NCBI GenBank assembly: GCA_900323505.1
Contig: OOIN01000001.1
Location: 434,001 to 498,000, forward strand
Origin: Ustilago trichophora
Lineage: Eukaryota > Basidiomycota > Ustilaginomycetes > Ustilaginales > Ustilaginaceae
DNA: 64,000 nucleotides
Direction of reading: 5' to 3'
The notes beneath the pieces were generated by a model, which ran no database searches, had not been told where the DNA came from, and saw only the letters and a list, made by a program, of their open reading frames with translations. Position numbers and translations under genes: made by a program. This document shows, in pieces, positions 1 to 64,000 of the stretch (position 1 is the first letter of the stretch; every line of letters starts with the position of its first letter).

Positions 1-2
1 AC

Positions 3-1136
3 GAGGACCTCACTTCGAGCCTCTTTGAGGTTTCCGGTGGTTGGGTCGCTGCCGTCCGCTGGCAGCGTGCCGGTGGTCACGCCTTCAGCCACGGAAAGGC
101 TCCCACCCCCGAAAAGATTGTCAAGAAGTGGGACAAGATTGTCGATTTTGAGACCAACCCTTCGTGGCCCACCAGCCCCAGCGACTCGCTCGGTGACATT
201 GTCTCGAACTTCGGTCAGGCTGATGAGGACGACGACGATGACGACGAGGCGGCTGCTGGCGGTGACTACAGCGACCCCGAAGACCCCGAGATCGTGAAGA
301 AGGCCAAGCAGGAGCCCATCGAGGACTCTGAGTTCTCGTACACCGAGCGCGACGTGATCCTGTACAACCTTGGTGTGGGTGCCACCGAAAAGGAGCTTGA
401 CCTTGTCTTTGAGCAGGACGACGACTTCCGCGCTGTGCCCACGTTCGGCGTCATCCCCCAGTTCATGGCCAGCGGTGGTATCCCCCTCGACTGGTTGCCC
501 AACTTCAGCCCCATGATGTTGCTTCACGGTGAGCAGTACCTTGCGATCAAGAAGCCCATCCCCACCAGCGCTACCCTGGTCAACAAGCCCAAGCTCATGG
601 AGGTGCTCGACAAGGGCAAGGCTGCTGCCGTTACCTCGATCGTGCACACTGTTGACAAGAGCAGCGGCGATCTCATCTTTGAGAGCCAGAGCACCGTCTT
701 CATCCGTGGCTCCGGTGGCTTTGGCGGCAAGAAGAGCGGCAAGGACCGTGGTGCGGCGTCGGCAGCCAACAAGCCTCCTTCGCGCAAGCCCGACAAGGTT
801 GTCACTGAGAAGACGACCGAAGGACAGGCTGCTCTCTACCGTCTCTCGGGAGACTACAACCCGCTCCACATTGATCCCAGCTTCGCACAGGTCGGTGGCT
901 TTGACAAGCCCATCCTTCACGGACTCTGCTCGTTTGGTATCTCGGGCAAGCACATCTTCCGCGAGTACGGTGCGTACAAGGACATCAAGGTTCGCTTCAC
1001 CGGCAGTGTCTTCCCCGGTGAGACGCTCGAGACGAGCATGTGGAAGGAGGGCAACAAGGTCATTTTCACCACCCGCGTTGTGGAGCGTGACGTCCAGGCC
1101 CTCGGTGCTGCGGCTGTAACGCTCGCGGATGAGTAA
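3..1136 (+). CDS. FOX2: Peroxisomal multifunctional beta-oxidation enzyme (Fox2/MFE2), 3' end only
   Basis: Partial gene: the frame is open from the window edge and ends at TAA 1134-1136, showing 377 codons. The first ~60 residues look like the tail of the second 3-hydroxyacyl-CoA dehydrogenase (SDR) unit. After an acidic linker comes the MaoC-type 2-enoyl-CoA hydratase-2 domain, with the hydratase-2 motif YRLSGDYNPLHIDP starting at fragment residue 279 (N, H and D of the active site) and a following HGLCSFG. The family hydrates trans-2-enoyl-CoA to the (3R)-hydroxyacyl-CoA and then oxidises it, in peroxisomes. The C-terminus is -LADE, so there is no PTS1 tripeptide. The N-terminal dehydrogenase units lie outside the window. 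Family call secure; import route open. Confidence 0.9.
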   Translation, partial: EDLTSSLFEVSGGWVAAVRWQRAGGHAFSHGKAPTPEKIVKKWDKIVDFETNPSWPTSPSDSLGDIVSNFGQADEDDDDDDEAAAGGDYSDPEDPEIVKKAKQEPIEDSEFSYTERDVILYNLGVGATEKELDLVFEQDDDFRAVPTFGVIPQFMASGGIPLDWLPNFSPMMLLHGEQYLAIKKPIPTSATLVNKPKLMEVLDKGKAAAVTSIVHTVDKSSGDLIFESQSTVFIRGSGGFGGKKSGKDRGAASAANKPPSRKPDKVVTEKTTEGQAALYRLSGDYNPLHIDPSFAQVGGFDKPILHGLCSFGISGKHIFREYGAYKDIKVRFTGSVFPGETLETSMWKEGNKVIFTTRVVERDVQALGAAAVTLADE

Positions 1137-1780
1137 AGTTTCTTCTTACTATTTTCGATTCGATGCCCTAATTCCAGTTGTGGTTTATGATGGAATCAAG
1201 CGTGTGACGTTACCGCTTGTGTTTGAGTAGAGTGAATTGACACGCAGCGATACAGTGGCCATTCCGGCTGAGATGGACGAGAGGTACCCTTCCGGTTACT
1301 ATGGCCCCCTAGCCACGGTGGAACACAGGCGTACCAAAGCTGTGTGTCATAGGTCTCAATGGCGGCGGCAGTATAAGGCCGTGTTGCTGCCGCGCTCGTC
1401 TCATAGGGTGTGGGCGTGACCCACGCCATCTTTTTCTAACTACAGTCACATTGAGCAGCGTGGGTCTGAGCAACACTGAATTGCGCCACTTGGTTGTTTC
1501 TAGCGTTTCAAGTGCGAGACAGACAACCGTTTACAATACAGAGATGTGATACGGAGGAGAAGAGTGGGGATGATGTCGCATCGGGAGGTGGAAACGCAGA
1601 TGAAGTGGAAAAGGTGGAGCGAGGAGTCACGACTGCCGAGGAATTCCGCTGTGCGAGATGCAGACACAGGTCCCGCGCAGCAAGGATTCCAAGGATTTCA
1701 TCGCACACTTCCCGAGCTGTCCAAAAAAGCCACACACCAACACAGAACACACACGAACATGATCGGGACTGAAGCGCGCG

Positions 1781-1816
<36 letters not shown>

Positions 1817-2075
1817 CTGATACTCCGCAACACACCTTCCATTTGATATCTCTCTCTCCAGGACACATACACGCGCAGCTTCAAAGCTACTCATTGCTAG
1901 AGCATCAAAGCTGTTCGGTCTCACTTGCTTGCTTGGCTTTGCGTTGTCGAGGTCCGAGCGCACTTTGCAGACGTGGCATAACTTACGTCCCACACACACT
2001 TTGTCCCCGCCGCCGCCGCCTTCATCCAAAAGAGCAGGGGGATTGACAAGTGCCAGTCCTGCATAGAGAGCCCTC
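1137..2075. other. Intergenic, with CT microsatellite
   Basis: Space between the Fox2 stop and the metal transporter start. It holds an uninterrupted CT dinucleotide run at 1784-1812, about 265 bases upstream of the transporter start, probably in promoter or leader sequence. No convincing gene or RNA is seen; the open frames here have no recognisable domain. Confidence 0.6.
1784..1812. repeat. (CT)n microsatellite
   Basis: Perfect CT run of about 14 units followed by a short imperfect tail. It lies upstream of the cation transporter; pyrimidine tracts are common in fungal promoters and leaders. Confidence 0.9.
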
Positions 2076-3914
2076 ATGCGCTTTCCTCCTTCTGCTCGAT
2101 CTGCCTTTTCCTCTACCACCACCACTTCCAACGCTTTCACCAGATCCGCCGCCAACGTTTGTGGACGCAGGTCTCTCCACACCCGTCGTCCTTCGTCTCT
2201 CCCAGTCACCTTCTCCAGGTCGAAGAGCACCCATCACCCAACCCATCCTTCGACAGCGACCAAGTCTCCTGTCCTTCCCAAACCTTCGCACATCGCCTCC
2301 ACTCTTCCCTCTGAAGAACTTGGCGTACCCCCTACTCACCCGCAACCACCTCCGCATCAAGGTCCTCCCCGTCTAGTGCGATACGAAGCAGACCGTCACC
2401 AGCACGCCCAGCAGCATCCCTTCTCGCTCTACCCTTCCTCCTACTCGCACGCATCTTATCCGGATCCATCGTCCTACCGCGCCCATCTCTCGAACCGTCG
2501 TGCACCAGCTAGTCTATTTGGCCTGTTCCCCAGTGCCAGCGTCACCGCAGCCAGCTTGAAACAGAGCTCTGATCCTTACGCCTATCCTTCCTCGGGGTCC
2601 ACTATCCAGACCAGTATCCCTAGCCCAACACAGACTCCAAGTGCAGCTGAAACAACGACCAAGGAGGTCAACACAAACACGATGACTGCCTCAACAAGCT
2701 CTATTGTAGACGCGGCCAAGGTGGGCGAAACCGAATTACACCAGCGTAAGAAAGGCGCTACCTCTCCTGCTGCCGAGTCTGTTTCCAAAACTGCTTCTGT
2801 GCTCGGCCACCACCACCATGGCCACAGTCATGGCCACGGTCATCATGGCCACGACCACGGCTCAGCCGAGGAAGCAGACGCCCTCCTCGCCGCACTCAAG
2901 GGTAAAGGCGATCGCGGATCCAACATCACCCTCGCCGGACTCGTCTCTAACGTCGGTCTCTGTGGAGCCAAAGGTGTTGCCGGAGTCTATCTCAACTCGG
3001 CTGCTCTCCTGGCCGACGCTGCACACTCACTTTCCGACATGTTTGCCGATTTGGTCACCTTGTTCTGCTGGAAAATGTCGCAAAAGCCCCCCTCTGCATC
3101 GCATCCGTTGGGTTATGGCAAGTACGAAACCATGGGATCTCTGGGTGTCTCTTTGGTTCTGGTAGCTGGAGCGGTCGGGATCGGCTTCCATTCCTACGGC
3201 TTGCTGCTCGAAGCACTGCAGCCGACTTTGCAGCATGCTCCGGCGGCCATTCAGGCATTCGGACACTTTACTGGATCACTGACATCGTCTGCGGGAAGTC
3301 TGTTGCACGATCACGATCATTCGCACCACGTTACTTCTGGTGAGGGAGCGGGTGTCTTGGATCCCAACGCAATGTGGTTTGCGCTTCTCTCCATCGTCGT
3401 CAAGGAATGGCTATACCACGCAACGCTCAAGATTGCTCGCGAAGAGAACTCGTCGGTCCTCGAAGCCAATGCGCTTCACCATCGATCGGATTCGCTCTCC
3501 TCGGCCGTGACCTTCCTCGCCATTGGCGGATCCTGGCTCGGATTCCCCGTCCTCGACCCTCTCGGCGGCCTCCTCGTAGCCGGCCTGATCGGCAAACAGG
3601 GAGCAGACTTGCTCATCGGAGCCCTAGGCGAACTCTCTGATCGCGGAGTCGATCCCGAAACACTCCAACTCTTCGACGCGGCAATCGTCCAAGTCCAGAA
3701 ATCTCACTCCAATCTCTTGCTCGGTTGGAAAGATCTTCGAGCCGTCAAAAGCGGAGTTAGCACTTTTGCAGATGTCACATTGCAACTACCCACCGATGCC
3801 ACTTTGCAACAGGCGAGTCAGGTCGAACAAGCCGTAAGGGAGGCGATTATGAAGTGCGTTAGAGGGGTCAAGGAAGTTAGGGTGAGATTGGTGACTGTTG
3901 ATGCGACTAATTAG
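2076..3914 (+). CDS. Cation diffusion facilitator, mitochondrial metal transporter type (Mmt1/2-like)
   Basis: A 612-residue intronless protein. The start is rich in Ser, Thr and Arg with almost no acidic residues, like a mitochondrial presequence. A long disordered region follows, then a His-rich stretch at about 245-262, then the CDF transmembrane core. The metal-site motifs are visible: D314-A-A-H-S-L-S-D321 in TM2 and H468-H-R-S-D472 in TM5. A second His/Asp cluster sits in the loop before TM5. The C-terminal part matches the cytosolic CDF domain. CDF proteins exchange divalent metal for protons; the Mmt branch exports iron from mitochondria, but zinc or manganese cannot be excluded from sequence. 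It converges on the PH-domain gene across a spacer with a fold-back element. Confidence 0.85.
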   Translation: MRFPPSARSAFSSTTTTSNAFTRSAANVCGRRSLHTRRPSSLPVTFSRSKSTHHPTHPSTATKSPVLPKPSHIASTLPSEELGVPPTHPQPPPHQGPPRLVRYEADRHQHAQQHPFSLYPSSYSHASYPDPSSYRAHLSNRRAPASLFGLFPSASVTAASLKQSSDPYAYPSSGSTIQTSIPSPTQTPSAAETTTKEVNTNTMTASTSSIVDAAKVGETELHQRKKGATSPAAESVSKTASVLGHHHHGHSHGHGHHGHDHGSAEEADALLAALKGKGDRGSNITLAGLVSNVGLCGAKGVAGVYLNSAALLADAAHSLSDMFADLVTLFCWKMSQKPPSASHPLGYGKYETMGSLGVSLVLVAGAVGIGFHSYGLLLEALQPTLQHAPAAIQAFGHFTGSLTSSAGSLLHDHDHSHHVTSGEGAGVLDPNAMWFALLSIVVKEWLYHATLKIAREENSSVLEANALHHRSDSLSSAVTFLAIGGSWLGFPVLDPLGGLLVAGLIGKQGADLLIGALGELSDRGVDPETLQLFDAAIVQVQKSHSNLLLGWKDLRAVKSGVSTFADVTLQLPTDATLQQASQVEQAVREAIMKCVRGVKEVRVRLVTVDATN

Positions 3915-4040
3915 AGGTAGAGAGAGGTGGGGCAAGTTGGGTTAATTTGTTCGAGGTCGAGTTGAAAGAATAGACTTTATGAGGTTTGCAATGCATTTCG
4001 TCGCTTCTAACACAGCATCCTCGATTCAAGTGTGAAACAG

Positions 4041-4230
4041 TCACATCGTGAAAAAAGGAAGAATCCGTCACAAAGCCAACCTTGAAGCCACCCGCGATCA
4101 GCTGGCTTTCTGTGAAGCCACTCTAGGTGGCTATCAAACCCACCCGGGGGTGGCTTTGCAGGAAGCCAGCCAATTGGGGGTGGCTTGGAGGGTGGCTTCA
4201 TGACGGATTTTTCCTCTTTTTACGATGTGA
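4041..4230. repeat. MITE-like fold-back element with imperfect inverted repeats
   Basis: The 30 bases at 4041-4070 match the reverse complement of 4201-4230 at 27 of 30 positions (mismatches at arm positions 10, 15 and 21). Just inside, an 11-base perfect inverted pair lies at 4083-4093 and 4190-4200; the left arm carries 12 extra bases between the two blocks. The centre contains several short ggtggctt/aagccacc units in both orientations. No coding capacity and no clear target-site duplication are seen. It could be a non-autonomous DNA transposon, or a strong hairpin serving as a bidirectional transcript end between convergent genes. Confidence 0.65.
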
Positions 4231-4287
4231 GTCGCAGTCTGTGGACCTGTTGAGGATGTCAAAGATGAATGTGATGACACGAGAGCA

Positions 4288-4289
<2 letters not shown>

Positions 4290-4328
<39 letters not shown>
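4290..4328 (+). repeat. Poly(A) tract
   Basis: About 39 consecutive A residues, in the 3' spacer of two convergent genes. No flanking short direct repeats that would mark a retroposed insertion could be recognised. Confidence 0.9.
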
Positions 4329-4330
<2 letters not shown>

Positions 4331-4446
4331 CATTTGAGAGATGGCTGAAAAGAAGAAAAACTTGCTACGGGATTGATGCTAGTACATGCGATGAAAAAAA
4401 AAAGGATGATGCGGTTACTTTGAGAAAAAGAGGTGGTGGGAGAGGA

Positions 4447-6759
4447 TCACATTGCAGCTGTTGCAGTTGGGGTGGTGGGGAACTCTGATGGCTCTCCATT
4501 TGCATTTCTCTGTGACATGGTCAAAGAAGAGGAGGAGGAGGGATCGGTGTTGGAGCAAGAGCCGTTATTAGGGTTGGATGAGAGCGTGTGTGCAGCAGCG
4601 CCCATCGAGGGGAGTTGGGTGTGTGATGTTGCTGCTTCAGATCGCGCCGATGTCGACTGATTGGAAGAGGTCTGTGTCGAAGGTGAGGTGACAGGAGGTT
4701 TCTTTGTCGTTGGTGAGGCGACTGATCCACCACCACCAATACCAGGTCCTCCAGCATTGCTGCTACTCGCCGAGGAGTAGAAGGGGAACGCCGACGCAGA
4801 ACCAGCGGTGGTAGGCGACAGTGGAGGATTAGCAGCACTTGGCGTCTGGCCATTCCTCTGCCTCGTGATAAGCGTCTTGAGGGCAGAGATCCACTTGATC
4901 TCCTCATCCTCGCCTGGCGCACAAAGGATAAAGGTGCGCTTGGGCGTGATGATCTGGAAACAGTTCTCCTTGCGCTTGTTTTTGGATCCCACCATACCGG
5001 CTGTCATGTTGGATGCAACCCCGGCGGCTGCGGCAACCATGCTGCCTCGACGTTCTGGTTTCTCGGGTGGGGCTGTAGGTGCTACGGCGCTGGGCGAGAA
5101 GGCGGTGCTGGTTCCATCGCGATCGCCGAATGCGCCGAGACTGTTGCTTTCGAATCCGAACGGGTTTGTGCTAGGAGAGCCGATGCCTGGCGAGGTCGGA
5201 ATACCAGAAGATGCCTTTTTGGGTTCATACTCGATCGCATCCAACATCGAAGAGATGGGAATCTGACGGTGGGCTTTGGCGTCCATATGGCTGCGAGAGT
5301 AGAGCAGGCGAGACGGAGTGAGAACAAACCATCGCTTTCGCCACACTTTGCGACGACCGCTCTGCTTCATCAGGTAGCCTTGGGTAATGACTTTGTTAGG
5401 GTCTCGAATGAGGTCGCCTCCTGCGTGCGGTAGTGGCGAGATGCTGAGTGGTGATGGTAGTCCCTGTTGTCCTTGTTGCTGGGTGTGCACCTGCAATTGC
5501 AGAGATGCTGGCTGCTGCTGGGATGCCTGTGATGAGCCGAGAGCTGGTAGTGGCATGGCCTGGTCGGCGACTTCTTCTTCGTCCCATTCATCTTCTTCAT
5601 CCGAGCTACTCAGCACCTGACCTCCACCGCCACCTGGTGGAAGGATAGGACTGCTGGGCTGGTCGGCTGCTCCGCTCGAGAAGGACGCCAAACGACGGCT
5701 TGCGCTGGTACTTCGTTGACGCGGCAAGCTTCCGAAGCCAGCCGATGGACGACGTTGATGTCCACCTAGATCGCTCATCTCGCTACCCGAAGTGTGGCCA
5801 CCACCTCCCGGCGATTGACCTGCAAGAAGGAAATGCTGTGAGGGATCTGTGCGTGTCGAGGGGCTACCAGAGATCGAAGGTCCGGTGGAGCTCGTGTAGC
5901 TGAGTCCGTAACGTTCTGCACCCGTCTCGCTGTCGCTCGTGGCAGTGAGAGGGCTGAAGGCGGCGGAACCTGGGATGGGTCTCGGCTGTGCAGGGGCAGA
6001 AAAGTTGCCTTGACCGGGGATGCCAATCTTGATGGGGACAGCTGTGGATGTCGGTGTGCGCTCTTGCGACATGGAACGCCTCTGTGGCTGCGTTGGTGCC
6101 AAAGATGAGGGAACGTTCTGCGGATACTGCTGGGGAAGAGTGGATGAAGGGGCTGGAGTCTCGGTATTGGCGAGCTCGATTGCAGCCATCTCCTGGGTCA
6201 TGGTGCTGCTCTGGGCGTACTGAGTCATGATCTCGTTGAGTTTTTCGATCCAGGACTCCATCTCGGGTCTTGACGAGGCGCGAACGTAAAAGGTGCGTTT
6301 GGGAGTAACGATACCGAAAGTGTTGACGCTCTTCTTGAGCTCGACGGAAGCGACCGTCTTGATATCACCAACGTCGATGAAGCGCAAGAGCTGATACTCC
6401 TTGTCGTTCTTGTAGTAGGCGAGCTTGGAGGAGCGTAGTACGAACCATCTCTTCTTCCACGTCTTGCGCTTTTCGCCCTTCTTTTCGAGGTAGCCCGACT
6501 TGACGGTGGACTCGTTGATCATGTTGTGATGCGCCTCGCTGCCGTCGAGATGCTCACCCTCTTCGTCGTCCTCATCCGCATCAGCGTCGCCTTCAAAGTC
6601 GTCTACTGCCTGAAGATCATCCTGCATTCTGGAAGGTGGGTTGGATCTGTAGGACGACTGGGATACGAGTGGATCTGTGTATGCTGAACGAGGCGAGGCG
6701 CTGGCTGCCATTGGGCTAGGCGCGGCGTAGTTGGGCGTCGCTGAGGATCCGGAGGGCAT
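4447..6759 (-). CDS. Tandem PH-domain protein
   Basis: A 770-residue intronless protein. PH1 lies at about residues 86-180 (SGYLEKKGEKRKTWKKRWFVL at its start, W170 in the final helix). PH2 spans about 457-635 (GYLMKQSGRRKVWRKRWFVL start, final-helix Trp near 623) and is interrupted by a roughly 80-residue low-complexity insertion at about 514-594. Both domains carry Lys/Arg-rich beta1-beta2 loops of the phosphoinositide-binding type. The linker and both ends are Ser, Pro and Gln rich and presumably disordered. The likely role is a membrane-recruited adaptor; tandem PH adaptors bind PI(3,4)P2 or PI(4,5)P2 in other eukaryotes. No catalytic domain is seen and the specific function is unknown. 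Confidence 0.85.
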   Translation of the reverse strand: MPSGSSATPNYAAPSPMAASASPRSAYTDPLVSQSSYRSNPPSRMQDDLQAVDDFEGDADADEDDEEGEHLDGSEAHHNMINESTVKSGYLEKKGEKRKTWKKRWFVLRSSKLAYYKNDKEYQLLRFIDVGDIKTVASVELKKSVNTFGIVTPKRTFYVRASSRPEMESWIEKLNEIMTQYAQSSTMTQEMAAIELANTETPAPSSTLPQQYPQNVPSSLAPTQPQRRSMSQERTPTSTAVPIKIGIPGQGNFSAPAQPRPIPGSAAFSPLTATSDSETGAERYGLSYTSSTGPSISGSPSTRTDPSQHFLLAGQSPGGGGHTSGSEMSDLGGHQRRPSAGFGSLPRQRSTSASRRLASFSSGAADQPSSPILPPGGGGGQVLSSSDEEDEWDEEEVADQAMPLPALGSSQASQQQPASLQLQVHTQQQGQQGLPSPLSISPLPHAGGDLIRDPNKVITQGYLMKQSGRRKVWRKRWFVLTPSRLLYSRSHMDAKAHRQIPISSMLDAIEYEPKKASSGIPTSPGIGSPSTNPFGFESNSLGAFGDRDGTSTAFSPSAVAPTAPPEKPERRGSMVAAAAGVASNMTAGMVGSKNKRKENCFQIITPKRTFILCAPGEDEEIKWISALKTLITRQRNGQTPSAANPPLSPTTAGSASAFPFYSSASSSNAGGPGIGGGGSVASPTTKKPPVTSPSTQTSSNQSTSARSEAATSHTQLPSMGAAAHTLSSNPNNGSCSNTDPSSSSSLTMSQRNANGEPSEFPTTPTATAAM

Positions 6760-7583
6760 GGTAGCGGATCAACTGCTGATGAAGGTCGAGGCGATGCTTG
6801 GCGTGATTGCGTGCTCTGCGTGTCGTTAAGGGCGCATGACAGGCTGGGTGTGATGGAATGAAATGGCGTAGTGCCACCACACTTTGGCAGCTGTAAGGAG
6901 AAGTGTAGTAGTTGCCAACGAGGTGCAGAAGAGAAGCGTCGTCGTAGCCAAAGCAAGGCTGAGTCGAAAGGACTGGAGATTGAGTGTGAGCAAGAGGATG
7001 TAGAGTGATTGAGTGAAGGTCAAGGGAGTGAGGTTGAGGTTGGGTGTTTGAGTGACTGAGTGATTTGAGTGACCTCCACCCGATCCAGCCAACTGGCACC
7101 TGCGAGGATCGCGCGGGGATGATGATCATTTTCCTCTCAGAGTCAACTCGAAAAGTGCAGCCGAGACTGACACAACTCTCGCACGCTCCGCCAAAATATC
7201 GGTTCCTTAATTACAGTACACCTCTGTAGTGTACGCACAGTCATCGACTGCTACCGTTGCAAATCGTCCTCTGATATACCATGACTGCTGTTGTCTCCGA
7301 ATGGTGGCAGCCGAACAGCTTTCCCACCTATGTCAGTGGGGCTCAGAAGTGGATAACAATTAGTTATCCTGATTTGAATAATGCTGAGCGTTGCTTCTTC
7401 AATTCCAAAATTCCTAATTCGCACGAGAAAGGGTGTGCTACCGTTCAAAGCGGATCCGCGAGAGCTGTCGCATTGTAACCTTTCGAATAGCATCGGCTCA
7501 TACTGACATCAAATCTATCTCAGATATCATTCCACCTTCCTTCCTCTGTCGGTCATATCATCCATCACATTGCAACACTCACC
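6760..7583. other. Divergent promoter region
   Basis: Upstream of both the PH-domain gene (minus) and the complex I subunit (plus). No conserved gene is recognised; the open frames on the minus strand are low-complexity and probably leader sequence. Confidence 0.55.
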
Positions 7584-8260
7584 ATGTTCCGCCAGGCACT
7601 ATCAACATCCACACGCGCTGCTGCACGAATGCAGCGCGGCACCGTCGCTCAGACTCGTTTCGCATCCGGAGGTTCTTCTTACAACCAGCCCTCCGGTCTC
7701 CTCTTTGGCGAAAAGGTAAGATTGCACTCGCTTTCAGACGGATCAGCTCTTCGCAAGCTACCTCCAACGGCACAAACGGCACAATTCAGCTGCTGTTCTT
7801 GTAGGTGCGACAATGACTGACTCTCGACTCCAACATGCCATCTCAATTATCGCAACGTGGCGAAATGTACTTTTCACGAATCCACAGGTTCCCAAGGGCC
7901 AGAAGCGACAAAAGCAGGATTGGGAGAACATGTGGTACTTTGGTCTCTTCGGTGGTATGGCCTTTGCAGGTGTTGTTCTCATGTACAAGCCCGACACTAG
8001 GTACGTTGCCTTTCACTCACTGCAATCTTGACTATTCTTGCTTCTGGACTTGCTGACACGACCATCTTCGCATCTTTCTCTTCCCCGAACCTCTCATCGG
8101 CATACCCACCTCAACATCGACCCCACGACATACCTCGACCCGACAATACAACAGCATCCAGACCTGGGCTATGGCCGAGGCGAAAAAGCGCCTTGAAGCC
8201 TCGGGCGACGTGTGGCAGTACAAGCCCTCGCCAAACTCTGGTTACCCCAACGGCGTCTAA
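7584..8260 (+). CDS. NADH:ubiquinone oxidoreductase ESSS/NDUFB11-like subunit, three exons
   Basis: Exons 7584-7715, 7888-8000 and 8155-8260, coding for 116 residues. Intron 1 (172 nt) has donor GTAAGA and acceptor CACAG; intron 2 (154 nt) has donor GTACGT and acceptor ACAG. This acceptor was chosen because it yields the conserved YKPDTS-IQTWA run of the family. The product has an Arg/Ser/Thr-rich mitochondrial presequence, one transmembrane segment (MWYFGLFGGMAFAGVVLMY), then an amphipathic helix. The family is an accessory subunit of the complex I membrane arm in the inner mitochondrial membrane. The length is normal for fungal members. Confidence 0.85.
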
Positions 8261-8651
8261 ACTTCTCTCCCCACGTATATTCAGCAATACACAGTGCACT
8301 TGACAATATCAGAACGATTCGCAGACCATGGTTGTCACGTACGCTTGGAAAAAGCATCCAACCGACACTTGAAGGAAGGATAAAAATTGCGTTGGATAAA
8401 AAAGTGATGGAAAGAAGGTTCGACACTCGAGTTTGAGATGACGAGCCGGTCTAGGAGGGTATTGTTGACCATGTCGACACAGCAAGTCTCAGCTCTGCGA
8501 CATTTTGCTCAACTCTGCGCACATCTTTCTTTCCAAGGGACGACATCACTGCGTCTTGGATTGCACTTTCCCGACAGGAAAACAAGGGGAAAGAGAGCAC
8601 AACAGTTTTTCGACAAAGATTAGCACAAAGGTAACGGGAACACGAGAGGCA
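8261..8651. other. Convergent intergenic spacer
   Basis: 3' spacer between the complex I subunit and the first carboxylesterase. No further gene or structured RNA is recognised. Confidence 0.6.
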
Positions 8652-10766
8652 TCAGTACGAGAGCTTGGCGATGAAGTCGATACCCTTGCCCAGAGCAGCG
8701 CACTGGTCATTCTTCTGCGCCAGAGGCTCCATCCTCTGCTGCACTGGACCAAAGCTGAGACTCTGCGGGCTAGAAGGAGCCTGCTGTTGCCACTTGGAAC
8801 CCTCGGCGGTGGTTCTCGCTAGGGACGTAGCGTAGGCCTTGCCTCGTGCGCTTAGGTATGCGGCTGACGGAGCCGGGTCACCGGTGCGGATGAACGCCGA
8901 GAACTGATCCATGATGGTTGCCATCCACGGCAGATCGTTCTCGTCACGGTAGGGCAAGCGGAACGCACTGCCTGTGGTGTGGAAGACAGTCATCAGATCG
9001 CCCGAGTGACACATGTAGTAGCTCGACGGGTTGAGATTGCCCGCTTGCGGTCTGCACACGTTGTTCGGGTCAAAGTTGGGGATCTGGTACGAACGCTGAT
9101 CGAAAAAGTACGACCAGACCTTGGGGAAGACGTTGTTGGCCGCCGAAGCATATGCCATGCCCTGGATGCCGCATCGGTACCTGATGTCGCTGTTGACTGT
9201 GGCGGTGAGATTCTGCACTCCATACTCTTTGACGTTGAAGATGTTGGTCTCGCGCAGGACGATGTCACTGTAGTTGGAAGCGATGCCTGCGGTCTTCATC
9301 CCGTTGGCGAGGTCAGTCTCGGAAGCGGGAGGAACAGTACCAAGCGAGGCCAGCTCATCCCGCATGGCACCCCAGATGACAGGTACACGGTTGACATGTC
9401 CCTTTGCCTGGTCTGGCTTCCTCATGTCGAGACGAGGCGAACGGATGTAGGTGCCATCCTGCGTGATCATGGCGAACGAGTTCTTGAGGAAATCGGCAAC
9501 GTTCTTGCCGCGAAGGCAGGCGAGTACGTCAGAAGCAGTGTCACAGTTGAGAGCCTTGACTACCTCGCCACCTCGACCCTGTCGTGCTTGCTCGATGGTT
9601 GGATAGATGAAAGCATCGTCGTGACCCTTACCACTCAGCATGAAAGCTCGGTGGAAGAGACCTTCAGCAGCAGGCGAAGCCAGCAGATTCTCAATGTGCT
9701 GAGATCCAGCAGACTGACCACCAAGAGTGACGCGGTCCGGATCACCTCCAAAATCCTTGATGTACTTTTGCACCCACTTGAGTGCCGTCACGACATCGCC
9801 GAGACCATAGTTGCCTCGGATCTGATCGTTGTAAGTGAGATAGCCGAGCGAGCCCAGACGGTAGTTGATGCTGACAACCACCACGTCACTGCGACTAGCC
9901 ATGTTGCCTCCATCAAAGACGGGATCCAGCCCAGTTCCCACATTATACCCTCCACCGTGAAGCCAGAAGAGAACAGGCTTGAGCGCCTTGGTATTGGACA
10001 CTTGAGAGGCAGATGGAAGGTAGGTAGTATAGATGCTTGCCACGAGGCACTGTTCGGTGTACTTGGCGTCGCCGTTCTGAGGACACTGCTTGTCGATGGA
10101 CGTGTCGAGCGCAGAAATGTAGTCAATGCCGGCCGTGCGTGCATCGTAGACGGTCGAGTAGGCGAATCGCTGGGTAGGGTTTGCGTACGGCAAGGCAAGG
10201 AAGCGGAAGGACTTGGCATCGCGATAGCCGGTGTACTTGACTCCGTTGCTCTGCGTCGTCACCCTCCATCGCGAAGAGGTATCGGTTGAGTTGGCTCCTA
10301 GCCAAGGTGCGCTCTGCGTGCAAAGAGCAGGGAGCTTGGTCTCACTGCTGGGCTTGGACACCTTGAGGCTGGCCGCACCATTGTCAGACGACGAAGCGGT
10401 GAGAGCGTTTCGGTCTGCGACCCAGAAGGACTGACCCGAAGAATAGCTGCCATCGAAGGCCAAATAGTTCATCTGAGCTTGGAGTCCAGCATCGGAAGAG
10501 GCGGTGGAGGCGACGAGCGTCTCGCCCAGGGATCGACATTTGGTAGCTGCCTCATCCGCAGTCGAAGGAGTGGTGAGGAGAAGGTAGCCAGGCTGACGCT
10601 TCGGGGAGTCGGCTCGGGTCCAATCGAGGTCGTTCTGGTACAAGAAACGGATCCCACTGCCGACAAAGGTTGTCGTTGCGACGAGGTTGGTGAGTGGGTC
10701 TGCCTGCGCTCCAAGAGCACCAATGAGGGCACCGAGAACAGCCACACGGGCAACTGGTCCTGTCAT
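8652..10766 (-). CDS. Secreted type B carboxylesterase/lipase with N-terminal extension
   Basis: The frame opens at 10850, but the ATG at 10764-10766 is preferred because it puts a typical signal peptide (VAVLGALIGALGAQA) at the N-terminus; this gives 704 residues. The alpha/beta hydrolase core begins near residue 190. It shows the oxyanion-hole motif LHGGGYNVG, the nucleophile elbow GGQSAGSQ with Ser352, and a catalytic-His region MCHSGDLMTVFH. Residues ~25-190, before the hydrolase fold, are an extra domain of unknown role. The family hydrolyses esters of lipids or small molecules outside the cell; the substrate cannot be read from sequence. A second secreted esterase lies at 61160-62899 but is only distantly similar. 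Confidence 0.85.
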   Translation of the reverse strand: MTGPVARVAVLGALIGALGAQADPLTNLVATTTFVGSGIRFLYQNDLDWTRADSPKRQPGYLLLTTPSTADEAATKCRSLGETLVASTASSDAGLQAQMNYLAFDGSYSSGQSFWVADRNALTASSSDNGAASLKVSKPSSETKLPALCTQSAPWLGANSTDTSSRWRVTTQSNGVKYTGYRDAKSFRFLALPYANPTQRFAYSTVYDARTAGIDYISALDTSIDKQCPQNGDAKYTEQCLVASIYTTYLPSASQVSNTKALKPVLFWLHGGGYNVGTGLDPVFDGGNMASRSDVVVVSINYRLGSLGYLTYNDQIRGNYGLGDVVTALKWVQKYIKDFGGDPDRVTLGGQSAGSQHIENLLASPAAEGLFHRAFMLSGKGHDDAFIYPTIEQARQGRGGEVVKALNCDTASDVLACLRGKNVADFLKNSFAMITQDGTYIRSPRLDMRKPDQAKGHVNRVPVIWGAMRDELASLGTVPPASETDLANGMKTAGIASNYSDIVLRETNIFNVKEYGVQNLTATVNSDIRYRCGIQGMAYASAANNVFPKVWSYFFDQRSYQIPNFDPNNVCRPQAGNLNPSSYYMCHSGDLMTVFHTTGSAFRLPYRDENDLPWMATIMDQFSAFIRTGDPAPSAAYLSARGKAYATSLARTTAEGSKWQQQAPSSPQSLSFGPVQQRMEPLAQKNDQCAALGKGIDFIAKLSY

Positions 10767-12757
10767 CGCGTTAATTTGGAAGGAGCCAGTCTTTTGCTGG
10801 CAAGACTTGGGGAGGAAGGGACGTATGAGGTCAGATTGTGAACAAAGCATGTATTGTCAGTAGTTATATCGTCAGAGAGGCAGTCATTAGGTTGGGCTTG
10901 AGAGGCTTTTTGGAGCATGAGCAGACAACGGAGGGGCCCTTCATGACTGTGCATCAACACCGGTGGGCCTCAGGGGCGTGAAGGAAAGACTGGGCGTTGA
11001 GTGGTACGGGCAATGAGCTAACCTGCACACACACACACACGGCCACTCGCCAGAACAGAGCGGCGGACACCGACTCGAAAGAACGCTAGACGAGGAGAAT
11101 CGCGGAAAGCAAACAACCAGTGGCACTGCCCCGGCCGTGAGCGAGATAGATGAATAGCCGAACGGGAGCGTGTTCGCGTTGAGGTAGGGCCTTGCCGGCG
11201 ATGCTCCTGAGCCTAAACAAAGTCATGACTAGGAGGTTAGCGTGTTTGTAGACCCTTGCTACACAAGCGAGACGAGGGATAAGAAAAAGTGGGGCTCGCA
11301 TATCAAGGTGGGACGATCAACGCATTGTAACGGTGGGCGATCCACAGCAGATCCTGAGCAATCTTTTCTTTTACGAATTGGCGATGCCGGCGTAGTTAAC
11401 TGTGAGTGGGACATCGACACTGCAGAGGTGTGCGAAGTCCCGTCGGGCTGAGGTGGGTGCTGTATGGATGTCTCAAATTGCATCTTTGCTTGACCGTTGA
11501 AGAAGCACGTTCCTTACCGAACGCCGTACTTTACCGGGCTCTGTGTTGTACTTTGCGTGACGGGAAGCTTTGGTGGACTTATGCAAGACACAGAAAGCTG
11601 CATCTAACAGGGTTTTTGACAGCTTCACTATCCGACACTGACTACTGACTCCGCGTTGCCCCGTCTTTAGAACTCGACTCGACTGTCGCCATAGTTTCGA
11701 ACCATCGAGTCGAGGTCAGAACGGATCGCCTTTGAACAAAAAGGTTCAGCTCAAGCTCAAGGGAAGGCATTGCATGCCAACTACTTGTCCGATCCAAAAT
11801 GAACACACATACTGTGGCAACTGCGCGGCGGAGACGATCCCACAACACTTTTTGTTCGTGGGACCCTTCTTGTGTCGCCAAGCCACTTGTTTCGTGTTAT
11901 GCGTGTGTTGCTCTCAATCTTGGTTTGCCTCTGACTTTCGGATGGTCGGACGAGCAGACTCCACACCGCATGAACGCGTGGTGCCAAGAGGAATGTGCCC
12001 GACATTCCAGCTGTCGTGCCTTGCTGCCGTGCCTGATCGCAACATCGTTCAGAAAGCATCGCTAGTCGCCTTACAGCAAACAAGCTATGTCGCCAACGTT
12101 GTAGATCTTGAGATCGCTTACAAGATCGGATGTCGATCGGCTCGTTGCCAGGTAATCACTACCCAAGGACAGCAGCCGCTTGCACCTTTTGTGCGGAGCA
12201 CTCGGTCGTCGACAACCTTGACTGACCAACAATAAACTCCTGCCGGTTCCGAGCAAATCTCACCAAATGGCGACGAAGAGCGAACGAAGACCAACGAATC
12301 CGAAAGCTTTGTAAGCTCTCGTCTTTGCTGGAGTGGCAAGGCAGTCTTATGTCCGAGTTGTACTGTACAGTACAGTACTGTAGGTGGCAAAGCAATGTTG
12401 GAGATCTAACATGTCTCAGGTTTTCCAAATTGGCCACCGAGTCAGGGTCCAGCGTTGCACAGCCGAAGTTGCGCGGCCCTCTTGCTGTGCTGACGCCAGC
12501 CAGACGTTGCGTTGTGGCTGAGCCAAAATCCGACTTGTTTGGCAGGCTCGGCCATTTAAGCTCATTCAAAGCCAAACATGACATCCTCCACTCAACACAT
12601 TCGCACCTTCACCTTGCTCCATCCACCTCATCATCAACATTGTTCTTCCTTCCTGTCAACCCTCACCTGACTCTCTTCTGCTCTTCGAGCAACACCACGC
12701 ACCACTACATCACATCTTGAGAGTTGCTACTCGAACAGGGCTCACCTGATCTCCACG
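10767..12757. other. Long intergenic region, no supported gene
   Basis: About 2 kb with no recognisable gene. It contains a short CA run at 11026-11040 and a GTACTGTACAGTAC-type palindrome at 12359-12382. The last ~200 bases (pyrimidine-rich, CA-rich leader-like sequence) look like the promoter and 5' leader of the truncated AN1 gene that follows. The 167-codon open frame at 11732-12235 begins with TTG and has no family features. Confidence 0.55.
12359..12382. repeat. Palindromic GTACTGTACAGTAC-type repeat
   Basis: An alternating tactgtac/gtacagta tract that is nearly its own reverse complement. A closely related tract occurs at 43848-43874 in another intergenic region. Confidence 0.7.
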
Positions 12758-13006
12758 ATGCCAGAACGATCAACAGGACCCATGATGTTCATCGGCGAAC
12801 GATGTGCACTCGAAGAATGTCATCGAGAGGACTTCTTGCCCTTCAAGTGCAGTGATTGCTGCCAACACTATGTTACAGGACACAAGTCCCAGTTTGAGAA
12901 AGACGCATACTCGGTTCTCAAACTCAATTTGAGTTTGAGAAATTGGTATGTTGAATTCTCGAACTCAGGAAGCAATGACGGGAAAGCACAAATCAACTGG
13001 TTTTGA
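12758..13006 (+). pseudogene. Truncated AN1-type zinc-finger gene (Cuz1/ZFAND1-2-like), 5' remnant
   Basis: An ATG with a leader-like upstream region opens an 82-codon frame. Residues ~11-35 match the first half of an AN1 finger: C-x4-C, then DFLPFKC-x2-C. The next conserved Cys is replaced by Val in QHYVTGH, and the distal H-x5-H-x-C part is missing. Similarity ends near 12891; the rest of the frame runs into a palindrome and unrelated sequence. Intact family members are longer and help deliver substrates to Cdc48 and the proteasome. The break lies about 1 kb from the retrotransposon, so rearrangement in this repeat island probably destroyed the gene. A very short functional peptide is less likely. 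Confidence 0.6.
12915..12941. repeat. 27-bp perfect palindrome
   Basis: Two 13-base arms (ttctcaaactcaa and its complement) around a single central T at 12928. It sits exactly where similarity of the AN1 remnant to its family is lost, so it may mark a junction or a small element end. Confidence 0.8.
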
Positions 13007-13868
13007 GTAGTGCAACTTGGTGGTATTGAAGGGCATGGTGCTCGACACCATCGGTGATGGCAAGCAGGCCTTGATGGTTTGATAGGAGAGCCACATGTGC
13101 GAGTCGCATGCTGGCAGGAGGCCCAAGCTTGGTACACATGCAGGTCGATGTTGGGACCGTCGCCCACCCCCTTTATTAGTTCACTTCCGAGTTCCGACAA
13201 GAGCTACGGCCGCTCGTCGGATCGGGAGCCCTCCGCTGATCGGCAGCGGCCCCCCCCCCCTCCGGCCAGGGGGGTTAGGCGCGACAGGCTCGGCCGAGCT
13301 ACAGAGCAGTTTTCCGTCGCGCCCCTCCAGAAGGCCGACGGCCCCTTTTAAGAGTCGCTCCCTCTCGACAAGGTTCCCCTCCAGACCCTCGTCGCATGTA
13401 TTACTTAGTTCACTCATTGTTAACTCGAGTACTGAGGTGCTGACTCTTCCATCTCCTCCGGCAAGCGTTTACGACCCCTCCGTACCCGACTAGTCTCAGA
13501 CCGTAGCCGCCAGACGGTAACCAGACCCTACGGCCTTAACAGTCGAGTGCACTCAGCTTGGGCCGAACAGTTATATATACTCATTCTTCACTCGCAGTGT
13601 GATGAGCAGAGCTCATCCACTCTACTCTTTACTTTCCTTATATCAAGAATACCTCTCAGTTGCGCTTTGTAAGCACTCTCAGTTGTACCGATTGCAATAG
13701 CAGCGCTTTGCAATCATTTCACAGTCTGTGCTCGTCCTCAGTATAGGAGAGCCTGTCTTTGAACATCATCAGCACCTACACTGACGCTGCGACACCTCAA
13801 TTGCAGCTGGAACCTCAACCGGGGCCTGGAACCTCAACCAGTCCATATACAGCACAGCCGCTCCATGG
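13007..13868. other. Possible degenerate retroelement/LTR remnant
   Basis: No gene. The segment contains a C-run (13250-13261), a TATA-like element (gttatatatactc near 13570) followed by a CT-rich stretch, and a repeated ctggaacctcaacc unit near 13807 and 13826. A TGTTAACTCGAG at 13419 resembles an LTR start. Together these look like promoter plus leader of an old LTR element abutting the intact one, but no second copy is present in this window to prove it. Confidence 0.3.
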
Positions 13869-14123
13869 TGTGACGGTGAAATGAAGGTCGGATGAAGGTC
13901 AGCTCAAGTGCGAGCTCAAACAGATAGTAAGCTAAAGGTCGAAAGTAGTATGATCGGAAATGATGATGGTAGTAAGTGAAAAAATTTGCTCAGTCGCGAC
14001 GAGCTTGACCTGCGTGACGGCACGACGCGCGGACCACCTCGACGATCAGCTGATGATCGCCGGAGTTAAACCGGAGGTAAGCCGATGATCGGGCCAAACC
14101 TTGGTTTTCGGTGATCCGGGACA
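13869..14123 (-). repeat. 3' LTR (255 bp)
   Basis: Starts tgtgacgg and ends ccgggaca on the plus strand. By eye it matches 21041-21295 at every base. No clear polypurine tract is seen next to it; the adjacent internal sequence contains the palindrome ttgggcccaa. Confidence 0.92.
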
Positions 14124-14301
14124 TTGGGCCCAACAGAGACAAGCTTTGTCCCGAAGCTGGCAAGTAAGATCGACATACAAAGAAAGAGTGGAACCGTGAA
14201 CAAACAAACAACATAATGCGATGGTTGAACATCGTGGAGGTAGGGAACCGAGTCGGGGGGAGTCATATGCCTGTGTTGAACAGACAGTCATTGTCGTGTC
14301 T

Positions 14302-17300
14302 TTAGTAGACGAGGTTAACTTCAGCAGGTCGAAGCTCATCCTCTGCAACTAGCACCGAGGAGACAATCTCGTCTGGAGCTTGCCTGGTAGGAATGTCGTC
14401 AGCTGAAGTCGGCGGCATTGGGTCGATATCCGTGGACGGCCAGTACTTCTTGAGTCGATCCAAATGCACTCGTTCTTCTGCTCCATCAACCAAACTCCGG
14501 ATGATGTACGACTTCCTCTGCTTCTTCATCACGACGTATGGTCCCATCCACTTAGGTGCAAGTTTAGCCTGTGTGGAGTATGTGGATTCATATACCGTCT
14601 GATGTCGAAGTACTAAGTCGCCAATCTCGATGGGCGTACCAAGTCGTCTGGGCCTTGACTTCTCGGTTTGCTTTGCTTGTGCTGCTTCATAGGTGGACAG
14701 AGCATCAACCCGTCGTGTGTCGATGAAGGCTCGTTGCAAGTGCACTTCATTTGTAGTCGGACTTTCAACCCTCGAACTCTTTCGATCTTTGAGGACATAA
14801 CCAAAGAGCAGTTCGGTAGGAGAAAGGTTGGATAAGTCGGGGATGGGTCGAGTGTTGAGCTCGCGGATGACTGCAGATAGCTGGTCCAACCAAGGAAATC
14901 GAGTAGAGGAAGCAGACGTAGCGCTAGCACAGAGCTTTCGAAGGCCTTGGATAATCAGACCATTGTTGCGTTCGACCAATCCGTTAACCCACGGTGCATA
15001 AGCTGGAGTGATGTGATGGCCGACGTCGTTGTTATCGAGGAAGTCATATACCTCGGCGCAATCAAAGTGGCTTCCACCATCCGAGATGATGGTCTTAGGA
15101 AGTACAGCCAAATGATCGCGAAGAGTAGTAAGACAACGCACTACATCTTGACCGCGTGCTTGTGCGAGAGGGAAAGCCCATAGGAACCGAGAGAAATAGT
15201 TGACGATAACGAGCAACTTACTCTTGCCATGAGAGGTCGGCAAAGAGACAAAGTCCATTGCCCAGGTCTCCATGGGCGACGAGACAATGATGGGATCGAG
15301 AAAAGATCGGTTGCGCGGTCCATAGAGCTGGCACGTCTTACACGTCTTGACTACTTGTCATGCATCTGAGTACAATCGAGGCCAGTTGACGTTTTGCTGA
15401 AGTCGAACCTTGCTGACCAGCATGTTGACGCCCATATGTGCGAGTTCGTGGGCCTTAACTAGCCGATCGTAACCTTCCTTGCGCAGTATGGCATCCAATA
15501 TTTTGTCGTCCTGAACGTAACTGAGCTTGCCGTCGATCAATTTGTACCTCCTCATTCGCTTGACCTTGTCTCGCTGTGCCGTTGTCGATGGCATCTCGAG
15601 CAAGAGTAAAAAGCGGATTACCGGCTCCAACTCGTCTCCTTCGAATCTTTTGAGCAAAGGTCCAGCCTCTTCGTCGACGGTAAGGTAGCGTTCGGCTAGG
15701 CGTTGCGCCGACTCTGGCAGGTCGAAAGCGAGAGGAGAGAGGTCGGAGGATCCGGCAGGTTGGACGTCGGACAGGACAAGATTAAGATCGCAGGCTAACA
15801 AGTCACGATCATTGGGAAGGACATTCTCGTGTGCATCATTGACCTCATCGTCTGTATAGGGTCGATGAGAAAGGCCATGAGCAAGACCATGGCGTCGACC
15901 AGCACAGTGCTCGACCTTGATGATGTTATGAGCAAGGAGTTGTTCACGCCATCGAGCATGTGCAGCCGGCATCTTATCACTTCGAAGGATGTCTCGTAGC
16001 GCCATACAGTCGGTCACTAGAATGATCGGTTGGCCAAAGGTAAACGGAGCAAATCGAGTGAGCGCAAATTTGGCGGCGACGAGCTCTCCGAGATGGGCTG
16101 AATACCTTGACTCGGATGGCGAGCACTTCTTCGAAGCGTATGCGATAGGGAAGACTACTTGACGTTGGTGAGACTTGTTGGGTGAGCTTGGCTGTGGGTC
16201 GGATATCAAGAACCATTGGCCATCGGAGCCTTTCTGCATCGTATGTTCCTGCAGCAGGACAGCTCCTATGCCTTCGGCGCTCCAATCGGACTGGACTACA
16301 AAAGGTCGATCGTATCGTGGCTCCTTGAGCACACGAGCGTTAACCAAAGCATTCTTGACCCGTAAGAAAGCATCGTTGTACTCCTTGGTCCAACGATCGT
16401 CGAGCTTGGCATCATAGTTGTCGACATTAGTCGTGAGGGTGTCGAGTGGTGCAAAGACTTTGGCGAAATTTGGAACTTTGGAACGAAGATATGAGCATAC
16501 TCCTCGGAAAACCATGATGTCTCGGACTGTCTTTGGGACCGGCCAATTGAGGATTGCTTTAAGTCGAGCCGGGTCTGCCCGTATACCGTCCTTGCCTACA
16601 AGCTGTCCACAGAAGGTTATGTTCTCGTGCATGAACTGACACTTCTGAACAGAGAGGGTGAAACCGGTGTCGATGGCTCGGTCAAGGAAAGTTCGCAACC
16701 AAAGGAAGTAGGCGTCGAAATCTTGATGGCCTGTCGCAACGTCATCCATCCAAAAGTCGGAGTCTCTGTTGAAGATGTCTCCAAAGGCGGTAGTGATGAA
16801 GCGATAGTACAAGGTTGGGCCAACTTTAAACCCAAAAGGCATCACAGTATACCCGACGAAACCAAAATCTTCCACATATGTTACTGAGAGAAGCGTCGCA
16901 AGCCGAGAGTTGGCCATGATGAAGAACCCGGCACATCCATCACCTTTGAAAAGAAACTGTTTTCCGGATAACTTGGTCGCCTTGACCTCGATGTCTCCAG
17001 GAATAAACGAGGTATCTTTCATATAGCTGTTGATGGGCGCATAGTTATGCACGAGTCGATAACGCGACTCTGCAGCTTTGGTCGTGGTCGTATCAATGGT
17101 CGATGGTGCCGGCGGTGGCAAAGACTTGTCGTACTCGAGGCCTGCTGCCTTGAGCGCGGCATTGGCTTGGAGTCGGAGTTCGTCCAAAGAAACATTCGAG
17201 TCGATCTCTGAGGTCGGCTTAGGTACGATCCTTGTCTCTGAAACCCATAGTACTTCGTCGGGTGGGACCTTGACCATAAAACCGTGATCCATAAGTTCTC

Positions 17301-19371
17301 GAACCTTTGCGTGTAGGAACTCTTTCTGTGGTGGAGACAGAGCTTGGATACCAGACCGCTTCTTCGTCACGGGTGGTGGCCGGGTCAGGATAGGATCGCA
17401 GATAACCATGCGGTTTTGCTTGCATTCGGCGGTCGACTCAGCAAAGGCGAGATGCTTGGCTCGAAGAAGGTCGATGAGGTGTCGGCGTTGTGCTCCAGTA
17501 CCGACGTTACCGAAACGAGCGACTAGAGCTTGAACTACGCGTTCTGCGCGCTCTTTGGAATCATCATCAGCTTTACCACTGACTCTGTACGGTCGGAACA
17601 TTTGTCGAATGCGACTACGACGGTTAATATAGGAAGGATCATTATCAACGACAGGGAGCCGATGTTGGAGCTTCTCAAGTTCATGTTGCTCAACCGGAAT
17701 GTCGAAGTGAACTGAGTGTGCCGAACGAGTGGTCATATCAACGAACTCTTCCAGGTCGGGCACTAAGTCGATATGGTCATCACAAGTATCTTCGATCTCT
17801 CGCGTCAAGTCCTCGTCGTATATGTTGAGGGACGCGACATCAGAGATTGTGGATTCGTTGCACAAGATTTCGAGCTCTGCCACGTTAGCATAAGGATGCC
17901 TGGCAATTAGCAGTCAGACAGCTTCCATAGGTGTCTCTGGGAAGTATTGTCCCGATCCGTGTAAGTACTTTGGAATGATCCTCGACCAATGTTGAAAGAC
18001 TGAGCTGCGATCATTTTGCGGAAGGAACATGACATCAAGCTCATAGAAATGAAGAGCGCCAGCCTTGACCTTCCATGGTCGACCGAGGAGCAATCTTTCC
18101 GCTGACGATGGCATTACTTCGAACTCGACTTCGACTGGTACCGTATATTTCAAGTCAATGTCTTGTACCGAGGCATGTACCTTAACCCTGCCGTGTGATT
18201 GTACCGCTTGTCCATTAGCCATCCTGAGATAGATGTCAGTTGGCACAAGCTCCAAGTCAAGCGAAGCGGCCATAGAAGCTGACATAACGTTGACCATTGC
18301 ACCTTCGTCGAGACCCGCAAGAGCTTCGCAAGTCAACTCCTCGTCAGTTGGATGATGAAGTTGAACCTGCAGCGAAAAGAAATGGCTACGATGTTGGTAG
18401 GCTCGATCTCGCAATGAACGAAGATCCACTTTAGGCCGCTTGGTTCGGCCTCGAGTGGCGGGAGTCGACGTAGGGGAGGGCACAGAGGGCTTAGACAAGG
18501 GGAAAGCAGGTGGCGGCGGTGTCATTGGTGACGGGGAGCGAGCAATTTGACCAACTTTGGCTTCTGCAGCCGACTCAGATGAAGTCGATTCAGTATTTAC
18601 AATGGCAGTCGTGGTCGTAGATGTCGCAGATACCGACGATGTAAGCAATTCCTTCGATGCGATCGATGTCTCGTGTATCTTTGATCGCATCGATGTCGAA
18701 GATGTCGAAGATGTTGAAGTTGTCGAATGTTTCGGCATCTTTGCTCGCATCGCGTCGGATTGATTGTCACCAATGAAGTCACCTTTGCCAGATGAAGGGA
18801 AGGGGGAACGAGTCGGAGGAACGGAACTTGTCTGCAGAAACGAAACGGGAACGGTCGAATCGGAACGGAAACTGTCGGAACGAGAACATTGCACATCGAG
18901 CAAAGTGCTCTTGCCTCTCACATCGTCAGCCAAGGTACAACCTCCTTCTTGATCCGTTGCTAGAGAAACCCTCCCTTCCGCGATGGAAGGGGGCATGGTT
19001 CCCTTTGCGGTGCCAGCACCTGCCAAAGGAGAAACACCTTTGCGGGCAGATACCGTGGGAGAAGAAGGTTGTTCTTGACGAACGTGAGAGGTGGGCGAAG
19101 AGTCACTTACCTCGAAGGCTACCTGTGCCGTCTTACAGAGCTCGGTCGTGCAACGAGTTGAGAGGACGGGGTCAGGCTGGTCAAATACGAAATGGCTGCC
19201 ACACGACTTGGGAGAAGGGTTAGATGAAGGAAGGAGAGTCTGCATCGACTCGAGGGTATGATTAAGATTGTCCGTAGTGCAGGTGTAGTGCGACGCAGTG
19301 ATGGGACCCGTAGTAGCATCAACGGCCGAGCGAGGAGGGTCTCCAAGGTTCGCCGGCCTTAGATGTTTCCC
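14302..19371 (-). pseudogene. pol: Retrotransposon pol: protease, reverse transcriptase, RNase H, integrase, with two in-frame UGA codons
   Basis: This frame is entered by -1 shift from gag at 19365-19371 and stays in one phase to TAA at 14302-14304, except for UGA at 17914-17916 and at 15358-15360. Protease: GLDEGAMVNVMS replaces the usual D-S/T-G, followed by LLLGRPW. Reverse transcriptase: LFKGDGCAGFFIM, MPFGFKVGP and the active site FWMDDVATG (x-x-DD kept). RNase H: QSDWSAEGIGAVLLQ. Integrase: His pair in AHELAHMG, Cys pair CKTC, then MDFVS, SDGG and VERNN carrying the D,D,E residues. The second UGA lies between the His and Cys pairs of the integrase zinc finger. Both stops may be C-to-T changes of CGA, or leaky stops, since each is UGA followed by C. 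Separate open parts are 17914-19245, 15358-17883 and 14302-15273. Confidence 0.85.
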
Positions 19372-20570
19372 TGTCCCTGCAGAGCTCTCGCATAAGCCCT
19401 GCGATAGTTTTGCTCGAGCTGAGGGACAGGACGATCGGAAGTACAGTTGCTATAGATGTGACCCTTGTGGCCGCAACGGTGACATTCACCAGTACCTGGC
19501 TTCTCGGTGCCAGGAGTGATTGGATAAGCCCACCAAGCCGGAGGGGAGATGTTGACACGCGAGTGCTCTTGATGATATTTCTTGAGAGCCTCCTCGTATT
19601 GCCGATGGCCCTCCTCATTGTCGGTGAAACTGTATTGAGGAATCTTGGAGACATCGGTCGAAGGAGCTCTAGGGCGGGGAAGAATCGAAGTACCATTTGG
19701 AGTATCGAATCGAGCCCTTTTCTCTTCAGGAGGCGAGGGGGGAAGAGCATTCTGGCGGCGAAGATTGTTGAGGAGTCGGATAAGCTCAGCCTGACTGGCA
19801 TCGTATCGCGAAGTGAGTCGACTTTCCAAATCTTTTTCGCGCTTAAGTGCTGCATCATGCTCAGCAATGATCTCATCGTAGACCGTAATTGGAAGGCTTC
19901 GACAAGCATTAACCGCGTTGAGAACCGTGGATGGTTGAGATCCAAGATGAGTCTTGAGTTCAGATGGCAGTGAAGCCCAGAAGTCGGCGGTCTTGAGCTC
20001 CTCAGGTGCATAACGAGTGTCAACTTTGTTAGATAGAATGAGCACGTCGCTCAGCCATTTGCGCCAAGCATCACCATCGCGAAGATCCTCGACAGTCTTC
20101 TTGTTACGAACGGCAGCGAGGTAGAGCTGATAACGAGAGGCCGGTGTCTCCTCAGGTTGAGAGAGTCCGGCGTACTGGGCGAGAAAAGCGGTCTTGAGAG
20201 AGTCGTAGTTGGTACGGACATCCTCGGGCAGAGTTGCAAACCAATCCTCCGCTGCACCGATGAGGAAGGTCTCAAAGTAGGTGACCTTTCGAGCCGAAGT
20301 TGAGTCGATGTTGGAAATTAGACAGTATCTTTCGAAGCGCTTGAGCCATACCTTAGCGTCGACGCCAGCGGCATCGCCACTGAATTCGGGAGGACTCATA
20401 GGCAGAGCTGTGCCAGTAGGATAAGTCGGGGAGGCGGACATGCTGAGCAAGGCAAATCTTTTGGTGATTGTCGGGATAGGCGAAGAGCTGGGAAGTGGCT
20501 TGTCGGAAGACGGTGGTGGTGACGAGAGCGGGGACGAGCTACCAAAAGGGTCTGGCTTGAGTGGCTGCAT
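19359..20570 (-). CDS. gag: Retrotransposon Gag (capsid and nucleocapsid)
   Basis: A 403-residue protein. A Pro/Ser-rich start is followed by a capsid-like region containing VWLKRFERYCL and EDWFATLP, similar to the retrotransposon Gag family. A single zinc knuckle near the C-terminus, CHRCGHKGHIYSNC, fits C-x2-C-x4-H-x4-C and would bind element RNA. The ATG is at 20568-20570 and TAA at 19359-19361. The frameshift heptamer lies immediately before the stop, with one codon between them, so most ribosomes would make Gag and a minority Gag-Pol. Confidence 0.9.
   Translation of the reverse strand: MQPLKPDPFGSSSPLSSPPPSSDKPLPSSSPIPTITKRFALLSMSASPTYPTGTALPMSPPEFSGDAAGVDAKVWLKRFERYCLISNIDSTSARKVTYFETFLIGAAEDWFATLPEDVRTNYDSLKTAFLAQYAGLSQPEETPASRYQLYLAAVRNKKTVEDLRDGDAWRKWLSDVLILSNKVDTRYAPEELKTADFWASLPSELKTHLGSQPSTVLNAVNACRSLPITVYDEIIAEHDAALKREKDLESRLTSRYDASQAELIRLLNNLRRQNALPPSPPEEKRARFDTPNGTSILPRPRAPSTDVSKIPQYSFTDNEEGHRQYEEALKKYHQEHSRVNISPPAWWAYPITPGTEKPGTGECHRCGHKGHIYSNCTSDRPVPQLEQNYRRAYARALQGQGNI
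19365..19371 (-). promoter_or_regulatory. Programmed -1 ribosomal frameshift heptamer GGGAAAC
   Basis: On the minus strand the gag codons read CAG GGA AAC ATC TAA, so G-GGA-AAC is an X-XXY-YYZ slippery site in the correct phase. A -1 slip gives GGG AAA CAT and enters the pol frame, which is open from here to the protease. Downstream, GGCCG (19358-19354) can pair with CGGCC (19328-19324) across a 25-base loop, a candidate stimulatory stem. Confidence 0.75.
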
Positions 20571-21040
20571 TGAGCCAGAGGGTCAAGAGAAAATAGGATC
20601 CGACGTATTGACCGATCTTGCGAGCAATCGTCCAGCCAGCTTTCGCGTATGCAAGACAATCGCAGATAACCAGCCCAACGGAATCCCAAATGAAAGCTTG
20701 AAAAGACCGTGTCGAGGTCTCAAAACGGCCTAGAAACGACTCCAATGCGGCCAAAAAGCGCGAAAGATGCGCAAGATCAAGACTTTTGGAAGCGGATGGA
20801 ATTGGTTGAGAAAGCGTGGGAAAGGAATGTAATGAGTCGAAGTGATGTCGAAGATGGAGGAAGTGTCGAAAAAGGTTTGGTCGAAAGTTGATGAAGGTCG
20901 GTAGCAGACCTCAATGAGACTTTGATCTTAGGAGCAATCGCAGTCGTCAAATTGGTCTGTAATGAAGTCGATAGAGTTGCCGAAGCAGAGAATGTTGGAG
21001 ATGTCGACGAAGAACACCGTTTCCGGGTTGGCCCCCCAAA
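20571..21040 (-). other. Retrotransposon leader with candidate primer binding site
   Basis: Untranslated region between the 5' LTR and gag. Next to the LTR, minus-strand sequence beginning two bases in (TGGGGGGCCAACCCGG, within 21023-21040) starts with TGG, as expected for a site complementary to a tRNA 3' end. The tRNA was not identified. Confidence 0.4.
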
Positions 21041-21295
21041 TGTGACGGTGAAATGAAGGTCGGATGAAGGTCAGCTCAAGTGCGAGCTCAAACAGATAGT
21101 AAGCTAAAGGTCGAAAGTAGTATGATCGGAAATGATGATGGTAGTAAGTGAAAAAATTTGCTCAGTCGCGACGAGCTTGACCTGCGTGACGGCACGACGC
21201 GCGGACCACCTCGACGATCAGCTGATGATCGCCGGAGTTAAACCGGAGGTAAGCCGATGATCGGGCCAAACCTTGGTTTTCGGTGATCCGGGACA
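21041..21295 (-). repeat. 5' LTR (255 bp)
   Basis: Second copy of the LTR, starting tgtgacgg and ending ccgggaca on the plus strand. It would carry the element promoter, read on the minus strand. Confidence 0.92.
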
Positions 21296-21809
21296 ACGGC
21301 TAGGACCACTGGAGAGCACCAAGAACACTCGTGCTTGATCCTAGTGGTCAGTTATATAGCTTTACTCCAACGGCTAAGCCCATTGTGCCGTATTGCCTCT
21401 GAACGGAGTGTTCACAGGAGTTAGTCGAGCTCAAAGATCCCAGTAGGGCCTTTCTTGAAGTCGTAGTGACATCGAGAAAACACCAATCTCATTCTCGGAT
21501 TCGAGTGTCCTCGAAGTGGGTGAGATTGGGCAACGCGAGGCACACGCCTAAGTCTCATTTCGAGAATCACCATAGGTTCATTCTCAAATTCATTCTCATC
21601 TCGGGGAAGCTTCAGTGCTAGATATCCGAGCTCAGGCACACAACCCCTGACACACCTCTCCCATAGCCAGCCAAGGCCTTGCTTATACCCTTTTGCCTTG
21701 TTATCAACTGCAACTGCACTTCACTAGAAGCAATACAGAATAGAAACCAGAGATATGACGTTTGAGACTGTGCTGATACAAACACAAGATGTGTCTAATG
21801 AGAACCAGC
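21296..21809. other. Right flank of the retrotransposon
   Basis: No gene. It begins with a short inverted pair (taggaccactgg and cctagtggtc) and has several ttctcaaattc/attctcat units that resemble the palindrome region left of the element (12915-12960). It ends at the stop of the AlkB-like gene. Confidence 0.5.
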
Positions 21810-22588
21810 CTAATCATCATACACGAGCTGACGGAAAGTGATGCTGATGCAGGGCCCCTTGACCTTGGGCTCCTTTGGGATCTCATGAGTGTAAAACCTC
21901 TGCGTCTGACCCTGCATGACCAACAAACTTCCGCCTGCCAAAGTCCAGCGCTTCTTGACTCTGCCATTCTCCGGCTGTTCCTCTTTGGCCTTCTTCCCTC
22001 TTGGCTGTTTGCGTTGCATGATCAACTTCTATTGGCGCCCAGACTGGCTGTAACAATGACCTTGTTCTCCAAGTTATCCGAGTGTTTGCCAATGTAGATG
22101 CTTCCATCGTCGTACCTGTTGAGCATGCAGTGATTGAATCTGACCTCTGAGCCTAGACATTCATCTGCGGAGAGCAGAGAAGCTATGTGATCCAACAAAG
22201 GTGGAAAGGGGGAATGTAGCTCTACCGGATGTCCGCTGTATTTGAGATGGAGACCGGGAGCGGTGGAATAGGTGGCAATCTCTCGACTTTGGGTGATTTC
22301 TCGACCGTATACTTTGAGCTTGGGGCGGTACCACTCGGGTAAGTGGTCCAGTTGTTGACGCCATTCTTCGGCAAGGGTGCAGTCGATGAAGTTTGGGTTG
22401 TAGTAGATCTTGGCATTGGGAAGGTCAGAGATTTTGTAGGTGGTGCAGAAGGTGGATTGGGTGACTTGATGGAATGGCCCTTGGTGATGGTTCTCCAGCG
22501 CGGCGGTAGAGAGAGATTCTACCTTGAAGCGCTTCTCGTCGGGCTGTGTTGCATCAGAGGTGGGCGCAAAAGATGTCGACCTTGTCAT
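21810..22588 (-). pseudogene. AlkB-like Fe(II)/2-oxoglutarate dioxygenase (ALKBH2/3 type) with one-base frameshift
   Basis: The first segment (22588 down to 22022) contains the AlkB signature NRYDDGSIYIGKHSDN with H-x-D iron ligands, followed by TASLGA, then hits TGA. In the next frame, 22025 down to 21810 gives the expected rest: WTLAGGSLLVMQGQTQRFYTH with the distal His, IPKE, and GPCISITFR (the family has an Arg-rich RISLTFR). The join lies at the run agttgatc near 22025, where one extra T would keep the frame; no GT-AG intron fits. The family removes alkyl damage from DNA or RNA bases. The first in-frame ATG is at 22586-22588; codons continue upstream to about 22696, so a 5' exon is possible. 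It is either a recent null allele or an assembly error. Confidence 0.75.
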
Positions 22589-23246
22589 TGGCGTTTGAGG
22601 TGATCTTGGATTCAATGCCAAAAGGGGCTGCTTGTCAGACTCTTCAGTTATGGTGTAGCGTGGTAGGCTCAGCAATGCTTGCCACCGGCTATTCAACCTG
22701 ACCTTTTGTCAGGGTCCAGTGCATGCGGAGGAAGAATGCCAATGCCCGATGCCCGATGCCCGATTTCAAAACCCAAGGCAATCTGGATTTGGAAGTAGAA
22801 ATTAGACACACAGAAAAAGAAAAATCAGCACACAAAACGGACGACTTTCCGAGTCTGCTTGCTCCCCCCAACGCGGTCAATTTTGTAAAGAGATCTCCTT
22901 ATCAGCGTCCTGATGATGGTGGTGACTGTGCTGAAGCCTACTCTGCCAAATCCTCCCACTCAAGCACCCCTTTTGCGCTTGCTCCTGGCCATTATAATTC
23001 ACAGCAACCTGCATGAAGCATCGACTCCTATCAGCATCTCGATGGCATGCTCGAGCCGTTGTGCGTTGAGGATGTAAAGTGGAAGACGATCTTGATGCTG
23101 ACCGGCGAAATTCGCGCGGCCACGGGATTCCCGAACAAGAGAAAAAAGAGAGCTTAGAAATTCAGTATACTTGCCTGGCTAGTACTGAAGTCTGTGCGGT
23201 GCAGGGTCTGGAGAGAAAAGAGAGGAAAAAGAAAAGACTCGCCGGC

Positions 23247-23280
<34 letters not shown>

Positions 23281-24138
23281 CACGGCTGAAGCTCGGTCGA
23301 GCCAAGCTTGGGAATTCCCGCTCTTTTTTTTTTTTTATCTATCTTTTCGCGTGTGTGTTGGGGTGTGGGCAGCCTTGCGTCGGGACGTGTGGCAAAAGAC
23401 CCACTTGATGGCACGTTCAGCTGAAATACCCTTTTCGAGAGTTTCCACACGCTCATCACACGGAACCTTTGATCAATACAACACAGTGTAGAAGCAAGTC
23501 TGTGTGTGGAGATGCCCTTAAACAAACTTGAGAGAAGAAGGCAATGCATTTGTAATGGTCAAGATGCGATATGCACGACATGCGACAGACGCGTGCGCCC
23601 TATTGAAGTCAAATCGATCAAGAGCAAGGCACCATTTTTTGGTCTTTTTCCTTCTGTGTAAGCGCAAAGCCACTTTTGTGTTGATTGGCGAGAAAGAGAG
23701 AGAGAAAGAGAAAGAGGGAGAGTGGCTGAGCTTTGAATTGGACAACAAAGCTACGCGAGTCTGCTGCACGGTCACCAAGTCGGCGAGTTTTTTCTCTTTT
23801 CTGTTCGGACCGTGGCTCCACTACTGCCCTTTTTCTCTATTTTTTCTATTTTTTTTTCTTCTTGTTCTTGGTCGACGTGGGTGTTGGTGGCCAAGTTTTT
23901 TTTCGAGACGGTCCGTTCAAGATCTTGCTATCTTTTGCTTCATCTAAGTGAGCGCTGTTGGCTGTCCTGTTCTGTTGCTGCTGATGCTGTTTGCTGGAGT
24001 TGAAATCCAAACGTGCACTTTCTTCTCATATGCCCCTTTGCCCAATCGATCCCTATTGCCTCCTCATCACCCACCACCACATCCCTCTACTCCTCGATCA
24101 CCATCCCCCGCCGATCAAGGTAAACACATACATACACG
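22589..24138. other. Intergenic; promoter of pyruvate kinase
   Basis: No gene supported. It contains a GT dinucleotide run (23249-23278), poly-T stretches, an AG-rich block near 23695-23720, and long pyrimidine tracts at 23820-23900 and 24000-24120 directly upstream of the pyruvate kinase start, typical of strongly expressed fungal glycolytic promoters. Confidence 0.6.
23249..23278. repeat. (GT)n microsatellite
   Basis: Perfect GT run of about 15 units in the pyruvate kinase upstream region. Confidence 0.9.
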
Positions 24139-25833
24139 ATGATCTACGCTCCCATTGCAAAGACTCAGCTTGAGTGGTACGCCTCGCTCAACCCCCTCGA
24201 GCACGGTGTCGACAACAAGTTCTTCCGCAAGACGTAAGTTTCTCTCAGAGCCTCGGTGGCAGCCAAATGCAGTAATCTCTGTCATGAAACGGAACCTTTC
24301 AACTGACACTCTGGATATACTTTTGCCAACATCAGCTCCATCATCGCCACCATCGGCCCCAAGACCAACAATGTTGAGATGCTCGGCGCTCTCCGCCAGG
24401 CCGGTATGAACATTGTCCGTCTCAACGCTTCGCACGGTTCGCACGAGTACTTCAAGTCGGTCGTCGACAACGCCCGCGCTGTCGTTGCTCAGACTCCCGG
24501 TCGTCCCCTTGCCATCGCTCTCGACACCAAGGGCCCCGAGATGCGCACTGGTGTCATGGTCAACGGCGAGGACGTCAAGATCCCCATGGGTCACGAGTTC
24601 TACGTCACCACCGACGATGCTTACGCCGAGAAGTGCTCGCTCGAGTACCTCTACATCGACTACAAGAACCTCGCCAACAAGGTCGAGGTTGGCCGAACCA
24701 TCTTCATCGACGACGGTATCCTCTCGCTCCAGGTTCTCAACATCGAGAGCGACAAGCTCGTCAAGGTCCGCGCCGTCAACAACGGTGTCCTCTCCTCCAA
24801 GAAGGGTGTCAACCTTCCCATGACCGAGGTCGACCTCCCCGCCATCTCGGACAAGGACAGGAAGGACATCGAGTTTGCCGTTGAGCAGGACCTCGACATG
24901 ATCTTCGCCTCTTTCATCCGACGCGGCTCCGACGTCCGCACCATCCGCGAGATTCTCGGCGAGAAGGGTGCCCACATCAAGATCATCTCCAAGGTCGAGA
25001 ACCACCAGGGTGTCCAGAACTTTGACGAAATTCTCAAGGAGTCCGACGGTATCATGGTTGCCCGTGGTGACCTTGGTATCGAGATCCCCGCTCCCCAGGT
25101 CTTCATGGCTCAGAAGATGATGATCTCCAAGTGCAACATTGCCGGCAAGCCCGTTATCTGCGCCACCCAGATGCTCGAGTCGATGATTGTCAACAACCGA
25201 CCCACCCGTGCCGAGGTTTCCGACGTTGCCAACGCCGTTCTCGACGGTGCTGACTGTGTCATGCTTTCCGGTGAGACCGCCAAGGGCGCTTACCCCATCG
25301 AGGCTGTCAAGATGATGGCCGAGACCGCATACCTCGCCGAGCAGAGCGTCTCGTACGTTCCTCTCTTCAACGAGATGCGCACCTTGACCACCATCCCTAC
25401 CGACACCAACGAGACCATCGCCATGGCTGCCGTGGCTGCCTCGCTCGAGCAGCACGCCGGTGCCATCTTGCTCATGTCGACCAGCGGTACCACCGCCCGT
25501 CTCGTCAGCAAGTACCGCCCCAGCTGCCCCATCCTCACCATCACCCGCAACCCTCACACCGCCCGCGACGTCCACCTCTACCGCGGCTGCTACCCATTCC
25601 TCTACCCCCACCCCCGCCCCGAGGACAACTCCAAGTGGCAGGAGGACGTCGACAACCGCATCAAGTACGGTCTCGCCGAGGCCCTCGCCCTTGGCATCAT
25701 TGAGAAGGGCGACGTCGTCATCACCCTCCAGGGCTGGAGGGCACAGAGCGGAAGCACCAACACCATCCGCATCCTTAGCGTTCCCGAGAGCGCCCGCGAC
25801 TTTAAGCTCGAGGGCACCCACCCCAGCCAATAG
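24139..25833 (+). CDS. PYK1: Pyruvate kinase, two exons
   Basis: Exons 24139-24233 and 24336-25833, 530 residues. The 102-nt intron has donor GTAAGT and acceptor ATCAG and splits a Thr codon. The product shows the family signatures: [48 protein letters not shown] and [12 protein letters not shown], with the catalytic Lys in the SKVEN segment, and [12 protein letters not shown]. It transfers phosphate from phosphoenolpyruvate to ADP, the last step of glycolysis, in the cytosol. Codon use is strongly biased to C-ending codons, fitting very high expression; this bias also creates a long spurious antisense frame. It ends in -THPSQ, with no peroxisomal signal even on stop readthrough. Confidence 0.97.
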
Positions 25834-28058
25834 AGAGGCTTTGGGGCCACAAAAAAAAGAATCGTCATAGGCGTTTAGCAGTTTTCTTCCTCTTTTGCTT
25901 GTTTGTAATTTCATTCTCCCTCCATTAGGTCTTTTCATTTTTGTTTTGCTGCAATATCTGTCTCTTCTTTGCACTTGTTCTTTGTGTAGCTGCGAGGTGT
26001 GTAGGTGAGCAACGAAAGACTAGAGATGGATCTTAAGCGAGAAAAAGAGGAGAAAAGATTTGAAGGACAGCCTTGAACGGCAGAATAGCAAGCTTGTGTG
26101 AAAGCCTCTTCGTGAGGAGAACGGCAAGCTACTGTGTTGCGAAGTCTCAATTCAGTCACTCAGCAGGAGGAGTACTGGATGGACCGTGCGGATACAACTT
26201 CTGACAGGAAAGGAATTCGACTACGGAGAATAAGATAAACCACAAGGTCGGAGATCAACACGGGGGGAGGGGCATTCATGGACCCTGTTTGCATTCGGCT
26301 AGATAACAGCACCAACGCTATCTTGTGGATCGGTCAACAGTGAAGGGCCGGCGAATTGTGGTACCGGTCATAAGGGCGCACGCACACCGAGCGACTGAGA
26401 AGCGGCAGGAAAGGGGAGGGAGACAATCGGCGGAAGAGAAGGGAGAGAGGGGAGAGGAGTGTGATTTCGGGAGGAGTAGGACGTGAAAGAAAACCGGAAC
26501 CAAGTTTTAGCGGATGGAACCGGTCTTCTGGTCCGCTCGCTCAATTTTCATTTATGTTAGGGCTGTAACAGCTTACAAATCATTCCTTTTTTTTTGGGAT
26601 CCGAGGCGTCTCGCCACGTGTGAGCAAAACTCTCCGCAACCATCTTCTTCTGGCCGCCACATCAAGCTCCATCTTCCAATCCTTCAGTACTGTAGATAGC
26701 GCCAACTTCTCAACGCCCTCAAACCCTATATCTGTAGATACCAGTCGGAGGTCGAAGGTTCCGTGGCGAATCATATCTCGCCCATCTTACCCGCTTCACC
26801 GTATACTTATTGCCTTGCTTTTCAAGGGCGAAACTGCTCACCAAGGACAAAACGGATTAGCCAGGGATAGCGAGAAAACAATTTGTTGGGGAAGAAATCA
26901 ATGCACGTCATTTCCAGTCTGCAGAAAAGTTTAGTTTACCAATTTTTTACTTATTTCTTTTCTTTGCGCGCGGGCGTTTCGCCTCTCAACCGTCAAATTG
27001 TGCAGCCATACTCTTTGCTGGAGGAAAGTTTTGGGGCTTTCGCAGCAAGTATTGCCGGTGTTCGCTTTTGATTGCCTTTCTGTACGGCACTGCAAGCTGC
27101 TTTATAGAGTTGGTCGTGTGACTGTCCATGCTTTCGGTCCTTCGTTGTGCGTGCGGGGGTGGCAAGTGTCACGAGGACTTGTACAACGTCTAGGCGTAAC
27201 CAGTCATGCTTTTGCTGGAAGTGTCCTTCAAACACGCCCAAGTTCATGGACTGTGGCCGAAAAAAGAAAACCCCCCTCATGGTGAAGATGCGAAACAGAG
27301 GCTGGAACGATGAAAACGAGAGCAGTATAGTGTGTATCCTGAACAAACAGAAAACAGAAGCCGCGGTCTCTGTCACTCGCCCTGGATAGACACTACAATC
27401 CCAAGGGTGCGGATCCCTCCCATCCATACCAGGCAAAGGCATAGTTCGGCACTTTTAAACAACCTCCGAAGATGGTTTTTTGTTCTTCGCCTTGCTCTTT
27501 TTTTGTGCTTCCTGTCGTTTTGTGCACACTCCTCACTATGGCTCCTGGCATGAATGCACCCTGCGAATCCTACAGTTACTTAGAGTCCATCGCCACAGTG
27601 CACACTGCTCGCTGTCCACTGCGACTGCGGGGAATCGGTCCTTCAGCTTGTTTGTGTTGAGGTTTTGCGACCGTTTGTCCGATCGGTCTTTCGCTTCCCA
27701 AGTCAGACAATTGTGGCTGCAGGTGGTTACACGTTTGATCAAAGAGCTGAAAGTCGATGGCTGCCCCAATAACCGGGTGACAGTTGAACCGATGAAGCGG
27801 TCTGTGCTTTTCCTGCGGTGTCTTTGACAAAGGTGATGAGCTCCAAAGAAAAAGTTTCCGCCAAGAAGATTCATTTTTGTCAACTGCGTTTTTTTTTTTG
27901 TCTGGTGTCGGCCACTACGCTGATAGTGAGCATAAGGGTCCACACTCACCAAGGGAGGTAGGGGGAGAGTATATAGACCCTCACTTCATCCTGTGGTTAC
28001 ATACGCCTTCTCCACCTTCACTTACACACCGAGAAAGTCACAAACACCATCCAGCACG
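25834..28058. other. Long intergenic region; elongase promoter at its right end
   Basis: About 2.2 kb without a supported gene. Minus-strand frames such as 26993-27442 have no family features. A TATA box (tatata, 27970-27975) lies about 85 bases upstream of the elongase ATG, followed by a CA-rich leader. Confidence 0.55.
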
Positions 28059-29153
28059 ATGCTATACCCGCTCGACAACCCCCGACTTTCCTTCTTCCAG
28101 AGGCTGGCGGACCAGCCCTACCCCGCCAAGCCCGAGGGTCTCCCCGTGGCAGACTGGGCCTTTGAGCTCTCCCTGTCACCTTGGGTTCCTCTCATCACTG
28201 GCGTAGTATACCTCTTTGCCACCCACGCCACTAACCACCGTTTTGGTCCTGGCAAGCCCAAACCCGCCGACTTGGTCAAGCAATCCTACGGTCTCTCTCA
28301 GACAGTCCTTGGCCACAACATCCTCCTCGCCGCCTACTCTGGATGGACGTTCTTCCACGCCGCTAGCCGCATCATTGCCTACCTATTCTCCGGCGCTGCC
28401 ACCGGTGGACTCTCTGGCTTCACCAATGCCTACTGCACAGTCCCCATTGCCGATTCCTCCTTCGCCGGCCTCGGAATTTACGTTTGGCTCTTCTACATCT
28501 CCAAATACTACGAAATCATCGACTCGGTCATCCTCATTCTCAAGGGTAAACCCGTCAGCAACCTTCAATCGTATCACCATGCAGGTGCCATCCTGTGCAT
28601 GTGGGCTGCTTATCGATACTCTGCTCCCGCCGTGTTTATCTTTTTGCTCTTCAACTCGTTGGTTCACACCTTGATGTACACCTACTACTCGATGACGGCT
28701 TTGAAGCTTCCTTTCACCGGTGGTCTCAAGAGGAGCATGACCACTATCCAAATCACCCAGCTCGTCGTAGGTTGTGCTATGGCTTCTAGCTACGCTTTCC
28801 TCACCTACAACCCTAGCGCTTACCCAGCTGGTGCAGTACCCACCCCCGGTCGACACATTGCAAACCCTGCCTCGGCCGCTTTCTCCTCCTTTGCAAGCGC
28901 CGGAAACAACTCCAGCTCCAGCACTACAGCCTCGCTTCTGGCATCAAACACCAAGGAGGCTATCCAGCTCATCAAGCATACTCTTCTCTCGAGTGTCGGT
29001 GCTGAGGGTAAAACCCCCTGTGTTTCCACTTCGGGCCAACTCTTCGCCGTAGGCCTAAACGTGGCTTACTTGATTCCCCTCATCTACCTCTTTGTCAGCT
29101 TCTACATTCGAAGTTACAAGAAGAAGCAGGCTAAGGGTGTCAAGGCTCAGTAA
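28059..29153 (+). CDS. ELO-family very-long-chain fatty acid elongase
   Basis: A 364-residue multi-pass membrane protein. The frame is open further upstream from a GTG, but ATG 28059 lies just after the TATA box and leader and gives a normal ELO start. It has KYYEIIDSVILILKGKP (the ELO K-x-x-E-x-x-D-T/S box) and the histidine box QSYHHAG at 170-176. HTLMYTYYSMTAL follows, as expected. The family catalyses the condensation step (malonyl-CoA plus acyl-CoA) of fatty acid elongation in the endoplasmic reticulum. QxxHH instead of HxxHH is typical of the polyunsaturated-type (GLELO-like) branch. A ~100-residue Ala/Ser-rich insertion lies before the last transmembrane segment, and the tail is Lys rich. 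Confidence 0.9.
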   Translation: MLYPLDNPRLSFFQRLADQPYPAKPEGLPVADWAFELSLSPWVPLITGVVYLFATHATNHRFGPGKPKPADLVKQSYGLSQTVLGHNILLAAYSGWTFFHAASRIIAYLFSGAATGGLSGFTNAYCTVPIADSSFAGLGIYVWLFYISKYYEIIDSVILILKGKPVSNLQSYHHAGAILCMWAAYRYSAPAVFIFLLFNSLVHTLMYTYYSMTALKLPFTGGLKRSMTTIQITQLVVGCAMASSYAFLTYNPSAYPAGAVPTPGRHIANPASAAFSSFASAGNNSSSSTTASLLASNTKEAIQLIKHTLLSSVGAEGKTPCVSTSGQLFAVGLNVAYLIPLIYLFVSFYIRSYKKKQAKGVKAQ

Positions 29154-29606
29154 AAGATTTCAAGCGCCAAAATTTGGTGGTGCTGGGGAAAAGGCTTTCG
29201 TAAAACATCCCTTTCCCGCACATTTTCCTCCCTCTCTCTCTTTCCCTCTCTCTTTTTTCTTTCAAGAACTTCATAAGGTCTCCCATACTTCCGTGTCATC
29301 TACATTGTAATTCTACCGCTGTTTCCAACATCTGCCTCTGCTGTGCCTACATCGCGTTCCGCTCGAGACCAGACGAATCATTCCTCACCCGCAATCATTG
29401 ACTTGCGATCGACGCAGAAAATGTATGAGAGAGTTTGCAAATGATAGTGTACATGGAAAAAGGCAAGAAAACCAAGTGTGCTAAAAGACGAAACTGGATG
29501 CGATGCTTGGAAGAAGCTGGTATCAAAGAGATGAAGAGCAAGAGCGGGGCAGAAGATAGGGGGGCGAATATCCGAGCAAGTGTCAAGGTGCGACTTTCTT
29601 TTTTTT
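29154..29606. other. Convergent intergenic spacer
   Basis: 3' spacer between the elongase and the unknown secreted protein. CT-rich near 29230-29265; no gene recognised. Confidence 0.6.
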
Positions 29607-30575
29607 TTACAGAATGCCTAACTGCTGCAGAACCCTGCCAATATGCGCAGCGATTCGTTCGGCAATCCAACTTCCAATAGCTTCGAGACCCCAGAAGAAG
29701 AATCCTCTCGACAGAGCATCCACTTTCTTGACTGTGAGCACTGCCGTCCTGCCATCTTGGCCAATGTTGTGGTTGATTCCGTGTCTTCCTGCCTCGAGCA
29801 GACCTTCGACCCACTCTACGTCGGCTTTGTAGTAAACGTTGTTCCACTTTCCACCTCTTTCTGCCGCTGCAACGAGAAGATCGCGTCCGACGTTGTAGCC
29901 GTCTCGGTCGATGGTGTGGTGGTACTTGAGATTCTTTTCCTTGCTGACGGCCAAAAACCAAGCACCCGTGTTGGCCATGGTGCCGTTCTGCTTCCACACC
30001 CTGAAATGGTTTCCTCCATACAGACTTTCCCAGCACGCGCCAACCCACCTTCCCGGTGCACCTGGGAAGCCTGTCTCTCTGTATTCAAACATCTCTGGAA
30101 TCCAACCTTTCCCATCGCCCAGATCCGCACGTTGCAAGTTGCCCATGTGCAAGTTTAAACATTCGAACGAGAAGCCAATGGTACGAATGTAATCCTTCAA
30201 TCCCAAATCGGAGAGCACGTGAGGATCGCTCTTGCCCGAAATGATGACATTGATCGGCTCGCGAAGTCCGTTACCGACGAGATCTAGCATCGATCCGCCG
30301 TATGTGCGTGGGTCGATCCACCCGGGCAAATCGGGATCACCAGTGCCATCACCATTGTCCAGATCGAGAGCCGAGTAGACGGCATCTTCGGAAAAGGACT
30401 CGTTGAAAGTGTGATAGTCCGAAACAGAGATGGAGGGATCGTTGAGGTCGAGTGACTGACGTGTTGCGCCGTAGGGTGATGTGACGGGTGTATACGGGTC
30501 GACGGGTAACCATGGCATAGCAGCTGTCAAAGTTGTGGCAGTGGCTGCCAGCATTGCTGGGTAGAGCAGACGCAT
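29607..30575 (-). CDS. Secreted protein of unknown function
   Basis: The frame opens at 30881, but the ATG at 30573-30575 gives a clear signal peptide (MRLLYPAMLAATATTLTAA) and is preferred; product 322 residues. The mature part has the segments WESLYGGNHFRVWKQNG, GAWFLAVSKE and DGYNVGRDLLV, and ends with a helix containing FFFWGLEAIGSWIAERIA. I recognise no catalytic motif. The conserved-looking Trp, Cys and Gly pattern suggests a folded extracellular protein of the kind often annotated as hypothetical in basidiomycetes. An effector role is possible but unsupported. It is divergently paired with SEC17. Confidence 0.75.
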   Translation of the reverse strand: MRLLYPAMLAATATTLTAAMPWLPVDPYTPVTSPYGATRQSLDLNDPSISVSDYHTFNESFSEDAVYSALDLDNGDGTGDPDLPGWIDPRTYGGSMLDLVGNGLREPINVIISGKSDPHVLSDLGLKDYIRTIGFSFECLNLHMGNLQRADLGDGKGWIPEMFEYRETGFPGAPGRWVGACWESLYGGNHFRVWKQNGTMANTGAWFLAVSKEKNLKYHHTIDRDGYNVGRDLLVAAAERGGKWNNVYYKADVEWVEGLLEAGRHGINHNIGQDGRTAVLTVKKVDALSRGFFFWGLEAIGSWIAERIAAHIGRVLQQLGIL

Positions 30576-31053
30576 TGTGTATGAAGGGATTGTTGTTGCA
30601 GCAGCAGCCAAACAAGGAAAGAAGATGATGGGTTGTGCTGTGCGAATGTGGAAGAGAAGGTGATGTGATAACAACAAGGCTGTTTTGTGGCGGACAACGG
30701 GAGCCGGAGATAGAGTATGTAGTGTGCAAGCCGGCAAGCTTTGTTTGAAAATAGGAGAGAGAAAGCAGCTGCACACTGCGCTCTGCTGCTTTCGGAGCGC
30801 AGATTGAAATTTCGGCGTCATTTTCCCCCTTGAAATTGGCTTAATCTCAGTGCGGGGGATTTTTTGGCCCTGCATTTCCAAAGCCGTGAACTAGGCTGCA
30901 GGCAGAGTGTCTCGTACGATACAGTTTTACCCCTCCACCTGTTTGCTGTGCTGTGCATCTTGCTCATTCGTGCACTTTCAACAATCTCTTCCTGCAACCA
31001 ACACCAACAACATCCTTCATCCCATCTTCCACTGCACATCCTCATCGTCAACG
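30576..31053. other. Divergent promoter region
   Basis: Shared upstream region of the secreted-protein gene and SEC17. No further gene recognised. Confidence 0.6.
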
Positions 31054-31920
31054 ATGTCGACCTCTACCCCAGAAGAGCTCTTCAAAAACGCCGAGAAGAA
31101 GGCCTCCGCTTCCGGCGGATGGTTCTCCTCTGCCACCTCTAAACAGGAGGAAGCCGTCGAACTCTTTAAAGCGGCCGCCAACAAGTTCCGCATCGCCAAT
31201 CGATTCGAAGAAGCCGGAAACGCCTACATGCGAGCTGCCGAGACCGAGATCAAGACTGGAGAAAAGGACTATGCTGCCAACACTTTCTTTGAAGCCAACA
31301 AGTGTTTCCGTATGTCTCGCCCGGAATTGGCCGTTGTAGCCCTCACACGGGCCAGGGAAATCTTGATCGAGAGGGGAAGATTCAGACAAGCGGCCGATAG
31401 GGAAAAGGCCGTTGCCGAGTTGTACAAATCCGACGCGGCTGACCCAGAAAAGGCACTCGAGGCATACGAACAGGCTGCAGCATGGTATTTGCAGGAAGGA
31501 GCCAACGCAACCGCAAGCGGATGCTACCGAGAAGCAGCACAGCTCGCCACAGACCTCTCACGTTACCCTCAAGCCATCGAACGCTGGGAACAAGTCGCAA
31601 GCATGTCGCTCGAATCCAATCTAACCCGATACAGCGTCAAGGACTACTACCTCAATGCAGGATTATGCTACCTCGCCATCCCAGACTACGTAGCCGCAGT
31701 GCGCGCCATGCAGTTCTACGCAGAACAGGATCCAAGTTTCCCAACCACCATGGAAGGCCGTTTCCTCCACTCGTTGGTACAGGCTTGTGAGGAAGGTGAC
31801 TTGCAGGCTTTTGATGGAAGAGTACAGGAGTATGATAGGACGAAAAAGATTCAAGGTTGGCAGGCTTCCCTGCTGAGAGCCGTCAGGAAGGGGATTCAGG
31901 ACGAACCTGATCTTTCCTAA
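31054..31920 (+). CDS. SEC17: Alpha-SNAP (Sec17), NSF adaptor for SNARE disassembly
   Basis: A 288-residue protein starting at ATG 31054, close to the 292 of yeast Sec17. It is built of TPR-like helical hairpins throughout: EEAVELFKAAANKFRIANRFEEAGNAY, then repeated A-x-Y-x-x-A-A-x-W and Y-x-x-A-x-x-W-E units. The N-terminal GGWFSS is the membrane-touching loop of the family, and the end DEPDLS keeps the penultimate Leu needed to stimulate the NSF (Sec18) ATPase. It works in the cytosol on SNARE complexes after membrane fusion. No oddities and no introns. Confidence 0.96.
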   Translation: MSTSTPEELFKNAEKKASASGGWFSSATSKQEEAVELFKAAANKFRIANRFEEAGNAYMRAAETEIKTGEKDYAANTFFEANKCFRMSRPELAVVALTRAREILIERGRFRQAADREKAVAELYKSDAADPEKALEAYEQAAAWYLQEGANATASGCYREAAQLATDLSRYPQAIERWEQVASMSLESNLTRYSVKDYYLNAGLCYLAIPDYVAAVRAMQFYAEQDPSFPTTMEGRFLHSLVQACEEGDLQAFDGRVQEYDRTKKIQGWQASLLRAVRKGIQDEPDLS

Positions 31921-32097
31921 TCAAGCCCCTCACTAAACACACAGTCTACGAACACACTCTCTCTTCTACTCGCGATTCATGCCCAGCCAGTTAAAAGTCT
32001 ACCGCAATACCAGTCGTACGCCCATATCCAGCTCACAATTACACTCTGGAAGAACATCTTTTAGAAAATGGCAAGTGATAAAACAGTGAGCAAATAG

Positions 32098-33822
32098 TTA
32101 ATACTCGAGTTCGCAAGCAAGCGCCAAAAACGCATCATCATCATCTCCAAAGCTATCATCCGAACTAGACGGTTGACCGTTCTTGAAACCCTTCGCCACG
32201 CCCGTTCGATTTTTGACCGGACTAGTGGCAGTCCTGACAATGTTGACGCCGCGTGCGATCGCTGGTGGGCGGAAGGGTGCCGCTGGGCCCGTACTCTGCG
32301 ACGGCTGTTGAGAAACAGGAAGGTACTGGGAGCAGCTACGTGGGAGACCTGGTTGGCGTGCTTGAGACATGCCGGATGGTCGTGAGATTGCGCGGGTGGT
32401 GCGAAGAGGGGTATGACTGCCGGTGGAGCTGGCGACGAGCTTGCGAGGGGACGATCTGGAGAGGAGAGAAGAGGGGCCACGGGTGCCAAGTTTTTTGGTT
32501 GCGGTGTGATTCTGCTGCTGCTGCTGTTGCATTGCTTCGATGCGGGCTGAACGTTTGACTGGGGACGGTGCGGCGGTGGTGTTAAGGCGCGTGACTGAGG
32601 TTTCCTCTTGGAGCAGGGCGATGCTCGTCTCGATTGGTGGTGAAGTTGGCTTGGTCGCTTCTTGCGGCTGCTGACTTGAATGGTGATCGCCTTGGCTGTG
32701 TTGCGACGATGTTGCAGAGTGGACACGTGCGACTGGTGCTTTGACAACTTCCTTCTGGAGCTCGGTCTGAGGTTCAGTCGGCACATTAGTTGGACGAGGT
32801 TGAAGCGCCCGTAGATCGACACCACCCGCTCTGAAAACGTCATGATCAGACTTGACTGGACGAAATATCCTCCTGGGCTGCAGACTCTCCTCCCTTTCCC
32901 CATGCTGACTGAATCTCGGCGCCGTGTCCTGCCGAGAGAGTGCATTCCTCGTCGCGCTCGGCGCCGAAGTGGTCCTATTGATACCTTCTCTCGGTGTCAG
33001 CCTTCCACCTTCGCTACTCCCACGATCGAATGTCACCGTCGGGCGATGATCCGAAGGAGTCGACGCACTCTCCATCGAGCCACTAGTCGATGGCCTGCTT
33101 GCATGCATACCTTGAATGGCAGCCTGTAGATCTTCGAACAGTTTCAAGCAATCTGTTGCCCGACCCGAATCATCCGTGAAGCCTAGTCCTGCCATAAACG
33201 ATTCCTTCTTGCGTCGTCGTGGAGGTCGACGATCCATCCTTCGATGCGATGATGATGCGGTATGCTGCGGATCCTTTTCCATTGGTGGTGCAAGTATTGT
33301 TCTTGCTGTGACAGAGCTGAGTTCGGATGGAGAAGACGGTTGGCGGACTCTACCTGTATGTCCGGCATCCATTGTCCTTCTCCTCCTTGATTCTGGTGAC
33401 GACTCCCCCACATCTCCCAACAGCAGCCGCCTCGGCCCTTGCTCTTCGTCATCTTCATCATCGGACAGTTCCAGCGTGATATACTCCCTCGCCTTCCCCC
33501 TGTTCGCAGTAGGGTCAGAAACATGCCTACTATTCGCGTTGAGTTTCCTCTTGACTGATTCGCCTCTCGCTACCAACGGAGACTGCGCTTCTAGTGCACC
33601 AGGAAGCTTCTTGAGCTCACCCACAAACGCCTGTGTGCAAAGTGGCAGCGTAGGAGAATCCTGACTCTTGCTCGGCGTCCAAGTTTGGAGTTGCCTCAGG
33701 ACGCCAGGTGATGGCGAGGCATGCCAGAAGACTTTCGACGTCGAAGGCTGCGATGAAGACTGTTGCGAGGATGAAGGTCCGGCAGAGTTGCTCAGGTTGA
33801 GCGAGTCAAAGAGCTCCGACAT
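32098..33822 (-). CDS. Disordered protein of unknown function with acidic C-terminus
   Basis: 574 residues from ATG 33820-33822, intronless. It is rich in Ser, Pro, Thr, Gln and Arg throughout, with a Gln run near residue 440. The segments TLELSDDEDDEEQGP (near 125) and the terminal DDSFGDDDDAFLALACELEY stand out. A mix of basic SPxK/R segments and a final acidic-aromatic motif resembles scaffold or DNA-repair adaptor proteins, but this is only an impression. No folded domain is recognised. It lies tail-to-tail with SEC17 (177-base spacer). Confidence 0.7.
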   Translation of the reverse strand: MSELFDSLNLSNSAGPSSSQQSSSQPSTSKVFWHASPSPGVLRQLQTWTPSKSQDSPTLPLCTQAFVGELKKLPGALEAQSPLVARGESVKRKLNANSRHVSDPTANRGKAREYITLELSDDEDDEEQGPRRLLLGDVGESSPESRRRRTMDAGHTGRVRQPSSPSELSSVTARTILAPPMEKDPQHTASSSHRRMDRRPPRRRKKESFMAGLGFTDDSGRATDCLKLFEDLQAAIQGMHASRPSTSGSMESASTPSDHRPTVTFDRGSSEGGRLTPREGINRTTSAPSATRNALSRQDTAPRFSQHGEREESLQPRRIFRPVKSDHDVFRAGGVDLRALQPRPTNVPTEPQTELQKEVVKAPVARVHSATSSQHSQGDHHSSQQPQEATKPTSPPIETSIALLQEETSVTRLNTTAAPSPVKRSARIEAMQQQQQQNHTATKKLGTRGPSSLLSRSSPRKLVASSTGSHTPLRTTRAISRPSGMSQARQPGLPRSCSQYLPVSQQPSQSTGPAAPFRPPAIARGVNIVRTATSPVKNRTGVAKGFKNGQPSSSDDSFGDDDDAFLALACELEY

Positions 33823-34590
33823 GGTCTCTCTATGTGTGGGAGAGTTGACGGATTCCAGCGGGGTAAGACTGAGGTAAAGGTCGGCAGAGGTTATGTTGTC
33901 ATGGCTGGGTATGAAGGTGTCCTGTGGGTATCCGGAGTCGAACGAAGCTGAGTACAGTCGGTGTGATACGGAGGTGAGAGAAGAAGGGTGTTAGAAGGGA
34001 TGGAAAAGAGAATGAGCTGCCGCGGTGATGTGATGATGAAGAAAAGAAAGGGAAAAGTTGGACGATCATCATATGAATACAATCTCGACCCTGCAGCAAC
34101 GCGCGGTCTCAAATTTCGCCTGAGCGCAACTGACACCTCTGCATCTCGCGCGGAAATTTTGTCACAGCTCACATCAACATACTGCGCAGCCCATTGCACC
34201 CTCTCCCAATGCAATGCTCTCAGCGGGGGTCTGCCCTCACATAGTCTGTCACTGTTCGTCCAGATACAAGCCATCGGTAAGAGTCGCAAGCTCAGCCATC
34301 CCAAAGCTTCCGCCGATCTCAAATGAAGCAAGCTTAAAAAAGCATGGTGATCTGTGGCTCAACGCGTTGTTGAAGCGCGTGTAAGGCGGCAGAGACCAAC
34401 ACTTGGAGTGTTTTTTTTTTTGGGGGGGGCGAGAAATGTTACACCGTCATGCATCCTAACTCTGCTGGCTTGCAACTCTTGCTGCTCGCTGTAGTGACAC
34501 CATCTCTGTCTAGTTTTAGTGTAGTGTTTGCATTCTATCATGAACACGCAATGTCCGCAGGCTTGTATGAAGAGGAAGACGGATATACGC
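33823..34590. other. Intergenic region
   Basis: Promoter side of the unknown disordered protein and 3' side of the GNAT gene. A T-run then G-run (34410-34430) is present. No gene recognised. Confidence 0.6.
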
Positions 34591-35493
34591 TTAACTCCTC
34601 GAGAGGAATACTTGCTTGTAGCAAAGCTGGTGAGGCGCTCCATCCTCATCGTACCTCTCGCCAACCGGTTCGTAACCCAACCTGCATTACGAGTCGCAAT
34701 CAAGTGAAGAAAGCAATGTTTAAATGTCAGTTCATCATCTTGTACAGAAGGCCCATTCGCCATTCTGGGCCTGAGTCTCGTACTGTACTCACTTTTTGTA
34801 AAAGTCAATAACGTAAATCTGACTACTGAGCTTGATAATGATGCTCTCGAGTCTCTCGGTTGTTGCACCTCTACCCTCCTCATTCTGCTGTTTGTTACCT
34901 TGAAGAGTGGGTCTTGGCCCGAATGCTCCCTGTCTCTGTGCCTCATCGCTACCCAGGATGTCGATCAACCACGCTTCAGCCGTTCTCACCAAGAAATGAC
35001 CCAACCCCTTTCCCCTAGCCTCCTTCAACAGCGCCAACCTGCCCAACTTGGCCCCACCCTTTTCAGCCATCTCCTTTTCCGTCTCCTCCTCTTCAGCATG
35101 GGTTTGCGCTGGATCTCTGGCACTTGAGATCGGTGTCGGGTGCCGAGACCAAGCAGCGCTGATGAAATCACTTGCTACCGCCGACTCGCTGCGACTGCCT
35201 CCAAGGGGGTAGGACGAATTTGGATTCGGCTCCGACCCAGGCTCGTCCGGTTTCGGGATCGGTAAAGGATATGGAAGCAGACGCAGCGTTCCGAGTGCCT
35301 TGTTTGGGTTCGAGTTGTGCGTCAGGACAAAGTGCGCAGCAAGAGGGTCGTACTGATCAATCTCGTCTTCGAGCGCAAATCCTTGCTCGTGGACAAACAC
35401 TTCGATGCGGACATCGCACGCTCCGCGAAGTTGCGAGCCCGAGGTACAGAGGGTGACTGTGTAGTTGTCGTCGGTGGCGGCTGTGTTGGACAT
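34591..35493 (-). CDS. GNAT-family N-acetyltransferase (ElaA-like), two exons
   Basis: Exons (minus strand) 35493-34793 and 34681-34591, 263 residues. The 111-nt intron has donor GTGAGT and acceptor TGCAG; without it the protein would stop at FYKK, before the end of the fold. Spliced, it continues KLGYEPVGERYDEDGAPH, the standard GNAT beta6-beta7 region. The N-terminal VRIEVFVHEQGFALEDEID is the ElaA-like start, and RLALLKEARGKGLG is the acetyl-CoA pyrophosphate loop (R/Q-x-x-G-x-G/A). A Pro/Ser/Glu-rich insertion of about 65 residues splits the domain. The substrate is unknown. It is divergent from the tubulin cofactor gene, 313 bases apart. Confidence 0.85.
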
Positions 35494-35806
35494 CTTGGGA
35501 AGGCGTTCCTATGGGATCAAGGTAGTCAGGGTGGATGTCAAGATGGTCAAGGATGAGAAGCTAGCAACAAGCAAATGCCGAGCCTTAGTCATGTCCTCCA
35601 AGCGAAGAGTGCATTACCGGTTCCCCCAAGTAGCAGCCCGATTTTCGCGATCCCGACGCTCAAACACACGCGTAAAGTGTTTCTTCCAACACAGACCAAC
35701 ACCTGCCCAACAAGCTTTAATTTTCCAAGGCTCGTGAAACCAACAACCGTTTCTTCTTCTCCATCCTCCATCTACAAGTACCATCTTCTCAACAGCATCG
35801 CCCATC
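35494..35806. other. Divergent promoter region
   Basis: 313-base space shared by the GNAT and tubulin cofactor B genes. No other feature seen. Confidence 0.6.
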
Positions 35807-36729
35807 ATGTCGGTAGTGAACCTCTTCATCCATTCTCCCTCTACCTTAGTCTCTGCTGAGCGTCGTGTTCCCTCAACGATCCCACTGCACGATCTCAAGT
35901 ATCGCCTCGAATCCATCGTTGGCGTGCCCCCATCGACCCAAATCCTCGAAATCCACTCCTCCCGAACTGATCATGAGCAGCAAGCCACCCTACCCGGTCA
36001 TTCGCCATTCCCCTCTTCGGTGAGGTCCACACTCATCCTCGCCATCCCTCAGAACTCCGAATTGGAAAACCGCACGTTGGAAGAATTGAACGTAGTCGAC
36101 GGTATGGCGATTAAAGTCCTCGATACACGACCCAAGGAACTCATCCAAACGTTCACCGACGAGTCGCTAGTCGAGAAATACGTCATGGACGATGACACCT
36201 ACGCCGCACGAAGAGATACCGTCTTGGCCTTCAAACAGAGGAATAAGCTCGGTCGTTTCGACCCGTCAAAGGATGCCAATTCAAGCACCACCTCGTCCTC
36301 CTCAGCCGCAGCAGAATCACAGCACGACCTACCAACGGACCTAGTCCCAGGAGCAAGATGCCAAGTCGATCTTCTCTCAGGAGGCGGGAGCAACAAAAGA
36401 AAGGGAAGTGTGAGGTTTGTAGGCAGTACAAGCTTTGCAAATGGCATTTGGGTCGGTGTTGAATACGATGAACCCGTGGGCAAGAATGATGGCTCGTAAG
36501 TATGCAAAACAAACAATAACAAAAAGATTGCGAGAGGTGATGGTGCATATGGACTAACTCGATTACAACTCTCTACATCCTGTTATCGACGATCAGGGTC
36601 GCGGGCGAACGCTACTTTACATGCAAGCCAAACTTCGGCGGTTTCGTACGACCAGACAAGGTTCAAGTCGGCGATTTCCCAGCTGACGACTTGGACCTCG
36701 ATCTCGAGGATGACGATGAGGAGATGTAA
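35807..36729 (+). CDS. ALF1: Tubulin-folding cofactor B (Alf1/TBCB), two exons
   Basis: Exons 35807-36495 and 36597-36729, 273 residues. The 101-nt intron has donor GTAAGT, branch site CTAAC near 36553 and acceptor ATCAG. Domains: an N-terminal ubiquitin-like fold (~5-100, starting VNLFIHSP), a linker with YVMDDDTYAARRDTVLAFKQ, and a CAP-Gly domain (~165-255) with GIWVGVEYDEPVGKNDGS, where GKNDG is at 225-229, and CKPNFGGFVRPDKV in exon 2. The protein binds alpha-tubulin and works with cofactor E in tubulin folding and dimer dissociation. The end is acidic, DDDEEM, rather than the DEI/DEL of animal TBCB. Confidence 0.95.
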
Positions 36730-37585
36730 CACAAGCAAAACACCATGCCCTATAGTCTCTTTATCAATTGATTATCGCATTGCAAAAGAGGAACGGATTG
36801 CGCCATTCATTGACATGTACAATGTATTTTTTTCTGGACGAACAACGGTCACGAAAGAAACGAGAACTTACAGCGACAGGAAAGACGATTAGCCCAAGCG
36901 TCTCTACTAAGACGCCAGCGTCAATAAAATCGACGACAATGGCCAAGTGATGCAGCAGAGCCTGCAAAGCACACAAGTGAAGGAGGCAAGAAGAAAAGGC
37001 GCGCAAGAAGCAAAGAGGCGTGGGAAAAGAAAAAAAAAACGGTTTGGGTTGGTCTTTTGAACGGTCATGAAAGGGAGGAAGAGGCAAGAGCCGCCGTGCA
37101 GCCCAAGAACACGCAACGTAGAAAGCGTCTGAAGCAGACATACCCAGGCAGATCGTGTCGTGGACGACAGCAGTGTGGTTCGCCGAGGCGATTTGGTTCT
37201 GTCTGTCTCAGAGACTGTTAGGGTAGAAAGGAGAAACGCCATTTGGGCAGATTCTAGGCGAAGAGAGGAGAGAGAGAGAGAGGAAATGTGATGATAAGCC
37301 AGACGAATCTGATGCGCAATAGCAGATCGAGCAAACGCAGAGGCAAAGTTTGAGAAAAGGCCGAGACCAGCAAGCCAAACGTGGAGATCCGAAATCGCTA
37401 GCATCTGCCGCGTCGAAGACCTAGGATCTGTGAGATGAAAAGGATGGCAAAGTGCGCTGTCCCAGAATGTTGCTGTGTGTTGCGGAGACAAAACCGAGAG
37501 AGAAAGTTGCAGAAGATTGAGAAGGGCGATGATCACTGTCGACGGCATGGCAAGAAAGAAGGCGGGGCGGAGAGAGTGTGTACGC
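36730..37585. other. Convergent spacer, possibly holding a small spliced gene
   Basis: 3' region between tubulin cofactor B and the RBM39-like gene. Splice-like signals on the minus strand (see the separate candidate at 36764-37242) are the only structure noticed; otherwise CT- and A-rich untranslated-type sequence. Confidence 0.5.
36764..37242 (-). CDS. Candidate small two-exon gene, unassigned
   Basis: ATG at 37240-37242 starts a 33-codon stretch ending in a good donor (GTATGT, 37143 downward). After a 182-nt intron with a long pyrimidine tract and acceptor TTTGCAG, a second exon (36961-36764) continues in phase for 65 codons with a hydrophobic segment (ALLHHLAIVVDFIDAG and VETLGLIVFPVAV). 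I do not recognise the product. It could equally be a spliced 3' UTR of the RBM39-like gene, or chance. Confidence 0.25.
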
Positions 37586-39723
37586 TCAACCGAGCTTAGC
37601 CTGTACGAAAGCATCCGGAATGCTGTGGGAAAAATGACGAGAGAAGTGAAAGTTTCTGGTCAGATCATGAACTGTGGCAGCTGTCGTATCGCAGATTGCT
37701 ACACTTACTATTGAGCACTGATCGGCTTGCCACCAAAGAATCGACCATTAAGACCATCGAGAGCCTTTCTGGAAGCGTCAAGGTTAGCGAAGGTGACGTA
37801 GATCTCGCCTGCAGAGTCCTTTTCCACGTGGATGCTGTTGACAGGCCCATACTTGGCCTGGCATTCGTCTTTGACGTCCTCGGCGAGGTCTTTGTCCCAA
37901 TCTGGCTCGGTTTCCCTGCAACATTGGAAAGGAAAAGTAGAAGGCGTCAGCGAAAACATTCATCGGCAACGTCATTGGAGGACGCTCTGCACTTACTCGT
38001 CAGGGTTGAACATGTTCTTGAGGAGCAACGAGGTTGAAGTCGATTCAGGGATACCTGCAGGGCGGTCTTGTGCCACGGTCGTTGTCTCGGAAGTCGAAGG
38101 CGATGGCTCGTTGTTTCGTGCGAGCTTCTCCATAAGGGCGGCGCGTCGTTCGGGGTTGAGACCGGCACCTCCGCCGTCATCGAAAGCAGAGGTGAGCTGA
38201 GGGAGGTGACCACCACCCTGTGAGTTCGGATTGGCACCATTAGCGTAGGATCCACCAGAGCCAGTTCCCTTGGCATTGACGTTGCCAACCCGAATGGCTC
38301 TTTCAGCCAGCACGAAACCGTTCATCTGTTCGAGCGCCTTCTTGGCATCTTCGGCGTGCTTGTACTGGATGAAGCAGAAGCCTTTGCTCTTGCCAGTACC
38401 TGGCTCACGGTGCAGGTCGACATATTCGATTTCGCCAAACGGCTCAAAGACCGATTTGACGTTTTCATCGGTGAGGCTAAAGTGCAAGCTGCCCACGTAG
38501 AGTCTTGCCTCGGTGTTGGGCATGTTGGGTCCAGGACGAGGAGCTCGAGGAGCAGCAGGTGGTGCGTTCATATGGATGGGCGCTCCAGCGGTATGATACT
38601 GCATGGGCAGAGGAGCGCTGGCCAAGACACGGGGGTCCAGCTGCGGAACGGCAGGATGAGGTGTCATGCCATTACGTGCGGCTGCATCGCCAGGGCCTGG
38701 ATAGGCGCCGCCGTTGCGAGCTGCGTCGGTGCGCTGAACGACGATAGGGATGCCAAAGACGACTTTGCCCGTCAGCTCCATCGCCTTTGGCACCAGTTCA
38801 CGAGCCGCAAACTCGACGTAGCCTACACCCTTGCTTCGATGCGTGACGCGGTCCATGACGATGCGCACGTCCTGCACGGCACCTTCGCCGAGGTGGTCTT
38901 CAAAGAACTCTCCGAGATCGCGCTGACCCAGTCGAGCGGACAGCTGGCTGCAAAAGACAGAGCGCTCCTCGTACTCATCGATCTCGGGGCTGGGAGTACG
39001 ACGAGATCGGACAGAGACGGTTGGGCTGTCGTAACGTCCGCGGCGTCTTGGTGCACGACGTGCATCGTCTTCGTATCGGTCGGCTCGCCTACGGTGACCA
39101 CGGTCAACACCACGATCATAGCCCCGTCGGTCATCGTAGTAGGAGTCGTATCGGTCGCGGTCTGCTCGGCTGGACGAAGGGGCAGGACTGGGTTGATGGT
39201 GGCCTGCGGATCCGGCTTCAGCTTCACGGTGATCACCCCTCCTGTCGCTTCGACGACGACGTCGTTCGCGGGCGCGCTCCTCATCGTCATCGTCTACCCG
39301 GTCTCGATCCCTACGATACGCATCTTCACCTCTGCGTCTCTTTCGTCGCTCTTCGGCCTCCTCATCTGCTCGCGAGGCGCTCTTCCTGGAGTGGTGGCTT
39401 TTTCTGCTTCGCGTGCTGTCCCTGCTACGGCTACGGCTACGGCTGCGGCTGTGGCTGGGAGATCGAACGGGGGATGATGGGCGCGAAGATCGACTCGAGA
39501 CCGTCGACGAACGCCTTCTTCCTCGCGCAGCTTCATCGGTGTTGCCGGCTCGCGATGCCTGAGCACGCTTGCGGAGCTGCTCTGCTAGCTCTTTCTCTCT
39601 GGATCGAGGACCTTCGTTGTCGTCCGCATGACTTCGTTTGGAGCTCTTTTCGATGTCTAGATCCGAACTGCGAGATGGGCGACGGCCACCTCGAGTGCGT
39701 GCCTCTTCCAAGTCGGCGTACAT
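37586..39723 (-). CDS. RBM39/Rsd1-type SR-related splicing factor, three exons
   Basis: Exons (minus strand) 39723-37997, 37915-37709 and 37622-37586, 656 residues. Introns of 81 and 86 nt both start GTAAGT and end TTGCAG and CACAG. Domains: an Arg/Ser-rich N-terminus (~60-230), RRM1 (VFCSQLSARLG, then GVGYVEFA), RRM2 (LYVGSLHFSLTDENV, then GKSKGFCFIQY), and a C-terminal U2AF-homology RRM split over exons 1-3 that ends GRFFGGKPISAQYIPDAFVQ. The R-F-F is the U2AF-homology R-x-F motif that binds partner Trp ligands. Family members act in 3' splice site recognition with U2AF. The last exon is only 37 nt, and its phase-perfect join supports the model. Confidence 0.93.
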
Positions 39724-40150
39724 TTCGAGAAGCGGCGTCTAGATCTGATGGACGCAGGTGATCGTATCAGAGTGTCTTTTCTTTTGGTTCAAAACACAGC
39801 GGCTATTGCTGATCGGCGCTGACAAGATGGTGGGTGGTGATAGGTCAAGGGGTGGTGGGAGTGATGAAACAAAAAAGGCTGATGGTGTGGAGATGCGCAG
39901 CAATCCCCGAATCCGCAATTTCGAATCGTTGGAATTTGTCGCTCACGTGACCACAGAATTTAAGGCTTGACAACGCGTTGCACAAAAAGATGCGCATTTT
40001 GACCCTGCAGGTTCTGAAGGGTCTTGATGCAGGCCAGTCACAGCCTGTGCAGCGTCGTCGTCGTCGTCGTCGTCGTCATGATCCTCCAGTCTACCATGTC
40101 GTCATCAGCGGCCTACGCATTCCGAAGCTAAAAGAGCTGCAAAACGCTGG
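39724..40150. other. Divergent promoter region with CGT repeat
   Basis: Shared upstream region of the RBM39-like and WDR8-like genes. A CGT trinucleotide run lies at 40053-40077, about 75 bases before the WDR8-like start. Confidence 0.6.
40053..40077. repeat. (CGT)n microsatellite
   Basis: About eight perfect CGT units in the leader of the WDR8-like gene. Confidence 0.85.
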
Positions 40151-41761
40151 ATGGATTTCACAGCCGCGTATCGACATGCGTCGTGGCGTTGCATCGCCTT
40201 TTCGCCCGGTTCCACCTTCTTGGCCTCAGTGACGGGCGATGACGCTTGCTCCATCGTCGTTAGGGCCAGCTCGACGTTGCAAGTCATCCGAACATGGACA
40301 CTTGAAATCTCAATCAGCGCACTGGAATGGTCGCCCGACGGCGCTTTCCTCCTGGCGGCTCATCCCGGTCAGAAGCAAGACGGCATTGTCTTTGTCGTAT
40401 CGCTTGACCCCGCCAAGGAAGCCAACGATGGTTCGGACGAAGGATCAGGATGGGTCGCTAGGATCTCATCTGGCTCCGACGGACTTTCGCACGCCACATG
40501 GGCTCCTCCTTACGGTCCAAAGACGCTCATACTGTTCAGTCAAAACCATCTGCGAGCCTCGCTCTACAATCTCGTAGATCAGCACATCTCGGCCATCGAA
40601 GGACCCAAGTATGACAAGATCGCCTGGTCAGCTAAGCAACCAAACTACTTTGCAAGCATCTTGAAAGGCCCGGAACGTGATTCTCTTTACATCTTGTCGT
40701 GTCAGAAACTGACGCACAAGGATCTTCGCCAATTCACCAACAAGCCGAGATCAGACGAGATGTGGAAGACCGAGCAAGCCTTCCATCTCGCGATGAACGA
40801 TGCTCAGGACGTACTGTGGGCACCGGACGGAAGCTGTCTGGCGGTATGGGAGGGACCTTTGGAGTACAAGCTGCAGATCTACACTCCTCTTGGTGTCTTA
40901 CGGGCAACATTTCTGATCGAGCCAGATTCAGATAGCAGTGCGCCAGTCACACGGTCAGGTGCAGTTGCTGAGCCTCGTCAGCCAACAAAGCGTCGTCAAG
41001 AGACCACAGATCTTGCTCACGTAGTAGCAGGCGGTGGAAGTGGGATACGCCAGGTCGAGTGGCATCCAACATCCCTCTTCTTGGCTGTCGGAGGTGGAGA
41101 CGAAAAGGTGCGCATCCTCGAAAGCATGGAGTGGGAAGAAGTGGCGTGTCTCGACCTCTCGAGCTCTTCCATACGAGCAAGCAAAGACACCACATCCATG
41201 CCAATGTATGGACCTCTCATCGCTTGGCGAGAGCCTCTCAGCTGGCTTGAGGAGACTCGAGCACGAGGTATCGTGGGCTTAGAGCAGGCAAGCCTGCCGA
41301 TCTCACTCTCGGCTTCCAAGGCAGACGCGAGCAAACCGGGTGCCAAGAGCGGCATTGCGTGGATGGCCTGGAGCCCACAAGGCAACCTACTTTCCGCCTT
41401 CAACGAGCGTTTGCCTCACGCTGTCTGGATCTTTGCCTTTTCCGAGCCTGGAGAAGGTAGGGTTACCGGCAGATCACCGCGCCTCCTCGCGGTCTTGCAA
41501 CTGAACGGCACTGCTCGCAAAATGTGTTGGAGGCCAGGGCACGTTGGGAAGCTCGGTGTGGTTTGCGATAACCGTGCAGTCTATACGTGGGAGCTGATCC
41601 CTGCCTCATCAGCAAATCAGTACAGGCAGAGAGCAGAGGCGATCCCAATACCCAACGACGATCTCAAAGCATCTCAATTGCAGTGGTCGCCAGATGGACA
41701 AAAGATTCTGCTTGCTTCAGACTCTCTCTTCTGCTGCGCCTTTGAGGCGGGGGAGATGTGA
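40151..41761 (+). CDS. WDR8/WRAP73-like WD-repeat protein
   Basis: A 536-residue intronless protein from ATG 40151. WD-type blades are spread along its length: CIAFSPGSTFLASVTGDD, ALEWSPDGAFLLAAHPG, DVLWAPDGSCLAVWEG followed by LEYKLQIYTPLG (the family's most typical segment), QVEWHPTSLFLAVGGGDEKVRILE, WMAWSPQGNLLSAFNE and QLQWSPDGQKILLAS. In fission yeast and vertebrates the family binds SSX2IP/Msd1-type partners and works at spindle pole bodies or centrosomes in microtubule anchoring. Its stop is 104 bases from the stop of the convergent ELP6 gene. Confidence 0.85.
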   Translation: MDFTAAYRHASWRCIAFSPGSTFLASVTGDDACSIVVRASSTLQVIRTWTLEISISALEWSPDGAFLLAAHPGQKQDGIVFVVSLDPAKEANDGSDEGSGWVARISSGSDGLSHATWAPPYGPKTLILFSQNHLRASLYNLVDQHISAIEGPKYDKIAWSAKQPNYFASILKGPERDSLYILSCQKLTHKDLRQFTNKPRSDEMWKTEQAFHLAMNDAQDVLWAPDGSCLAVWEGPLEYKLQIYTPLGVLRATFLIEPDSDSSAPVTRSGAVAEPRQPTKRRQETTDLAHVVAGGGSGIRQVEWHPTSLFLAVGGGDEKVRILESMEWEEVACLDLSSSSIRASKDTTSMPMYGPLIAWREPLSWLEETRARGIVGLEQASLPISLSASKADASKPGAKSGIAWMAWSPQGNLLSAFNERLPHAVWIFAFSEPGEGRVTGRSPRLLAVLQLNGTARKMCWRPGHVGKLGVVCDNRAVYTWELIPASSANQYRQRAEAIPIPNDDLKASQLQWSPDGQKILLASDSLFCCAFEAGEM

Positions 41762-41865
41762 CTTGGTAGAGGTCTTGCACATGTATTTTTATAGCAAATG
41801 GGCCGATACCGTTGGCTTGGTGTATGTATTTTAAATTCAACAGCAATGTTGCTGCCCAGACGAAG

Positions 41866-43057
41866 TTACAGGAAGCCTCTGCCTGTGCCACGAGCCCAAA
41901 CTTGAACCCTGCCAGTGTTGGAACCTACACTTGCGCCACCCAGAGCCGCGCTCTGACCATCGGGCGCAATGCGGTAGAGAACCGCTTTGCTGCGGTTGGG
42001 ACAGGGGGTATCGATTGCAAAGGCTTGGAGGGGAGGAATGTCCCTCGAAGTCGAATGTTGATACCGGGTAGGTGCAGATGGTGCACGCGCTAACGACGGC
42101 CTCACGAGCGGATGAACAGTGATTTCGCCATCGCAATCCCTGGCTCTCCCACTTGCGAGCTCTTTCACTTCTACCCATACGTCTGCTTTCTGGAGCAAAG
42201 AGGTGAGGAGAGACTCGTCGACGGGGTCGGATGCACCAGTCTTGCTGCATGAAGTCGCATCGGCATGCATTAGGGTGATGACGCTCGCCTGATTCTGTTG
42301 AGTCGGTCATGTAAAGAACGCAGATTGGTGTCAGTCAAAAGAAGTACAGCCAAATGAGCCCCTGTATGTGTTGATAAGCACTCACCTTTGCCGCGAGAGA
42401 TGTGAGCGCGCCCAGCCATTCGTTCAGTTGGCGCGCAACATGGACAGGCTGACCAAAAGAGTCGCTTGGATCCAAAGTCCATGCCAATGCCGTGAGATCG
42501 TCCACCACAATGAGATTCCTCGATGTCCAGTCTACGCTTTTTGTCCCCGCACTGTCACTTGTGCCTGCGTTAGCGAGCTCTTCCGCGACCTTTTTATACA
42601 ACGTATGTAACGACTGCTCTGCACGAGATTGACCATCATGAACCCTCATCGTCGCCATAGAGTCAGCGATTCCACCTTCTCCCTCTTCCAGCGAAAGCAC
42701 CTCTGCATTGGCATCGACATAGCAGAATGCGCCATCTCTCGTCTCCTCATCGAGATGCACACCAGACTTGCGAGCGACATTCTTGAGGTGGACAATGCCG
42801 TCCGAGTTGCAGCCAAGCCAGATCACTTTGGTGTGCGCCCGAGATTTGCCCTTCCTATCCAGAACTGACGAGCGACGAGCCCTGTTTATCGCATGTGAGG
42901 CTCGAAGGAAGTGTGCTAGAACAAAGAGGGCGGGCGAATCGGTAGTGTCGGTAACGAGAATATGAGAAGATCGTGGTGGGATGGGAGTCCTTTCTGCTGC
43001 TGTCGACGGTCCAGCACCGTGGGTGGGGAAGGAGAGGAGCGTGTCGAGGTTCGGCAT
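41866..43057 (-). CDS. ELP6: Elongator complex subunit 6 (Elp6), two exons
   Basis: Exons (minus strand) 43057-42386 and 42294-41866, 366 residues. The 91-nt intron, donor GTGAGT and acceptor CAACAG, joins LTSLAAK to NQASVITLMHAD in phase 0, restoring the RecA-like strand. Elp6 has an inactive RecA/KaiC-like fold; here HILVTDTTDSPALFVLAHFL is the first strand-helix and KVIWLGCN the second, and NLIVVDDLTALAW is the Walker-B-like strand. Elp4-Elp5-Elp6 form the hexameric ring of Elongator, needed for wobble-uridine modification of tRNA. The insertion-rich C-terminal part ends with SKAVLYRIAPDG. Assignment is from fold-like motifs, so moderately sure. Confidence 0.75.
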
Positions 43058-43279
43058 GATCGAGAGCAGTCCGAGACAAGGCGTTTTCTATGCCTCCCTG
43101 ATGGCTATGGAGTGAGTGATGTTGAAAGATGGCTCGTGTGAGGATGTCCCAAAAGTTCAAGAAGAGAGCAATCGAAAGGTGGAGAAAAGGGCCCGATTTC
43201 AGGTTTCGATCTGAAAAAAAGAATCGGGGTCGGCGACTTTGCATGAATCGTCGGAATTCTTCGCTTAAATAAATTTTAA

Positions 43280-43280
43280 G

Positions 43281-43311
<31 letters not shown>
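43280..43311 (+). repeat. Poly(A) tract
   Basis: About 32 A residues, then several gaaa units, about 220 bases upstream of the ELP6 start. Confidence 0.9.
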
Positions 43312-43314
<3 letters not shown>

Positions 43315-43847
43315 AAGAAAGAAAAGAATGCTGAAAAGGTACTGAAGCTGCACGTGGACGTTTTGTGGCCGAAGTTGAAGGTGAACGTGCTCATTCTTGA
43401 CTTCAAGCCGAGACGCACTCTTACTCTGCTCTTCTCTGTATCAAGTGTGGCAATCCATTGCCGTCCTTGCGCTGGCCTCCTTGCTTATGCCAACTCTTCT
43501 CCTTGGCGCTGTCATTCGCAGGTCCAAGAGTGACAGCCGTTGATGCAATGGTTCCTCCTTTGATCCTAAGGAGCTCGCCTTGGTGTCGTGTAACGCCGGT
43601 GTCAAGAGCGCAAGCCGGTAAGAAAGCGGGGTACATAGCATTGCAGCTCTGCACGGGATCACCAACTCCGGCATAGTGCATTGAGCGAACAGTCGATACA
43701 GGTCAAGCACAGAAAGACGTAGGGACGTTGGTGAGCCAGCAGAACTCGCGCACCGGCTAATTGTGCTGCTTCTGTTGGAGGAGCTGCGACGTGGACAATG
43801 CCAAAGCTGTCAACGTCGTTAGGCTCAATTTACGCGCACCTCCAAAT

Positions 43848-43874
43848 ACTGTACTGTACAGTACTGTACTGTAC
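43848..43874. repeat. Palindromic tactgtac repeat
   Basis: Tandem tactg units around the perfect palindrome gtactgtacagtac. Related to the tract at 12359-12382. Confidence 0.75.
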
Positions 43875-44471
43875 CGCCGACGTCCCCTTCGCTCGGCATC
43901 AAAAAGCCAAAATGCACACGCACTTTGAGGACCCTGTCACGTTGCCTCTGCTTCCCAAGTCTCATCCCCCCCTTGTTCCCAAGATGCACATGACGATAGC
44001 AAAGATCTGCCAGCTGGGAAGAGCACGGGTGCACAGTGAGTTATGCAGGGTCGAGTCGACACACTGATGCATAGAATTTGCCTTGTGGTTGCTCACACTC
44101 TCGAAAGGCTAATCTTGTGTGCTAAAAGGAGCTCCCTCACTTTTCGGTACATGACTTGGTGTCGATCCTGTGACCTGTCGGAAAAGTGACATGCTTCTGC
44201 CCCGTGTGATGTTGCTTTGCTCAAGTCACCTCGTTCGAACCCCCCAACAAAGTCCTTGATTGACTGTGCAAAGCCTGCATCAACCCCTGTCTCCGTCAGT
44301 GGCACTCTGGTGTGTGGCTGCAATACACACATATACTATCCGGCTTCCCATCTGTTCTCCTCTTTCACTTCTCGCCACCACCACCCTGCTCTGTCTCCTC
44401 TATCATACAGAGTGCTGCATCAAGAAACGACGCCACTGCTCCTCTCACATTGAGGACGACATCCACCAAAG

Positions 44472-46499
44472 ATGGCCACCACGACACCACCAGCAGTCGT
44501 ACCGACAACCCATGTCGAAGACATTGTCCGTTCCTACCCACGCGATGTCAAGCGACCCAAGCTTCGCGTTGCCATTGTGACCGAAAACTTCCTGCCCAAA
44601 GTCGACGGTGTCACCCGCACCCTAGCCCGCCTGCTCGAGCATCTCAACAACGAAGGGCACGAAGCCATGGTCCTCGGCCCTGAGACTGGCATTCGTCAGT
44701 ACGCCGGTCACCCGGTGGTAGGCACTTTTGGCGTACCCCTCGTCATCTACCCGGGTCTCAAGCTCAACTTTATGCGACCTCGATTCGTCCGTCGTCTGCA
44801 ACAGTTCAAGCCGGACGTGATCCACTTTGTCGACCCCATCTGGCTCGGCGCGCAGATGCTGCCCGTGGTGCAGAAATGGCTCCCCGAAGTACCCTGCGTT
44901 TCTTCGTACCACACCAACCTCCCCACCTACGCAACGCTCTTCGGCATGCCCTGGTTGGAGAAGACCATGTGGAATCTGACGCGCAACTTGCACGATCGAT
45001 GCGAGATCATCTTTTGCCCCTCGGAGAGCACCCGTCGCATGCTGCAGGCTAAAGGTTTTAGCAATGTAGAGATCTGGTCTCGTGGTGTTGATACCGAGCT
45101 CTTCAATCCGCAGGCTAGAGATGAGAATTTGAGGGAGAGTTGGGGTTGCACTCCCAAGCCGGCTAGTCTGAGGTTGCCGCTCTCGCCGTCGGTTGCGGCA
45201 GCCGATGCGGCGGCCAAGTTTGGATCCGAGGAAGCGGCGCTCTCTCACCTTGCTGGTAAGCTCGGTGTCGCCATCGTCCATCCGAACGGTAACAAGTCTG
45301 CAGAGGATGAAACTTTCATCCGCACTCCTCCTACTGGACCAGCTTCGTCACCCGAATTCTCCTTTTCTCCTCCTCCGGCCTATGACAGCTTGAGCGGCGT
45401 CCCCGAACTTCCCAGTGGAGGATTCCTTCTGCCACCTCCGGCTCTTCCCTCTGCTACCAGCTCCTCCAACTCTACGATCCCTGCCAAACTTCGCGTCGAA
45501 CCCGAGCCACGCGACTCTAAAACAGTAGTTCTCTACGTCGGCCGCATTTCATGGGAGAAAAACCTCCGTCTGCTCATCGAAGCCTTTAAGCTCCTCCCTA
45601 CGTCGGTACGAAGCAAGGCCAAGCTCGTATTCGTCGGCGATGGACCCGCACGTGCCGACCTCACACGGCTCTGCAACAAGCTCGAACTCGATGCTTCGTT
45701 TATGGGTCATCAGAAGGGGTCGAGACTCGCGGCAATGTATGCTTCGGCTAGCATCTTTGCGTTTCCTTCGTTTACCGAGACGTTTGGACAGGTGGTGCTG
45801 GAAGCGCTCGCTTCCGGTCTGCCGGTGGTAGGTCTTCATGCTGAGGGAACTTCGGACTTGGTCAGTCATGGGAGGACGGGGTTGCTACTGGATGTCAATG
45901 CGGTAGCAAAGGCTAGCACTGTGGGGGCAGCAAACGATTCTCGACCTGCTACACCGGGTGCACGAAGTTTGACCAAAACCGACCGTGATGCATCCGCCAT
46001 TGCCATTAACGAATTCGCCAACGCCGCATCTTCCGCAGCCCTCAACATCCGTCTTCCTCCTTCCTCTCCATCTTCCAAACCCATCACCACCGACATCCCT
46101 TCCGTCGGCCTCTCCTCTCCCATCCCAACCACCCTCGATTTCAAATCGAGCATGACTCCCAACACACCATGGTTCCATCAATGCGCCAAATCCTACAGCA
46201 TGCTTCTTGAGCGGCTCATTCTCGATCGCACAAGTCGAGCCGTAATGGGTCAACGTGCCGTCCTCTACGCTTCTCGCAAAACTTGGTGGGACGCAATGGA
46301 CTCTCCCGTACGTGGATACGAACAGGTCATCTCCCAATCCGGATTGAAAAATTTGACAGATGACGAGCTGGAAGCTTGGAGAAATAAACAACGCAAAAGT
46401 GCGCCTTTGACAGGTCCAAGGATCAAACTGATCGTAGTACTCTACGTGACGTTGTTCGCTTGGTTGGTTTGGTTGTTGTTCTGGTCAAATGGCGTATAG
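44472..46499 (+). CDS. GT4 glycosyltransferase (SQD2/mannosyltransferase-like), tail-anchored
   Basis: A 675-residue intronless protein from ATG 44472. The N-terminal Rossmann half starts RVAIVTENFLPKVDGVTRTL, the hallmark of the SQD2/PimB/MgtA branch, then FKPDVIHFVDPIWLG and VSSYHTNLPTYA. The C-terminal half has VLYVGRISWEKNLRLLIEAF, VFVGDGP and the E-x7-E motif ETFGQVVLEALASGLPVV. A Pro/Ser/Ala-rich insertion of about 130 residues separates the halves. The last ~20 residues, VVLYVTLFAWLVWLLFW, form a single C-terminal membrane anchor. The family transfers sugar from a nucleotide donor with retention. The acceptor is unknown; a lipid or lipid-linked glycan is inferred from the relatives and the anchor. 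It is divergent from ELP6. Confidence 0.85.
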   Translation: MATTTPPAVVPTTHVEDIVRSYPRDVKRPKLRVAIVTENFLPKVDGVTRTLARLLEHLNNEGHEAMVLGPETGIRQYAGHPVVGTFGVPLVIYPGLKLNFMRPRFVRRLQQFKPDVIHFVDPIWLGAQMLPVVQKWLPEVPCVSSYHTNLPTYATLFGMPWLEKTMWNLTRNLHDRCEIIFCPSESTRRMLQAKGFSNVEIWSRGVDTELFNPQARDENLRESWGCTPKPASLRLPLSPSVAAADAAAKFGSEEAALSHLAGKLGVAIVHPNGNKSAEDETFIRTPPTGPASSPEFSFSPPPAYDSLSGVPELPSGGFLLPPPALPSATSSSNSTIPAKLRVEPEPRDSKTVVLYVGRISWEKNLRLLIEAFKLLPTSVRSKAKLVFVGDGPARADLTRLCNKLELDASFMGHQKGSRLAAMYASASIFAFPSFTETFGQVVLEALASGLPVVGLHAEGTSDLVSHGRTGLLLDVNAVAKASTVGAANDSRPATPGARSLTKTDRDASAIAINEFANAASSAALNIRLPPSSPSSKPITTDIPSVGLSSPIPTTLDFKSSMTPNTPWFHQCAKSYSMLLERLILDRTSRAVMGQRAVLYASRKTWWDAMDSPVRGYEQVISQSGLKNLTDDELEAWRNKQRKSAPLTGPRIKLIVVLYVTLFAWLVWLLFWSNGV

Positions 46500-46669
46500 T
46501 GTAAGGTTGGATGATATGTATACCCTCTTGTATTGTCGATTTGCTCAATAACGAAATCTCACAATGTCTCTCAATCTGTCCGCAACGCTCGCAATTCCAT
46601 CAACACACAGACACTTTTGACAAACTTGAAATCATTTCTATCGAACCATCTCCCTACAAACCCTACTCA

Positions 46670-49600
46670 TCACATCAGCAAAGCCACAAAGTTACTTGGG
46701 AAAGTATTCGCCCCAACCTTCCTCCTCGCCTCGTCCAACAATTCACCCTGCCACCATCCATCAGCCTCGGTATGTGTCACTGCGATAATGTCACCCGTGG
46801 TAAAGCTAAACTCGTCCGGATTGGTAGCCTGATAGTCGTACAGCGCTTTGACGTAGAAGAGGATTGGTTGGCCTGCATCGCTGTATTGGCCCGTGGGGGC
46901 GTGGGTGGCGGGTTGCTGGGCTGGTTGGGTCGGTTGTGGTGCAGGGGCAGGGGCAGGGGTGGGTGTGGGGGATGTTGCGCGGCCCCACGTCTGTTGTTGT
47001 TGAGGAGGAGGTTGGAAGTGGGCAACGGAAGCGGTGCTCTGCTGATGCGCGTGTCCATTGGGTGCACCACCGTGAGGAGCTTGTTGCGGTTGCGACTGCT
47101 GCTGCAGATACTCGTGCATGTAAGCAGACGCGGGAGTTTCCTGTGCATACTGTCCGCCCGGCGGTGGCTGCTGTTGTTGCTGCTGTTGCGGTGGTGGGGC
47201 ACCGTAGTATCCCTGCTGAGCGCCCAGAGCTGGCTGCTGGGCAGGGTACGCATTCTGCGCAGGGGCAGGAGAGCTAGCGTACTGCTGTTGCGAAGGCTGA
47301 GCCATGTGTGCGGGAACACTCTGGCTCGCCGCAGGAGGCTGGTGTCCCTGAGTGTACGTCGATGGTGTGTATCCCGGGTACTGCTGAGGTGCCCCTGCAG
47401 GCGCCATTTGAGGGACGGACTGGCCACCAACAGTGGAATACATGGACGCCTGGGCTGCATGGCCTTGGTACGGCTGTCGAGCGTCGGCAGGAGGTGGTGC
47501 ATTTTGGTAGCCATAGGGACTCTGCAGTTGGGGAGCAGGGGCGGTGCTGAACTGGCTAGAGACGGAAGGATGAGCTTGATGATGAGGTACTTGCTGTTGG
47601 TAGTTGGCATGGACGACGGAAGGTGGACGTGCGGGCTGCTGTTGGGCGGCAGGTGGTTGCTGCTGCTGTTGAGGGGGAACGCTGCCTGCTCGACGCATGT
47701 AGTCGACCGCCATCTGGTCATGCGTCACCGAACCGGTCGCGTCCAGTGCGATACCCAGAGGCGTGGTGCTGCGTGGTGGTACCTGCGACTGTCGCCTGGA
47801 CAGCGTACCCGTTCGAGGCTGGTCCGACGGTGCTGGTACTCGAGGCGATTGTGCCGCTTGCTGTTGCTGTTGCTGATGCTGCTGCTGCTGCTGCTGCTGC
47901 TGCTGGGTGGGTCGAGACCATGGCTGAGGACTTGGGCTTCGACCTCTAGCTCCAACCCCAGCAAAGCCCTGTTCCTGCTGCTGCTTCATGGGACTCTTTG
48001 GTGCCTCTGAAGGCTGTCCACCTACACGGGAAGCGACCGAGTTCTGACGAGAAAGCGACTTGCGTTCACCTGGGAACGACTGTCCATACTGGCCGACTAC
48101 TTCCTCGACGGGAAGAGGCGAAGCTGCCCGCGCAGGCGCCTGCATGAATGCAGCGGAGGGCGAACGAGCACGTTGGGGCAAGTGACTGGCCATCGAGGGC
48201 GATGGAGAGTGAGCTCGGTGCTGCGGAGGCATGTTTTGCACAATCTGGCCAGGTTGAGCGAACGGCGCAGGAGGCTGCGACTCGGCCGAAAGGCTCTCCC
48301 TGCGTGCAGGACCGGGCGACTTGCCACCAGGACGCATTCGCAAGCTGGCAAGAGCTTTGGCGATAGGATCGTCTTCGTCGGCGGCTGTACTGGCAGCAGG
48401 GGCAGGCTGGCTGTTGGTCTGAGTCATACCGCCACCAAGAGGCGCAACGGGTGCTGGACGGGAGGAAGACTGCGATTTGGGCGATTTGGATTGAGAGAGG
48501 GAAGAAGTGCGAGCAAGAAAGGCTTTAGTCGACATCCTGCGTTGCGGCGGTGAAGAGATTGGCGTTGTCGGGTCAGCTGTTGGAATGGGACTCACTTGGG
48601 TGGCAGAAGGAGCGGGAGCCGCATTGGTAGGTGGCAGTACCGAAGGAGGCTGCTGGTGCTCGGATTCGTAATGGCGCTGAGCTGGTTCAGGAGCAGTGGA
48701 CGGCTGAGGAGGGACAGGCTTGTCCTGGTAGTGGCCGTTGCGTGGTGCGGCTGCGGGCTGAGAAGCTGGCTGCAGAGGCTGAGGCGATGTCGCCTGCGAC
48801 GACTCGTGCGACTGCGGAGGCAGCGGCTGCTGGTGTTGCTGGTGTTGCTGGTGTTGCTGGTGTTGCTGAGGTGAGTGTTGCGAGTGCTGCTGGTGTTGCT
48901 GTGACGGTTGCTGAGGGATAGGCAGCTGCGTTGGTCGCGTGGTATTGCGTTGGAAGCGAGCAGTGTGGTACGTGGGACGAGCGGGAGGAGCCTGACCTTT
49001 GGCGTAGTTGATGTATTCGGGAGGCGCGGGGATGAGCGAGCCAGTACCGCAGTACTGAATGAAGAATTGGACGTCGCGGGGCGTGTCAACGTTTTCAAGA
49101 CTGACACGGATGCGCTCGCACGACTCGTCATCTGCAACGCACACAGCCGAGACGGCGTTGGCAAAGTTCCACAAGTTGCTCTTGGTAAAGTCGATGCGCT
49201 CCTCTTCCTGGTCTTGACACTGGTCGAGATAGGCCTTCCACTCGGCATTCCACTTTATGGTTGTGTCCTTGAGTGCACGAACAAAGTTCTGGTAGTCCTT
49301 GTCGTTCTGGCTGACGGTGGCTTGAGCCTTGTCGAGCTTGTAGGCAACCTTGTCGAGATCCTTGCCTTGGACGAGACTGCTCTGTGCGGTGTAGCCGTTG
49401 ATCTTGATGCAATCCTGCTCGTATTTCTCGCGCGACTTGTTGACGTAGCTCTCTTGAGTCTGTTTTTGCTTGTGGAGCTTGTCGATGTTGGCCTGGGCAG
49501 CTTTGCGGGTGTTCCAGCTCTTGTTGGCAAAGTCGGTGACGGCGCCTTCGAGATCCTTCTTGATCATGGTTGCAAGGTCGCTGTGGGTACGTGAGGTAGT

Positions 49601-49990
49601 GTCGAGCTCGGCCTTGACGACGTCGAAAGCCGCTTTGAGTGCACCGGTCTCGCTATGGCCAAGAGCCTGTCGTGAGAGCTTTGCGAGACGTTTGGCGTAC
49701 TCGGCCTCGATGTCTGCGCGCTCTTTGTAGAGAGTCTTGAGCTCGTCGAGGGTTCGCTGAGAAGCCTTCATACGAGCCGAGATGGCTTCGAAGCCGGCAT
49801 CGTGTTGACCCCAGAAAGCGTTGCAAAAGGAGGTGGTTTCTGTGAGTTCGCGACGGATGTACTCGTCCTCGGCGGCGATGCGTCGACCTGCTTCTCCGCC
49901 GTCGGGGCCCATGCTACCACTTGCGCGTTCGGCTCTGGAACGCGAGCTGTGACCCGAGCCGGCCGATGATGAGCGACGATCTGATGGCAT
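46670..49990 (-). CDS. CDC15: Cdc15/Imp2-type F-BAR and SH3 protein
   Basis: The frame extends to 50551, but the ATG at 49988-49990 (MPSDRRSSS) is preferred because it directly precedes the F-BAR domain; this gives 1106 residues. The F-BAR/FCH domain covers about residues 45-310 (SFCNAFWGQHDAGFEAISAR start; coiled helices with KERADIEAEYAKRLAKLS). A long Gln/Pro/Ser-rich disordered middle has poly-Gln runs from a CTG repeat at 47877-47905 and a 9-base repeat at 48830-48868. A C-terminal SH3 domain closes it (ALYDYQATNPDEFSF, GWWQGEL, FPSNFV). The family bends plasma membrane and organises the actomyosin ring and septation. In smuts such a protein acts in cell separation downstream of Cdc42 signalling. 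Confidence 0.92.
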   Translation of the reverse strand: MPSDRRSSSAGSGHSSRSRAERASGSMGPDGGEAGRRIAAEDEYIRRELTETTSFCNAFWGQHDAGFEAISARMKASQRTLDELKTLYKERADIEAEYAKRLAKLSRQALGHSETGALKAAFDVVKAELDTTSRTHSDLATMIKKDLEGAVTDFANKSWNTRKAAQANIDKLHKQKQTQESYVNKSREKYEQDCIKINGYTAQSSLVQGKDLDKVAYKLDKAQATVSQNDKDYQNFVRALKDTTIKWNAEWKAYLDQCQDQEEERIDFTKSNLWNFANAVSAVCVADDESCERIRVSLENVDTPRDVQFFIQYCGTGSLIPAPPEYINYAKGQAPPARPTYHTARFQRNTTRPTQLPIPQQPSQQHQQHSQHSPQQHQQHQQHQQHQQPLPPQSHESSQATSPQPLQPASQPAAAPRNGHYQDKPVPPQPSTAPEPAQRHYESEHQQPPSVLPPTNAAPAPSATQVSPIPTADPTTPISSPPQRRMSTKAFLARTSSLSQSKSPKSQSSSRPAPVAPLGGGMTQTNSQPAPAASTAADEDDPIAKALASLRMRPGGKSPGPARRESLSAESQPPAPFAQPGQIVQNMPPQHRAHSPSPSMASHLPQRARSPSAAFMQAPARAASPLPVEEVVGQYGQSFPGERKSLSRQNSVASRVGGQPSEAPKSPMKQQQEQGFAGVGARGRSPSPQPWSRPTQQQQQQQQQHQQQQQQAAQSPRVPAPSDQPRTGTLSRRQSQVPPRSTTPLGIALDATGSVTHDQMAVDYMRRAGSVPPQQQQQPPAAQQQPARPPSVVHANYQQQVPHHQAHPSVSSQFSTAPAPQLQSPYGYQNAPPPADARQPYQGHAAQASMYSTVGGQSVPQMAPAGAPQQYPGYTPSTYTQGHQPPAASQSVPAHMAQPSQQQYASSPAPAQNAYPAQQPALGAQQGYYGAPPPQQQQQQQPPPGGQYAQETPASAYMHEYLQQQSQPQQAPHGGAPNGHAHQQSTASVAHFQPPPQQQQTWGRATSPTPTPAPAPAPQPTQPAQQPATHAPTGQYSDAGQPILFYVKALYDYQATNPDEFSFTTGDIIAVTHTEADGWWQGELLDEARRKVGANTFPSNFVALLM
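47877..47905. repeat. CTG/CAG trinucleotide repeat coding poly-Gln
   Basis: About nine perfect CTG units on the plus strand, read as Gln codons in the F-BAR gene; a likely length-variable tract. Confidence 0.9.
48830..48868. repeat. 9-bp minisatellite coding His-Gln-Gln
   Basis: Four tandem ctggtgttg units inside the F-BAR gene, giving HQQ repeats in the disordered linker. Confidence 0.9.
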
Positions 49991-51646
49991 CGTGGTGGTG
50001 GTGGTGGTGGTTGGAGACGAGGAGCGAGAGAGCTCAGTCGGTGAGGACGCGTCTGTGACGGAAGCTAGTAGGCGGTGGGATTGGGGTAGACGCACGGATC
50101 TCGGTTGATGCAAAGTGAGGTCTGTGCTCTTCCGGATCGGAAGATCAGATGTGAATGAGATACCGATTGAGCCTCGTGTCAGTTCTGGGAGCTGACAGAT
50201 GGCAAAATGCGAGATTCCTGTGCGAGCTTGGAAGCCAGCAACCGAGAAGATAGAAGGAGGTGGAGGTGCGATGAGAGAGCGTTGCACAGTGGACGTTGGT
50301 TGAGGATGGCTTGATGAGGCAACGTCTGGCCCGTTTCTGTGTAAAGGAAGGAGGCAGAAGGAGCGTGGATGGCAATGCGACCGATGATGATGGTTGCGAT
50401 GAAGTGCAATCGCGATGACTGTCAATGTGTTGGTAATGTGTGAGAGAGTGGTGAGAGGATACAGTTCGAGTGTTGGTCTAAGCTGGTGGCCTCTGCGCAC
50501 AAAGAGAGCCAAGGAGGAGGGTGAGAAATCACTCAACATAGCCACAAACACACGCGATTTTGAAAATCAGGGTGTGAATCGGCCCCTTTCCGTATCCGTT
50601 CGACGCTCAGTTAAAAAGTGTCAGATCGAAACAAAGCACAAACATCGGCAAAAAAAGAAGGCTGAGAAGCCAACATGATCAAGGGTCTCTCTCGAGACTG
50701 TGAGGGTCACATCCATGCAAGAGAATGCGAACCTGGAAAACGTGCTACAGTACATTGAAATCCTCTGGACTCCGCCGGTTCAAATGGAAGCCGCCCTCTC
50801 TTTCGATAACACACACTAGTACTCTGATCACTGCGAATCCGCATTTCCTCTTTTCCGGCAATCCCTCTTTGTCTAAGAGTGTTCTTCCAAGTTCCTGGCA
50901 AAGCAGACGTATCAAGCCGCCTCGGCAGAGCAAGCAGTTCCCCGACATCACTCACTCTATGCTCTTTTGAAAGCCGCAGCAAATTCAATCCGTGTCAGCA
51001 AGAATGTAGCGCATCCACTCGAGCATACAGATCAGAGACTGATCTATTGACATAGAAATCCTATGACAGCACCAAATCCGTACCTCTTGTCCGACGATGT
51101 CCAACCAAAAGCTTTGGTCAGGGACAGAGAAACCTTGTTTTGAGAAGAGGCTCCGCAAAAAGCCAAAAAGGTTCATTTTATATTTCTCTTTTTTGTTATT
51201 GTTTGTGATTCATCTCCCAAGAGTCGACTCTTGTGGCTGCCGAACCAAGTTTCTTGTTTCGGCACAGCTTTGGCGTTGTGGCCATCTCTTTCACTCTCTT
51301 CACTCTCACCCTGACCAAACTATCTCGTCGAGACGGTCTCAACCAACACATCACAGACATGGTTGAAACCATCGCCAGTCACTCAACACCCGCTCCTCCT
51401 CAGACGCCGAGCGTCCACATCTAGTTCCCTTTCCGCGTCGTTTAACGATCGCAAAACAGGACACTGACTTGGACACTCCTCTTTCAACACCCAATGCTTG
51501 GCGCTTGAGATCTTCCAAAGACAGAGAATGGTCAAAACCATCTACACGCTGTGCTAGCACGCTGCCGGCTACTCTGCCATACACCATACCCTATCCGGTC
51601 ATCTGGCTAATCTCCTACGTAGCCGAACACGCTCCGCACCTTCAAC
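49991..51646. other. Large divergent promoter region
   Basis: About 1.65 kb between the F-BAR gene and the CorA-like gene. A short upstream open frame with ATG 51359-51361 and TAG 51422-51424 (21 codons) lies ahead of the CorA-like start and may be a uORF. No other gene is recognised; open frame upstream of the F-BAR ATG is Ser/Pro/His-rich and probably leader. Confidence 0.55.
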
Positions 51647-54600
51647 ATGCCTTCATCAGCTCCTCCACCCACGAGCCTCGATGGCGCGCATCGCGTCTCG
51701 CCTCGTATGTCATCGGAAGTCGATCTGGCCCTTGAAAGCTCTCAACTACCAACAGCTTCATCTCGAGCTCAGATGGCACAAGAGGCAGACGACGATGCGA
51801 TCTCAGTCAATCTCGGCCAGCCGGCGCTACCTCCTGCTGCTCGCCTACCTATAGACGTGCCTCCTCCTCCGAGACGCCCCACCAACCGCAACGATGCGCT
51901 CATGGACGATGCCTTGCGTTCTCTTCCTCCCGTCGCTGAACGTAACACTCAGCGTCAACGCTCACCCGCCACGGTACTCTCCATGTTCAACACGTCCATA
52001 TTCAACGCTGGCCCATCATCTTCATCTCAACCCGCTCCGTCATTTGCTTATCCTCCGTCACTTCCACCAGCAGCAAAACTGCATCGCACTGCTACCAACG
52101 CCAGCGCTAGAAGTGCCGCTTCCATCGGCTCCGACTCTCAGAGCTCATCACATCATCCCAGGTCCAATGCCCTCAGGTCGGCGTTCGGAAGAGTCGCCAA
52201 TCTCGCCTCTCCTTCCAGTCCAAGGCAAAATCCCACCGCCGTCCCCGAGATCAGGAATCGCAAGTCATCCATATTCCACGCTTCATCAGTTCAGAAGACC
52301 AAAGAGGCACGAAGGGCTGCCCGAAGAGAAGCAAGAAGGGCAGAAAGGCGAGCACGCCGTAAGCGAGAGGCCGATCCCGATCTTGCCGATGACCAACACG
52401 ACCACTTTGAGGATCGTACGCCTGGCACCTCATCTCGTGCTGCACAGCTCGGCGATGAGATCGTAGAGCTCCCAGCAGAACCACCTCTCGACGTCCCTGA
52501 AGCCAACGCACCCACTGCATCTGCTCTGGCTATGGCATCCAAAGTCGGCCGCAAACCCAAGCGCAAACTCCAGTTCGCCCCAGACCAAAGGCGCATCCGC
52601 AAGGTCGACTTGCCTCCAAGCTTCGAAGCCGAAGATACTTACAGAAATCTCGATCAGTACGTTGCTGCTTCTCGTCAGCGTAGGAGGACAACACGAGGCC
52701 GCCGCGCCACGGGCTCACGCAGGTCACGCTCACGATCTCGCCGTGGCTCTCGTAGCAGCCGTGGAAGTCGCAGCTCCGCACGTAGCAGTGCCAACTCGAG
52801 CAGCTCCAGTAGCTCCTCCTCCTCCTCTTCCTCGTCTTCTTCCTCCACCTCCTCTAGCTCTTCTAGCTCCGGCTCGGGGCGTGGTCTCACCATTGCGCGT
52901 CTGCGCGCTTTCTTTGGCGATGGCTCCAGCTCGTCTTCCAGCTCCGACTCGGATAGCTCATCCACCGGCTCGTCTTCTTCGTCGTCTTCCTCCTCCTCCT
53001 CCTCGTCCGACACCGGGTCGACCACCACCGATGGTACCCGATCCAGGCGTTCATCTGCTCGGCGCCTCTCGTTTTCAGGCAGACGTGCCAAGTCGCGCCG
53101 TAGCACACGATCTCGATCTCGTGCTGACCAGTCCGAGGCTAGCGATGTGCCTGGCTCACCCATTTCGAGCCGCAAAGCACCTCTGACACCCTACTTTGCT
53201 CCTCTGGCTGACTTTCCACTCGGTAAAAGAGCTGCTGAGAAGCGCCGTAACAAGAAAGAGAGACAAGCCGCCCGTCGTGCCAAGAAGCGCGAGGCCGAAC
53301 TCATCCGTCAGGGTCGTCTGCCTCCCAAGCCGAGTCGTAGCGCTCGTGCCAAAGCTATGCGCGCCAGGGAACTGGCGGGAGGCGTCACAGAGTATCAGCT
53401 CTTCACTCCCATGCGATTGCCCATGGATTTGGCCTGTACAACCCTCTCCACCTTGGAAGCCACCCCGGATCCGCAGACCGGCACCAATGTTGTGCTCAAG
53501 AAGACCATGAGGACACGCAGCTGGGATCAGGTGCGCAACCAGCTCTACGTGCTCCGAAATTACCTCAGACAAGTCGATAATCAGGGCGGTGATATCGGCA
53601 TTGATCCCCAGGCGGCTTACCCGACCCTTCACCGCCATCATCGCCACGCCGCCAAGACGTCGGCTGAAAGAGCCTCCCATCATCGGGAGAAGAAAGCCCA
53701 CGGCAAGGACGGAAAAGCATCCCACCATCACCGAAGGAGTTTCATCCCCGAACCGGTGCCAGAAGCGGAGCAAGAAGAGCTCGACTTCTTTGACGGCGAT
53801 CTGGCCCTGCCTCCTCCCGCTTTGGATTTGCCTGAGGACTCGACCGAGGCTACCGCCCCTGCCGATGCTGTTGAACCCATGCGCAAATCCATTTCTCAAA
53901 AAGATTCGTCTCCCGACGAGCCGCAGTCATACTTTGATTACGACCAGCACCTGCCAGCGGATCAAGAGGAGGAAGCCCGCACAGGCCGCCATCTCTCCGA
54001 TATGCCTCTGAGTCCCAACTATGCGACCGCATTCGGTAGAGACTTTGGCCGCGCTCCACGCTCCTTCTCGCCCTCAAGAGGTGCCCGACGGAAAGGCACA
54101 GCCAAAGGCGCTGCCACATCGTCCGCTGACCCTCCGTCGGGAGGAAAAGGTAGCAGTCAGACAAGCGCTAACAAGACCCCTTCGGATGGTGACCCGAGCA
54201 AGAACGGCTTTTCTGCGACCGCATCGGACCATTCGGACGAGGGTGCGTGGTGGCTCCACATCCACTGCCCCACCTACAGGGACATGCACGAGATCTCCAA
54301 ACTCTTTCCCATGCATCCGCTTACCGTCGAGGACGTGTTGCAACAGGATCCACGTGAGAAAGTTGACGTCTTTGACCGACTCGGATACTACTTTGTCGTC
54401 ATTCGTGCCATCGATGAGCGATACTTCCGCTACACGTCTACGACGACGAAAAGCTCGCCAAACTCGCCCAACTTTTCCGGGTCTAGTTCTTCCAATGGAA
54501 CTGTCAACGGCGATGCCGAGACAAAGCTTAGGAAGGAAGAGGACGACGGGCAGGACTCGAAAGAGGAGAGCTTCGAGATGCGCGATCTAGGTGCACAGGC

Positions 54601-55960
54601 TGCGTCAGACGAGAAGGGTTCGCATTCGAAGCTGCACCAGGACGGCCACAATACGCGTCTGGCAGCTCCAGCTCGTACCGGCAAAGGTCGAGTCGAGATT
54701 GTCGAAGGGATCGGAGGCAAAGAGGGTCTGGAAGGTGTCAGTGTGGGTGCCAACAATCTTTACCTTCTGGTCTTCTCTCATGGTGTGATTTCGTTCGCCT
54801 TCGAGGATGTCAGCAAGCACATCGATCGAGTGGCTGCGCGTCTACTAGAGATCACACGACCGGTCGAGTTGACTGCCGACTGGATTGCGCACGATCTCTA
54901 CGACTCTGTGGTCGACGCCTTCTTCCCACTCATCTCGTTCGTGCAGTCGGAAGTAGTCGAAGTGGAAGAGCTTGCCAGCGAGCCGGTGAGCAGCAGCTCG
55001 CGTCGCAACAAGAACAACTTTGCGCCCAAGCAGCGGCGTCAAAGGGCGTTGCTCGGCTCCAACCCAGAAGGCCGGCTGATCAGCGTCGAACCCGTCTCGG
55101 CCATGTCCTCGCCCACATCATCCGAGGTGGAGAAGAGGACGCCGATGCTCGAAGTTCGACGTCTCAAGACCGTTCGTGCCTTCCGTCCTCTCCCCGTACT
55201 GAGGTTAGGCGATCGCATCTTTGATCGACTACCTCGCTTCCTGGTCAAGCAAAAGCAAAAAGTCACCATCTCTCGTCTACCCGAATGGGAGTTCAAAGAT
55301 GCCCTCGAAGCCGAGATGCGACGCACAGCAGCCGAGATCGACGAAGCCAGCAATTCCGTCTTTGACACGCAAGCCGCAGCTGATCAGAGTATCATGTTGC
55401 ACCGCATCGCCGATACGCGCAAGATCGTCACGGGTCTGTCGCGCCTTCTCGGTCCCAAGAACGATGCTGTCAAAGGTCTCCGAAAGCGACTTGCCGATAT
55501 GCAGCAATTGCAACGACGTCAAGAAGCGCTTCGTCGAATCGGCGGTAATGCACGAAACATGCTCGCCCGTACCGAAGTCTCGATGTACATGTCGGATGTC
55601 CACGACCACATCATTTCCATGCTCAACCAGCTCAACTCTGGCGAAGGTCGTCTATCGGAAATCCACCATACCTACCTTGCCCAGATCACCATCGAGAACA
55701 GGAAGTTCAGACAGGGCGCAGATTCAGCCATTCTCTTCCTCGCAAGCGTCGGATCGGCCGTCTTTGTCATTGTCTTTATCACCTCGATCTTCTCGGTCAA
55801 CGTCAATCGACCAGGGAACGTGATCGAGTCGAGCAACCATGGGTGGTTCATCGGCGTCTGTTGTGCCGCATTGTGCGTCCCACCGTCGATCTACATGTTT
55901 GTTCAACTGCTGTATAAGCAGAGTAAGAGGAGGCTCGCTAAGAAACGTGCCGCTCGTTAA
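51647..55960 (+). CDS. CorA-like divalent metal ion transporter with long disordered N-terminus
   Basis: A 1437-residue intronless protein. The first ~850 residues are Ser/Arg-rich and low complexity, including basic RRxRR blocks and long Ser runs. The CorA domain starts at WWLHIHCPTYRDMHEISKLF, then LTVEDVLQQDPREKVDVFDRLGYYFVVIRAI. It continues with a helical region (LVFSHGVISFAFEDVSKHIDRVAARLLE) and ends with two transmembrane segments (SAILFLASVGSAVFVIVFITSIF and WFIGVCCAALCVPPSIYMFVQLLY). The signature G-M-N after TM1 reads S-V-N here (SVNVNRPG). Family members are pentameric Mg2+ channels. Location is probably plasma or vacuolar membrane. The altered filter may change ion choice or reflect a fungal subfamily. 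Confidence 0.85.
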   Translation: MPSSAPPPTSLDGAHRVSPRMSSEVDLALESSQLPTASSRAQMAQEADDDAISVNLGQPALPPAARLPIDVPPPPRRPTNRNDALMDDALRSLPPVAERNTQRQRSPATVLSMFNTSIFNAGPSSSSQPAPSFAYPPSLPPAAKLHRTATNASARSAASIGSDSQSSSHHPRSNALRSAFGRVANLASPSSPRQNPTAVPEIRNRKSSIFHASSVQKTKEARRAARREARRAERRARRKREADPDLADDQHDHFEDRTPGTSSRAAQLGDEIVELPAEPPLDVPEANAPTASALAMASKVGRKPKRKLQFAPDQRRIRKVDLPPSFEAEDTYRNLDQYVAASRQRRRTTRGRRATGSRRSRSRSRRGSRSSRGSRSSARSSANSSSSSSSSSSSSSSSSSTSSSSSSSGSGRGLTIARLRAFFGDGSSSSSSSDSDSSSTGSSSSSSSSSSSSSDTGSTTTDGTRSRRSSARRLSFSGRRAKSRRSTRSRSRADQSEASDVPGSPISSRKAPLTPYFAPLADFPLGKRAAEKRRNKKERQAARRAKKREAELIRQGRLPPKPSRSARAKAMRARELAGGVTEYQLFTPMRLPMDLACTTLSTLEATPDPQTGTNVVLKKTMRTRSWDQVRNQLYVLRNYLRQVDNQGGDIGIDPQAAYPTLHRHHRHAAKTSAERASHHREKKAHGKDGKASHHHRRSFIPEPVPEAEQEELDFFDGDLALPPPALDLPEDSTEATAPADAVEPMRKSISQKDSSPDEPQSYFDYDQHLPADQEEEARTGRHLSDMPLSPNYATAFGRDFGRAPRSFSPSRGARRKGTAKGAATSSADPPSGGKGSSQTSANKTPSDGDPSKNGFSATASDHSDEGAWWLHIHCPTYRDMHEISKLFPMHPLTVEDVLQQDPREKVDVFDRLGYYFVVIRAIDERYFRYTSTTTKSSPNSPNFSGSSSSNGTVNGDAETKLRKEEDDGQDSKEESFEMRDLGAQAASDEKGSHSKLHQDGHNTRLAAPARTGKGRVEIVEGIGGKEGLEGVSVGANNLYLLVFSHGVISFAFEDVSKHIDRVAARLLEITRPVELTADWIAHDLYDSVVDAFFPLISFVQSEVVEVEELASEPVSSSSRRNKNNFAPKQRRQRALLGSNPEGRLISVEPVSAMSSPTSSEVEKRTPMLEVRRLKTVRAFRPLPVLRLGDRIFDRLPRFLVKQKQKVTISRLPEWEFKDALEAEMRRTAAEIDEASNSVFDTQAAADQSIMLHRIADTRKIVTGLSRLLGPKNDAVKGLRKRLADMQQLQRRQEALRRIGGNARNMLARTEVSMYMSDVHDHIISMLNQLNSGEGRLSEIHHTYLAQITIENRKFRQGADSAILFLASVGSAVFVIVFITSIFSVNVNRPGNVIESSNHGWFIGVCCAALCVPPSIYMFVQLLYKQSKRRLAKKRAAR

Positions 55961-56489
55961 GAGTCCCTCTTTTTAGAAAGGTCTTCGCATTCCCATCCCC
56001 CAATTCCGGTTCCCAATCTTGTAAATGGTCTTACAAATATAGTCACGCTAGCATCTAATCTAGAACTTTTATGGATCTTCACTTCTACTAAAGCTGATTC
56101 GTTATTGCCTGCTTCTAGTGTGTTCCTGCCAGTGATGAGTGCTGCGATTAGGAGCATCAGAACGACAATGTTGGGCCACTCCTTTCCAGGGTCATCCCAC
56201 TTTTCCAACCCGGCCATGGTCTGATGTCCAACGAGTCTTTCTCTGTCCACACACACCAAGCATTGAAAGAAAGGATATGTTTGAATTCCAAGACAATCTA
56301 CAAGAGCCAGGCGCATCCTCGATGTATCAGAGGATACATCATCAAAAGCTATACACGACTCCCCATGCCTTGGTTAATTTACCAAGAAGCCTTGGCACTG
56401 CATTGTCGCAAAAAAAAGAGCAAGAAAGGATGAGGTCAGTACAATGTGTTGATCGTGATTGTTGTCTGGGAAGTGGGGGAGGATTGGAC
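55961..56489. other. Convergent spacer
   Basis: 3' region between the CorA-like and COX7C genes. A minus-strand 119-codon frame (55957-56316) with one hydrophobic segment has no recognised family. A possible extra COX7C 3' exon would fall near 56350-56410 (see that gene). Confidence 0.5.
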
Positions 56490-57079
56490 TCACATCTGGA
56501 ACTTGGCAGCGATGAAGGGAAGGGAGAAGCCAAAGACGAGGAAGGTGGTGAGGCCGACGGCAACGGGGACCTTGCGGGTGGGGCCGGAGGGGAAGGGGAC
56601 TGTTTTTTTTGCGTTGAGGAAGATGGTCGAATGCGTCAAGCTTTGATTGTTAGCATGTTTGCTCTGCTCTGGAATGAGATGGCGGTTCTGCAGCGTTTCG
56701 GAGTGAATGGATACTTACGAGACTGAACAAGAAGAATCCGAAACCGATGGCAGCAGCATGAGTCGTTGGGAGTATTGAAAGCAAAGTACCAAGATTCCAA
56801 GTCAGTAACAATTCAACTAGTTGAACAGCAATTCTCCACAGCACGATCTTCTAAACCCCTATCGAGCGTTACGACTCCATAGCAGCTCCAAGGTTGGGGA
56901 GATCTTAGCAATGCAGAGAAAGCCATGATTCCGCTAGAAGGTCGGGGGAGGTTCGGGGGATGGAAAAAACTCACGGTCTCGTGCGTGTTCTCGACGTGCA
57001 AGTTTCGGCGGAGGAGAGGCTGCTGCTGACGAAGAGCAGTGCGGGCGGAGCGAACGGTCTGACGAGCGAGGATGGACAT
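56490..57079 (-). CDS. COX8: Cytochrome c oxidase subunit VIIc (yeast Cox8), with a 4-nt microexon
   Basis: Exons (minus strand) 57079-56975, 56719-56722 (4 nt, TCTC) and 56599-56490, 72 residues. Exon 1 gives the mitochondrial leader RQTVRSARTALRQQQPLLRR and the conserved HVENTHET. Exon 3 gives PFPSGPTRKVPVAVG and the single transmembrane helix TTFLVFGFSLPFIAAKFQM. Joining exon 1 directly to exon 3 is out of phase; adding TCTC restores the frame and creates the conserved S-L-P-F. Both introns have good signals: GTGAGT...TTGTTCAG (252 nt) and GTAAGT, branch CTAAC (56649-56653), AACAG (119 nt). The stop is TGA 56490-56492; a GTGAGT overlaps the ATG-TGA end, so a further 3' intron is possible. 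It is a structural subunit of complex IV. Confidence 0.82.
56719..56722 (-). other. 4-nt microexon of COX7C/Cox8
   Basis: Minus-strand context is ...TTCTTCTTGTTCAG|TCTC|GTAAGTATCC. A strong pyrimidine tract and CAG acceptor lie directly before it and a consensus donor directly after it. Its length, 1 modulo 3, is exactly what the flanking exons need. Confidence 0.75.
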
Positions 57080-57554
57080 TGTGTGAGGTTATCGAGATGT
57101 GGGATGATGACGATGTGTGATGTATGGTAGAAGATATCAACGGTTTTGATGGCGACGACCAAGCAAGTCTCTGTTGGGCGCGGCCTCCAAAGTGTGATTC
57201 CGGAGAGTCGAGCTGGGTGTGGAAAGGCTGGATTCGGGTGCGAATTTCCAATCTCTCATTTTGGATGAGGAAAGCATGACAAATCAAGTCACGTGGTTTT
57301 TTCTAGAGCAAGAGTGTGGAGAAAGAAGCCAAATTTCGAGGCAAAATTTCCAAGCTCACGAACCCTGAATATGTGGAACAGATCTTCTTCTCCTTCTTCT
57401 TCGTTGTTCGTATCTTGTACCGTCCACATCTTGCCCTATTATACCCTTACGTTTACTCAGTACCAACGCAACCCATCGCAGCAGTCGATATAGGCTCTCC
57501 CAAAAGCCAAAGTCCGAACATCAGCACCCAGCCCGAAAGAGAGTAGAGCTCACC
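57080..57554. other. Divergent promoter region
   Basis: Shared upstream region of COX7C and RPF1. A pyrimidine-rich stretch (57380-57410) precedes RPF1. No further gene. Confidence 0.6.
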
Positions 57555-58919
57555 ATGGCGGGCTCCGGCGAACCCTCGACCTCCGCCTCCTCGGCAGGAG
57601 GCAGTGGCGACAAGCCAGCCTCCGGCTCCTTCAAGCACATCGGCAACAAGATGAAGCGCACGGAGCTCTACCGCAAGTACAAAGCCGAGAAGCGCAAAGC
57701 CAAATTCGCCCGACGATCAGCACAGGCCAAGGAGGAACGTGGAGAAGACGGTGCAGCCAAGAAAGCCGCCCGTTTGGCCGCCAACAAGACGAGGACGATT
57801 GAGAATACGCGAGATTTTAACCCGACCATCATCAACGCTCCCAACACGCACGAAGGGCCTGGGCCGAGCAATCTCAAGAAGACATCCGGAAACAAGGGCG
57901 ATGATGCAGAGGAAGGAGACGACAGCGATGAAGAGCAGATGGTGGAGGAGGAGCAGGAGGCAGCGGAAGAAATCGACCAGGATGAGGATCCAAGTGCACC
58001 CCCTGCGATCTTGATCACCACTTCGATGCCCTCTTCTTCGACCTCTCCGCATTTGGAGTCTCTCAACGCGCGGTCGCATCCTTCAGAGAGAACGAGGGAA
58101 TTCGTCGACGAACTACTCTCCGTCTTCCCCGGTGCCGAGTATCGCTCTCGATCCAAAGCGCAAGGTGTTGGTCTTGGCAAGATTTGCGGCTGGGCACGCC
58201 AACGTCGCTACGATGCCCTTCTCGTAGTCAACGAATCGCGCAAACAACCTTTCGCCCTCACCGTCATCTCGCTCCCCCACGGTCCCACCGCATTCTTCCG
58301 CCTTACATCCATCAGCACCGGCGCCGAGATCTACGGTAAAGCGCGCCCTACTCCGCACACGCCCGAGCTCATCCTCAACAACTTCACCACCGTTCTCGGT
58401 CACCGGGTTGGAAAGGTGCTGCAGAACCTCTTCCCCAAAATCCCGCAATTGGAAGGAAGACAGGTGGTAACATGTCACAACCAACGAGACTACATTTTCT
58501 TCCGAAGACACCGATACATGTTCAAGAGTGATCAAAAGACGGCGTTGCAAGAGATCGGACCTAGATTCACGCTCAAGCTGCATTCGTTGAAGGAAAGTCT
58601 GCCCAAAGGTGCCGGAGTGTGGGATGGAAAGTACTCGGAAGAGTATGCCGAGTTGGAACCGGAGGAGTTGGAAGCGTTGCAGAGACAGGCGGATGGCACT
58701 CGGGACGATCAGGAAGAGGCAGCAGCTGCGGCGGTCGAGCAGGAGGATGCGATGCAACAAGATGCACAGGTACAGACAAGCAGCAGTGCGAAAACGGCAA
58801 AGAAGGCCACCGAAACGTCCAACAAGAAAAAACGCCAGCGCGGAGAGGAAGAAACTACAGGTCTCGACTTCCAATGGAAGCCAAAGATGAGCGTATCGAG
58901 GCGCAACTTTTACCTCTAG
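57555..58919 (+). CDS. RPF1: Brix-domain ribosome production factor 1 (Rpf1)
   Basis: A 454-residue intronless protein from ATG 57555. A basic N-terminus (IGNKMKRTELYRKYKAEKRKAK) precedes an acidic linker with EEGDDSDEEQMVEEEQEAAEE. The Brix domain then begins at ILITTSMPSS and includes RTREFVDELLSVFPGAEYRSR, PFALTVISLPHGPTAFFRL and the terminal RNA-binding part NQRDYIFFRRHRYMF with IGPRFTLKL. It ends WKPKMSVSRRNFYL, a typical Brix-family C-terminus. Rpf1 is nucleolar and needed for 27S pre-rRNA processing in large ribosomal subunit assembly. Confidence 0.95.
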   Translation: MAGSGEPSTSASSAGGSGDKPASGSFKHIGNKMKRTELYRKYKAEKRKAKFARRSAQAKEERGEDGAAKKAARLAANKTRTIENTRDFNPTIINAPNTHEGPGPSNLKKTSGNKGDDAEEGDDSDEEQMVEEEQEAAEEIDQDEDPSAPPAILITTSMPSSSTSPHLESLNARSHPSERTREFVDELLSVFPGAEYRSRSKAQGVGLGKICGWARQRRYDALLVVNESRKQPFALTVISLPHGPTAFFRLTSISTGAEIYGKARPTPHTPELILNNFTTVLGHRVGKVLQNLFPKIPQLEGRQVVTCHNQRDYIFFRRHRYMFKSDQKTALQEIGPRFTLKLHSLKESLPKGAGVWDGKYSEEYAELEPEELEALQRQADGTRDDQEEAAAAAVEQEDAMQQDAQVQTSSSAKTAKKATETSNKKKRQRGEEETTGLDFQWKPKMSVSRRNFYL

Positions 58920-59365
58920 ACAGCTCCGAAACCCGCTGCACTTTTCTCTTTCTCTCTCTGCATATCTTCTCGAGAAAACACGGTTTCTTTCTCATTGCGT
59001 CTTTGCAATACATGTACTTTTAGATCCTCCGCACTTTCCACACAAAGACATTTCACTTCACCGGCTGTGATGAAGTTTGAAGCTGAGAATCGGGATGGAA
59101 GATGGTCTCGCAGCTGTGCATCGATGATGCAGCCAGGCGGGTTGCAGGCAGAAGAGTGTTGTTGGAAGCGTACACAACGTGGTGTTCGGTATAGCATCCG
59201 TAGACGCGGCTTCAAGTGTGCGTTTTGAGCGTTTGGACCCTGAATTTCCCCTCGCGCATTCCAACTTCTTCTTGTGCGCAATCTGTCCCATCACCACCTA
59301 CCACCACCATCACACCAGCCCAACTCCAATTCCACACCAACAGTTGGAGCGTCTGGAGAGCAAAG
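58920..59365. other. Intergenic region upstream of SWD1
   Basis: 3' region of RPF1 and promoter of SWD1, genes in tandem. The open frame extends upstream of the SWD1 ATG only from a GTG; probably leader. Confidence 0.6.
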
Positions 59366-61018
59366 ATGAACGCACAGCTCCTCAACCCATTTAGCATCGA
59401 CATACCGGACACCGTTTCCACCACGCTCTCTTCGGCCGAATGCAGCGTTCTCTCCTTCAACCATGGATTTTCCAACCTCGCCGGCCAGTATCTTGCCATA
59501 GGCCGTTCCGACGGATACATTACGATTTGGGATATCGAAACCAAATCCGTCCTTCGATTGCTCGGCGGTCATGTACGACCTGTAACGTGCCTGGCGTGGA
59601 GTAGCTACAACAGGTATCTGGCGAGCTGTGCGGGCGATTGGAACGTTGTCATTTGGGATTTGGCGGCCAAGAGTGTTGCAGCTCCAAGTGTAAGAGACGG
59701 AGAAAGGGGGAGAGGTGGGGATGAGGGGGAGGACGGGGAGGAAGGAGAAGGGGAGATGGATCCAAGACTGCCTTTTGCTACCGAACGTAAGGCGACGATA
59801 CGTTTCGACTGTCCTGTGGTTTCGGTTCAGTTTGCTCCTGGGAACAGCAAACGCCTAGTGGTGGTGTTGGCTTCTAATGAGGCATACCTTATCGATATCT
59901 CCCAAAAGGTTCTTATACGTCGCCGGCGGAACGCTTCTTCTTCCAGCACACCGCTGTTCGAAGTGGAAGATCTCATCCCTTCCCCGCAACGCATTCCTCT
60001 TCTCGCCACCTCGCTCAACCAAGACTCGGACGTAGCCACGCCCCAACCGGGAATCACAGCGGCCCGATTCACCCCCGATTCGCGCCACATCTTGGCCGGA
60101 ACCACCAAAGGAACTCTTCTCATCTTCAACTCCTCCACAGGACGTCTCCTCACCACCTCTTCGGTACTAGCTACAACATCAGCCGTGAAAGAGCTATCGT
60201 TTGACACGGCCGGAAAGTTCGCGGTTGTAAACTGCAACGATCGATCGCTCCGAATCGTTTCCATAGCTTCACCATTGCAACTTACACAGCTGCACAAAGT
60301 GCAAGACATGATCCAACGTACACCGTGGGTGGATGCATCATTCACCCCTTCTTCCGACTACATTTTCGCCGGCGCTTCGCACAAAGCCGCGCACAACGTC
60401 TACATCTGGGACCGCACCTCGGGCACTCTTTCCAAGATCCTCGAGGGACCCAAGGACTGGGTGGTGCGGGTGGATTGGCATCCGACGAGACCGATGGTGG
60501 CCAGTGTGAGTAATACGGGATCGGTGTATGTCTGGTTTAGCCCAAGCGAGGAGATCTGGAGTGCATATGCTCCGGGGTTTGAAGAGTTGGAGGAGAACAT
60601 CGAGTATGAAGAGCGAGAGGATGAGTTTGATTTTTCCCACGAAGGGGAGGAAGAGGGAAGGAGGAGGAGGGGGGAGGTTGAAGCGGCTGATGTGAGAGTA
60701 ACGGGTGGAGAGGAAGGAAGAAGGTTGGTGGTGAAACAGGGTGATGAGGGTGTGGGTGCTGGGAGGGTGTGGGAGCTGCTAGGCTTGGAAGAGGGGGAGA
60801 AGAATAGATTGGAGGGGAGGAGGTTTTGGTTGGCATTGCAGCGGATCGAAGGCGAATTGTTGCAGTTGAGTAGCGATTCAGGTTGGAATAAAGCAGAAGG
60901 GAAGGATGAAGTGAGAGAATTGCAATATACGCTAAAGGACGACGATACCAGTGACGCTTTTGTCATTCCTCCTCGTTTAGAGGTCGACTATTCGGATTTC
61001 CACGATGACCATCTTTGA
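59366..61018 (+). CDS. SWD1: COMPASS subunit Swd1/RbBP5, WD40 protein
   Basis: ATG 59366 gives MNAQLLNPF, the conserved RbBP5 start; 550 residues. WD40 blades follow: LAIGRSDGYITIWDIET, GGHVRPVTCLAWSSYNRYLASCAGDWNVVIWDL, VVSVQFAPGNSKRLVVVLAS, AARFTPDSRHILAGTTKGTLLIF, ELSFDTAGKFAVVNCNDRSLRI and VRVDWHPTRPMVASVSNTGSVYVW. A Gly/Glu-rich insertion lies between the blades near residue 115-135. The C-terminal tail contains FEELEENIEYEEREDEFD, the acidic hinge that contacts Ash2 and nucleosomes, and LEVDYSDFHDDHL. The complex methylates histone H3 Lys4. Confidence 0.94.
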   Translation: MNAQLLNPFSIDIPDTVSTTLSSAECSVLSFNHGFSNLAGQYLAIGRSDGYITIWDIETKSVLRLLGGHVRPVTCLAWSSYNRYLASCAGDWNVVIWDLAAKSVAAPSVRDGERGRGGDEGEDGEEGEGEMDPRLPFATERKATIRFDCPVVSVQFAPGNSKRLVVVLASNEAYLIDISQKVLIRRRRNASSSSTPLFEVEDLIPSPQRIPLLATSLNQDSDVATPQPGITAARFTPDSRHILAGTTKGTLLIFNSSTGRLLTTSSVLATTSAVKELSFDTAGKFAVVNCNDRSLRIVSIASPLQLTQLHKVQDMIQRTPWVDASFTPSSDYIFAGASHKAAHNVYIWDRTSGTLSKILEGPKDWVVRVDWHPTRPMVASVSNTGSVYVWFSPSEEIWSAYAPGFEELEENIEYEEREDEFDFSHEGEEEGRRRRGEVEAADVRVTGGEEGRRLVVKQGDEGVGAGRVWELLGLEEGEKNRLEGRRFWLALQRIEGELLQLSSDSGWNKAEGKDEVRELQYTLKDDDTSDAFVIPPRLEVDYSDFHDDHL

Positions 61019-61159
61019 AAGCTCACACACAGACCAATTCCTATCGCATATACCACGTCACAAACAGAAAATCCAATCAGCTTGTGTGAAACAAATCCAA
61101 TTCCTTCGAGCTGGTACAATTGTCTTTGACTGTTATGGCGAAGGGGAGGGAGGGAGGGT

Positions 61160-62899
61160 TTAGAAGCCGAACACCTTTGCCGCCTTTCGGTTGGTCAAAG
61201 CGTTCATGGCTTGTTTCCTATAAGTGTCTGGGATGACTGTGATGTTGTCTCCTTTGAGCTGAAGCAATTTTTTACCGTCTGTATACTTTGGCCAGTTCAA
61301 TCCGGACAGGACCGTGGGGTCCTGGTAGTAGGTGAAGCTGATGTAAGCCCTGGGCATTTTGTCGGCAAGCACGGGGTCTTTGATTCTTCCATCTGGTCTG
61401 ACAAAGAAGTATTTAAGTTCAGAGCCATGGTAGGCACCCAAGGGGCTTCCTGTGCCGTTGGCAAACTTGTCGTTCTGCTGGAATTCGAACGACCAGACCT
61501 TGTCCTTGTTTTGCTTCCAGGGCAAAGTGGCGGCGGCGAGATAGGTTCGACGGTGGGCTTGGAAGGTAAAGTCGCCAAAGAAGGCTGCAGAGCGCTTGAA
61601 TTGGTTGCTGGATAGGGGTGGATAGGTGCGGTTGTTGAGGTTGGTGGTTCCAGCACAAGTGGCAGTCTCGGCGTTGTAGTAGGGCGAACCGACAGAAGGG
61701 TCGTCGGGGTAGTGCTTCAAGACTTCTTGCACTGCGGTCTCGGCGTAGGATGTGTTGTAGATGACAGCAGCAGAGCGGATCCAAGTCTCGAAATCGGCAG
61801 AGTTGTTGAGTTGTTTCTGGGCGAAAAGTGGTCCTTCGTCGAGGTTGTTTCCCTGGATGATGGGGATGTCGGCCAACTTGCCTTGAGGGAAGTTGACGGA
61901 AGGGTAGTCGGTGATGAGCTTGTAGTCGACCAAGGGGAGCCAAGCGAGCGCACCGGGGATGGGGAAGGTGCCTCCAGCTTGACCGGTCAGGGTCATGCCA
62001 ACATTTTGGACGGCTGTAGCATTGGCCTTACGAACACACTCGAGGAGAGAACCGCTCGTGCATCCCACACCAGCAGCGAGACTCTTGAAGCTCTTCTCGA
62101 CGGTAGGATGCCAAGGTGTCAGCAAGGGACCAGGCGCGACTCCTCCCGAGTCCATAATCGCTCCGCGCCAAAGCCCCTCGTTGTTTCCATCGTAGGCAAA
62201 GTTCTGGAGCGAGATGCTCATCGCCCCGGCACTCTCACCAAAGAGAGTGACCTTGGTAGGATCGCCACCGAACTTGCGAATGTTCTTCTTGATCCACTTG
62301 ATCGCCAACCTCTGATCGTACAGACCGGCATTGCTGGTGGCCGAGTCGCTGTTGGCGATTTCAGAGCCACCAATAAATCCAAAGGGTCCGACACGGTAGT
62401 TCATGGCGACGAACACAATGGGCTTGCCGATCTCGACACTCTTCTGCACCAGCTCGCTGGCATTGTAGGCTGGGATGCTACCGGCGAAGAAGGCACCTCC
62501 GTAGATCCAGGTGAGGACGGGAAGCTTGTCGTGCTCAGTGGTGCCCTTGGGACGGACGACGTTGAGGTTGAGGCAGTTTTCGCTCATGTTGTACAGAGGA
62601 GTTGAGGGAGGTCCAGGCTGCATGCAGATATCACCGAAGCGGGTGGCATCGATCTCGGTGTTCTTGGAAAGGTCGACAGGCTGGGGCTTGGCGAATCGAA
62701 GTTCTCCGACGGGTGGCTTGGCAAAGGGGATGCCAAAGAACTGTTCGAGACCGTAGCTCTCATCGACAAAGCCTTTGACTTTACCCTGGTGGATCTGGAC
62801 GGTGGGGTTTGCTGCCGTGTTAGCGTTGTGTGGAAGCGCAGAGACAAAGCCAACAGCCGAAGCTGCCGACACAAAGGCTGCCAGCGAAGACAGCCTCAT
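61160..62899 (-). CDS. Secreted type B carboxylesterase/lipase
   Basis: 579 residues from ATG 62897-62899. A signal peptide ([16 protein letters not shown]) leads into the classic esterase start [13 protein letters not shown] and [16 protein letters not shown]. Key motifs: [12 protein letters not shown], oxyanion hole [10 protein letters not shown], nucleophile elbow FGESAGAMS with Ser223, and a catalytic-His segment [12 protein letters not shown]. Cys pairs and N-glycosylation sites are present, like Candida-type lipases. It hydrolyses carboxylic esters outside the cell; fatty acyl or sterol esters are likely but unproved. Length is normal and there is no intron. Confidence 0.93.
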
Positions 62900-64000
62900 A
62901 GTGAATTCTCGGAGATGAAGCTCTTCAGTCCTCGAAAAATGGAGTTGGAAGAAAGGATTCCGACGGGAGGCGAAGGGGGATCGGGCGAAGGAGAGGAAGG
63001 TGGTGATTGCTTGAGGAGGGGGAACGGAGGATTGATGGGCGAGTCCTGGCTCATAAGGTCGTGGAGAGAGCTCCTTTTATGCGTTTCCGACAAGGGTCGA
63101 GGAGTGAATCAGCTGCTTTTAGGATTGGCTAGGCTTGTGGCGTGGCGCGGCGCGGCGAAGTCGAAGTGACTACACCATGTTTCTGTGTGATTGAGGGGTG
63201 ACAAGAGCGAGGTAGAGACCACTTTGGAAAAGCGGAGCGGCAGGAGCAACGGCCAATTCGACGAGACCTCGCTTAAGCCAGCATGCACACCGACCATGTG
63301 CTCGAATTGGCCCTGCCCACCCAAACAAGTTCGATGTCAGAAGGACAGAAGCCGCATTTTGCCCTCTGTAGAAGCTGCCTATTCCTGCGGCCGTGGTACG
63401 AGGAAGAACGCTATTCCGGCGGTATACGACCTCTGTGAGGTGGCATCGCTGCTTCGCACCATCCTCTGACTTGCGGGGAAACATGGGATCGCCATCACGT
63501 CCACGAGGTGAGCATCAAACCGAAGGAAACTTCTCACGACCACCGCTACAGGGTGCCATCACCGTACAAGCAAAGAGTGGAAATCAAGCCAGCTCGAAAG
63601 AGTTGCCATGCAAAGGATAATGTTGGGACCCCGCGACATCTGCAGCTGCAACAAGGGTGTCAGGGTTTGCTGTTTGGGCCCTTTACAAAGCCGTGCACAG
63701 CGGAAGAGCACTTGTACATACAGTAGGGCAGAGTGCGTGCATGGATTGCAACCAACCCACCATGATACATTGCAGAGAGAGCAAGGATGTGCGGGGTAGA
63801 AGCATAGATGTGGGGGAACGCACATCTCGGCGACAACCATGACACTCGAGTACATCCTGTCAAAAACGGAGGCGGAGTCCAGAAGAAGGGAGCTGCATAA
63901 AGCAGACAGAGAAGGAGAAGAAACGGCACGGACAACTCAGAAGTTGCGGCCGAGTTGGAGAATAGAGAAGTCGAGCAAATCGGCCGGTATTGGAAGGAAA
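62900..64000. other. Intergenic to window end
   Basis: Promoter of the second esterase and unassigned sequence. A GCGGC-rich patch lies near 63140-63160. No supported gene in the last 1.1 kb; the small frames overlap each other on both strands with no family features. Confidence 0.5.

Follow-up and report, generated by a model that had tools for sequence, protein, structure and literature searches.

A four-nucleotide exon is probably spliced into the COX7C/Cox8 gene of Ustilago trichophora

The COX7C/Cox8 gene on the minus strand of a 64,000-nt stretch of the Ustilago trichophora genome (hereafter the window, meaning the whole stretch that was analysed) very probably contains a constitutive exon of only four nucleotides, TCTC, whose two flanking introns would be removed one at a time; we put the probability of this reading at about 0.9. 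As expected of a microexon, an internal exon no longer than about 30 nt, TCTC is internal, is flanked by AG and GT, and is required for the reading frame. Exons of this kind are an extreme of known gene structure, and automatic annotation often errs on them. The gene product is a small subunit of cytochrome c oxidase, known as COX7C in animals and as Cox8 in yeast.

The gene consists of four exons (Table 1) and, spliced with TCTC, codes for 77 amino acids. A sequence-only reading of this DNA had proposed that exon 1 ends in phase 0 after HVENTHET at a GTGAGT donor, that TTCAG, TCTC and GTAAGT follow one another downstream, and that the membrane-domain exon is one base short of the phase required, and all of these were borne out, with the TTCAG-TCTC-GTAAGT string lying at 56727-56713. 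TCTC also restores the frame as that reading held, the translation (HETSLPFPSGPTRK...) passing through HETSLPF, and the frame is lost without it. Exons 1 to 3 of the proposed gene stand, but not its end near 56490 (Q-M-stop), as coding continues through intron 3 into exon 4, whose product has the same C-terminal end as the deposited orthologue P0001. The pyrimidine tract before TTCAG, which had been called strong, is moderate (13 of 17 positions, and 12 of 17 in the second gene copy described below).

The product predicted with the microexon matches the Pfam family PF02935 (COX7C/Cox8) at 45.7 bits over residues 11-74, against a cut-off of 25, and it matches the solved yeast Cox8 (6giq chain h) with an E value of 6.8e-5, four further sequences being weak matches (E 0.013 to 0.1). 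Judged by this product, the gene is a member of the COX7C/Cox8 family. A PF02935 match at 26.3 bits on contig C23, the third in the genome, comes from a low-complexity, phenylalanine-rich reading and was not counted as a gene copy. On the plus strand, an ORF of 454 aa (57555-58919), presumably a Brix-domain ribosome factor resembling RPF1, starts divergently about 475 bases upstream of the Cox8 gene ATG, and an ORF of 1437 aa (51647-55960), which we take to resemble a CorA-type transporter, converges on the 3' end of the Cox8 gene.

Table 1. Features of the predicted Cox8 gene in the window
Feature	Position	Strand	Description
Exon 1 (coding part)	57079-56975	minus	105 nt, phase 0; ends HVENTHET, donor GTGAGT
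Intron 1	56723..56974	minus	252 nt, GTGAGT...TTCAG
Donor of exon 1, GTGAGT	56969..56974	minus	inner GT at 56970-56969 is the rival +4 donor GTTTTT (giving VIPF)
Branch-like site TACTGACT	56800..56807	minus	A at 56802, lying 79 nt upstream of the 3' end of intron 1
Candidate microexon TCTC	56722-56719	minus	codon TCT plus first base of CTC: S-L
Intron 2	56600..56718	minus	119 nt, GTAAGT...AACAG; branch-like TGCTAACA, A at 56650
Exon 3, membrane domain	56599-56494	minus	106 nt; starts after AAAACAG, one extra base needed
Intron 3	56493-56398	minus	96 nt, GTGAGT...TGCAG
Exon 4 (coding part)	56397-56379	minus	19 nt including stop TAA; ends IAKASW

The window, which lies on contig C1, has a collinear second copy on contig C2 (about 445394-502087; aligned blocks totalling 55.6 kb, 83.5% identical), and this contains a second Cox8 gene. 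Exon 1 is identical at 102 of 105 positions (97%), and introns 1, 2 and 3 at 79%, 85% and 87%, with indels; exon 3 (100/105) and intron 3 (83/95) were counted with the exon 3 boundary of C2 one base off. The string AG-TCTC-GTAAGT is the same in both copies, while the preceding base is not (TTCAG in C1, TTTAG in C2). Twelve unchanged bases are not rare in themselves in introns that are about 80% identical; their weight is that they cover both splice sites and that the frame is kept. The C2 gene spliced with TCTC encodes exactly the deposited protein P0001, and the two 234-nt coding sequences have 10 base differences, of which 9 are silent. In the 38.8 Mb searched, TTYAGTCTCGTAAGT has two matches, both at the two Cox8 gene copies. 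An intron-less genomic copy, which would serve as a natural cDNA, was also sought, and the joined junction had no match in the genome with 3 mismatches allowed. A hydrophobic reading in another frame just upstream of TCTC (HAAAIGFGFFLFSL) was dropped because C2 has a 13-nt insertion at that spot. The genome as searched comprises 38.8 Mb in 45 contigs, and 20.7 Mb is given both for U. trichophora RK089 (PMC4966473) and for strain NBRC 100157 (PMC8951962). Together with the collinear copy, this size looks like two diverged parental genomes, in a hybrid or a mixed assembly. Used as a copy count, a search for RNA-polymerase families gave five matches and no clean doubling, two of the five forming a C3/C4 pair at near-equal positions.

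We enumerated the splice models that lead from exon 1 to the PF codons of exon 3, allowing GT donors starting 60 nt upstream of the 3' end of exon 1, AG acceptors, introns of at least 35 nt and inner exons of up to 120 nt. The frame is kept by 32 models with one intron and 349 with two in the window copy, and by 2 and 37, respectively, in C2. Two-intron models in which both donors are good number two in the window copy, both containing TCTC and one of them joining it to another acceptor, and one in C2, which joins TCTC to the AACAG acceptor. In the window copy, three one-intron models that keep the GTGAGT donor and take an acceptor 66, 69 or 90 nt upstream of the PF codons are open, so the statement of the sequence-only reading that larger exons all hit stops or the wrong phase is wrong for this copy. 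If exon 3 did begin at one of these upstream acceptors, the protein would gain 20-30 residues, and a comparable insertion is seen in P0034, a Tilletia controversa model. However, C2 keeps none of them open; its remaining one-intron models have only GTCAGC or GTTTTT as donor. Such an insertion is also missing from most deposited relatives for which an alignment or a score was made. We therefore give a longer exon 3 next to no credence.

Deposited proteins differ from one another at exactly this position. Three protein searches gave 44 proteins, and the two residues before PF were read by script in 39 of them; P0019-P0023, which are fragments or frame-shifted models, were left unscored, and P0028 was read by hand after the script had picked a wrong PF. 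One scan of a viral collection gave no relative. The first search yielded 16 named records (P0001-P0015 and P0019), of which eight have SL (P0001-P0005, P0007, P0010 and P0015), three VI (P0006, P0011 and P0012), two TV (P0008 and P0009), and three are otherwise different (P0013, P0014 and P0019). Thus SL is already present in half of the named smut records, P0001 alone having been compared with DNA. The Melanopsichium models have TV (P0009) and AV (P0014). The six Tilletia records are divided into AL (two) and VI, VM, EL and TV (one each), EL being that of T. horrida (P0033); the T. caries and T. controversa models (P0027 and P0030) are identical except for AL versus VI. Because the Tilletia records are split in the same way, the predicted microexon may be older than Ustilago. 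P0008, the deposited model of the window copy, reads HETTVPF and is without the last exon, whereas P0001, that of the C2 copy, includes both the microexon residues and the final exon; one gene in one genome has thus been given two conflicting models. As a single-intron model, the TVPF of P0008 was rejected, the sole option starting with GT having an intron that ends in AA.

Four unnamed ORFs (P0016, P0017, P0028 and P0043) run from Q, as encoded by a CAG-like codon, straight into SLPF or ALPF. From their sources, they seem to cross the microexon position unspliced. P0016 and P0022, each from a 2,333-base contig, look like two exons of one gene in which intron 1 is kept and introns 2 and 3 are absent. 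The claim that a four-nucleotide exon is needed for the COX7C/Cox8 protein is thus supported by the C2 copy, by P0001, by the restriction of TTYAGTCTCGTAAGT to these two genes in the genome search, and by these SL and AL ORFs.

The deposited VI models correspond to a gene with no microexon, in which the inner GT of the exon 1 donor (GTGA/GTTTTT) joins exon 3 directly to give HETVIPF and the TTCAG-TCTC-GTAAGT string is an intronic coincidence. This frame is open in both copies, and it has been deposited for Sporisorium reilianum f. sp. reilianum (P0006), Ustilago sp. UG-2017a (P0011) and U. hordei (P0012). Protein likeness alone does not decide the matter, because the VIPF form scores 43.9 bits against Pfam, close to the 45.7 bits of the SL form, and because the second residue of this pair is I in yeast Cox8 (ENIPF). 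The shifted donor, however, is poor, with GTTTTT agreeing at one of the four positions of RAGT, and P0006 differs from P0005, also from S. reilianum, solely in having VI for SL. Moreover, other records that read through the start of the intron vary at the inner GT (VSI in P0013, VSG in P0020, VSV in P0022 and VSH in P0028), V-I is absent from all four unnamed ORFs that continue directly into the SL or AL position, and the AG-TCTC-GTAAGT of both copies is left unexplained. A gene that does without TCTC in this way is therefore quite improbable.

Chance was estimated from 20,000 dinucleotide shuffles of the 375-nt interval, the figures serving as guides since the idea of a microexon preceded the test. 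Of the shuffles, 31 contained YAG-N4-GTRAGT, 165 some frame-restoring exon no longer than 28 nt, and 2 a 4-nt exon yielding [SAN][LM]PF. Over the window as a whole, the bare pattern occurs about as often as chance predicts, with 2 found and 1.65 expected. The second CAG-N4-GTAAGT of the window (CAGCTGTGTAAGT) lies at 60280-60292 on the minus strand. Other AG-N-GT sites were compared with C2 under the requirement of whole-string identity, and this comparison says little about those sites because the TCTC site itself fails it, the base before its AG being different. The evidential weight rests on position, frame and comparison rather than on the bare pattern count.

The acceptor of the putative microexon, TTYAG, is the first AG downstream of TACTGAC in both copies. 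The AG-free runs are 92 and 102 nt in the two copies, lengths that 65 and 63 of 5000 shuffles attained, although the copies are not independent. In intron 1 the candidate branch site lies 79 and 89 nt upstream of the acceptor in the two copies; the corresponding distances are 50 and 46 nt in intron 2, and 38 and 47 nt in intron 3. The choice of TACTGAC as the branch site of intron 1 is a guess, and a nearer CGAC, at 41 and 54 nt, is possible. A zero-length recursive splice site was rejected, as four bases required for the frame lie between AG and GT.

Two flanking introns that are recognised separately and removed successively would account for the arrangement. We infer successive removal because spliceosomes assembled at the two ends of a four-base exon would collide. 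Our guess is that intron 1 usually goes first, since it is transcribed first, which would leave a 109-nt exon ending in ACCTCTC followed by GTAAGT; the reverse order would work too. Counting against this order, the second intron of potato invertase is removed before the first (PMC4674806), and counting against the mode, human MPC1 is said to rely on exon definition (PMC9929638). The distant branch site (79 and 89 nt, compared with 38-50 nt elsewhere in the gene) may leave room for U1 at the donor. As for origin, the microexon was probably created by the gain of an intron four bases into the exon that follows intron 1; alternatively, that intron may have been lost in the relatives that seem to be without it.

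Two further possibilities concern how faithfully TCTC is included. The exon may be real but regulated, with skipping or retention tuning the amount of the Cox8 subunit. The sequence-only reading had raised such a possible control point, a suggestion that gained no support in the analysis. The skipped form would yield a frame-shifted product of 88 aa running beyond the normal stop, a 76-residue part of which matched no Pfam family when scanned, and a 20-nt microexon switch is described in Trichoderma (PMC11121469). Against regulation, the splice signals flanking TCTC are strong and ordinary on both sides, and the human MPC1 study describes microexons of five genes, shorter than 10 bp and not a multiple of three, as constitutive in the final mRNA, with four of the five incompletely included in HeLa reporters (PMC9929638). 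We consider regulation slightly less probable again than the shifted donor. The second possibility is that the GT at +4 in every GTRAGT donor offers a spare route, so that two in-frame subunits, with S-L-P-F and V-I-P-F, would be made if both routes were used. Four nucleotides is exactly the length whose skipping a donor shift of +4 repairs. Such a route is a speculation to which we give a low probability; if it were true, the VI models on deposit would reflect a genuine minor isoform, the backup would hold the exon length at four, and the AL/VI split between the Tilletia models P0027 and P0030 would make the arrangement old in these fungi.

A constitutive TCTC exon has several counterparts in the passages of earlier papers that we compared. 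The 4-bp microexon of human MPC1 likewise belongs to a mitochondrial protein, is constitutive in that study, and has branch points unusually far upstream (-63 and -68), a placement that its authors take to relieve crowding and that the candidate branch site here shares; unlike Cox8, it is a different gene with introns of more than 12 and 3 kb, compared with 252 and 119 nt, for which exon definition was argued and minigenes were tested (PMC9929638). Fusarium CYP621A is also a nuclear fungal gene whose exon is required for the frame and a conserved motif, and the exon was likewise found by comparison, with relatives including an intron-less gene, but it is 1 nt long, belongs to another gene family and an ascomycete, and is confirmed by SRA transcript reads (PMC12940212). 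In plant APC11 and VPS55, constitutive ultra-short exons are usually misannotated, relatives with intron loss exist and stepwise splicing has been proposed, as here, whereas these exons are of 1 nt, in plants, and confirmed by RT-PCR (PMC4674806, PMC8831610). The P450 genes of Phanerochaete chrysosporium, nuclear genes of a basidiomycete, have very short exons as well, with a minimum of 6 bp, but these are longer than 4 nt, in another family, and a link to alternative splicing was suggested for them (PMC1184071). Among the matches listed in the microexon literature on smuts, basidiomycetes and cytochrome oxidase, a body that mostly leaves subscription papers outside, the microexon described here is unreported. 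Ultra-short exons are thus already known, and the 4-nt exon of Cox8 would add a member to them, with good evidence from sequence.

The proposed gene structure bears both on annotation and on splicing. The S-L or A-L pair is missed in 8 of the 16 named records and in 4 of the 6 Tilletia records, P0008 of the window copy included, which points to a recurrent annotation fault. A four-nucleotide exon in a core respiratory gene would be a strict natural test of how nearly touching introns are spliced in a fungus with short introns.
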